DNA from: an uncultured Clostridia bacterium
GTDB taxonomy: Bacteria > Bacillota > Clostridia > Christensenellales > Pumilibacteraceae
Assembly (NCBI GenBank): GCA_947178255.1
Contig: CAMWXP010000014.1
Coordinates: 1 to 35,673, forward strand
Length of the DNA stretch: 35,673 nucleotides
Reading direction: 5' to 3'
Of this stretch, positions 1-35,673 are shown in pieces (within the stretch, counting starts at the first letter, position 1; each line of letters begins with the position of its first letter). A model generated the notes under the pieces. The model did not search any database. It saw only the letters and a program-made list of their open reading frames with translations, and was not told where the DNA came from. The position numbers were made by a program, and so were the translations under genes.

Positions 1-38
1 CTATTATAGTGATTTAGCATACAAAAATAAGTAAACGA

Positions 39-73
39 AAAAATCCATGTTGCTTAACGTAACGTGGATTTTT
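39..73 (+). terminator. Probable intrinsic terminator, bidirectional
   Basis: The arms 39-51 and 61-73 pair over 13 bp with one G-T pair around a 9-base loop. The outer five pairs are A-T, so the hairpin has an A-tract before and a T-tract after it. It probably ends a gene that lies left of the window. Confidence 0.6.
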
Positions 74-178
74 CGTATTCGCTTATGCAGCGATTGGCTT
101 TTTGTAAAGCATTCCTTTCGGCGTAAAAAAGTTATTTGCTTTACACTATTATGTTGTGCACATTTCGGAGGATTATGC

Positions 179-241
179 ATGGGATTTTTAAAAAATTTTT
201 ATATGTTTTTCTCTCAACGAAAAAATCCCACAATGCCGTAA
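179..241 (+). CDS. Possible 20-residue leader peptide
   Basis: ATG at 179 follows GGAGG (167-171) with a 7-base gap, an ideal ribosome-binding distance. The frame runs only 20 codons (MGFLKNFYMF..., no recognisable family). Its last codons and stop lie inside the left arm of the inverted repeat 227-237/309-319, so a ribosome finishing here would cover that arm. This is the arrangement of attenuator leader peptides, but no runs of one regulatory amino acid are present and no structural gene follows directly. The next gene has its own promoter at 446. It may simply be a chance frame. Confidence 0.2.
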   Translation: MGFLKNFYMFFSQRKNPTMP

Positions 242-445
242 CATTGGAGGAGTTTTCCGTTTCGCTTGTCGTAGTCAATATTTACGACATTCTACGAACC
301 GTCTGTAAGGCATTGTGGGGTAGGAGGTTCTATCGGCATTTAGTTTCGATATACCTATCGTAAACCCGCGTGACTGCCTTACAATTTTATATTGTGTCGA
401 TTATGTCGGTATTATGCATGACAATTATAAATTTTTTAATTTAGC

Positions 446-474
446 TTGACAGATGACTTTTTACGGTTTATACT
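446..474 (+). promoter_or_regulatory. Sigma-A promoter of the tetR-ABC operon
   Basis: Consensus -35 TTGACA at 446-451 and -10 TATACT at 469-474 are 17 bases apart. Transcription should start near 481, inside the palindromic operator. The ribosome site AAGGAG lies just before the ATG at 518. Confidence 0.85.
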
Positions 475-476
475 AA

Positions 477-500
477 AACAAGTGTTTTAAAACGATTGTT
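477..500. promoter_or_regulatory. Palindromic operator, probably for the TetR protein at 518
   Basis: A 24-bp near-palindrome is centred on TTTTAAAA; its half sites are AACAAGTG and CGATTGTT, and about 20 of 24 positions are symmetric. It covers the predicted transcription start just downstream of the -10 box, where bound repressor would block initiation. TetR proteins usually autoregulate from such sites; the assignment to this TetR is inference from position. Confidence 0.65.
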
Positions 501-517
501 TTATATAAGGAGATATT

Positions 518-1087
518 ATGCCGCCTAAATCGAAGTTTACAAAAGAGGAGATAGTTCACACCGCACTTGCCGAGGTGGAGCGTAACGGCTTTGACGCGCT
601 TACGGCTCGAACGTTAGGCTCGGCGCTCGGCAGCTCGCCGCGCCCAATATTTACCGTTTTCAGTAGTATGGACGAGGTTTGCTCGGCTGTGGTAGACAGC
701 GCCAATGCGTTGTACAACGAATACGTTGCCGAGGGATTAAAAGACGATGTTCCGTTTCGCGGCGTAGGGGAAGCGTATCTACGGTTTGCGCACGAGCATC
801 CCAAGCTGTTTATGCTGCTGTTTATGCGCGAGCAAGCCGAAGGGCTAGACGAGCGCGGCGTGCTTGACGCAATCGACCAAAATGCCGAAAAGATTTTGCA
901 GTCGGTTATAGACAGCTACGGACTGGAACGCAAACAGGCCGAGCGGCTGTATATGCACCTTTGGGTGTACACGCACGGCATTGCCGCCGCAGTCGTGACA
1001 GGCGTATGCAGGTTTACCGACGAGCGCGCTATGCTCAAAGATGAGTGTTTCGCTATGATAAAACATATCAAGCAAAGCGAGGGTTGA
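518..1087 (+). CDS. TetR/AcrR-family transcriptional regulator
   Basis: This 189-residue protein has the usual TetR length. Residues about 7-52 form the helix-turn-helix DNA-binding domain (KEEIVHTALAEVERNGFDALT, then a helix with SSPRPIFTVFSS in the place where most members have a VSxxTxYxHF-like recognition segment). The rest is an all-helical ligand and dimer domain with no recognisable ligand class; MFLLFMRE-like aromatic and hydrophobic residues near 95-105 may line a pocket. The ATG has AAGGAG upstream at ideal distance. It is the first gene of an operon with an ABC ATPase (2 bases gap) and an FtsX-type permease, so it most likely represses this transporter and itself through the operator at 477-500, with release by a transporter substrate. 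That link is inference. Confidence 0.85.
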   Translation: MPPKSKFTKEEIVHTALAEVERNGFDALTARTLGSALGSSPRPIFTVFSSMDEVCSAVVDSANALYNEYVAEGLKDDVPFRGVGEAYLRFAHEHPKLFMLLFMREQAEGLDERGVLDAIDQNAEKILQSVIDSYGLERKQAERLYMHLWVYTHGIAAAVVTGVCRFTDERAMLKDECFAMIKHIKQSEG

Positions 1088-1089
1088 TT

Positions 1090-1776
1090 ATGATTACTGC
1101 AACCGATTTACACAAGGAGTTTAACGGCGGAGCGGTAAAGGCGTTGCGCGGCGTGTCGCTTACTATTAAGCAAGGTAGCTTTGTCGCAATTATCGGCGCG
1201 TCCGGTTCGGGCAAGTCAACGCTTATGAACGTGTTGTCGGGCTTGGAGCGCGCTGACAGCGGCACCGTTGTCGCGTGCGGTCAAGACCTATCCGCAATGA
1301 CGGACAAACAGCTTAACGAATTCCGCCGCGAATACGTCGGATTTGTTTTTCAGCAATACTATCTTTTGCCGCATTTGAGCGTGGAAAAGAACGTGCGCTT
1401 AGGCGCCGACCTCGCGGGCAATAAGAATTACTTACGCGAAATCGAAGCGGTAGGGCTTGCCGATAAACTTAAAGCCATGCCGAGCGCATTGTCGGGCGGA
1501 GAACAGCAACGCGTGTGCATTGCGCGTGCGCTTGCCAAAAAGCCGCAGATACTGTTTTTGGACGAGCCGACGGGAGCGCTGGACGAAAGTACGGGGCGAA
1601 GCGTTTTGGACTATATCGCCAAGCTGAAAGCCGAACGCGGTTTTACTATGGTCATGGTCACGCACAACCGCAATATAGCGGATATGGCTGACTCTGTTGT
1701 GGAAATGAACAGCGGCAAGATTATCGGCGTAACCGATAACCCTTCGCCCAAGTCGGCGTATGAAATAGGGTGGTGA
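1090..1776 (+). CDS. ABC transporter ATP-binding protein, LolD/MacB/FtsE type
   Basis: This 228-residue protein is a cytoplasmic ATPase of the family that partners FtsX-like permeases. Visible motifs are Walker [10 protein letters not shown] (about 35-43), Q-loop VFQQ (about 83-86), signature LSGGEQQR (about 136-143), Walker B ILFLDEP followed by TGALDE, and the switch histidine in VMVTHN. All catalytic residues are present. The start at 1090 is chosen over an in-frame ATG at 1045 because the latter lies inside tetR, while GAGGG stands just before 1090 and residue 1 gives the normal [11 protein letters not shown] opening. It lies 2 bases after tetR and 1 base before the permease, so the three are co-translated. 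Substrate unknown; such pairs often handle peptides, antibiotics or lipoproteins. Confidence 0.92.
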
Positions 1777-1777
1777 T

Positions 1778-2914
1778 ATGGTAATCGGAATAAAGGACGG
1801 CGTAAAGCTTTTCGGCATATCGGTGGTATGCTTTTGCGCGGTGTTTGTATGCACTTTCTTTTTAAATTACTATATAGACGCGCAGGCGATAGACGGTGCG
1901 GTAAGCGGCGAGCTTAGAGTTCTGTACGACGCCAATATGACTTCGGCAAAATTTACATGCGCCATTACGGGCGGAGTGTTGTGTCTTATCGCGGTTGTTA
2001 TGACGGTGTTCTACATTAAGCTGTTTATCGACGGCAACGCCAAGCGGTTCGGCATTCTCAAAGCAATGGGGTATTCGGACAACAAAATCGCGCTGAGCTT
2101 TTGGGTGTTCGGTCTTAGTACGCTTATAGGTGCGGCGGCGGGTTACGGCGCGGGGCATGCGATAATGCCGCTTATTTACCGTGAAATGACGATTGACGGT
2201 ATGCCCGCAATAGCAATCAACTATCACGCGGAATTGCTTGCCGCGCTTGTGGTTGCGCCCACGATAACGTTTTCCGCGTTTGCGTGCTTGTACGCCAAGC
2301 TGTCGCTGCGGCGTAACGTAGTGTCAATGATAAAGGGCGGAAAAGCGGCGGCAAAGTCAAAACGCCGACCGTTAGATAAACAGCATTCCTTTTTGGCGGA
2401 AATGTGTTTGTCCACGCTGGCGGGTAAAAAGTCGGTTGTGTTTTTTGTGGCGTTTGCGTGCTTTTGTTATTCGGCAATGCTTCAAATGGGGCTTACAATG
2501 AGCGATTTAAGCAGCGTAATTATGGGCGTGATGATTTTGGTTATCGGCGTTATTTTGGGCGTTACAGCGCTGTTTATGGCTATTACAACGGCAATTAACG
2601 CAAACAAAAGCAGTATAGCCGTTATGAAGGCGTTTGGATATTCCGATAAGGAGCGTGCTCTTTCGCTGCTAGTTGGGTACGTGCCGTTTGCGCTTTTGGG
2701 CTTTGCTATCGGCACAGTCTACCAACATGTATTGATGACCGTTATGGTCAACGTAGTTTTTGCCGACGTAAAAACCGTTGCGACGTACAGCTTCGGCGTC
2801 GGATACTTTTTTATAACGCTCGGAACTTTTATCGCGCTGTATGCTTGCGCAATGGCTGTGTATGCCGTGCGCATAAACAGAGTGCCGATAAAAGAAATTA
2901 TGTCAAACGAGTAG
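1778..2914 (+). CDS. FtsX-like ABC transporter permease
   Basis: This 378-residue membrane protein has about eight predicted membrane spans in two halves (roughly 9-30, 60-85, 105-130, 150-175, then 218-240, 246-270, 295-315 and 340-365). Each half contains the FtsX hallmark with the pattern hydrophobic span, then KAMGYSDNKIA or KAFGYSDKERA; this repeated K-A-[MF]-G-Y-S-D element near residues 95 and 285 marks the coupling helix that contacts the ATPase. The extracytoplasmic loop between the first two spans is only about 30 residues, so it lacks a large MacB periplasmic domain. It follows the ATPase by one base with GGTGGTG as ribosome site. It is probably the membrane half of an exporter regulated by the TetR at 518. 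A promoter for the next gene starts 6 bases after its stop, with no terminator between. Confidence 0.88.
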   Translation: MVIGIKDGVKLFGISVVCFCAVFVCTFFLNYYIDAQAIDGAVSGELRVLYDANMTSAKFTCAITGGVLCLIAVVMTVFYIKLFIDGNAKRFGILKAMGYSDNKIALSFWVFGLSTLIGAAAGYGAGHAIMPLIYREMTIDGMPAIAINYHAELLAALVVAPTITFSAFACLYAKLSLRRNVVSMIKGGKAAAKSKRRPLDKQHSFLAEMCLSTLAGKKSVVFFVAFACFCYSAMLQMGLTMSDLSSVIMGVMILVIGVILGVTALFMAITTAINANKSSIAVMKAFGYSDKERALSLLVGYVPFALLGFAIGTVYQHVLMTVMVNVVFADVKTVATYSFGVGYFFITLGTFIALYACAMAVYAVRINRVPIKEIMSNE

Positions 2915-2919
2915 TCATA

Positions 2920-2948
2920 TTGACAAATGCAGTTGCGTGCGGTATAAT
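2920..2948 (+). promoter_or_regulatory. Sigma-A promoter giving a leaderless transcript
   Basis: TTGACA at 2920-2925 and TATAAT at 2943-2948 have a 17-base spacer, both perfect consensus. The ATG at 2955 is only 6 bases after the -10 box, so the expected transcription start is the A of the start codon. Confidence 0.85.
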
Positions 2949-2954
2949 ACTATT

Positions 2955-4238
2955 ATGAAATTTGAACGGCAAAAGCGCAACGGATATATTATGCCCAAGC
3001 GGTATACGCGCATGTACATGGCTGACGGTCGGCGCGCACCGCAGGTAAAGCGACCTATCGGCAGGGCGGTGTTTATTCTTGCCGCAGTTGCGTGCGGATT
3101 GCTTATGCCGTTATTGCTGATGAACGATCTACGTACCGACCCGCAAATAGCCGAGTGGTGGACTACGCACATCGAAGCGGGGTGGGAGCGCGTTATGGGC
3201 ACGCTCACTTCGTGGTTGCCGTTTTCGGTAATGGAGTTCTTTATCGTTTGCCTTATCGGGCTGGGGATTTTCTTTTACGTGCGGCTTATTATCAACCTCG
3301 GCAGAGCGCGGTTCAAGCGCATACTTACCGGTGCGCTGTCCGTATGCGTGGGCGTAATTTACTTGCTTAACCTGTACATGGTGAGCATGGCGTTTGCGTA
3401 TTACCGCGCGGAAATGCCTATTCCGCAGTCGCAAACCAAATACGACGCGGAGAGCGTAAAGCCTGTAATCGAGTACTTTTTGTCCGACTATAACAAGCTG
3501 TCCGAAACGCTGCCGCGCGACAAAAACGGTTGCGTGGAATGCCCGTACACATTTCCCGAGCTTGCGGAGCGGATAAAGGTGGAGTACGCCAAGTTGACCG
3601 ATCCGTATTTTAATCAATATACGCCGACAGCCAAGCCGATAGTAAACAGCTGGTTTATGTCGCAAATGCTTATAACGGGCATGACCTTTTTGCCGACGGG
3701 TGAGGCGAACGTCAACAACGCCGCACCGCCCACCACGCGTACAATTACGCTTGCGCACGAGCTGGCGCACGCCAAGGGCGTGTTCCGCGAGGGTGACGCC
3801 AATCTGCTGGCGCGGTACGTATTGATATCGTCGGACGACGATTATTTGCGGTACTGCGGATATTATTACGCGTTTGACAATCTTTTGGAGGCGTTTATCC
3901 TTACCGAGGATATGCAGTCCTACCGTTCATTTTCGGCGCGAATAAGCGGTAAAGTGCGCACCGAGCGGTGGTATGCCAGCGACTACTGGAATTCGCAGTT
4001 GGATTTGATAGGGCAGATAGCCGAGTTTTTCAACAACTGGTATTTGGAGTCCAACGGCGCGACCAACGGCACAGGCAGTTATGAAAACGGCAATCAAAGC
4101 ACGGTGGTAACGCCCAGCGATCCCATAACCGGCGAACCTGTGCGCGACCCGGTAACGCAAAAGCCGGTGCGAATAATCCATTATTCTCAAGTGCAAAAAA
4201 TGTTCTTTGCCGTTTACGAGCAGCGAACGGAAGGATAA
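2955..4238 (+). CDS. DUF3810-type membrane metalloprotease candidate
   Basis: This protein of about 427 residues has a basic N-terminus, three membrane spans (roughly 37-56, 90-112 and 123-145 from this start) and a large domain with the zinc-protease motif HELAH (His268, Glu269, His272). Downstream YYYAFDNLLEAF may supply a third ligand, though I cannot assign it. Layout and motif match the DUF3810 family known from Firmicutes and Bacteroidetes, whose substrate is unknown. The C-terminus has a Gly/Asn/Thr-rich linker and a tail with the pattern DPxTGxPVRDPVT. An upstream ATG at 2937 overlaps the promoter and is excluded. ATG 2955 would be leaderless; ATG 2991 is an alternative with only a weak ribosome site. 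It is a single-gene unit ending in a terminator. Family assignment is likely; protease activity is inferred from the motif. Confidence 0.75.
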   Translation: MKFERQKRNGYIMPKRYTRMYMADGRRAPQVKRPIGRAVFILAAVACGLLMPLLLMNDLRTDPQIAEWWTTHIEAGWERVMGTLTSWLPFSVMEFFIVCLIGLGIFFYVRLIINLGRARFKRILTGALSVCVGVIYLLNLYMVSMAFAYYRAEMPIPQSQTKYDAESVKPVIEYFLSDYNKLSETLPRDKNGCVECPYTFPELAERIKVEYAKLTDPYFNQYTPTAKPIVNSWFMSQMLITGMTFLPTGEANVNNAAPPTTRTITLAHELAHAKGVFREGDANLLARYVLISSDDDYLRYCGYYYAFDNLLEAFILTEDMQSYRSFSARISGKVRTERWYASDYWNSQLDLIGQIAEFFNNWYLESNGATNGTGSYENGNQSTVVTPSDPITGEPVRDPVTQKPVRIIHYSQVQKMFFAVYEQRTEG

Positions 4239-4242
4239 AATA

Positions 4243-4276
4243 AAAAACCGCAAGACGTACATGCTTTGCGGTTTTT
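4243..4276. terminator. Bidirectional intrinsic terminator
   Basis: AAAAACCGCAA (243-253) pairs with TTGCGGTTTTT (266-276) over 11 bp around a 12-base loop (positions +4000). Flanking A and T runs serve both the gene ending at 4238 and the converging minus-strand gene ending at 4292. Confidence 0.9.
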
Positions 4277-4291
4277 GTTGTTGGTAATATT

Positions 4292-4918
4292 TTATGCTGT
4301 TGCTTTGTTGCGCCGCTTGATGGGCGGTAGCAATTTCAGCCGATTTAATAGCGGTATCATTGCAAGCGCTATTGCGATATTGATAACGGCGACAACCGGC
4401 TGCATTATGCGGTAGGCGATAAAGTATTGCCATACGTTCATAACCTTGTAATACGAATACGAATAATAAATGGCGAGCGTGTTTATTCCGCAGGTGCATA
4501 TCACTGTACAAATAGCGCCCGCGATAATAAACTTGGCTACGTAGCTCTTTATGGGTATTCTAAACGCAAGCGCGGCTATCACGCCGTACACGGTATTGCC
4601 CAGTATCAAAAAGGGATTGATTGCGCCTGTGGGAAATATGATCGCGCCCAAAACGTCGGAAGCAAAGCACACCGCGCCGCCGCCGAAAACGCCGAGCGTA
4701 GCACCCGCAATCAGCCATACAACGTATATCAGTGTGATTTTAAAGCTGTCGGTAAGAGTTAAAAACTGGCCGATAAATTTCATTACCACGGCCAGCGCGG
4801 TAAACATTGCCGCGTAAGTCAACCATTTTGTAGTTCCGAATTCTAATTTTTGCGTTCGGACCTTACGTGTATGCGTTTTATCGTCCGGAGTCGCAATTTC
4901 CTGCTGAGTTTTACTCAC
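4292..4918 (-). CDS. ECF transporter S component, folate-type (FolT-like)
   Basis: This 208-residue protein is the substrate-binding membrane subunit of an energy-coupling-factor vitamin transporter. A hydrophilic N-terminal tail of about 30 residues precedes six hydrophobic segments. The first, with WLTYAAMFTALAVVMKFIGQ, carries the small-residue AxxxA-like face used to dock onto the shared EcfT. The segment with TLIYVVWLIAGATLGVFGG and GAINPFLILGN resembles folate-family S components. It starts with GTG; AAGGAG lies 10 bases upstream on the minus strand. No ecfA or ecfT lies nearby, so it must use a module encoded elsewhere (group II ECF). A good promoter precedes it, located right after the flippase stop, so read-through from the flippase is also possible. 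The folate specificity is a family-level guess. Confidence 0.75.
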   Translation of the reverse strand: MSKTQQEIATPDDKTHTRKVRTQKLEFGTTKWLTYAAMFTALAVVMKFIGQFLTLTDSFKITLIYVVWLIAGATLGVFGGGAVCFASDVLGAIIFPTGAINPFLILGNTVYGVIAALAFRIPIKSYVAKFIIAGAICTVICTCGINTLAIYYSYSYYKVMNVWQYFIAYRIMQPVVAVINIAIALAMIPLLNRLKLLPPIKRRNKATA

Positions 4919-4952
4919 TGTCGGGCTTCTCCTTGGTATTATTGTTAAGCCT

Positions 4953-4981
4953 ATTATAGCATGTGCATTTTTTTAAGTAAA
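4953..4981 (-). promoter_or_regulatory. Promoter of the ECF S-component gene
   Basis: Read on the minus strand: -35 TTTACT (4976-4981), 17-base spacer and perfect -10 TATAAT (4953-4958). Transcription would start near 4946, leaving a leader of about 28 bases with AAGGAG. Confidence 0.7.
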
Positions 4982-4986
4982 GCGAA

Positions 4987-6492
4987 TTAAGACGCGGTTT
5001 TGCGTTTGTTTTTGCGAAACAGCGGTAGGCGCCTTTTGCGTTTTTTGCTAACCGTCATTTCAAAGTCTACCGCGCCGAATATGACGGCTGCGAGCGCTGA
5101 AAAGCACACGCCGCCAATGCCCGCCACTATTATGGGCAGCACCGTTCCCGGAATTATCGAGTGCACGTATTTCGTGAACAGCCACGCGGGGTAGGCGGCG
5201 GCAAGACAAATAAAAAGCGGTTTAAAGAATTTCAGTTTAAAGCCGGTGCGACGCTTAATATCTATCACGTCCAGCACCGACGACAAAATCAAACTAAGCC
5301 CGAACGCGAGTATAAACACGTCCATATCGAAGCGGGAGTAGAACGCGAAGCAAATAACGTACATCGTTACCGCGCCGATAAGATAGTTTATAAGCGATTT
5401 CTTTTCCAAATCGAGGGAGTTGAGCATTGACGAGGCAATATTCTCAAACGCAAGCGGAAGCAGCAGCCACGCCGATTTTTTTAAGAATATGCCGGCGTCG
5501 GTATTGTTGTAAATAAAAATGCCTAGCGGTTCGCCGAGCGCCATATAGGCGGGCAGCACTATCGCCGCGATTATTACCGAAAACGACAGCGCATTCTCTA
5601 TTTGGCGGCACATGCTCTTTTTGTCGCCCGAGGCGTATGATTCGGACAGGGTAGGAATCATGACAAAAGCCAGCGAGCCTACCACCGTTATCGGTAGGTA
5701 CAGCAGCGGTAACGCCATTCCCACGCACGACCCGAATACGTACATAGACTGTTCGGAATTAAGTCCGCTCGACATCAACAAAAACGGCATAGCGATTGCT
5801 ATAATATAGTTGTTTATGCTGGAAGTGGTGCGCGACAGAGTGATGGGCACTGACGTTGCTATAAGCGGCTTAAAATGCGTTTTCGGGCTTTTAAGCTTGC
5901 GCTTGCCGCAAAAGTAGAACAATGCGACGGCAGCCGCCGACACTGCGCAAGCCACCGTCATAGACGCGGACACTGCCGTCGTTTTGTCGGAGAACAGCGA
6001 AAACAGAACAACGCAGCCGATTATGCGTGCGACTTGTTCTATCAGCTCGACTGCGCTGACCGACATAAAGCGTTTTTCGCCCCACAGCACGCCGCGGAAC
6101 GCCGAGTACACGCCCGAAAATACCAGTGCGGGCAGCATTACTATAACAAGCGTCATAGACTGCCGTTCGGCAAACAGCGAGCCGATGGGCTTTTGGAATG
6201 TGACTACCAAAAGGCAAACTATAAGCGCCGTGGCAAGCTCAAATATCAGCGCCGCCGAACATACGCCGCCGCTTTGCTCCTTGTTTGTAGCAGTCTGCTT
6301 GGACACAACGAGCGGTATGCCGGAGGTTAGCAGCGTTATCAGCACAAAAAAGAATGACAGCGCGACCGAATAAATACCCATTCCTACCGCGCCTATCTCG
6401 CGCGACAGATAGATTTTGAACAAAAAGCCGAGCGTGCGTTCCGCAAAGGTGAATGCCGTCATCGTCATTACTGCTTTGGTCATGGAATTCAT
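4987..6492 (-). CDS. SpoVB/MurJ-like polysaccharide or lipid II flippase
   Basis: This 501-residue polytopic protein has 12-14 hydrophobic segments. It belongs to the MOP exporter superfamily that flips undecaprenyl-linked sugars, and in sporulating Firmicutes SpoVB works in spore cortex synthesis. The opening TAFTFAERTLGFLFKIYLSR and the segment GAVGMGIYSVALSFFF followed by SGIPLVVSK are the characteristic SpoVB-subgroup pattern. The C-terminus is strongly basic (KKRKRR, FRKNKRK). No Shine-Dalgarno precedes the ATG at 6492 or the second ATG at 6483. A weak -10 (TAAGAT, minus strand 6499-6504) lies 6 bases before the start, so this too may be leaderless. It is divergent from the lipoprotein pair at 6598. 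Whether it acts in sporulation, lipid II or polysaccharide export cannot be told from sequence alone. Confidence 0.8.
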   Translation of the reverse strand: MNSMTKAVMTMTAFTFAERTLGFLFKIYLSREIGAVGMGIYSVALSFFFVLITLLTSGIPLVVSKQTATNKEQSGGVCSAALIFELATALIVCLLVVTFQKPIGSLFAERQSMTLVIVMLPALVFSGVYSAFRGVLWGEKRFMSVSAVELIEQVARIIGCVVLFSLFSDKTTAVSASMTVACAVSAAAVALFYFCGKRKLKSPKTHFKPLIATSVPITLSRTTSSINNYIIAIAMPFLLMSSGLNSEQSMYVFGSCVGMALPLLYLPITVVGSLAFVMIPTLSESYASGDKKSMCRQIENALSFSVIIAAIVLPAYMALGEPLGIFIYNNTDAGIFLKKSAWLLLPLAFENIASSMLNSLDLEKKSLINYLIGAVTMYVICFAFYSRFDMDVFILAFGLSLILSSVLDVIDIKRRTGFKLKFFKPLFICLAAAYPAWLFTKYVHSIIPGTVLPIIVAGIGGVCFSALAAVIFGAVDFEMTVSKKRKRRLPLFRKNKRKTAS

Positions 6493-6562
6493 CGGTATAT
6501 CTTATGTTTTACGAGCGCGTAAAATGATAACAAATAGTGAGCGGGCAATTTTTCGCTTTTCC

Positions 6563-6591
6563 TTGCTTTTGTTACAATTTAATGATATAAT
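6563..6591 (+). promoter_or_regulatory. Promoter of the transglutaminase-like lipoprotein pair
   Basis: TTGCTT (6563-6568) and TATAAT (6586-6591) are 17 bases apart. The GTG at 6598 lies 6 bases past the -10 box, so the predicted transcript starts on the start codon. Confidence 0.75.
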
Positions 6592-6597
6592 ATATTT

Positions 6598-9033
6598 GTG
6601 GGAACAGTGCAAAAAATCGGAAAGAATATTTTTCGCATAGCGCTTACGACGGCGGTGACGCTTTTTGCGGCGCTTTTAGTCGGCTGTTCCGAAAAAGATG
6701 TTAACATAGTTTTACTGCGCACAGAGCTTTCGCTGAGTGTGGGCGAGAGTCGAAGCCTGTTGCCTTACGTTAATTTTTCGCCCGCGACAAGCGGCGGAAC
6801 GGTTACTCTTAACACCGATTCGGATTGCGTTTCAATAGACGGCACTACGGTAGTTGCCGTCAAGGCAGGCGCGGCAGAGGTGACCATTTCCGCGTACGGC
6901 AAAACGGCGGTGATGAGAATAAACGTAAACTACCGCGCCGTGACGGACTTTACGGTCGCTACGGAAAACAACATACAAACGGCAAGCGACGGCGAGTTTA
7001 AGACTGTTGTTTTGTCGGCGAAATTCGAGGGCGCTGCCGACCCGCAAACGGCTGCACGGTGGCGGGTAAGCGACGGCACGGAATATACAGGAAACCGCTT
7101 TGAGTACACGCCAAACGGCTACGGTGTGTATACCGTAACGGCGACCGTCGGCAATATTGCAAAAAGCTGCGAAATAAAGGTGTATAGACCGACCGAGGTG
7201 ACGGTGCGGCATGCGAGTTTGGATGGCGTTACGGCGTACTCGACCGTCACGTTTACCGCACGCGAGATGGTGAACTCGCTCAATCCGCGCTCGGTATACG
7301 AGTGGCGTGTGGATGACGAGCCTATGGGTAATACCGCCATGTTCGATTTGGTTCCGACGTCCGGGCGGCATAATATTGCCTTGTATGTAAACGGCGCACA
7401 AAAGCAAATAGACGGAAAAAACGAGTTAACGCTAGACGTGGCAAGCGATACCTATGCCGACTGCAAAGTAGAGTTTGACGACGCGCAAGGTGTATATGTT
7501 CGTTACGCTAACGGTCGCAAGGTTATGTATATTTGCATTATCGACCCCGAAGGCAAGCGAAGAACATTCGACGTTACCGACGCTCAGTATTCGCATTTAT
7601 TTACCGACGGTAGGTTTAGGGCGACTGAGTATATTACGTTGTGCGCGCCCGACCCCAAAGCTTACACTATAATCATAGGAATGGACGGCGATAGGTGCGA
7701 GTTTGATTTTGTTCAGCTCGATGCGGACGCTCAAGAATATCTCGATAACAAGGTGTTTTGCCGCAATTCGTTTATTTCGAGCGAAGGCGAGGCAGAGCAA
7801 TACGTGCGCGAGCTGTTTGCAACAGGGGCTCAAAACGCGCGGTGCTATGTTGCGACTGATGTGGAACGCACCATGCAGGTAATTACAGCGCAGGCGCAAA
7901 GGCTGGGACTTAACGCTACGGCGGATGCCAGCGGCAACGTTATTTCACTGAATTTCGCGCAGTACTCCAACAGACCCGAAAGGTATGAAACTGCGTCAAA
8001 ACGCACGTCATACGCCGAGCTTCCGCACATAGAATATAACGTCGAAAACCGACGTGCCAACGACTACGTTTTTGCGTCCGACAGGGCGGCGGGAAGTATA
8101 TCGGTGTCCGGCAGCGAGCAGCTGCTTATAGCGATATCAAACGAACTGAAACCGTTAACGCAAAGCGGAGACGTTGCGCATACCGTTTACCGCTCGGCCA
8201 AAACAGCACTGTTGCGCATAATCGGCAAAGACTACACGCAAGAGAAAAAGATTCATACTATATACGACTGGTTGCAGTGGTTTACCGTAAATTCGTCCGT
8301 CGCAAGCAATTCCTCCGGCAGGTTTTTGGAGGGCGTATTTGCAAGCGAATCTACCGGGTCTGGATATGCGGTAAACAGCGAGGGTGCCGCCAAGGCGTTT
8401 GCGCTGCTTTGCGGTATAGAAGGCATAGAGTGTGTTATCTGTTACGGCGAAGGGTACGGATATTACAATAAAGTCAAGCTTAGCGGATTGTGGTACAACG
8501 TGGACGTATTCGGCGGCAAGACGATGATCGAGGGGACGACAGGTTCAACCGGTAATGTTTGGTTTACCTCGCACCGCGGTTTACTTATAACGGACGACGA
8601 TATGAAACGGCTTGGCTGCAATGTAAACGACGGCTACGAGGCATTTGATACGGTGAATTCCAGGTATATGCAAAAGTACGACTATGACGGCGTGTATATG
8701 GATAACTATATAGACAAAACGGAAGCTGAGTATGAGTTTGTCCGTGCGGTAGTATTTAATGCGTTTAATGCCGTTACGGTAGGCAACACGCGCATACCGT
8801 TTGTGGGCGGCGAGGTAATCATTTACAACAACACATACGGCGTGGAGCTTGCTTGCGCCGCCGACATGACGGAAGCGGAAGTGATAGAAATATCCGGGTT
8901 TGTAAACAGAGCGATAGACGAATATGCAAGCGAAGTGCTTAAAGCGACGTTTGCGAGCAGGCGCACTATAATTGCGGACGGCGTAATTTGCGCGGTAGCC
9001 GTATCGCCGAGAGCGGTACAATCGGAGGGATAA
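6598..9033 (+). CDS. Lipoprotein with Ig-like domains and an inactive transglutaminase-like domain
   Basis: This 811-residue protein has a lipoprotein signal: hydrophobic stretch then LLVGC with lipidation at Cys30, so it should be anchored outside the membrane. A bacterial Ig-like (BIG2) domain follows (about 38-105: LSVGESRSL ... VKAGAAEVTISA), then PKD-like beta domains to about 290. A transglutaminase-like region lies near 550-640 and aligns with that of the next gene. There the catalytic Cys is Ser594 (NSEGAAKAF) and the His is Gly621 (YGYYNKV), while the Asp remains (Asp636, YNVDVF). It therefore looks like a pseudoenzyme, perhaps a binding or scaffolding partner. Start: GTG at 6598, a second GTG at 6607 is possible; neither has a ribosome site. 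It overlaps the next gene by one base (TAATG). Confidence 0.8.
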   Translation: MGTVQKIGKNIFRIALTTAVTLFAALLVGCSEKDVNIVLLRTELSLSVGESRSLLPYVNFSPATSGGTVTLNTDSDCVSIDGTTVVAVKAGAAEVTISAYGKTAVMRINVNYRAVTDFTVATENNIQTASDGEFKTVVLSAKFEGAADPQTAARWRVSDGTEYTGNRFEYTPNGYGVYTVTATVGNIAKSCEIKVYRPTEVTVRHASLDGVTAYSTVTFTAREMVNSLNPRSVYEWRVDDEPMGNTAMFDLVPTSGRHNIALYVNGAQKQIDGKNELTLDVASDTYADCKVEFDDAQGVYVRYANGRKVMYICIIDPEGKRRTFDVTDAQYSHLFTDGRFRATEYITLCAPDPKAYTIIIGMDGDRCEFDFVQLDADAQEYLDNKVFCRNSFISSEGEAEQYVRELFATGAQNARCYVATDVERTMQVITAQAQRLGLNATADASGNVISLNFAQYSNRPERYETASKRTSYAELPHIEYNVENRRANDYVFASDRAAGSISVSGSEQLLIAISNELKPLTQSGDVAHTVYRSAKTALLRIIGKDYTQEKKIHTIYDWLQWFTVNSSVASNSSGRFLEGVFASESTGSGYAVNSEGAAKAFALLCGIEGIECVICYGEGYGYYNKVKLSGLWYNVDVFGGKTMIEGTTGSTGNVWFTSHRGLLITDDDMKRLGCNVNDGYEAFDTVNSRYMQKYDYDGVYMDNYIDKTEAEYEFVRAVVFNAFNAVTVGNTRIPFVGGEVIIYNNTYGVELACAADMTEAEVIEISGFVNRAIDEYASEVLKATFASRRTIIADGVICAVAVSPRAVQSEG

Positions 9034-11618
9034 TGCAAATGGTTGGTGCAAAAAGAATTTCGAGACATATACGTGCGGCTGTTGCCGTAATGCTTGTAAC
9101 GGTAGTTGCGGCAATGATGCTCGGCTGCTCGTTTATGAACGAGTTATTCAAGCCGGACGTCATCAAGTTTACGCAACGCGAGCTCGGCCTTAGTGTGGGC
9201 GAAGCGTACGATATTACAAGCATTCTCGAAACAAACACGACCGTGTATCGGTTAAAGACGTCGGACGAAGCGGTCGTCGCTGTGGAAAAAGGCAGTAATA
9301 CCGTAATAAAAGCGGAAGCCGAGGGCGAAGCGCGTATAACTGCGTACACAAGCTCGGCAAGCGCAAGCATATTAGTCACCGTATCCGAAAAGCAGGAGGA
9401 TTCGCTTAGCATAACGGCAAGCGGCGAGCTTGTGCAAACGCTCGGCAATACTTCCGAGGTGTCGTTTACGCCGACGGCAAAAGGCGAGCCGAGCAAAAGC
9501 GAAAGCGTGTATTGGTACGTAAACGATAGGCTTAACCAAATGCTGGCCTTATCGACCGACTTCAAATTTACGCCGAGCGAGGCAGGCGAGTATACCGTTT
9601 TGGCTAAGTGCGGTAGCTTTGCTTCCAATGCAATAACGGTGCGAGTGTACAACGTTGTCACCGCCGAAGTGAATGTAAGCGGCGAGCTTGAACAAAGCGA
9701 ACCGTTTGACAATTTGGTTTTTTCGGTGGACGTAAGCGGTGCGGACGAAAATTATTTTCAGTTTTTCGAGGACGACAAAGCGCTGTACGAGGGCACCGAC
9801 AGCTCGTACACGTATACGCCGACAGCGGGGCGGCACACGCTTACAGTCAAGGTAAACGGTCAAATCGAATATTCGGAGAAAGCTTTATTCCGTGGCGCAA
9901 TGTTGCCCACGGTAAGCGGGCTTAAGTTTGACAATCTGTACCCGCATGCTTATCTCGTGTACGACGAAGCGTTAGACAACAATGTAAAGGTGGAAATAAC
10001 GCACCCGCAGGGCGGCGCGGTGGAATATTCGCAAAACGATACGCAATATGCTGCGTATTTCGACGAAAACGGCTTCGACGTCGGACCGTTTATCGATTTG
10101 TGCGCTACCGGCGCTAATCTGCAAGAATATAAGTTTCGCGTAAAATCTTTGGGTGACGGCGACGTTATAACCGAAAGCGAGTATACCGATTTTGTATCGT
10201 TCACGCAGTTGCCGGCAACTGCCAAGCAGTATGTGACCAACGTTTTGCCGTGCGGCGATCTTTACGTAACATCGAATATCGAGTACGTGCGTATCGCCGA
10301 GTATTATATATATTTCAGAAAGAAAGAAGCAAATACGAAAGTGTCGTTCGATTGCTATATCGGCTATAACAGATCGGGCAGCGCAAAGGATTTGTGGGAC
10401 AACGCCTTTCCGATAGCCGCGACCAGCGGAAGCTATTCGGCTATAAGAGTAAGCGATTCGGGCGCCGTAATGCATACCGAGTTTACCGTCAGCACGGTAA
10501 ACAATCCGTCGACGCAAACCGACGAGTCGGCAAAGCGGTCGGCACAGCTTCACGCAATACTGCCTCATATCAACATGGACGCGGCAAAAAACCGTCCGTC
10601 AAACCATGAGTTTGCAATAGACAAAATTAAGGAGCGCACGGCAGAAGTTACGTATTCCGATGAATTGTATTTGGCGGCGCAAAACGGAGTGAGACCGATA
10701 CCCAAGGCGGGTTCGACGGCGCAAGTCGTTTACGAGCAAGCGCGAAGCGTGTTGCGCAGTATTTGTACCGACGATATGACAGACGTGCAAAAGGCGCATG
10801 CCATTTACGATTGGATTATGTGGCACGTAACATACGATACACCGGCAACCTTGATTACGAGCGGTAGCGAAAGCTATTCGGCGTACTATTTGGAAGGAGT
10901 GTTCGGCGACGGAAAAACCGAGCTGGGCGGCGTTGCGTACAATGCCAACTCGGTGTGCGACGGCATGAGCAAGGCGTACTCGCTGATGTGCAATATAGAG
11001 GGTATACCGTGTGTGCGCGTCGTGGGCAGAGCGGATGCGGATAAGGATATCAACAGTGCGGGCGGACACGCGTGGAACAAGGTATACGTCAACGGTGCGT
11101 GGTATACGGTGGACTGCACTTGGGGCGATTCGCACGTGACGCTAAATCTTGACGGCGTTGAAGATAGGTACGAGCTGGGGATGCACAGCTATCTGTTCTT
11201 GACGGACGCGCAAACTTTTTCCACGCACTTCGAGCCGTATAGGTACGAGGAAAATACGACTTTACGCTACGCGCCGCAAACGGCAAAAACGCCAATAAAC
11301 GTGTTTGTCGATATGACGGTGAACGGCGTGGCGATAAATTGTTATATAGCCAAAAACGAAAAACAAGCCGATAGATTAAAAGAGATTGCTACAAATTTTG
11401 CAAGGGCGTACCAAAAGAACAAAACGATATCCGTGCCGCTAAGCGGAGAGTATACCGTTGGCTATCAAGCGATTGAGGTATGCGCCGAGGACGGCTTTAC
11501 TGTTTCCGACCGTGAAATTGGAAACACAGTTACGACGGCTGTAAAAGCCGTTAGCCGTTCTGCTACGGTGCGGACGCTGACTCTTGAAAATTCGATTTTG
11601 ATATTGATAAAAGAATAA
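9033..11618 (+). CDS. Lipoprotein with Ig-like domains and an active-type transglutaminase domain
   Basis: This 861-residue paralogue of the preceding gene starts at the ATG overlapping its stop, with GGAGGG 2-3 bases upstream; an ATG at 9039 fits the spacing better and is possible. The signal peptide ends in AMMLGC, lipidated Cys32. A BIG2-like domain (about 47-115, starting LGLSVGEAYDI) and PKD-like beta domains follow. The transglutaminase/protease-like domain has the full triad: Cys642 (NSVCDGMSKAY), His679 (GGHAWNKV) and Asp694 (YTVDCTWGD). Upstream YDWIMWHVTYD is the conserved helix of this superfamily. Such exported proteins are thought to act as cysteine peptidases or crosslinkers on the envelope; the substrate is unknown. 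Co-translation with the inactive paralogue suggests that the two work together. Confidence 0.85.
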   Translation: MQMVGAKRISRHIRAAVAVMLVTVVAAMMLGCSFMNELFKPDVIKFTQRELGLSVGEAYDITSILETNTTVYRLKTSDEAVVAVEKGSNTVIKAEAEGEARITAYTSSASASILVTVSEKQEDSLSITASGELVQTLGNTSEVSFTPTAKGEPSKSESVYWYVNDRLNQMLALSTDFKFTPSEAGEYTVLAKCGSFASNAITVRVYNVVTAEVNVSGELEQSEPFDNLVFSVDVSGADENYFQFFEDDKALYEGTDSSYTYTPTAGRHTLTVKVNGQIEYSEKALFRGAMLPTVSGLKFDNLYPHAYLVYDEALDNNVKVEITHPQGGAVEYSQNDTQYAAYFDENGFDVGPFIDLCATGANLQEYKFRVKSLGDGDVITESEYTDFVSFTQLPATAKQYVTNVLPCGDLYVTSNIEYVRIAEYYIYFRKKEANTKVSFDCYIGYNRSGSAKDLWDNAFPIAATSGSYSAIRVSDSGAVMHTEFTVSTVNNPSTQTDESAKRSAQLHAILPHINMDAAKNRPSNHEFAIDKIKERTAEVTYSDELYLAAQNGVRPIPKAGSTAQVVYEQARSVLRSICTDDMTDVQKAHAIYDWIMWHVTYDTPATLITSGSESYSAYYLEGVFGDGKTELGGVAYNANSVCDGMSKAYSLMCNIEGIPCVRVVGRADADKDINSAGGHAWNKVYVNGAWYTVDCTWGDSHVTLNLDGVEDRYELGMHSYLFLTDAQTFSTHFEPYRYEENTTLRYAPQTAKTPINVFVDMTVNGVAINCYIAKNEKQADRLKEIATNFARAYQKNKTISVPLSGEYTVGYQAIEVCAEDGFTVSDREIGNTVTTAVKAVSRSATVRTLTLENSILILIKE

Positions 11619-11641
11619 TGCGCCCGAACTATCGAGCGCAT
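11618..11641 (-). terminator. Possible terminator between convergent genes
   Basis: ATGCGC (11618-11623) pairs with GCGCAT (11636-11641), extended by two C-G pairs after a mismatch. On the minus strand the hairpin is followed by a T-rich stretch (TATTCTTTTAT), so it may end the esterase transcript. No T run follows on the plus strand. Confidence 0.45.
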
Positions 11642-11673
11642 CAGATAAATAACCGTATCGTATAGTAAAAATA

Positions 11674-12429
11674 TTACAGCAACGAAAACTTTTTAAAGAA
11701 GTCTTGTTGCGGCGCGCGCCATGCAAGCTCGTCGTGTGCCGCCGTGTTAGTCATGGTAAGGTCGAGGTTTACCGCGCCGTGCTTTCTAAGCTCGTCGGTA
11801 AGGATGTAGCAGTCGGTCACAAATGCTTGCTGTTCTATTTTCGTCAACTCGGGCTTGTCGGTAGTTATTTCGTTGCCGCCCGTGTAAACCTTGTAGTACG
11901 CATCTGTATCGAACGACGCGGTTTTAAAAAACTCGGTAAAAGCGTCGGGGCTTACAAACAGCGGGGTGGAAAACATGCCGTACGCCTTGACGCGCGGGTT
12001 TTTCCGCGCTGCAAAGTACAGAGTGGCAAGCCCGCCGAAGGACGAGCCGAGCATACCGTAAAATTTAAACCCGAACCGCTTATCGAGGTAGGGAATAATA
12101 ATTTCTTCCAAATACGCCATGTATTCGTCCGCTTTTCCGCCGACCTGCTTTATGCCGTACTTTTCGGCGTTCTCGACTGGGAATGGCACGTAATCGAATT
12201 CGCGGGTGACGGTGCTGTCTATGCCGATGATTGCGGTGTTTTTTATGTTTTCCGCTTTAAGTGCGTTGAGCGCACGCCAGCTCTTTTTGTATGAGGCGTC
12301 CTCGTCGTAGAACACGTTTTGACCGTCGTGCATTATTATTGCGCGGTCGGCCTTTTTGGGCGCATATATGCGCACCGTTCGCGCAAATCCTCCCTTTGAT
12401 AAAACAGCTATTTCGTACTTGCGTTTCAT
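11674..12429 (-). CDS. Putative esterase of the alpha/beta-hydrolase esterase-D/Fes type
   Basis: This 251-residue cytoplasmic hydrolase has an N-terminal beta region containing HDGQNVFYDEDASY (about 34-47), typical of the Esterase (PF00756) family, which includes siderophore esterases and antigen-85-like enzymes. The nucleophile elbow is GSSFGGLA and the likely catalytic His is in AAHDELAWR near the C-terminus. No signal peptide is present. Start: ATG at 12429 with AGGTGG 5 bases upstream on the minus strand; a GTG at 12438 in frame overlaps that site and is less likely. It is a single gene with its own promoter, divergent from cca and converging on the lipoprotein pair. The substrate is unknown. 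Confidence 0.75.
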   Translation of the reverse strand: MKRKYEIAVLSKGGFARTVRIYAPKKADRAIIMHDGQNVFYDEDASYKKSWRALNALKAENIKNTAIIGIDSTVTREFDYVPFPVENAEKYGIKQVGGKADEYMAYLEEIIIPYLDKRFGFKFYGMLGSSFGGLATLYFAARKNPRVKAYGMFSTPLFVSPDAFTEFFKTASFDTDAYYKVYTGGNEITTDKPELTKIEQQAFVTDCYILTDELRKHGAVNLDLTMTNTAAHDELAWRAPQQDFFKKFSLL

Positions 12430-12456
12430 TTTTACCACCTAATCGAATTTATGATG

Positions 12457-12485
12457 ATTATACAATAAAGCAAATTAAAAGTCAA
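12457..12485 (-). promoter_or_regulatory. Promoter of the esterase gene
   Basis: Minus strand: TTGACT (12480-12485), 17 bases, TATAAT (12457-12462). It sits back to back with the cca promoter that begins at 12502. Confidence 0.8.
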
Positions 12486-12501
12486 TATATACATAATAAG
12501 C

Positions 12502-12530
12502 TTGATTTTATTATTTATATATGCTAAACT
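12502..12530 (+). promoter_or_regulatory. Probable promoter of cca
   Basis: TTGATT (12502-12507) and TAAACT (12525-12530) are 17 bases apart. The start would be near 12537, leaving a short leader with a weak CGGA before the ATG at 12559. Confidence 0.55.
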
Positions 12531-12558
12531 CTTATCACCAACAAACACGGATATTAAT

Positions 12559-13926
12559 ATGAAAATCAATCTTGACGAAAAAAGCGCCAAATTTATAAGC
12601 TCGCTTGGCGATAACGTTTACGTTGTGGGCGGGTATGTTCGCAACAGTTTGTGCGGGTACAAATGTACGGATATAGATATAGCCGGACCTATGCCCGCGC
12701 TAGCTTTGTCGTTGCCGCCGCGCACTACGATGACAATGGTCAATCACCGCATGGGCACGGCGCAAATAATATACGACGGAGTTAAGTACGAATACACGCC
12801 GTTTAGAGTGGAGGAGTACGGCGAGGGCGGCGAACACACGCCTATTCGCGTCAGCTTTACCACCGATCTTTACGCGGACGCGTCGCGGCGGGATTTTTGC
12901 TGTAACGCGATTTATTACGACGTTAAGCGCGACGAGATAATCGACCCGCTTGGCGGCGTGCGCGACGTCGAAATGAAGGTTTTGCGCGGCTGTAACAAGC
13001 ATGTGTTCGAGTCGGACGGGTTGCGGCTACTGCGCCTTGTGCGGCTTGCTGCGGAGCTGGACTTTAAGATAGAGGGCGAAACGGCGCGCGCGGCAAAGGC
13101 GATGAGCAATAATCTTGCCGACATAACCGCCGAGCGCAAACGCGTGGAGCTGGACAAAATTTTGCATGCCGATCTTGTGAACGGCGCTAAAAACGCGCAG
13201 TACCGCGGACTCAGATTGTTGAAGCAGTTGGATTTGTGGAAAAACTTAATCCCCGAATTAGTCGAGTGCGACGGTATGGCTCAGCCCGAGCAGTACCACA
13301 AGTACGACGTTTTGGAGCATACATTCCGCACCGTGCTTGCGGCACAGCCGTTGCATAACGTACGGCTTGCGGCGCTGTTGCACGATGTAGGCAAGGCATA
13401 TTGCTTTAAACAGTTCGGCAATTTTTACGGTCACGAAAAAAGCTCGGCGATTGCCGCGCGAATAATATTGAACAGACTGCGTTATCCCAACGACGTTATA
13501 GATCAAGTTGTGCGGCTGTGCGGTGCGCATATGTACGATATGCGCGGCGACGCTCGCGAGGCCAAAATACGTGTGTTTGTGTCCAAAAACTATGATATTT
13601 TGGATAAGCTGACGGCGCTTATCCGCGCGGACAAAATAGCTACCGGCATGGTCACGCAGGAGGAAGCTGCGGCACCGCACAGGTTCGAGCTGGTACGCGA
13701 AAAGATGATACAAGAGGGTGCGCCCATACTTAAAAAATCGCTCAAAATATCGGGGCGTGATTTAGTGGATATGGGCTTCGAAAGCGAGGCTATATCGGCG
13801 GCGCTCGAAGCGATGTGGAAGGAATGTATAATAAATCCCAAAAACAACAACGTTGAATTTTTGCAAAAAATGGCGCAAAGACTTCCCAAAACGCCTGCAG
13901 AGCTGCCTAAGAAAAAACAGGATTAG
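12559..13926 (+). CDS. cca: CCA tRNA nucleotidyltransferase, class II with HD domain
   Basis: This 455-residue enzyme adds or repairs the 3' CCA end of tRNAs from CTP and ATP. The nucleotidyltransferase head has VVGGYVRNSL (about 22-31) and the metal-binding DxD in CTDIDIA (Asp38, Asp40). RRDFCCNAI and IDPLGGVRD are further class II hallmarks, followed by the nucleobase-selecting region with ESDGLRLLRLVRLA. A C-terminal HD phosphohydrolase domain carries LLHDVGKA (His275, Asp276) and GHEKSS, as in many Clostridial members. An in-frame ATG at 12502 lies in the promoter, so the start at 12559 is preferred; only a weak ribosome site precedes it. The gene stands just upstream of the VanW protein gene (45-base gap). 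Confidence 0.93.
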   Translation: MKINLDEKSAKFISSLGDNVYVVGGYVRNSLCGYKCTDIDIAGPMPALALSLPPRTTMTMVNHRMGTAQIIYDGVKYEYTPFRVEEYGEGGEHTPIRVSFTTDLYADASRRDFCCNAIYYDVKRDEIIDPLGGVRDVEMKVLRGCNKHVFESDGLRLLRLVRLAAELDFKIEGETARAAKAMSNNLADITAERKRVELDKILHADLVNGAKNAQYRGLRLLKQLDLWKNLIPELVECDGMAQPEQYHKYDVLEHTFRTVLAAQPLHNVRLAALLHDVGKAYCFKQFGNFYGHEKSSAIAARIILNRLRYPNDVIDQVVRLCGAHMYDMRGDAREAKIRVFVSKNYDILDKLTALIRADKIATGMVTQEEAAAPHRFELVREKMIQEGAPILKKSLKISGRDLVDMGFESEAISAALEAMWKECIINPKNNNVEFLQKMAQRLPKTPAELPKKKQD

Positions 13927-13971
13927 AACGCTACCGAATACTTTCGATATAATTCGACATACTATTCACGT

Positions 13972-15207
13972 ATGAAGAAGCTCGGTAGATCGATATACAT
14001 AATGGCATTGTTGGCTTGTATGCTGCTTACAATGGGCGCGGCAAAGGCGGCGGACGAACAAAACGTAACGTATCCGACGCTTACGGTGGTGTACGGAACG
14101 GACAAGTACGTGTATACGGATATGCCTGTCGAGCCGTCCGATTTTACGGTAATAGAACAAATAGCGGCGCGTAGGATAAACGCGCCGTTGCCACAAAAAA
14201 TAGAGTATATGGACGAATGTGTTGCGCGCGGCGCGGACTATAAAACCGCCGTGAAGCAATGTTTTCCCGTGCTTGTGCGCGAACTGGACAAAATAGCCGA
14301 CAGTGTTTTCGTACCGCCGACCGACGCTAAAACAGAGTACGAGCGCGGTACTTTTACCGTTGTGCCCGAAAAGGCGGGTAGGCGCATAAACGAGGAAAAG
14401 CTGTATGCAAGCATATACTGCGCGTTTAAGTTTTCGGGCGGCGGTGAAGTAAAGGCGGACACATCGGAAATCACGCCTATAATAACATCGGAAATGCTTC
14501 GTGCGGAGCTGCAACTGCGCAGCTCGTATACAACCGATTTCAGCAGCTCGTCGGAGGAGCGTGCGCACAACGTAAAGCTTGCGTTAAGCAAGATAGAGGG
14601 TATTATTATTCCGGCGGGCGAAACATTGTCGTTTAACATGGCGGTGGGCGAGCGCACGACGGCAAACGGCTTTAAGCAAGCCAAGATAATAGTAGACGGC
14701 AAGTACATAGACGGTACAGGCGGCGGCGTGTGTCAAGCGTCCACGGCGGTGTATAATGCAGCGCTAATTGCGGGGCTTAGCTGCGCGGCCAATGCTCATT
14801 CCATTTGCCCGTCGTATTGTCCTGCTGGCTTGGACGCTATGATAAGCTCGGTAAGCGATTTGCTTGTAACCAATACGACAACGCACTCGGTGTACATTGC
14901 CGTCAAGGTGTACGGCCGTACGGCGACGGTCAAGATTTACGGAGAGCAATCGGAATATAAAATCAAGCCCGAAAGCGTAGTGCTCGGAGTGGAAAAGTTC
15001 GCCGAACAAGAGGTGGTTGACAGCGATTACAAATACTTCGAGCAGGGCGTTGAAAGCGGAAAAAGAATGTTGGTATCGCTCGGCAAGGACGGTATTACAA
15101 GCGAAACGTATATCAACGTGTATAAGGACGGGCAAATAGTAAAGCGCGTAAAGGTGCGGGAAAACGTTTACCGCGCCGTCCCGCAGGTCATAGCGGTAGC
15201 GCCGTAG
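13972..15207 (+). CDS. VanW-family exported protein with a G5-like tail
   Basis: This 411-residue protein has a signal peptide (positive MKKLGRS, hydrophobic 8-25, cleavage near AKA-ADE). A region at about 60-150 (with RRINAPLPQKIEYMDE and RGTFTVVPEKAGRRINEEKL) resembles the peptidoglycan-binding-4 domain often found before VanW. The VanW domain follows at about 190-320, with GGGVCQASTAVYNAALIAGL (Cys254) as its hallmark. The last 50 residues (TYINVYKDGQIVKRVKVRE ... PQVIAVAP) look like a G5 domain. The family is exported and linked to the envelope; its function is unresolved, and the name comes from glycopeptide-resistance loci. No vanH, vanA or vanX lies nearby. No Shine-Dalgarno is obvious; TATAAT (13948-13953) and TACTAT (13960-13965) both lie just upstream, without a good -35. 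Confidence 0.85.
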   Translation: MKKLGRSIYIMALLACMLLTMGAAKAADEQNVTYPTLTVVYGTDKYVYTDMPVEPSDFTVIEQIAARRINAPLPQKIEYMDECVARGADYKTAVKQCFPVLVRELDKIADSVFVPPTDAKTEYERGTFTVVPEKAGRRINEEKLYASIYCAFKFSGGGEVKADTSEITPIITSEMLRAELQLRSSYTTDFSSSSEERAHNVKLALSKIEGIIIPAGETLSFNMAVGERTTANGFKQAKIIVDGKYIDGTGGGVCQASTAVYNAALIAGLSCAANAHSICPSYCPAGLDAMISSVSDLLVTNTTTHSVYIAVKVYGRTATVKIYGEQSEYKIKPESVVLGVEKFAEQEVVDSDYKYFEQGVESGKRMLVSLGKDGITSETYINVYKDGQIVKRVKVRENVYRAVPQVIAVAP

Positions 15208-15208
15208 A

Positions 15209-15242
15209 GAATGCAGAATTAAGAATGCAGAATGCAGAATTA
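15209..15242. repeat. Short tandem repeat of GAATGCAGAATTAA type
   Basis: Three partial copies of an AGAATGCAGAAT unit stand in a row behind the VanW gene. The same words recur at 19136-19160 after the coiled-coil gene, and TTAATTCTTAATTAACAATTA near 21577 is a related sequence. These look like a dispersed intergenic repeat, seen in many Clostridial genomes. No function is apparent. Confidence 0.5.
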
Positions 15243-15352
15243 TTTGTTGTAAACAGTGCAATAGTGGCGTTGAGAAATTTATATCGAAACTTAATTGTAC
15301 GGGTGTAATGTAAAACAAACTATAAGTAAACACACGTATTAAAATTTTCTTG

Positions 15353-15379
15353 CTTACTTCTTTTATCAAAAGAAGTAAG
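15353..15379. repeat. Perfect 12-bp hairpin before the lgt promoter
   Basis: CTTACTTCTTTT (15353-15364) pairs exactly with AAAAGAAGTAAG (15368-15379) around an ATC loop. The -35 box of lgt starts 5 bases later. No T run follows, so it is a poor terminator; it may be an operator, a spacer repeat or a barrier. Confidence 0.6.
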
Positions 15380-15384
15380 AAGAC

Positions 15385-15413
15385 TTGACAAAAACAATGA
15401 TAAGGGCTATAAT
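15385..15413 (+). promoter_or_regulatory. Consensus promoter of lgt, leaderless arrangement
   Basis: TTGACA (15385-15390), 17-base spacer and TATAAT (15408-15413) are perfect consensus. ATG at 15420 lies 6 bases downstream of the -10 box, so transcription should start on the start codon. Confidence 0.88.
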
Positions 15414-15419
15414 CGGGAT

Positions 15420-16523
15420 ATGAATTCTTTGGCTTTTATCAGTTCGTTTAATTGGTACGGATTGCTTATGGCAACCGGTATAATGTGCGGCGTTATCGGC
15501 TGCTACTTTGCCGCAAAGCATCACGGCTTGGAAGGCGACGTTATAATCGACATGATTATAATATGCTTGCCGCTTGCAATAATCGGCGCACGTATTTACC
15601 ACGTAGTGTTCGACGTAATGGCGGGCAATCCTTGGACGTTCGCGGAGTTTTGCGGTTTTTCGGACGGAGAGTTTAAGGGGCTTGCCGGGCTTGCTATATA
15701 CGGCGGTCTTTTCGGCTCCATTGCGGGCGCGGTCATTTTCCACTTTTGGAAGAACAGAAAAAAACTGCCCGAAAATAAGCGCGTATCGTTTTGGCAAATC
15801 GCCGACGTAGGCTTTGCGTTTATCATGCTCGGTCAGGTAATCGCACGCTGGGGCAACTTTGCCAACGGCGAATGCTACGGCGAGGTCGTTACCAATCCGG
15901 CATTCCAGTGGGCGCCGCTCAGCATGAAGGTGGGCGATGAATGGCGCACGTCAATATGGTTCTATGAATCGCTGTGGAACTTTTTCGGGTTCTTTGTACT
16001 GCTGTACTTGTACTTGGGTCGGCACAAAAGCTTTGACGGTTTCGTTTTTGCCGTATACGGCATATGTTATGGTATAGGCAGGGCGTGGATAGAAGCGATC
16101 CGCGTCAATGACGTATTGTATTTGGGCGGCATGCGCGTAAGCGTGTTTGTAAGCGTGCTGTTTATCGTTATGGGTGTGGCTATTATAGCAACGCACATAA
16201 TCCGCGCCAAGCGTGCCGGCAAAAAGGTATTTATATTTGTCGACCAAAAAAAGCTGAACGACGATTACTTCGGCTACGAAAAGACAAAGCTCGCTCATCC
16301 TATGCCTGATATCGTGTTCTTTAAGGACAGAAAAAAGATAAGGAACAAGGAAGAAATAATCGTCGACGAAAGCGGCGTTGCCATCAAGGTTAAAAACGAT
16401 GAAACGGACGATAGCAATAATACTGCTCGTCCGCAGTCGCAAAAGGCTAATAACCAAGTAGATACAAAAGAGGTCATATCTGACGACGCGGAGGATGCGT
16501 ATGAAGACAAGTGGGACGACTGA
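15420..16523 (+). CDS. lgt: Prolipoprotein diacylglyceryl transferase with a long acidic tail
   Basis: This membrane enzyme transfers diacylglycerol from phosphatidylglycerol to the lipobox cysteine of prolipoproteins, the first step of lipoprotein maturation. It has 367 residues against about 260-300 for most Lgt. About seven membrane spans fill residues 8-265. Diagnostic motifs are AIYGGLFGSIAG, the Lgt signature ARWGNFANGECYGE (normally R-x-G-N-F-x-N-x-E) and the helix with WFYESLWN. After the last span a hydrophilic tail of about 100 residues follows, with many Lys, Asp and Glu and ending DAYEDKWDD; such a cytoplasmic tail is not part of the catalytic core. No ribosome site precedes the ATG. 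Its end overlaps the next gene by 23 bases. The lipoproteins at 6598 and 9033 would be substrates. Confidence 0.92.
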   Translation: MNSLAFISSFNWYGLLMATGIMCGVIGCYFAAKHHGLEGDVIIDMIIICLPLAIIGARIYHVVFDVMAGNPWTFAEFCGFSDGEFKGLAGLAIYGGLFGSIAGAVIFHFWKNRKKLPENKRVSFWQIADVGFAFIMLGQVIARWGNFANGECYGEVVTNPAFQWAPLSMKVGDEWRTSIWFYESLWNFFGFFVLLYLYLGRHKSFDGFVFAVYGICYGIGRAWIEAIRVNDVLYLGGMRVSVFVSVLFIVMGVAIIATHIIRAKRAGKKVFIFVDQKKLNDDYFGYEKTKLAHPMPDIVFFKDRKKIRNKEEIIVDESGVAIKVKNDETDDSNNTARPQSQKANNQVDTKEVISDDAEDAYEDKWDD

Positions 16524-17055
16524 CGTCGTACTTCCTCTTTCCAAAAAGCAAAAATGCGCGTGTAATATCGTCATGGGCTGCTTGCTTGTTGCCGCGGGTA
16601 TTGTTTTGGTGCTTGCGGGTTGCGGCGTTATCAAGGCGGCCGTACGTGATATAGCCGCGCCTACTGTGCTGTTCGGGTTCGGCGCCGCCGTGCTGTTGAG
16701 CGCGGTAATAGCCAAAAATTCGCTTTCTATGTGGTTCGCGGGCGTAGTTCTTGCTTGCGGACTTACTTCGTTATTGGCGGTTACAACAACGGCAGGCTAC
16801 GCACAGTTATATCCCATTTACATAGCGTCGCCGGCAATAGGATGCTTATTTTCGCTGTGGTTTGCGCAAAGCAAATTGCCGCAAATCAAGGCTATTGTGT
16901 TTTTCGGCGGTATAGGTGCTATATTGGCGCTTGCGTCTTCGGGCGCGTGCGGTTACGGCTTGGCAAGCGGACTGCTGGCGGCGTTCGGCGGACTTACCGT
17001 AATCGCTATCGCGGTTGAATCATATTTAAAAAAGGACAAATCAGACAATGCGTAA
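16501..17055 (+). CDS. Small membrane protein of unknown function
   Basis: This 184-residue protein has about six hydrophobic segments (roughly 24-46, 52-70, 75-95, 104-120, 130-150 and 155-175) and a charged C-terminus. I recognise no family. ATG 16501 is chosen because GGAGG (16490-16494) lies 6 bases before it; an ATG at 16495 abuts that site and cannot use it. The gene begins inside the lgt tail in another frame and overlaps the next gene by 8 bases, so lgt, this gene and the nicotinate phosphoribosyltransferase are translationally coupled. The coupling gives no clear functional link. Confidence 0.7.
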   Translation: MKTSGTTDVVLPLSKKQKCACNIVMGCLLVAAGIVLVLAGCGVIKAAVRDIAAPTVLFGFGAAVLLSAVIAKNSLSMWFAGVVLACGLTSLLAVTTTAGYAQLYPIYIASPAIGCLFSLWFAQSKLPQIKAIVFFGGIGAILALASSGACGYGLASGLLAAFGGLTVIAIAVESYLKKDKSDNA

Positions 17056-18472
17056 TCTTACGATGATGACCGACCTCTATCAGCTTACGATGATGGACGG
17101 TTATTTTTTAGAGGGCAAAGCACGCCAAACGGCGGTGTTCGACTTGTTTTTCCGTCAAAAGGACACCATTAACTATGCGGTGTTTGCGGGGCTCGATCAA
17201 GCAATCGACTACATAAAGGACTTGCATTTTTCGGCCGACGACATTGCGTACCTGCGTTCGCTCAACGTTTTTCATCCCGAGTTTCTCGACTATTTAAAGA
17301 ACTTTAAATTTACGGGCGACATGTACTCGGTGTGCGAGGGCGATATCGTTTACCCGCAGGAACCGATTGTCACAATCAAAGCGCCGCTTATCGAGGCGCA
17401 GCTTGTGGAAACGGCGCTGCTCAATATTATAAGTCACCAAACGCTTATCGCAACCAAGTCGGCGCGAATAGTTTCGGCGGCTATGGGCAAGGGCGTGGTC
17501 GAGTTCGGCTTGCGCCGCGCGCAAGGCCCCGACGCCGGCATATACGGCGCGCGCGCATCGATAATAGGCGGTTGCAACGGGACAAGCAATGTGCTTACAG
17601 GACAAATGTTCGATATTCCCGTCAAGGGCACGCACGCACACAGCTGGGTAATGAGCTTTGACAGCGAGCTGGACGCCTTCCGCGCGTTTGCCAAGGTCTA
17701 TCCCGACACTTGCTTGCTGCTTGTGGATACTTACGACACTATTCAAGGCATAAAGAACGCAATAACCGTTTTTAAAGAGCTTAAAGCGCAGGGGCATAAA
17801 CCGATAGGCATAAGACTCGACAGCGGCGACCTGGCGTATCTAAGCAAGGTTGCGCGAAAGATGCTTGACAACGCCGGCTTTAAGGACGCGATAGTAATGG
17901 CGTCGGGCGATATAGACGAATATTTATTGCAGTCGCTCAACGCACAGGGCGCGAAAATCGACATATACGGCGTAGGCACAAAGCTGATAACCAGCGAGGA
18001 CACTCCGTCGCTGGGCGGCGTGTACAAGCTGTCCGCAATCGAGCGGAACGGCGTAATGGAGCCGCGTATGAAGATTTCCGACTCGCTGATAAAGGTGACA
18101 AATCCCGGGTTCAAAACGTTGTATCGCGTTTACGATAAGGACAGCGGCATGGCTGTCGCCGACCTTATCGCGCTGCACGACGAGCAAATAGGAAAGCCGT
18201 TAGTGCTTACGCACGAAACGGAGCGGTGGAAGACCACCACGCTAAACGACTACGTGCTGCGCCCTATGCACCGCCAAATATTCGACGGCGGCAAGTGCGT
18301 TTACGACAAGCCTACGCTTGCGCAGATTGTGGAGTTTGCCACGGCCGAAAAAGCCAAGTTTTGGGATGAGTACAAGCGCATAGACAATCCGCAAATATAC
18401 AAGGTGAACATATCCGACGGACTGTACGCGTTAAAGCACAAAATATTGGAAGAACATAAGAATAAAAAGTAA
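17048..18472 (+). CDS. pncB: Nicotinate phosphoribosyltransferase
   Basis: This 474-residue cytoplasmic enzyme turns nicotinate, PRPP and ATP into nicotinate mononucleotide, the entry to NAD salvage. Hallmarks are the N-terminal TMMTDLYQLTMMDGYF, VEFGLRRAQGPDAG, the histidine segment GTHAHSWVMSF (phosphorylated histidine region of the family), IRLDSGDLAYLS, ASGDIDEY and IYGVGTKLITSEDTPSLGGVYKL. All are intact and the length fits the Firmicute type. Ribosome site AAGGA lies 12 bases upstream within the previous gene. The gene ends an operon that begins at the lgt promoter. Confidence 0.94.
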   Translation: MRNLTMMTDLYQLTMMDGYFLEGKARQTAVFDLFFRQKDTINYAVFAGLDQAIDYIKDLHFSADDIAYLRSLNVFHPEFLDYLKNFKFTGDMYSVCEGDIVYPQEPIVTIKAPLIEAQLVETALLNIISHQTLIATKSARIVSAAMGKGVVEFGLRRAQGPDAGIYGARASIIGGCNGTSNVLTGQMFDIPVKGTHAHSWVMSFDSELDAFRAFAKVYPDTCLLLVDTYDTIQGIKNAITVFKELKAQGHKPIGIRLDSGDLAYLSKVARKMLDNAGFKDAIVMASGDIDEYLLQSLNAQGAKIDIYGVGTKLITSEDTPSLGGVYKLSAIERNGVMEPRMKISDSLIKVTNPGFKTLYRVYDKDSGMAVADLIALHDEQIGKPLVLTHETERWKTTTLNDYVLRPMHRQIFDGGKCVYDKPTLAQIVEFATAEKAKFWDEYKRIDNPQIYKVNISDGLYALKHKILEEHKNKK

Positions 18473-18521
18473 TACAAATATTAGTACAAAAGCCTACAAA
18501 GAATAAATAAGAGAGAAGGAA

Positions 18522-19133
18522 ATGAAGGGCAAAAAGAAATATACCCAAACCGATTTGGATAACTATGTAGAGGCGGCGCGCAGCGAATGTGAAAGCACGA
18601 TGCTTCGTCAGCGCGAACGCATTGACGAGCTGAAAAAAAGCCTTGCCGACGCGGAGAGTAAGATCGCTCAGTACGAGAGCCAAAAAGCGCTTGTGTACAA
18701 GGCGATAACTTCCGCGCTGAAAAAGGCGGACGATATCGAGCGCGTGTCGCTGATTAAGTACAATCAGGAAATAGCGCAGCTTAAAAGCTTCCACGAAAAA
18801 TGGCAGTCGTATTACAATCAAATTATTGCCGCGTACCCGTTGGACGACGAGATTATTGAGGCGAGCAAGGTCAACCGCAAAATCTCCGAAGTGCTGTCGC
18901 GTGCGGGTGACATAGAAGGTCAGTACGAAAAGGAACGCGAACGCTTGCAGCAGTCGCTTAACGAAGAGGACGATGACGGAGACGAAGGACAGGAGGCGAG
19001 TGCGGCAGTCGACGACGAATACACGGACAGGTCGCCCGCAGGATTTTCCTTTGCCGAGGCGCTTCATCCCAAAGAGGACTTAAAGGACATAATGCGCGAG
19101 CTGGGCGTGATTATGGATGACGATGATAATTAA
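18522..19133 (+). CDS. DivIVA-like coiled-coil protein
   Basis: This 203-residue hydrophilic protein has no signal or membrane segment. Residues 7-70 (YTQTDLDNYVEAA ... LKKSLADAESKIAQYE ... VYKAITSALKKADDIE) have the rhythm of the DivIVA family: an initial YxxxxLDxY element, a long heptad helix, then an AIxxAxxxAD block. A second helical part reaches about 145, followed by an acidic linker (EEDDDGDEGQE) and a separate conserved-looking C-terminal peptide FSFAEALHPKEDLKDIMRELG, which may bind a partner. DivIVA and GpsB proteins mark poles and the septum; that role here is inference from pattern only. Ribosome site AAGGA precedes the ATG closely. The gap of 49 bases from pncB has no terminator. 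Confidence 0.55.
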   Translation: MKGKKKYTQTDLDNYVEAARSECESTMLRQRERIDELKKSLADAESKIAQYESQKALVYKAITSALKKADDIERVSLIKYNQEIAQLKSFHEKWQSYYNQIIAAYPLDDEIIEASKVNRKISEVLSRAGDIEGQYEKERERLQQSLNEEDDDGDEGQEASAAVDDEYTDRSPAGFSFAEALHPKEDLKDIMRELGVIMDDDDN

Positions 19134-19167
19134 GAATTAAGAATGCAGAATTAAGAATTATAATAAG

Positions 19168-19266
19168 GTTGAGATTCCTCGCTACGCTCGGAATGACAAA
19201 AATTATGACAAAGCAAAAAATTCTTTTGTCATTCTGAACAAGCGAAGCGCCGTGAAGAATCTCAAC
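19168..19266. repeat. Imperfect inverted-repeat element, MITE- or REP-like
   Basis: The ends GTTGAGATTC (19168-19177) and GAATCTCAAC (19257-19266) are exact inverted copies. Inside, GAATGACAAAA near 19191 pairs with TTTTGTCATTC ending at 19235. The arms include GCTACGCTCGG and GCGAAGCGCCG. Elements with these words occur between genes of many bacteria. It codes for nothing and sits between converging genes. Confidence 0.65.
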
Positions 19267-19282
19267 TTTTTTATTGCATAAA

Positions 19283-19309
19283 AAATCGCTCCCGATAGGG
19301 GAGCGATTT
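19283..19309 (-). terminator. Intrinsic terminator of rpsT
   Basis: AAATCGCTCCC (19283-19293) and GGGAGCGATTT (19299-19309) form an 11-bp stem with a 5-base loop. On the minus strand it is followed by a T run, 14 bases after the rpsT stop. Confidence 0.9.
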
Positions 19310-19322
19310 AATATTTAATAAA

Positions 19323-19856
19323 TTATTCGGCTTTGGGCGCTTCTTCGGCGGTCTCGGCCTTTTTGGTCTTTTTGGTAGCCTTTTCTTTTTTGGGCTTTTC
19401 TTCCTCGACCTTTTCTACCTTTTCTTTTTCCTTGGTAGCCTTTTTCTTTTTCTGTTCGGCCTTATCCGCTTCCTTCTCTTGCTGTTTGGCGCGGAATTCG
19501 GCACGAGCGGCCTCGCGTGCTTCCTTAGCGGCACGAGCTTTTTCGGCAGCAATGGTCTTGTTGTCCTTTTTGACTGTTACGGTTACCTTGCCGCTCTTGA
19601 TATCGCTGATTCGTTTGCTGAGCGCCGATTTCTTGTTGGCGGCAGCGTTCTTGTGAAGAATACCTGCGGTAACGCCCTTGTCGATAATCGACATGGTAAG
19701 GGGAAGTAAGCGTTCCGCTTCTTCAATGTTAGCCGAATCGATAGCTTTGTTAAATGCCTTGATTGCGTTGTTGACCTTAGAGCGGTCGGAACGGTTGCGG
19801 GCATTTTTCTTTTTTGTAATAAGTACGCGCTTTTTAGCGGATTTAATGTTAGGCAC
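19323..19856 (-). CDS. rpsT: 30S ribosomal protein S20 with a long charged C-terminal extension
   Basis: Residues 1-90 are a normal S20 (MPNIKSAKKRV, KKKNARNRSDRSKVNNAIKAF, ADKGVTAG-like IDKGVTAGILHKNAAANKKS), which binds 16S rRNA early in small-subunit assembly. The protein then continues to residue 177, twice the usual 85-90. The tail has a helix rich in Ala, Arg, Glu and Lys (about 100-135) and then alternating Lys/Glu runs ending AETAEEAPKAE; it is a low-complexity, probably disordered segment. The GTG start at 19856 has AAGGAG upstream, and the promoter at 19898-19926 is good. There is no frameshift or fused second family visible. It is divergent from gpr, the pairing seen in Bacillus and relatives. 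Confidence 0.93.
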   Translation of the reverse strand: MPNIKSAKKRVLITKKKNARNRSDRSKVNNAIKAFNKAIDSANIEEAERLLPLTMSIIDKGVTAGILHKNAAANKKSALSKRISDIKSGKVTVTVKKDNKTIAAEKARAAKEAREAARAEFRAKQQEKEADKAEQKKKKATKEKEKVEKVEEEKPKKEKATKKTKKAETAEEAPKAE

Positions 19857-19897
19857 GATTTTACTCCTTTTATCGCCGTTTTTCTATTTGCCATACA

Positions 19898-19926
19898 ATT
19901 ATAACACACTAAAACGGTTTTTGCAA
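19898..19926 (-). promoter_or_regulatory. Promoter of rpsT
   Basis: Minus strand: TTGCAA (19921-19926), 17-base spacer, TATAAT (19898-19903). Leader of about 35 bases with AAGGAG. Confidence 0.8.
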
Positions 19927-19977
19927 CTGTTTGTCGGGTTTACGATTAAATTTTTTTCTTTTACAAACAATATTTTT

Positions 19978-20766
19978 ATGGATAAATATGCTGTTTATAC
20001 CGACATGGCGGTGGAATTTTGCAAGCATAAGCACAATAAGGACGACGGACTTATCAAGTACTACGAGGTTAATGTGGACGAGACTATGTCCAAACAGCTC
20101 GGAAAGCCGTGCGGAAAGTACGCCACGCTGGAAACGACCGCTGTCGTCAAGGGCGAAAACACACAGTACAAACGCGTTATCGACGCGCTTTCCTCGTGCC
20201 TAAAAAGCTATTGCAACGGTTGTGACAGGGTTATGGCGGTGGGATTGGGCAATCCCGACTTGACCGCCGACGCGCTTGGCGATAGGGTGTTTAAGCGGTT
20301 GTGCGTCAACCGTCACCTAAACGGCGATAACAAGTACCTGTGCGCGCTCACGCCTAACGTGCTGGGAATGACGGGCATAGAAAGCTTCGATATAATTTCG
20401 GCCGTTGCGGACAGGGTAAAGCCAGACGTTATTGTGGTGGTGGACGCGCTCACCGCCGCGGCGGCAAATCGAATCGCCACTGCGTTTCAGGTGACGGACA
20501 GCGGCATAACCCCGGGGAGCGGAGTGGAAAACCACAGGCGCAGACTGGACGAGCGCACGCTCGGTATTCGTACGGTGTCGGTCGGAGTGCCCCTTGTCGT
20601 GTATTCGTCCACAATAGTGCGCGACTACTGTGCGTGCGACACCGAGCCCCGCTGCGACATGATTGTAACGCCTAAGGACGTGGATATACTGGTGGAGGAC
20701 TGTGCAAGCATAATCGCGGGCGCGATAAACAATGCCTTTTCGTTCGGTCGGTCGGTGCGAGCGTAA
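19978..20766 (+). CDS. gpr: Spore germination protease GPR
   Basis: GPR cleaves small acid-soluble spore proteins early in germination and is an aspartic-type protease found only in endospore formers. Recognisable segments are YTDMAVEF near the N-terminus (the TDLAxE element around the self-processing site), GLGNPDLTADALGDRV, VVVDALTAA with the likely catalytic Asp, TDSGITPGSGVENHRR and GIRTVSVGVPLVV. With 262 residues it is about 60-110 shorter than the usual 320-370, lacking the C-terminal part, and its N-terminal propeptide is also minimal. The earlier in-frame ATG at 19678 lies inside rpsT and is rejected. No clear ribosome site precedes ATG 19978. Activity of such a short form cannot be judged here. 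Confidence 0.85.
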   Translation: MDKYAVYTDMAVEFCKHKHNKDDGLIKYYEVNVDETMSKQLGKPCGKYATLETTAVVKGENTQYKRVIDALSSCLKSYCNGCDRVMAVGLGNPDLTADALGDRVFKRLCVNRHLNGDNKYLCALTPNVLGMTGIESFDIISAVADRVKPDVIVVVDALTAAAANRIATAFQVTDSGITPGSGVENHRRRLDERTLGIRTVSVGVPLVVYSSTIVRDYCACDTEPRCDMIVTPKDVDILVEDCASIIAGAINNAFSFGRSVRA

Positions 20767-20807
20767 TTGTAACATACCGCTACCGCCGCGCATATACAAG
20801 ATACGTT

Positions 20808-21527
20808 ATGCATAGACCGATAGGAGTGTTTGACAGCGGCGTAGGCGGGTTGAACGTGCTAAAATACTGCACTGCATTGTTGCCTGACGAAAGCTTTATT
20901 TATCTTGCCGACGAGGCTAATATGCCGTACGGCAACAAGCCTAAGGACGATATAGCTCGAGCGGCGTTTGCGTGCGCGGATAAACTGTTTTCGTTAAACT
21001 GTAAGGCGGTGGTGGTAGCGTGTAATACCGCAACCGTCACGGCAATCGATCGTATTCGCGCATTGTACAGTACGCGCGTGGTGGTAGGGCTGGAACCGGC
21101 AGTCAAGCCGTGCGTAAAGGAGCTGGGCAAAAACGGCTACGCCGTCGCACTCGTAACCGACGCGACTTTCGCCTCGGATAGGTTCCACAGGCTGTTGGAA
21201 AGCTGCGACAAAAAGGTGGTGCCGCTCGCTTCGCCCAAGCTTGCCAAGCTTATAGAGGACAATCAGGACGATATAGGCAAAATTAAGCCGTATTTGTGCG
21301 AGGTGTTTGAAAAGTACGGCGACGCGGAAGCTGTTATACTCGGCTGTTCGCATTACAGTTACGTAACTAGCTTGATAAGCGAAATTTACGACGGTAAAAT
21401 CAAGATATATGACGGCGCGGAAGGCGCGGCGCGTCGGCTCAAATACTGCTTGGAGCTGTCCGGACTGACGGCGAAAAAAGGCGAGTATACGCCCACGATC
21501 AAATTTTTATCTACATATAAAAAATAA
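20808..21527 (+). CDS. murI: Glutamate racemase
   Basis: This 239-residue cytoplasmic enzyme makes D-glutamate for the peptidoglycan stem. Catalytic elements are all visible: IGVFDSGVGGLNVL (Asp9), MPYGNKP, Cys72 in VVVACNTAT and Cys180-His182 in LGCSHYSY. It is slightly shorter than the usual 260-270. It follows gpr by 41 bases without terminator, so the two may be co-transcribed. No clear Shine-Dalgarno precedes the ATG; TATACA lies 9 bases upstream without a good -35. The stop codon lies in the left arm of a terminator. Confidence 0.93.
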   Translation: MHRPIGVFDSGVGGLNVLKYCTALLPDESFIYLADEANMPYGNKPKDDIARAAFACADKLFSLNCKAVVVACNTATVTAIDRIRALYSTRVVVGLEPAVKPCVKELGKNGYAVALVTDATFASDRFHRLLESCDKKVVPLASPKLAKLIEDNQDDIGKIKPYLCEVFEKYGDAEAVILGCSHYSYVTSLISEIYDGKIKIYDGAEGAARRLKYCLELSGLTAKKGEYTPTIKFLSTYKK

Positions 21528-21550
21528 GCCCTCTCAAACAAGAGGGCTTT
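21526..21550. terminator. Bidirectional terminator between murI and glmS
   Basis: AAGCCCTCT (21526-21534) and AGAGGGCTT (21541-21549) form a perfect 9-bp stem with a 6-base loop, flanked by A and T runs on either side. Confidence 0.9.
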
Positions 21551-21593
21551 AACTTTTAAAATACCAAACTTATTTTTAATTCTTAATTAACAA

Positions 21594-23420
21594 TTATTCC
21601 ACCGTGACCGATTTTGCGAGGTTGCGCGGTTTGTCTATGTCGCAACCGCGTTTTGCGGCGACGTAGTAGGCGAACACCTGCAATACCACGGCGGTCAGTA
21701 TGGGCGTAACGTCGTCGTCGCAAGCGGGGATAGTAAGCAGTCCGTCAGCCTCCTCGCCGATTTGTTTATTTTTTTGCGACGATATGGCAAGCACCGTTCC
21801 GCCGCGCGATTGCACCGCTTTTATGTTGGACAGCATTTTGGAATACAGTCCCTCCTGCGTTACGAGCGCAAGGGTAACCGTGCCTTTTTCTATAAGCGAT
21901 ATTGTGCCGTGTTTCAGTTCGCCGGCGGCGTACGCTTCGGCATGGATATACGATATTTCTTTGAGCTTGAGCGCGCCTTCGAGCGACGCGGCATAGTCGG
22001 TGTTTCTGCCGATAAAGAACACGCATTTATGCTCGGCGTAGCTTTCGGCATATTGCTTTATTTGGTTTATATCTTTTAGAATTTCGGTTATTTTTTCGGG
22101 CAGGCGAGTAAGCTCGTTCAGCAGCTCTAGGTACCGTGCGTCCGATATTATATGCTTAACCTTGGCGATTTTAAGTCCTATCAAGTACAGCATAGCAACT
22201 TGTGTGGTGTAGCCCTTTGTTGTGCAAACCGATATTTCCGGTCCCGCGTAGGTGTAAAGCACGTCGTCCGCCTCGCGCGCTATTGCGCTGTGCAAAACGT
22301 TGACTATGGCAATGGTGTGCGAGCCGAGCTTTTTGGCAAGGCGTAGCGCGGCAAGGGAGTCCGCCGTTTCGCCGCTCTGACTTATGACGATGGTAAGCGT
22401 GCGGTTGTCGGTTATGGGATCGCTGTAAACGTATTCGCTGGCAAGCTCGCAGTTTACCGATATTCTGCAATATTTTTCTATAAAGTGTTTGCCGACGATT
22501 CCCGCGTGGTACGCCGAGCCGCAGCCGACTATATTGATGCGGTTTATTCTGTTTACATTGTTGGGCGAAAAGTCCACTTTGTCAAGTACAATATTGTCGC
22601 CCTTTACGCGCGGGCTTACCGTGTCCTTTATCGCTTTGGGTTGTTCGTAAACCTCTTTTAGCATAAAGTGAGGATAACCGCCTTTCTCTGCGCTGGAAAT
22701 ATCCCAGTCCACGTTGTACGGCGTCTTTTTAAGCGCGTTGCCGTTGCAGTCGAAAAACGTTGCCGCGCGCGCGGTTAGGTGTGCGATTTCGCGGTCGTTC
22801 AGCTGTACAAAGCTGTGAGTATATTCGAGCGTAGCCGCAAAGTCGGACGCGATAAAGTTTTCGTTTTGACCTATGCCTATTACAAGGGGATTGTCTTTGC
22901 GTATGGCGTACAGACTGTCGGGTGTGTCGGCGCACAGTATGCCCACCGCATACGATCCGCTCAGTCTATCCATGACCTTGCGCAGGGTGGACACCATATC
23001 GCCGTCGTAAAGATACTGCAATAATTGCGCAATTACCTCGCTATCCGTTTCGCTGGTAAACGGTAAGCCGTGATTGATAAGCTCGGTTTTCAGCTCGGCA
23101 AAGTTTTCTATTATGCCGTTGTGGACAATGCAAAACCGCCCGTCCGCCGACAGGTGGGGATGGGAATTTATATCGCTGGGCGTGCCGTGAGTAGCCCATC
23201 TTGTATGACCTATGCCTATGTTACCGTTCAAGGCTTTGCCGTCCGAGGCTTTTTCGCACAGTGTGGCAACCTTGCCGCAAGCTTTGATAACGCCTATTTG
23301 GGCGTCCTCGATAACCGCTATGCCGCTCGAATCGTAGCCGCGGTATTCCAATCTTTGCAGTCCTTTAAGCAAAACGGGTGCGGCCTGCTTGCCGCCCACG
23401 TAACCGATAATTCCGCACAT
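21594..23420 (-). CDS. glmS: Glutamine-fructose-6-phosphate aminotransferase (isomerizing)
   Basis: GlmS makes glucosamine-6-phosphate from fructose-6-phosphate and glutamine, committing carbon to UDP-GlcNAc. The 608-residue length is standard. The N-terminal Ntn amidotransferase domain starts MCGIIGYVG with catalytic Cys2, and has YRGYDSSGIAV, GHTRWATHG and SDTDSEV-like TSETDSEVIA. Two SIS sugar-isomerase domains follow (GCGSAYHAG, SQSGETADSLAALR, then GRNTDYAASLEGALKLKEISY and EAYAAGELKHG). The C-terminus DKPRNLAKSVTVE is invariant in the family. AAGGAG precedes the ATG. Only 14 bases separate it from the upstream membrane gene, so there is no room for a glmS ribozyme directly before it, and control must be elsewhere. 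Confidence 0.97.
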   Translation of the reverse strand: MCGIIGYVGGKQAAPVLLKGLQRLEYRGYDSSGIAVIEDAQIGVIKACGKVATLCEKASDGKALNGNIGIGHTRWATHGTPSDINSHPHLSADGRFCIVHNGIIENFAELKTELINHGLPFTSETDSEVIAQLLQYLYDGDMVSTLRKVMDRLSGSYAVGILCADTPDSLYAIRKDNPLVIGIGQNENFIASDFAATLEYTHSFVQLNDREIAHLTARAATFFDCNGNALKKTPYNVDWDISSAEKGGYPHFMLKEVYEQPKAIKDTVSPRVKGDNIVLDKVDFSPNNVNRINRINIVGCGSAYHAGIVGKHFIEKYCRISVNCELASEYVYSDPITDNRTLTIVISQSGETADSLAALRLAKKLGSHTIAIVNVLHSAIAREADDVLYTYAGPEISVCTTKGYTTQVAMLYLIGLKIAKVKHIISDARYLELLNELTRLPEKITEILKDINQIKQYAESYAEHKCVFFIGRNTDYAASLEGALKLKEISYIHAEAYAAGELKHGTISLIEKGTVTLALVTQEGLYSKMLSNIKAVQSRGGTVLAISSQKNKQIGEEADGLLTIPACDDDVTPILTAVVLQVFAYYVAAKRGCDIDKPRNLAKSVTVE

Positions 23421-23434
23421 AGCGTACTCCTTGC

Positions 23435-24136
23435 CTAATCCTTGTTGGTTGTTTCGTCATCTTTGGCGGAAACCGCGTCATGATTTTCGCCGTCGGTTTT
23501 GGGTTTATACAATATAAGTTTTATGATAAGTACCACCACAACTGTTACCGCAATTATAAAAAATGCTAGCGTGATATAGTTGACGTAGTCCTTGAACAAA
23601 AACGATATAAGCGTGATTATCGCACACGCAACGGCGTTGCCGATAACGACGCCGATAAGCGATTTTACAAACCCGATTTTCAGTATGGACGCGACTGCGC
23701 TGCCCGTCCACACTCCTGTAAGCGGCAGGGGAACGGCTACAAACAGCGCCGTGCCGCCCATCTTTTTCAGATCGCTTTTTGTTATAAACGGCTTTTTAGT
23801 CCCGTCGCTTATATGTTCGTCTTGAACGGTATCGGCAAGCGAGCGCGATTTTTTTTCAAACTTGTCGTACAAAAACTTGCCGATTTTGGAAAAAAACTTT
23901 GTTCTTGACAGCGCGTTTATGGTGGGGATAAAAACTATCAGCAGTATGGGCGCAATCAACGACGAGCCCAAAAACGCCCAGCCGAACGCTTCCATAGGCG
24001 AAAGTCCCATGCTTATGCCGAACGGTATGGCAAACCGCGCTTCGGCTATCGGTATGATAGACAGCAACAATACGCTAAGCGGCGCGCCGAGCGCGTTATT
24101 CATCGACTCGGCTATACCTTGCACAAATTCACTCAT
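23435..24136 (-). CDS. Small-multidrug-export-type membrane protein (COG2426-like)
   Basis: This 233-residue protein has about six membrane spans. The segment LSIIPIAEARFAIPFGISMGLSP, with the E-A-R-x-A-I-P-F/Y-G element, is the hallmark of the putative small multi-drug export family (PF06695), which is related to DedA proteins. A charged cytoplasmic loop (about 90-120) and VPLPLTGVWTGSAVA, also typical, come next. The C-terminal 35 residues are charged. No transport substrate is known. Promoter TTGACA/TATAAT leads almost directly into the ATG (8-base gap) without ribosome site. Its tight coupling to glmS suggests an envelope-linked role, for example in lipid carrier traffic; that is inference. 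Confidence 0.8.
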   Translation of the reverse strand: MSEFVQGIAESMNNALGAPLSVLLLSIIPIAEARFAIPFGISMGLSPMEAFGWAFLGSSLIAPILLIVFIPTINALSRTKFFSKIGKFLYDKFEKKSRSLADTVQDEHISDGTKKPFITKSDLKKMGGTALFVAVPLPLTGVWTGSAVASILKIGFVKSLIGVVIGNAVACAIITLISFLFKDYVNYITLAFFIIAVTVVVVLIIKLILYKPKTDGENHDAVSAKDDETTNKD

Positions 24137-24144
24137 ACCGTTAT

Positions 24145-24174
24145 ATTATAAGCCATATTTTACCGTTATGTCAA
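24145..24174 (-). promoter_or_regulatory. Promoter of the export-type gene and glmS
   Basis: Minus strand: TTGACA (24169-24174), 18-base spacer, TATAAT (24145-24150), then 8 bases to the ATG. The leader would be 0-2 bases. The word TAACGGT occurs both in the spacer and just before the ATG. Confidence 0.8.
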
Positions 24175-24221
24175 GAGTTAGTAAATAAATGTTTGCAATT
24201 AGGGAATTTTGCGCATATATA

Positions 24222-24250
24222 TTGACAAGCAAGCTTGGGCAGTATATAAT
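24222..24250 (+). promoter_or_regulatory. Promoter of glmM
   Basis: TTGACA (24222-24227) and TATAAT (24245-24250) with a 17-base spacer. The leader of about 42 bases includes a small GCGC-based hairpin and CGGAG before the ATG at 24299, in contrast with the leaderless genes nearby. Confidence 0.88.
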
Positions 24251-24298
24251 TTAACTTAGAATTTTGTGCGCTTATTACGGCGCAAAACGGAGACATAA

Positions 24299-25579
24299 AT
24301 GGGCAAATATTTCGGTACCGACGGTATAAGGGGAAAATACGGCGACAACCTTGACGCAGCTTTGGCCTACAAGGTAGGGCTTGCCATTGTGGCGTACTTC
24401 GGCAAAGGCATTGTTGTCGTTGGGCGTGATACGCGCGTGTCAGGGCCGGAAATTCAGGCGGCGCTTATAGACGGGCTTAAACGCGGCGGCGCGGAGGTAT
24501 TGATGGTGGGTATACTTCCCACACCGGCGATAGCGCGTATGGCAATCAAGTACAACGCGCTTTGCGGCATAGTTATATCGGCGTCGCACAATCCGCCCGA
24601 GTACAACGGCATAAAGATATTCGACGGCAACGGCGTCAAGCTCAGCGAGGAGCAAGAGGGCAGTATCGAATACTATATCGAAAACCCCAGCGAGGCACGC
24701 GCCGTCGGGTCGGTTCATGAAATTCCCGACGCGCAAAAGCAGTATATCGACTACCTTGTGCAAACGGTGGACTACGATATGACGGGCGCCAAGGTATGGC
24801 TGGACTGCGGCTACGGCGCTGCGTCCACCGTCGCTAAGGAAGCGTTCGAGCGCTTGGGTGCGACGGTCGAAATAGAAAACTACAAGCTGCGCGGCGAAAA
24901 AATAAACTGCGGCTGCGGCGCGCTTCATCCCGACTACGTGCTCCACTCCATGATGGGCACCGACTACAAGCTCGGTTTTTCGTACGACGGCGACGCCGAT
25001 AGACTTGCGTTTGTGTTTGACGGCAAGGTTATGGACGGCGACTCGGTGCTGTACAATATCGGGAGGGAAATGACGCTAAAAGACAACGTTATGGTAGGCA
25101 CTATTCTATCCAATACCGCGTTGGAGCGGCGGCTGGAAAAGGATGGGCGGCGGCTTGTTCGCACTCCCGTCGGCGACAAATACATTTGCGACCTAATGTT
25201 CAAAAAGGGCTACAACCTCGGCGGCGAGCAGAGCGGACACTATATTGTTTACCCGCAAGCCACGACGGGCGACGGCATAATGTCGAGTATGTTCCTCACC
25301 AAAACGCTATTCAAAAAAGGTAAGCTCGGCGAATTCATAGAACTTAACCTTTTCCCGCAAAAGGCGATAGCAGAGTATGCCGATCAATCCATAATGTACG
25401 AAAAGGGTATGATAGACCTAGTCGAGGAGTACACTGCGCGGCTGTCGGGCATAGGCAGGCTTATAGTGCGCATGTCCGGTACGGAGCCTAAGGTGCGCGT
25501 AATGTGCGAGTGCGAGGACTCGCGCATAATAGACGAGGTGCTTTCGGTATTCAAAAAGTATATAAATACTCGCAAATAA
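24299..25579 (+). CDS. glmM: Phosphoglucosamine mutase
   Basis: GlmM turns glucosamine-6-phosphate into glucosamine-1-phosphate, the step after GlmS. The 426-residue protein has the N-terminal KYFGTDGIRG, the phosphoserine loop VISASHNPPEYNG (Ser96), the Mg-binding DGDADR, the sugar-binding GEQSGH and the phosphate-binding RMSGTEPKVRV; it is complete, slightly shorter than the usual 445. GGAG precedes the ATG. It is divergent from the glmS unit; the two promoters lie back to back in 160 bases. No terminator follows; the next gene has its own promoter at 25643. Confidence 0.96.
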   Translation: MGKYFGTDGIRGKYGDNLDAALAYKVGLAIVAYFGKGIVVVGRDTRVSGPEIQAALIDGLKRGGAEVLMVGILPTPAIARMAIKYNALCGIVISASHNPPEYNGIKIFDGNGVKLSEEQEGSIEYYIENPSEARAVGSVHEIPDAQKQYIDYLVQTVDYDMTGAKVWLDCGYGAASTVAKEAFERLGATVEIENYKLRGEKINCGCGALHPDYVLHSMMGTDYKLGFSYDGDADRLAFVFDGKVMDGDSVLYNIGREMTLKDNVMVGTILSNTALERRLEKDGRRLVRTPVGDKYICDLMFKKGYNLGGEQSGHYIVYPQATTGDGIMSSMFLTKTLFKKGKLGEFIELNLFPQKAIAEYADQSIMYEKGMIDLVEEYTARLSGIGRLIVRMSGTEPKVRVMCECEDSRIIDEVLSVFKKYINTRK

Positions 25580-25642
25580 TGTTTAAACAATGCTTGCAAC
25601 GCGCTAATTGCATATATGTCGACATAATTTTACCCCATGGTG

Positions 25643-25671
25643 TTGACAAAGTTTAGACGTTGTGGTAATAT
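25643..25671 (+). promoter_or_regulatory. Promoter of the sugar-nucleotide dehydratase gene
   Basis: TTGACA (25643-25648) and TAATAT (25666-25671) with 17 bases between. GAGGGG stands just upstream of the ATG at 25704. Confidence 0.65.
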
Positions 25672-25703
25672 ACAATGTGATATAAGGGCATAATCGAGGG
25701 GTA

Positions 25704-27755
25704 ATGGCAAAACAGCAGAAAAAAACCGATAATCGATCGGAACAAATAGATACAAGGAAACGAGCTAACGTAAACGTTAAGGCTTTATTTTCGCCACGCT
25801 ACCGCGGTGTTTTGTTAACGTTTATATTCGACATAGCGTTTTGCTTTGCTGCGTTTTGGCTTGCACGCAAGGCTATGTTCAATCAGGTGTCCGTTTCCGT
25901 TCCTCTCAATTATAAAAACTTCGAAATACCCATTATGATTATAATGACGGGCATACCGGTATGTATGCTCGCGCTGTTTAATTGCTACAACGTGGTGTGG
26001 AAGTTTGCCGGGCGGATAGAATTTATCAAGTTTGTCGCGTCGTACGTTATGTCGTACTGCGTGCTTTTGATTATGAAAGCGGTGCTTTTTGCGGCGTTCA
26101 ACGTTCAACTTTGGGGCACGCAAATTTTGCTGTACGTGTTTTTATCGCTTGTCTTTACGTCTATCCCGCGGTTTTCCAACATGCTTATAGGCTACTTTAA
26201 GCACGTTCAGCGCGGCAACTTTGCCGCAAGCGACAAAAAGCCTTTGCGCACTGTAATTTACGGCGCCGGTAATATAGGCGCGGTACTAAACAACCGCTTT
26301 ATCGCCAATACCGACGAGGGATATATGCCAGTTGCGTTTATGGATGACGACGCGGACAAGCAAGGCCGATCCATAGGCGGTAATCTTGTTGCGGGCGGGC
26401 TTGACAACGTAGAGCAAATTATAGAAGATTATTCGCCCGATATGTTTGTAATTGCCATAACCGATATAACCAAATCGCGGTTAAAGGATATATACGAGCG
26501 TATTTCCAAGTACAACATTCCAATAAAGATGCTTCCGCCTATAAGCGACGCCAATGCGGCGGCAAACGCTTCTCTCGCACTGCGCGACATAAAAATCGAA
26601 TCGCTTTTGGGTAGAGACGAATTTAAGGTAAAAACCGAGCTTGTGGACATGTCTGTCAAGGACAAGGTGGTCATGGTAACTGGCGGCGCGGGGTCTATCG
26701 GCTCCGAGCTGTGCAGACAGGCGCTCACGTTCGGCTGTAAGCACCTGGTTATTTTCGACCAGAACGAAAACGGGATGTTCAACATCGACCAGGAATTTCA
26801 AAAGAAGTTCGATACCTCGCGGTACTCGCTGATTATGGGTACTGTGCGCGAAGCGGGCAAGCTGGCGGAGGTGCTTAATAGGTTTAAGCCCGAAACAGTG
26901 TTCCACGCGGCGGCATACAAGCACGTGCCTATGATGGAAATTGCGCCCACCGAGGCTATCAAGAACAACGTTTTCGGTACGAAAAACCTTATCGAGCAGT
27001 GCCAAAAAGCGGGCGTAAAACGGTTCGTTCTTATATCTACGGACAAGGCGGTCAATCCCGCAAACGTTATGGGTGCGAGTAAGCGCCTTGCGGAAATGCT
27101 GGTGCAAACGCGCGCCGAAGACGGCGATATGCAAATGGCGGCCGTGCGTTTCGGCAACGTTTTGGGCTCGTCGGGCTCGGTTATTCCCACGTTCTTGCGT
27201 CAAATACAAGAGGGCGGGCCTGTAACCGTTACCGACCGCAATATTAAGCGCTACTTTATGACCATACCGGAAGCGGTGCGGCTTGTACTGCAAACTGGCG
27301 CACTGGCGAGTTCGGGCGAGGTGTTCGTTCTCGATATGGGCGAACCGGTGTACATTTACGACTTGGCGTGCAATCTTATCAGGCTTAACGGCCTTGTGCC
27401 TAACAAGGATATTCAAATAGTCATTTCGGGCTTGCGCCCCGGCGAAAAGCTGTTCGAAGAGCTGCGTTACGACCAGGAAAAGGTCGATCAAACTATGCAC
27501 GAAGGCATTTTCGTAACCAAGCTGGAAGCGATAGACAGGGCTAAGTTCGACAAGGATCTTGCCGAGCTCAAAAAGATAGCGGAAAAAGAGGACGAGGTCG
27601 GCATCGAAAAGAAAGTGTTTGAGGTAGTGCCGCGCGCCGCGAGGGAGCAGGCGTTAAAGGAACGCGAATCCAGCCTGCGCGCCGCCGACGCGGAAGCGAA
27701 AATGACGCTTGCCGCGGCCGCAGCGACTGCCGCAACAGCAAGCGACGCGGCGTAA
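25704..27755 (+). CDS. Membrane-bound UDP-sugar 4,6-dehydratase, CapD/WbpM/PglF type
   Basis: This 683-residue protein has four N-terminal membrane spans (about 35-55, 70-92, 105-125 and 135-155), a first nucleotide-binding fold with VIYGAGNIGAVLN (about 183-195), and a full short-chain dehydrogenase domain with VVMVTGGAGSIGSELCR (about 320-336). Around residue 440 it has STDKAVNPANVMGASKR; the family uses Ser/Thr-Met-Lys in place of the usual Tyr, and Met and Lys are present in NVMGASK. These enzymes make UDP-4-keto-6-deoxy sugars from UDP-GlcNAc for polysaccharide or glycoprotein synthesis, fitting with the nearby glmS and glmM. The last 40 residues are Ala/Glu-rich and look disordered. Ribosome site GAGGGG. 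No glycan gene cluster follows. Confidence 0.9.
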   Translation: MAKQQKKTDNRSEQIDTRKRANVNVKALFSPRYRGVLLTFIFDIAFCFAAFWLARKAMFNQVSVSVPLNYKNFEIPIMIIMTGIPVCMLALFNCYNVVWKFAGRIEFIKFVASYVMSYCVLLIMKAVLFAAFNVQLWGTQILLYVFLSLVFTSIPRFSNMLIGYFKHVQRGNFAASDKKPLRTVIYGAGNIGAVLNNRFIANTDEGYMPVAFMDDDADKQGRSIGGNLVAGGLDNVEQIIEDYSPDMFVIAITDITKSRLKDIYERISKYNIPIKMLPPISDANAAANASLALRDIKIESLLGRDEFKVKTELVDMSVKDKVVMVTGGAGSIGSELCRQALTFGCKHLVIFDQNENGMFNIDQEFQKKFDTSRYSLIMGTVREAGKLAEVLNRFKPETVFHAAAYKHVPMMEIAPTEAIKNNVFGTKNLIEQCQKAGVKRFVLISTDKAVNPANVMGASKRLAEMLVQTRAEDGDMQMAAVRFGNVLGSSGSVIPTFLRQIQEGGPVTVTDRNIKRYFMTIPEAVRLVLQTGALASSGEVFVLDMGEPVYIYDLACNLIRLNGLVPNKDIQIVISGLRPGEKLFEELRYDQEKVDQTMHEGIFVTKLEAIDRAKFDKDLAELKKIAEKEDEVGIEKKVFEVVPRAAREQALKERESSLRAADAEAKMTLAAAAATAATASDAA

Positions 27756-27778
27756 GAGATGGGAGCGCTGAATAAGTT

Positions 27779-27905
27779 CGTGCGGTAATCTTGCTGTCGA
27801 TTTGCACGATACGTGCCACAATATAACACGCACGTAGCGCTGCTACGAGCGTAACATATTGTGTTCGTCTCCCGCAAATCGCCGACGCAATCTTAACCGC
27901 GTCAC
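27779..27905. repeat. Large nested inverted repeat, possible structured RNA or mobile element
   Basis: Nested exact arms are CGATTTGC (27798-27805) with GCAAATCG (27874-27881), CACAATAT (27817-27824) with ATATTGTG (27856-27863), and CGTAGC (27833-27838) with GCTACG (27842-27847) around a 3-base loop. The outer flanks GTGCGGTAATCTTGC and GCAATCTTAACCGCGTCAC also pair imperfectly, so about 125 bases fold on themselves. It lies after the dehydratase gene, with no T run to act as terminator. Confidence 0.7.
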
Positions 27906-27950
27906 TTAATCATCGCACCCAATATTAATTCAAAAGCGTCTATGTGTAAT

Positions 27951-27993
27951 AAATTCGCATTGTTAGACAATACATTAGTTGAAAGGCGAATTT
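27951..27993 (+). promoter_or_regulatory. Leader hairpin with U-run before uppP
   Basis: AAATTCGC (27951-27958) pairs with GCGAATTT (27986-27993), with an inner ATTGT (27959-27963)/ACAAT (27967-27971) stem. The outer stem runs into TTTTT and then the ribosome site GGAGG (27997-28001), so it could be a weak attenuator or could limit access to the site. No ligand class is recognised. Confidence 0.4.
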
Positions 27994-28009
27994 TTCGGAG
28001 GTAGAGTTA

Positions 28010-28786
28010 ATGGTTTGGTGGCAAGCCATGGTGCTGGGACTGGTGCAAGGACTGACCGAGTTTTTGCCGGTATCGTCCAGCGGACATCTTATACTTACAA
28101 GAGAGCTGATGGGGCTTAACGACGGCAGCTCTTTTTTGCTGTTTGACGTTATGGTGCACGTCGGCACGCTTGTCGCCGTGGTTATAGTGTTGTACAAGCC
28201 CATTTTGGAGCTGTTCAAAAAACCGTACAAAAATCTTGCAATGCTGGTTGTCGCAACCATACCCGCCGTAATAGTCGGGCTTGCGTGCAACGATTTGATA
28301 GACGAGTATTTTTCCACCGCCAAGTACCTTTGCTTCTTTTTCGCGTTTACCGCGGCGATTATGCTGATAAGCGAGATAGTGGCAAAGCGCAACAAAAAGC
28401 CAAAAGACTTGGGCTGGGGCGGCGCGGTTGCTATGGGGCTTATGCAGGGACTTGGCGTGCTTCCCGGTGTGTCGCGTTCGGGTTCTACAATTTTCGGCGG
28501 CACTGTGGCGGGTACGGACAGCAAAAAGATAGCAACGTTCTCGTTCTTGATGAGTATACCCGTAATTTGCGGTTCACTGCTGTTCAGCGTAGTGGACGTC
28601 GCCAAGGCGGGCGCGCTCGGCAGTGTGGACTGGTTCAGTATGTTTATCGGCGCGGCAACTGCGTTCGCGTCGGGATATATAGCGGTAAGGGTTATGCTAA
28701 AACTCATTGCCAAAGCCAACTTCAAGTGGTTCTCGCTGTACCTGCTTATCGTTTCGATTTTAACTTTTTCGTTCTATTTTTTGTAA
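28010..28786 (+). CDS. uppP: Undecaprenyl-diphosphatase
   Basis: UppP (BacA) removes one phosphate from undecaprenyl pyrophosphate outside the membrane, recycling the carrier for peptidoglycan; extra dosage gives bacitracin tolerance. The 258-residue protein has about eight hydrophobic segments. Both catalytic signatures are complete: GLVQGLTEFLPVSSSGHL (about 11-28) and LGVLPGVSRSGST (about 148-160), supplying the Glu, Ser, His and Arg residues. GGAGG precedes the ATG. It stands 58 bases upstream of ddl without terminator. Confidence 0.95.
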   Translation: MVWWQAMVLGLVQGLTEFLPVSSSGHLILTRELMGLNDGSSFLLFDVMVHVGTLVAVVIVLYKPILELFKKPYKNLAMLVVATIPAVIVGLACNDLIDEYFSTAKYLCFFFAFTAAIMLISEIVAKRNKKPKDLGWGGAVAMGLMQGLGVLPGVSRSGSTIFGGTVAGTDSKKIATFSFLMSIPVICGSLLFSVVDVAKAGALGSVDWFSMFIGAATAFASGYIAVRVMLKLIAKANFKWFSLYLLIVSILTFSFYFL

Positions 28787-28809
28787 AGTAAACATAAACA
28801 TAAATTCTA

Positions 28810-28838
28810 TCACCATTTTACTGCGGCAATCATATACA
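28810..28838 (+). promoter_or_regulatory. Possible weak promoter of ddl, leaderless arrangement
   Basis: TATACA (28833-28838) lies exactly 6 bases before the ATG at 28845. The -35 (TCACCA, 28810-28815, 17-base spacer) is weak. No Shine-Dalgarno precedes this ATG. Confidence 0.45.
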
Positions 28839-28844
28839 ACAAAT

Positions 28845-29921
28845 ATGATTGCTGTATTTTTCGGTGGACGGTCGTGCGAACACGACATTAGCATAATTAC
28901 GGGGCTGCAAGCCATGTCCGCGTGCAAACAGAAATGCGTGGGTGTGTACATAGACGGCGACGGCGCGTGGTGGGCGGCGGAATGCTTCGACAGTGTGTCC
29001 GCGGTGCGCAACAATAGGTTCGACGGAAAAAGGGTGCACCTTCGACCCGACGACGGTTATTTGTACCACAAGAACAAAAAGCTTTACAAGGTGGACGCCG
29101 CGCTGCTGTGCATGCATGGGATTTTGGGCGAGGACGGTTCGCTTCAAGGCCTGCTGGAAATGTGCGGCATACCGTACACGGGAAGCGGCGTAGCGGCTTC
29201 GGCAATCGGCATGAACAAGGTGCTGTCCAAAATAGCATTCGAGCATGCCGGGCTTAACGTGCTGCCGTACGTTACGACTACGCACGCAAAGTATAACGCC
29301 GACGAAAAAGAGGTGATTGAAGCGGTTGAGAAAATGGGCTATCCGGTAATAGTCAAGCCGTGCAATTTGGGCAGCTCGATTGGTATTTCGGTAGCGGAAG
29401 ATAGAGCGGCGCTGTACACCTCGCTGCGCGTGGCGTTTGAGTGGGATGATTTGGTGATTATAGAAAAAGCGCTGACCGACTTTATCGAAGTCAACTGCGC
29501 GGTGCTTGGCGACAGCTACGACGAGGAGCTTACCGTGTCCGAAACAGAGCAGCCTGTCGGGTGGAAAACCTTTTTGACGTTTGCCGATAAGTACGCAGGC
29601 GACGTAAAGTCGTTAAAGCATAAAATCCCCGCGGGGATAGGCGCGGAAAAGAACGAGATCGTGCAGGACTTGGCGGAAAAGGCGTTCCGCGCGATAGGGT
29701 GCAGCGGCGTGGCGCGCGTGGACTTTATGGTAAAAAACGACGATATTTACGTCAACGAAATCAACACAATCCCCGGGTCTTTGGCGTCGCCGTTGTTCGC
29801 AAAACAAATGCCGTTTTCCGAGCAGATAAACAAGATGATAGATTGCGCATACCGCCGCAAACAGCGCTTTGACGCGTTAAAACGCACGTATACGCCTACA
29901 ACACCCATTGTGGGTAAATAG
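28845..29921 (+). CDS. ddl: D-alanine-D-alanine ligase
   Basis: This 358-residue ATP-grasp enzyme makes the D-Ala-D-Ala dipeptide of the cell wall. The N-terminus IAVFFGGRSCEHDISIITG is the family opening and fixes the start. Later come MHGILGEDGSLQGLLEMCGIPYTGSG, the ATP-binding GYPVIVKPCNLGSSIGI, FIEVNCAVLGD, and the metal ligands and substrate loop NEINTIPGSL near the C-terminus. It is of the VanA-like length class but nothing points to lactate specificity and no van partners are near. A 25-residue basic tail follows the core. Likely co-transcribed with uppP, perhaps with its own leaderless start. Confidence 0.94.
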   Translation: MIAVFFGGRSCEHDISIITGLQAMSACKQKCVGVYIDGDGAWWAAECFDSVSAVRNNRFDGKRVHLRPDDGYLYHKNKKLYKVDAALLCMHGILGEDGSLQGLLEMCGIPYTGSGVAASAIGMNKVLSKIAFEHAGLNVLPYVTTTHAKYNADEKEVIEAVEKMGYPVIVKPCNLGSSIGISVAEDRAALYTSLRVAFEWDDLVIIEKALTDFIEVNCAVLGDSYDEELTVSETEQPVGWKTFLTFADKYAGDVKSLKHKIPAGIGAEKNEIVQDLAEKAFRAIGCSGVARVDFMVKNDDIYVNEINTIPGSLASPLFAKQMPFSEQINKMIDCAYRRKQRFDALKRTYTPTTPIVGK

Positions 29922-29955
29922 ACTAAAATAATTTACTAAAATAATTTAATAGTAA

Positions 29956-29992
29956 AAAATACGGTATTCGGTTGTGCCCGATACCGTATTTT
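29956..29992. terminator. Bidirectional terminator between ddl and tetR
   Basis: AAAATACGGTAT (29956-29967) and ATACCGTATTTT (29981-29992) form a 12-bp stem, with A and T runs on both sides. It closes the ddl transcript and, from the other strand, the tetR transcript that ends at 29994. Confidence 0.92.
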
Positions 29993-29993
29993 G

Positions 29994-30587
29994 TTATTTG
30001 TTGCTAATAGGTCTTACGCAATAAATGATGATTTCGCAAATAAACGTAATGTCATCTTCGCAGTCGTTGCGCACCCACTCGTGGATAATCGAATCGATTC
30101 CTTTAAGGAAAAACTTTTGCATATAGTAAATGAGTTTTTTGTCGGTCACACCATGCTTTGCGTAAATGGGCGCAAAAATATTTTCTATCATAAAATCGTC
30201 TGTTTTACTTGTTTCGAACACATGTGCATTGTCGGAATACATTCTATACAACCGCTTGTGTTTTTGTATATATTGCAGATAGGGTAACAGATATTTGGGC
30301 GAAGCAAAGTTTAAATCTTCCTTGCTTAAATTGCGCATATCCTTTAAGTCCACGGGATTGTCAAAATCGCACTCGTTTAGGAAGTTCCCAATCATGCTTT
30401 CAAACGCTTCTTTCAGTAGGTCGTAAGTGTTGTCGTAATGCGCGTAAAAGGTAGAACGGTTTACGTCCGCAGCTTTACAAATATCCATTATGCTGATATC
30501 GGCAAACTCTTTTGTTTCCAACAACGTTAAGAATGCGCGCCGCATTTTACTTGCGGTATTTTCAAATTTCGATTCCGATCTGTTCAT
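29994..30587 (-). CDS. TetR-family regulator of the envelope-defence module
   Basis: This 197-residue protein has a canonical TetR helix-turn-helix at about 13-58: AFLTLLETKEFADISIMDICKAA then VNRSTFYAHYDNTYDLL. The C-terminal part (YLQYIQKHKRLYRMY and FFLKGIDSIIHEWVRNDC) resembles the TetR_C_8-type domain common in Firmicutes; the ligand is unknown. The chosen ATG (30587) has no ribosome site but lies 6 bases after a TATAAT box, so it would be read from a leaderless transcript. A longer open frame upstream to 30863 runs through the promoter and operator region and is rejected. It is divergent from the repeat-protein operon; the 20-bp palindrome between them and its copy at 33537 are the likely binding sites. 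Confidence 0.85.
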   Translation of the reverse strand: MNRSESKFENTASKMRRAFLTLLETKEFADISIMDICKAADVNRSTFYAHYDNTYDLLKEAFESMIGNFLNECDFDNPVDLKDMRNLSKEDLNFASPKYLLPYLQYIQKHKRLYRMYSDNAHVFETSKTDDFMIENIFAPIYAKHGVTDKKLIYYMQKFFLKGIDSIIHEWVRNDCEDDITFICEIIIYCVRPISNK

Positions 30588-30593
30588 ATTTTG

Positions 30594-30622
30594 ATTATAC
30601 CAAAAAGATTTTAAAAAATCAA
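30594..30622 (-). promoter_or_regulatory. Promoter of the tetR gene, leaderless
   Basis: Minus strand: TTGATT (30617-30622), 17 bases, TATAAT (30594-30599), 6 bases, ATG (30587). The palindrome at 30627-30646 starts 5 bases upstream of the -35. Confidence 0.78.
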
Positions 30623-30626
30623 TTAG

Positions 30627-30646
30627 AAACCAACAATTTTCGGTTT
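30627..30646. promoter_or_regulatory. Palindromic operator copy 1
   Basis: Half sites AAACC and GGTTT enclose a 10-base centre; 16 of 20 positions are symmetric. A copy with 17 of 20 identical bases lies at 33537-33556 ahead of the ABC operon. Flanking bases up to 30662 (TTTATGTTGTGGTGTTT) are also shared. The centre lies near -53 of the rightward start, so the protein could activate that promoter, and it abuts the -35 of tetR, so it could repress tetR. Confidence 0.7.
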
Positions 30647-30660
30647 TTATGTTGTGGTGT

Positions 30661-30683
30661 TTTTGCAAATTCGCAGCTAAACT
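30661..30683 (+). promoter_or_regulatory. Promoter of the repeat-protein operon
   Basis: The -10 TAAACT (30678-30683) aligns exactly with TATAAT of the second copy (33588-33593). The -35 region falls in the conserved TTGTGGTGT (30652-30660), a poor match at 17-base spacing, as expected when an activator helps. Transcript start near 30690. A small hairpin (CAGGC/GCCTG, 30695-30708) stands before GAGG and the ATG at 30720. Confidence 0.5.
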
Positions 30684-30719
30684 ATAAATGTAATCAGGCA
30701 GCAGCCTGCGAGGTGCATT

Positions 30720-31403
30720 ATGGAACACAAGGACAGTATTAAACAACAAGACCAATCCGCCGTTATTACGGAAAAGGACTTTCAACAGTTTTTGTCGGCA
30801 ACGGGCGATGAGCAATTTAAGATATTGCTTGCCCACGCCGAAAGAAATAAAAAAATCATTCAAATAAGGAGATTAAAAACCATGAACGAACAGTACAACG
30901 ACCACCACTATGAGGAAATCAGCAAGCAGTTTGAGGAATTCTGCCACACCAAAGGCATTGCGGCAAAGTTCAAAGTAGCATTTGCGCAAATGGCTGAAAA
31001 CGCCAGAAAGCAAAAGGAAGCGGACAAAGCGCAGCTTGCGGAAGTCAAGCGTCAGTCGGCGGAAGCAAACCCCGAATTTACCGAGTTTTTGCATACCAAG
31101 GGCTTTAAGGCAAAAGTCCAGCTCATTATAGCAAACCTCAAAAAAGGTTGCAAGGAAGCGCCGCGCAAAACGGCTGCGGCGATCGACGGAATTTCGGCAC
31201 AGACGAGAGCCAATATAGCTAACGCGAAAGCAAACGTTTACAGAACTACTGCAGGCTACGGCGCGGTAGGCGGTGCAAAAGTTACCGACGCTTCGGAATA
31301 TTCCGCCGACGATTTAGCCCATGAGTTTAATGAGTTCTTAAAGGCAAAAGGGCTTGACGGCAAATACGCCGTCGAAGTAACGGGCGAGGAAAGCAATGAC
31401 TGA
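30720..31403 (+). CDS. Unrecognised repeat protein with four F-x-x-F...K-G motifs
   Basis: I recognise no family. The 227-residue, highly charged protein has no signal peptide and no membrane span. A motif of the form FxxF[LC]xxKGxxxK occurs at about 71-83 (FEEFCHTKGIAAK), 120-132 (FTEFLHTKGFKAK) and 203-215 (FNEFLKAKGLDGK), with a weaker copy at 21-34 (FQQFLSATGDEQFK). The first three are about 50 residues apart, and each is followed by a basic helix, which could lie on anionic membranes. GAGGTG precedes ATG 30720. A second start in the same frame at 30882 (residue 55) has AAGGAG at 30866-30871 after an AT-rich stretch that looks like a leader, so a 173-residue form is also likely. It is first in the operon with the acetyltransferase, whose ATG overlaps its end by 8 bases. 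Confidence 0.75.
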   Translation: MEHKDSIKQQDQSAVITEKDFQQFLSATGDEQFKILLAHAERNKKIIQIRRLKTMNEQYNDHHYEEISKQFEEFCHTKGIAAKFKVAFAQMAENARKQKEADKAQLAEVKRQSAEANPEFTEFLHTKGFKAKVQLIIANLKKGCKEAPRKTAAAIDGISAQTRANIANAKANVYRTTAGYGAVGGAKVTDASEYSADDLAHEFNEFLKAKGLDGKYAVEVTGEESND

Positions 31404-31953
31404 ACTTGAAAAAGCATTGTCGGGCGAACAGTTCAACCGCAGAGACGGAGAGGTTATGGCCTTTCAAATGAAGGTGAAAGAACTGTTGTACGACTTTAAC
31501 CACGCGCGGCCGAGCGACCCTAAGCGTACGGAAATAATCAAGGAGCTTGTAACCGGCTATAATCAGTACGTTTTTATCGAGGACGGATTTAAGTGCGTGT
31601 TCGGAAAGAATATTCACTTTAAAGGCACGGCTATGATTAATTATAACTGCACATTCCTCGATTCTAACATTATCACGGTAGGGCATTGCGCGCTTATCGG
31701 TCCGAATTGCAGCATTATTTGTACCAATCATACGCTCGATGCGGACGAACGGCTTAAAGGCGGCTTTTGCGACAAGCCTATAACAATCGGCGACAAAACT
31801 TGGTTGGGTGCAAACGTAACCGTATTGCCGGGCGTAACAATCGGCGAGGGCGCGGTAATCGGTGCAGGCTCGGTTGTAACCAAGGATATCCCGCCGTACA
31901 CGGTTGCGGTAGGAAACCCTTGCAGGGTAGTAAAACAAATTCCGCATAAATAG
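31396..31953 (+). CDS. Hexapeptide O-acetyltransferase, maltose/galactoside type
   Basis: This 185-residue protein belongs to the LacA/Maa/NodL group of acetyl-CoA-dependent sugar O-acetyltransferases. The N-terminal helical segment (AFQMKVKELLYDFNHARPSDPKR) is the Maltose-acetyltransferase cap. A left-handed beta-helix of hexapeptide repeats follows (IITVGHCALIGPNCSI, ITIGDKTWLGANVTVLPGVTIGEGAVIGAGSVVTKDIP), ending PYTVAVGNPCRVVK. The catalytic His lies in CTNHTLDAD. All parts are intact. GAGGAAAG in the previous gene is its ribosome site, and the cardiolipin synthase starts 9 bases after its stop. In this setting it may acetylate an envelope sugar rather than free maltose; that is inference. 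Confidence 0.88.
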   Translation: MTELEKALSGEQFNRRDGEVMAFQMKVKELLYDFNHARPSDPKRTEIIKELVTGYNQYVFIEDGFKCVFGKNIHFKGTAMINYNCTFLDSNIITVGHCALIGPNCSIICTNHTLDADERLKGGFCDKPITIGDKTWLGANVTVLPGVTIGEGAVIGAGSVVTKDIPPYTVAVGNPCRVVKQIPHK

Positions 31954-31961
31954 GACAAACA

Positions 31962-33524
31962 ATGAAAAAGAAAATCGTAATACAAGAACACAACAAGCAG
32001 GTGGAACGGGAAATATCTTATATCCCGTTCCGCTATATCGTTGCAATCTTTTTGGTCGTGATGGAAACGCTTGCGGTTATTGCGGCAATGACTTTGATTA
32101 CAATGTACGTTCCGTACTTTTACTTTGCTGTTGTAGCAACACAGTTGGGCGTTGCGATAGCTATTATCAACCGCAAGGACAATCCCGATTACAAGCTGCC
32201 GTGGCTGTTTTTTGTCATGCTTATTCCGATCGTCGGGTTTATGCTGTACTTTATGTTCTATTCGCGCAAGCTTAGCAAAAAGCAGGTAAAAAGCTTACGG
32301 CGAGTGACAACGCAGCGTGTGGCAAAGGACGATGCACTCGAGCTGTCGCAAATATGCGAGGAAGACGCGATTGTTGGATCGCAAGCGGTAATGCTTAACA
32401 AGCTGTCGGATTCGCACGTTTACGGCAACACGGATATATGCTATTATCCGCTTGGCGAGCATATGTTTGCCGCTATGGTAGAGGATTTGAAACAAGCCGA
32501 AAAGTTTATTTTTATGGAATACTTCATAATCGAAGGCGGATTGTTTTGGAATACGATTTTGGAGATACTCAAACAAAAGGCGGCAAGCGGCGTGGAAGTG
32601 CGCGTCGTATACGACGATATAGGCTGTATGATGACCTTACCTGGGAGCTACTATAAACAGCTTCGCAAGTTCGGAATAAAAGCAGTGCCGTTTTCGCGCT
32701 TGCGCGGTCAAGCCAACAACGAGTTTAACAACCGCAGCCACAGAAAGATCACCGTTATTGACGGAAAAGTCGGTTACACCGGCGGCGTAAATATTGCCGA
32801 TGAATACATAAACCGCATACAAAAATTCGGGCACTGGAAGGACGTTGGTTTGCGCTTGCAGGGCGAGGCGGTAAACGAGCTTACGCGGTTGTTCCTTATC
32901 GATTACGGTTTGAACGATAAAAAAGCCGACGATAATTTTGCCGATTACTATGGTAACGAATGCGTAGAGCAGGACGGCTATTGCATACCGTTCGGCGACG
33001 GGCCCAAGCCGGTGTACGACAGGCAGGTTGCCAAGTCGGTCATACTTAATATGCTCAACCAAGCCAAGCGGTACGTGTATATAACAACGCCGTATCTTAT
33101 TATCGACAGCGAGCTTATAGAGGCGCTGGAAAATGCCGCCATTCGTGGCATAGACGTGCGCATAATCACGCCGCATATTCCCGATAAAAAGCTTGTGTTC
33201 CTTATGACGCGCAGCCATTACAATAGGCTTATGACGGCGGGTGTAAGGATTTACGAATACGAAAGCGGGTTTGTTCACGCCAAGACGTATATTTCCGACG
33301 ACGAAACGGCTATGGTCGGTACCGTCAATATGGATTACCGTTCGCTTGTCCATCACTTCGAAAACGGCGTTTGGATATACAAGCACAGCGTAATCGGGGA
33401 CATTAAAAACGACTTTCTCGAAACGCAGGAAAAGTCGATACAGTTCGAGCTCGGTATGCTCAAAGAAAACTTGTTCCAACGGTTTATCCGCGCCATGGCA
33501 AAAGTGATTTCGCCGTTGTTTTAA
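31962..33524 (+). CDS. cls: Cardiolipin synthase, phospholipase D type
   Basis: Bacterial Cls joins two phosphatidylglycerols to give cardiolipin and glycerol. The 520-residue protein has two N-terminal spans (about 24-46 and 50-66, with a further hydrophobic stretch at 77-95) and two HKD catalytic motifs: SHRKITVIDGKVGYTGG (about 258-274) and VHAKTYISDDETAMVGT (about 438-454), each with the H-x-K-x4-D pattern. The length fits. AGGA precedes the ATG. It is last in the first operon. Change in cardiolipin content alters sensitivity to cationic and lipid-II-binding peptides such as daptomycin, which fits the ABC genes that follow. It may be a second, regulated copy; whether a housekeeping copy exists cannot be seen. 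Confidence 0.93.
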   Translation: MKKKIVIQEHNKQVEREISYIPFRYIVAIFLVVMETLAVIAAMTLITMYVPYFYFAVVATQLGVAIAIINRKDNPDYKLPWLFFVMLIPIVGFMLYFMFYSRKLSKKQVKSLRRVTTQRVAKDDALELSQICEEDAIVGSQAVMLNKLSDSHVYGNTDICYYPLGEHMFAAMVEDLKQAEKFIFMEYFIIEGGLFWNTILEILKQKAASGVEVRVVYDDIGCMMTLPGSYYKQLRKFGIKAVPFSRLRGQANNEFNNRSHRKITVIDGKVGYTGGVNIADEYINRIQKFGHWKDVGLRLQGEAVNELTRLFLIDYGLNDKKADDNFADYYGNECVEQDGYCIPFGDGPKPVYDRQVAKSVILNMLNQAKRYVYITTPYLIIDSELIEALENAAIRGIDVRIITPHIPDKKLVFLMTRSHYNRLMTAGVRIYEYESGFVHAKTYISDDETAMVGTVNMDYRSLVHHFENGVWIYKHSVIGDIKNDFLETQEKSIQFELGMLKENLFQRFIRAMAKVISPLF

Positions 33525-33534
33525 AATACAATGT

Positions 33535-33593
33535 AGAAACCGACACTTTTCGGTTTTTATGTTGTGGTGTTTGTATCGAATACGATTTATAAT
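33535..33593 (+). promoter_or_regulatory. Second copy of operator and promoter, before the ABC operon
   Basis: AGAAACCGACA...GGTTTTTATGTTGTGGTGTTT repeats the 30625-30662 segment with only two changes over about 38 bases. The palindrome is 33537-33556 (half sites AAACCGA and TCGGTTT, perfect over 7 bases). The -10 TATAAT (33588-33593) has the same spacing to the palindrome as in copy 1. The following GTAATCAGG also matches copy 1. The cls gene ends 11 bases upstream without a terminator. Confidence 0.72.
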
Positions 33594-33617
33594 AGACTTG
33601 TAATCAGGAGGACGTTA

Positions 33618-34520
33618 ATGAACGCAATAGAAATAAGAAATCTATCCAAAAGCTTTCGCGGAATGTTCGCGGTGGATAACCTGAATATGACCGTGCCGCA
33701 GGGCGCTATTTACGGCTTTATCGGCGAAAACGGCTCGGGCAAGTCCACTACGGAAAAGCTTATCTGTGGACATCTTGTGCCGGACAAGGGTAGTATAAAG
33801 CTGTTCGGCAAGGACTATACCGACGCGGGCGTACGTGCACGCGTAGGGGCGCTTATCGAAAGCGCGGGGTGCTTTCCCAATTCCAGTGTGTGGGCTAACC
33901 TTATGATGCAGGCGCTCAATCTCGGAATTAAAAACCGTGACGAGGAAATAAAGCGCGTGCTCAAAATTGTGCGTATGGAAGACAACGCGCGTATTAGGTT
34001 CAAAAGCTGCTCGCTTGGCATGAAGCAGCGTATAGGTATTGCTATGGCGCTTCTCGGCAATCCGGCGCTACTCATCCTTGACGAGCCTATCAACGGCTTG
34101 GACACCGACGGTATGCGCATTATGCGCGAAATCATAGTGGACATTACCCGCAACCTCGGCTGCACCGTTCTAATCTCGTCGCACATTTTGGGCGAGTTGG
34201 AAAAGATAGCAACCCACTACGGCATTATTCGGCAGGGCAAACTCATTCAAGAATTGTCTGCCGCCGAAATGGACGCGCGCTCCCGCGTGTTTGTGTCGAT
34301 CAAGACACCGCACGTTCCGTCGGCGCTTACCGTATTGCAAAGGAAATTCGCGGACGTTCGCTACGAGGACGAGTGTATCAGAGTTTACGACGTGGACGAT
34401 ACGGAAAGCATAGTGCGGTGCTTGCTCGCAGGCGGGCAGCCGGTAAGCGAAATACAAAAGAACAAGGTCGGCTTGGAAGAGTATTATATCGAGCTGATGA
34501 GCAAAAAGGAGGGAGCGTAA
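33618..34520 (+). CDS. ABC ATPase, BcrA/LanF-like, copy 1
   Basis: This 300-residue ATPase resembles bacitracin and lantibiotic self-protection transporters. It has Walker A GENGSGKST (about 36-44), signature CSLGMKQRIGIAMAL (C-S-L-G-M variant), Walker B LLILDEPINGLD and switch His in ISSHILGE. The Q-loop is replaced by Glu in ALIESAGCFPNSSVWANL, the E-loop known from LanF proteins. The C-terminal 85 residues form the usual extra domain of BcrA-like proteins. ATG 33618 has AGGAGG at ideal distance; an upstream in-frame ATG at 33564 lies in the conserved promoter and is rejected. It ends 2 bases before the permease. A second, closely related ATPase follows the permease. Confidence 0.9.
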   Translation: MNAIEIRNLSKSFRGMFAVDNLNMTVPQGAIYGFIGENGSGKSTTEKLICGHLVPDKGSIKLFGKDYTDAGVRARVGALIESAGCFPNSSVWANLMMQALNLGIKNRDEEIKRVLKIVRMEDNARIRFKSCSLGMKQRIGIAMALLGNPALLILDEPINGLDTDGMRIMREIIVDITRNLGCTVLISSHILGELEKIATHYGIIRQGKLIQELSAAEMDARSRVFVSIKTPHVPSALTVLQRKFADVRYEDECIRVYDVDDTESIVRCLLAGGQPVSEIQKNKVGLEEYYIELMSKKEGA

Positions 34521-34522
34521 TT

Positions 34523-35359
34523 ATGGAAAACACACGCGAACTTAAATTCGAACAACCGAGCTTTTTCAAAAGGCTGAAAGGCATGCTCGGCGTGGACTTT
34601 TACAGATTGTTCCACACTCCGCTGTTCTATATTTTCCTCGGCATCGCCGCAATCATTCCCGCGCTCGTATCTATGGGCGCGATGGGCGGCGGTGCGGAAG
34701 GAGAAGCGGCGGAAGCGACGGCAATGTTTACAAACGCTTGGCAAATCATAGCTGCAAAAAGTCCGTTATACGTTATAAACGACATGGGCGACTACGCCAA
34801 TATGAATATGGTGTTTATATTCGGCGGAATAATGATTTCCATATTTATCGGCCACGATTACAAAAGCGGGTACGTAAAACAGTTATTCACCACGCACGCA
34901 AAAAAGCAAGACTATATGATGAGTAAGACGCTTCTCGGCGCGTTCTCTATGGTTTGTATGTGCGTTACGTACATGATTGGCGGAATGATTTCGGCAGCTG
35001 GCACCGGCTTACCGTTCACAATAGATGCAGGCTCGCTTATCTGCGCCATACTCGGCAAGATGATAATGAGCTTGGGCTGGGCAAGCCTGTACACATTTAT
35101 CAATATAATATTCCGCGCTAAGTTCGGCATATCGATTGCGCTGTGCTTTGTGCTCGGTACGGGTATTCCGGTTATAGGCGCGGCGGCGGTTATCGGAAAC
35201 AGTTCGGCGCTCAATATATTCCTTTACGGCTCGTCGGTATATGCTTGTCTTTCGGCAAACTTTGCCAGCGTGGTAATTTGCCTGGCCGTTTCGGTGACAT
35301 GGGCGGTTATCTACAACGTGTGCGGCACGCTTATACTCAATAAGCGCGACTGTTATTAA
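34523..35359 (+). CDS. ABC-2-type permease of the peptide-protection exporter
   Basis: This 278-residue membrane protein has six spans (about 36-55, 92-112, 135-158, 172-195, 205-230 and 245-268), typical of LanE/LanG or BcrB-like permeases. The N-terminal LGVDFYRLFHTPLFYIFLG is the family style: an amphipathic start, then the first span, then a long extracellular loop with MGDYANMNMV. GHDYKSGYVKQLFTTHAKKQDYMMSK is the cytoplasmic coupling segment. AGGAGGG lies 6-12 bases before ATG 34523; an earlier frame start at 34373 lies inside the ATPase. Partner: the ATPases on either side. Substrate not determinable. Confidence 0.87.
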   Translation: MENTRELKFEQPSFFKRLKGMLGVDFYRLFHTPLFYIFLGIAAIIPALVSMGAMGGGAEGEAAEATAMFTNAWQIIAAKSPLYVINDMGDYANMNMVFIFGGIMISIFIGHDYKSGYVKQLFTTHAKKQDYMMSKTLLGAFSMVCMCVTYMIGGMISAAGTGLPFTIDAGSLICAILGKMIMSLGWASLYTFINIIFRAKFGISIALCFVLGTGIPVIGAAAVIGNSSALNIFLYGSSVYACLSANFASVVICLAVSVTWAVIYNVCGTLILNKRDCY

Positions 35360-35369
35360 GAGGTGAACA

Positions 35370-35673
35370 ATGAACGCAATAGAAATAAGAAATCTAAGTA
35401 AAAACTTCGGTCAGAAGCAAGCGTTACAGGGCTTGAACATGACCGTGCCGCAGGGCGCTATATACGGCTTTATCGGCGAAAACGGCTCGGGCAAGTCCAC
35501 TACCGAAAAGATCATTTGCGGGCTTATACTTCCGAGCGGCGGCGAAGTAAAGCTGTTCGGCAGGGATTACAAGGATCCCGACGTCAGAGCGAAGGTAGGC
35601 GTACTTATAGAAGCGCCGGGATGTTTCCCCAATTATAGCGTATGGAACAATATGATGCTGCAAGCTGCCAATC
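35370..35673 (+). CDS. ABC ATPase, BcrA/LanF-like, copy 2 (cut by window end)
   Basis: The first 101 codons are present, running off the right edge. The opening MNAIEIRNLSK is identical to copy 1, also at DNA level for 27 bases, and the block around Walker A (GENGSGKSTTEK) is nearly identical. The segment between (NFGQKQALQGLN) differs. The E-loop appears again as LIEAPGCFPNYSVWNN. GAGGTG precedes the ATG 10 bases after the permease stop. Two ATPases around one permease suggest two exporters in tandem or a duplicated ATPase-permease unit; the missing sequence to the right should show a second permease. Confidence 0.88.
   Translation, partial: MNAIEIRNLSKNFGQKQALQGLNMTVPQGAIYGFIGENGSGKSTTEKIICGLILPSGGEVKLFGRDYKDPDVRAKVGVLIEAPGCFPNYSVWNNMMLQAAN

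What the first reader, a model, noticed from the sequence alone, without database searches (positions are those of the whole stretch)
6598..11618. Tandem lipoprotein pair: active-type and dead transglutaminase
Aligned motifs show Cys642/His679/Asp694 in the second protein against Ser594/Gly621/Asp636 in the first. Both keep the lipobox, Ig-like domains and overall layout, and they overlap by one base. A conserved enzyme-pseudoenzyme pair on the cell surface suggests a complex or a decoy receptor.
Basis: partly seen in the sequence, partly recalled or inferred. Interest (0 to 1): 0.55.

Follow-up and report, generated by a model that had tools for sequence, protein, structure and literature searches.

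The report
Paired surface enzyme and dead twin
In a genus of gut Clostridia, a membrane-anchored enzyme of the transglutaminase kind is always encoded together with a sister protein that has lost the catalytic residues but is kept intact by selection, which suggests that the dead copy has become a helper, binder or regulator.

Summary
ORF1 (6598-9033, P1) and ORF2 (9033-11618, P2) are paralogous lipoproteins (27% identity, E 2e-46) overlapping by one base. P2 has the Cys642/His679/Asp694 triad; P1 has Ser594/Gly621/Asp636. P2 keeps Cys 20/20 and His 19/20. Single homologues in 33 related genomes all have Cys-His-Asp and often sit in the same chromosomal slot. P1 is under purifying selection (dN/dS about 0.2, dead domain included), is predicted to fold as Ig domains plus a module like S. 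pyogenes TglA, and its distances covary with P2's beyond neighbouring genes. P1 owns the promoter, with a conserved leaderless start; P2 follows, coupled. Best reading: a fixed enzyme-pseudoenzyme pair in which P1 binds P2 or its substrate; contact and substrate are inferred. The decoy idea has no evidence. Inactive bacterial transglutaminases are known (RloB, toxin anchors), so this is a new variant: a conserved tandem active/dead lipoprotein pair. Whether the duplication arose in the genus stem or earlier is unresolved.

The parts
6563..6591 (+). promoter of the pair: TTGCTT (6563-6568), 17 bp, TATAAT (6586-6591), 6 bp before the GTG start
   Evidence: sequence; the same layout in 17 of 18 P1 genes with a complete 5' region and in 18 of 28 single-copy homologues
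6598..9033 (+). P1: lipoprotein with an inactive (pseudo-) transglutaminase domain, 811 aa, GTG start at the predicted transcription start (leaderless)
6598..6687 (+). P1 signal peptide and lipobox (LVGC, lipid-bearing Cys30)
6688..7719 (+). P1 residues 31-374: four Ig/PKD-like domains
   Evidence: AlphaFold2 model; Big_2 and Ig matches Z 8-10.8; weak Pfam PKD below cut-off
7720..9006 (+). P1 residues 375-803: TglA-like module holding the pseudo-transglutaminase domain
   Evidence: 9crn Z 17.2, 298 residues, 4.1 A, model range 378-803
8377..8379 (+). Ser594 codon, in place of the catalytic Cys
8458..8460 (+). Gly621 codon, in place of the catalytic His
8503..8505 (+). Asp636 codon, the retained triad residue
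   Evidence: 20 of 20
9024..9035 (+). junction: GGAGGG ribosome site, TAA (9031-9033) overlapping ATG (9033-9035); translational coupling
9033..11618 (+). P2: lipoprotein with active-type transglutaminase domain, 861 aa
9126..9128 (+). P2 lipobox Cys32
10227..11615 (+). P2 residues 399-861: TglA-like module
   Evidence: 9crn Z 19.9, 317 residues, 4.0 A
10956..10958 (+). catalytic Cys642
11067..11069 (+). catalytic His679
11112..11114 (+). catalytic Asp694
4987..6492 (-). context: SpoVB/MurJ-like flippase homologue, divergent; marks the ancestral slot
   Evidence: TIGR02900 197.7 bits, below cut-off 372.3
12502..13926 (+). context: CCA-adding-enzyme homologue, other border of the ancestral slot
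15420..16523 (+). context: Lgt, prolipoprotein diacylglyceryl transferase
   Evidence: TIGR00544 145.5 bits, cut-off 118.9

Best explanation
A duplicated transglutaminase-like lipoprotein gene has become a fixed enzyme-pseudoenzyme pair. Shown by sequence: one leaderless-type promoter lies before P1; P2 follows with a coupled start; both have lipoprotein signals; P2 keeps a complete Cys-His-Asp triad; P1 keeps the predicted fold and purifying selection but not the catalytic Cys and His. Inferred: both stand on Ig-domain stalks on the outer face of the membrane. P1 binds either P2 or P2's substrate (a wall peptide or the flexible end of a surface protein), so that P2 forms or cleaves an amide bond only when and where P1 has placed or switched it on. 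P1 would thus be a scaffold or activator subunit, not a decoy.
For: Pair present and adjacent in 20 of 20 genomes of the genus. P1 lacks Cys in 20/20 while P2 keeps Cys 20/20 and His 19/20. P1 dN/dS 0.17-0.24 in 9 species pairs, like P2's 0.13-0.21 in 8; P1 pseudo-active region 0.12-0.22 in 4 pairs. P1 model pLDDT 87.3, pTM 0.80, matches TglA at Z 17.2. P1-P2 distances covary after removing flippase (partial r 0.386, p 0.0005, n 16) or CCA-enzyme distances (0.585, p 0.0005, n 15); eight control comparisons with neighbours give -0.40 to 0.23, none p<0.05. Gap between P1 stop and first possible P2 start -47 to +38 nt in 20/20. Loss of constraint includes the catalytic neighbourhood: P2-invariant D643, G678, H679, W681, T696 are relaxed in P1. 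Precedent for a non-catalytic transglutaminase-like domain acting through a partner: yeast Cyk3, which binds and stimulates Chs2 (PMC4758748, abstract and passages read).
Against: No physical contact shown; a heterodimer could not be modelled here. Covariation can arise from shared surface pressure or from paralogues sharing rate shifts. P1-invariant positions relaxed in P2 (E223, W236, A342, R496, D684, K693, G748, A772, Y776) are scattered along the sequence, not one clear interface. P1 has also changed around the pocket, so substrate binding by the old groove is uncertain. In one genome (G018, 84% complete) P2 is broken by a deletion and frame change between Cys and His while P1 reads on. 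P2's activity and substrate are unknown.
Confidence: 0.5

Rival explanations
1. P1 is an independent surface binding protein: the dead domain was repurposed to hold a peptide or glycan (adhesion, wall anchoring), and its genetic link to P2 is only a relic of tandem duplication.
For: Inactive transglutaminase domains next to signal peptides and sometimes bacterial Ig domains were proposed to anchor proteins to the surface by binding peptides (PMC3482391, passages read). P1 diverges fast (mean distance 1.115 against 0.281 for the flippase neighbour), as surface binders do.
Against: Tight adjacency kept in 20 of 20 genomes and P1-P2 covariation are not expected of unrelated functions.
Confidence: 0.27
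2. P1 has a new catalytic chemistry using other residues, for example the Ser at the Cys position with Asp636.
For: Asp kept in 20 of 20 and Ser in 16 of 20; active-site migration is known in the papain-like superfamily (PMC10318531, passages read).
Against: The Ser is Asp, Arg or Gly in 4 of 20 and the His place is Gly, Tyr, Phe, Arg or Asn in 19 of 20, so no common new dyad exists at these places. Ser/Asp there (18 of 20) fits a helix N-cap (helix 594-607; inference).
Confidence: 0.07
3. P1 is a decoy receptor, soaking up a host or competitor ligand or inhibitor of P2.
For: Surface location and a retained fold are compatible.
Against: No ligand, host factor or inhibitor gene was seen; nothing distinguishes this from ordinary binding.
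Confidence: 0.05
4. P1 is a decaying duplicate or an assembly artefact.
For: Catalytic residues lost; long stem branch (1.37).
Against: Intact open frame, promoter, lipobox and predicted fold; dN/dS about 0.2; seen in 20 separate assemblies including a cultured strain, A. muris CLA-AA-M11.
Confidence: 0.01

Closest known systems
Streptococcus pyogenes TglA (PDB 9crn)
   Same: Near whole-length structural match of the C-terminal module of both P1 (Z 17.2, 298 residues) and P2 (Z 19.9, 317 residues); transglutaminase-like domain.
   Different: The solved chain is about 361 residues and the match includes no Ig stalk. No paper on TglA was found in the library, so its function is not used here.
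[quoted passage not shown] aeruginosa)
   Same: A bacterial, envelope-located, catalytically dead transglutaminase domain in an operon (PMC12239564, passages read).
   Different: Seven membrane helices and partners RloA protease and RloC ATP-grasp; P1 has one signal peptide, Ig domains and an active paralogue as neighbour.
Inactive transglutaminase domains of polymorphic toxins
   Same: Dead domain after a signal peptide, sometimes beside bacterial Ig domains; proposed to bind peptides (PMC3482391, passages read).
   Different: Those are N-terminal parts of RHS-repeat toxin proteins; P1 has no RHS repeats or toxin domain in Pfam, and its dead domain is C-terminal to the Ig domains.
Yeast Cyk3
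   Same: Transglutaminase-like domain without the catalytic Cys that works by binding an enzyme (PMC4758748, abstract and passages read).
   Different: Cyk3 keeps His and Asp and needs them for its function; P1 has lost His too. Eukaryotic, intracellular; no active paralogue partner in the passages read.
Trypanosome enzyme-prozyme pairs (AdoMetDC/prozyme)
   Same: Dead paralogue kept beside the enzyme (PMC6221367, passages read).
   Different: Heterodimer and activation are reported there, not shown here; other enzyme family.
NCBIfam MAG6410 family transglutaminase-related lipoprotein
   Same: P2 matches it over the transglutaminase part (56.5 bits).
   Different: Far below the curated cut-off of 450 bits; P1 does not match.

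Membership tests
Transglutaminase-like superfamily, active enzyme (PF01841): P2 | Pfam gathering score reached | tested here: met
   P2 48.8 bits against 23.
Transglutaminase-like superfamily, active enzyme (PF01841): P2 | Cys-His-Asp triad | tested here: met
   P2: Cys 20/20, His 19/20, Asp 20/20, the G018 Asp on a second ORF.
Transglutaminase-like superfamily, active enzyme (PF01841): P2 | transamidation, deamidation or proteolysis | not testable with these tools
   No assay.
Transglutaminase-like superfamily, active enzyme (PF01841): P1 | Cys-His-Asp triad | tested here: not met
   P1: Cys 0/20, His 1/20, Asp 20/20. Related by descent and predicted fold, not as an enzyme. P0001 has no Pfam hit at E<=1.
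Bacterial lipoprotein | signal peptide with lipobox ending in Cys | tested here: met
   Lipobox-like motif in all 17 P1 with complete N-terminus (G009 marginal, GFAC) and 20 of 20 P2; Lgt gene at 15420-16523.
TglA-like module | near whole-length structural match to 9crn | tested here: met
   Z 17.2 (P1) and 19.9 (P2) to 9crn; next rows about 11.
Cyk3-type pseudo-transglutaminase | lacks Cys, keeps His and Asp | tested here: not met
   His also lost in 19 of 20 P1.
RloB-type 7TM inactive transglutaminase | seven transmembrane helices | tested here: not met
   Model shows one N-terminal hydrophobic helix then strand-rich domains; no such Pfam hit.
Polymorphic-toxin inactive transglutaminase | RHS repeats and a C-terminal toxin domain | tested here: not met
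   None in the Pfam scan of P0001 nor among the families listed for 16 P1 orthologues.
Enzyme-prozyme pair | dead paralogue binds the enzyme and changes its activity | not testable with these tools
   Only indirect: coupling, covariation.

The most novel reading that the evidence does not exclude
P1 is an obligate surface prozyme: a dead transglutaminase lipoprotein that must bind P2 (or hand it its substrate) for surface amide-bond chemistry. This would be a bacterial, extracytoplasmic enzyme-prozyme system fixed across a whole gut genus, with a built-in order of synthesis (leaderless P1 first, coupled P2 second).
Probability: 0.33. Interest if true: 0.7.

Novelty: new variant of a known kind. 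Interest (0 to 1): 0.5.

Why it matters
Bacterial pseudoenzymes are hard to recognise because a single dead copy looks like decay. Here 20 species-level genomes, synteny, selection and a live sister gene in the same operon show that the dead copy is maintained, and the genus has a cultured member (A. muris CLA-AA-M11) in which the two genes could be removed one at a time. If P1 governs P2, it gives a simple model for how surface transglutaminase-like enzymes are aimed or switched.

Tried and rejected
Recent decay: rejected by conservation of the loss and dN/dS. New common catalytic dyad in P1: no second residue replaces His consistently. Pseudo-copies elsewhere in the order: 25 loci were given to a motif scan, which found the site in 13, all reading Cys; the other 12 gave no motif hit and were not read by hand. 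P2 relatives in viral contigs: none.

Timing of the duplication: the 73-row tree joined P1 and P2 against the singles (99, drawn with a midpoint root) and the 82-row tree with 12 order-level outgroup rows did so at 90, not starred; but a 40-row LG+G4 tree put P1 outside P2+singles at 73/54, and holding P1+P2 together was not rejected (p-AU 0.358). Unresolved. The AU test on the 82-row tree did not finish.

Foldseek whole-model hits were mostly Ig-domain matches with large rmsd, so only the VIA-align rows are used; families not listed there are not excluded.

Literature: 'Anaerocaecibacter' gave one taxonomy list (listing only).

Rows dropped: 3 of the 36 non-genus genomes with a match (G026, G043, G071: partial matches) were not fetched; G010_2, G010b_2 and G018_2b were left out of the trees, and G017_1, G065_s and the short C52 homologue out of the rooted ones; the 40-row tree used 10 of 20 genus genomes, 14 singles and 6 outgroup rows.

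Full report
1. The observation. They are paralogues (27% identity, E 2e-46). The named residues are correct: Cys642/His679/Asp694 in P2, Ser594/Gly621/Asp636 in P1. Pfam sees the transglutaminase domain in P2 (48.8 bits, cut-off 23) and not in P0001, though 3 of 16 P1 orthologues match it at E<=0.1.

2. Who carries it. The named scan places the window in or next to the genus Anaerocaecibacter (Pumilibacteraceae): the contig of A. muris CLA-AA-M11 has the length of the contig that holds the pair in G001 (400106 bases); most other full-length hits are unnamed Clostridia metagenome genomes. The genus name for the window rests on that match. All 20 held genomes of the genus carry P1, and all 20 have P2 next to it on the same strand. 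Of the 54 other genomes of the family, 36 have a match; I fetched 33 of those 36, and each shows one such ORF, not a pair.

3. Is the loss conserved? Yes. In P1 the Cys place is Ser 16, Asp 2, Arg 1, Gly 1. The His place, counted back from the invariant Asn, is Gly 8, Tyr 7, Asn 2, Phe 1, Arg 1, His 1 (G017, whose Cys is Gly). The Asp is kept in 20 of 20. MAFFT shows the eight Gly rows as gaps, so that place is alignment-dependent. P2 keeps Cys in 20 and His in 19 of 20; in G018 the stretch between Cys and His is deleted and the frame changes. All 33 single copies read Cys-His-Asp.

4. Decay or function? P1 dN/dS is 0.17-0.24 over 9 species pairs and P2's 0.13-0.21 over 8; the P1 pseudo-active region gives 0.12-0.22 over 4 pairs (several dS values exceed 1 and are rough). 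Lipobox-like motifs are present in all 17 P1 with a complete N-terminus, one marginal (G009), and in 20 P2. P1 is selected, not decaying. Constraint has shifted: positions invariant in P2 and relaxed in P1 include catalytic-site neighbours (D643, G678, H679, W681, T696), while P1 has its own invariant residues scattered over Ig, TglA-like and C-terminal parts (17 P1 and 14 P2 rows).

5. Structure. AlphaFold2 models (P1 pLDDT 87.3, pTM 0.80; P2 84.1, 0.63) show a signal helix, a run of strand-rich Ig-like domains (four by my reading of the strand pattern) and a C-terminal module. In the second look by VIA-align, that module matches S. pyogenes TglA (9crn) over nearly its whole length, Z 17.2 for P1 and 19.9 for P2. 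The dead domain still folds in prediction. Ser or Asp (18 of 20) at the start of helix 594-607 fits an N-cap (inference).

6. Origin. P1 and P2 are each monophyletic (100, starred). Of 32 single-copy loci examined, 20 share at least one border of the slot, the divergent flippase homologue or the downstream CCA-enzyme homologue, and 11 share both. This fits duplication in place. Whether it happened in the genus stem or earlier with loss elsewhere is open: the two larger trees favour P1+P2 together, the 40-row tree does not, and the test does not decide (p-AU 0.358).

7. Expression. Before P1 lies TTGCTT-17-TATAAT-6-GTG, so the predicted transcript begins at the start codon. The layout recurs in 17 of 18 P1 genes with a complete 5' region, spacing 6 or 7, in 18 of 28 single copies (stricter -10 match, spacing 5-8), and in 3 of 26 other window genes. 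P1 thus holds the promoter type of the single copies. P2 has GGAGGG and a start overlapping P1's stop; across the genus the first possible P2 start lies -47 to +38 nt from P1's stop. Inference: P2 is mostly made after P1 from the same message.

8. Do they work together? P1-P2 distances stay correlated after removing the species signal: partial r 0.386 (given the flippase, n 16) and 0.585 (given the CCA enzyme, n 15), both p 0.0005; eight control comparisons with three neighbours lie between -0.40 and 0.23, none significant. This fits interaction but can also reflect shared pressure on paralogues.

9. Mechanism. Most likely, P1 is a non-catalytic partner that holds P2 or its substrate on the outer face of the membrane, and P2 makes or cuts an amide bond. 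Shown by sequence or prediction: anatomy, conservation, adjacency, selection. Inferred: contact, activation, substrate. Precedents: Cyk3 (PMC4758748), prozymes (PMC6221367), inactive bacterial transglutaminases in RloB (PMC12239564; another such gene in PMC12096838) and in toxin anchors (PMC3482391); human inactive members EPB42 and FBXO21 are mentioned in PMC10318531. For these papers I read found passages (some within abstracts), not the whole texts.

10. Verdict. A real, well-supported and modestly novel finding: a fixed tandem active/dead transglutaminase lipoprotein pair. The partner role is the best reading at about even odds; the decoy idea is unsupported.

Noticed in passing
6563-6600, also before genes 2937-4238, 15420-16523 and 23435-24136 (minus strand): Leaderless-type promoters (-10 box 5-8 nt before a start codon) recur in this lineage: 17 of 18 P1 genes, 18 of 28 single-copy homologues, 3 of 26 other window genes.
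   Followed up: partly
11674-12438 (-): An esterase-like gene sits between P2 and the CCA enzyme in the genus but was not found by tblastn (E<=1e-8) in the 32 single-copy loci of other genera.
   Followed up: no
L133:1662-4219: In G018 the active copy P2 is broken by a deletion and frame change between Cys and His; may be real or an assembly fault. Intact copies exist in other genomes of the genus.
   Followed up: partly
own genome C52 (L116:1076-2347), C7 (L118), C26 (L117): Three further transglutaminase-domain genes in the genome; the C52 one is a short homologue with an intact triad, and similar short ones recur across the genus.
   Followed up: partly
L149:7130-12627: An Oscillospiraceae contig carries four transglutaminase-like ORFs of 420-480 aa in a row on one strand.
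   Followed up: no
6598-11618: P1 and P2 diverge much faster than the adjacent flippase gene (mean distances 1.115 and 0.783 against 0.281), as exposed surface proteins often do.
   Followed up: partly
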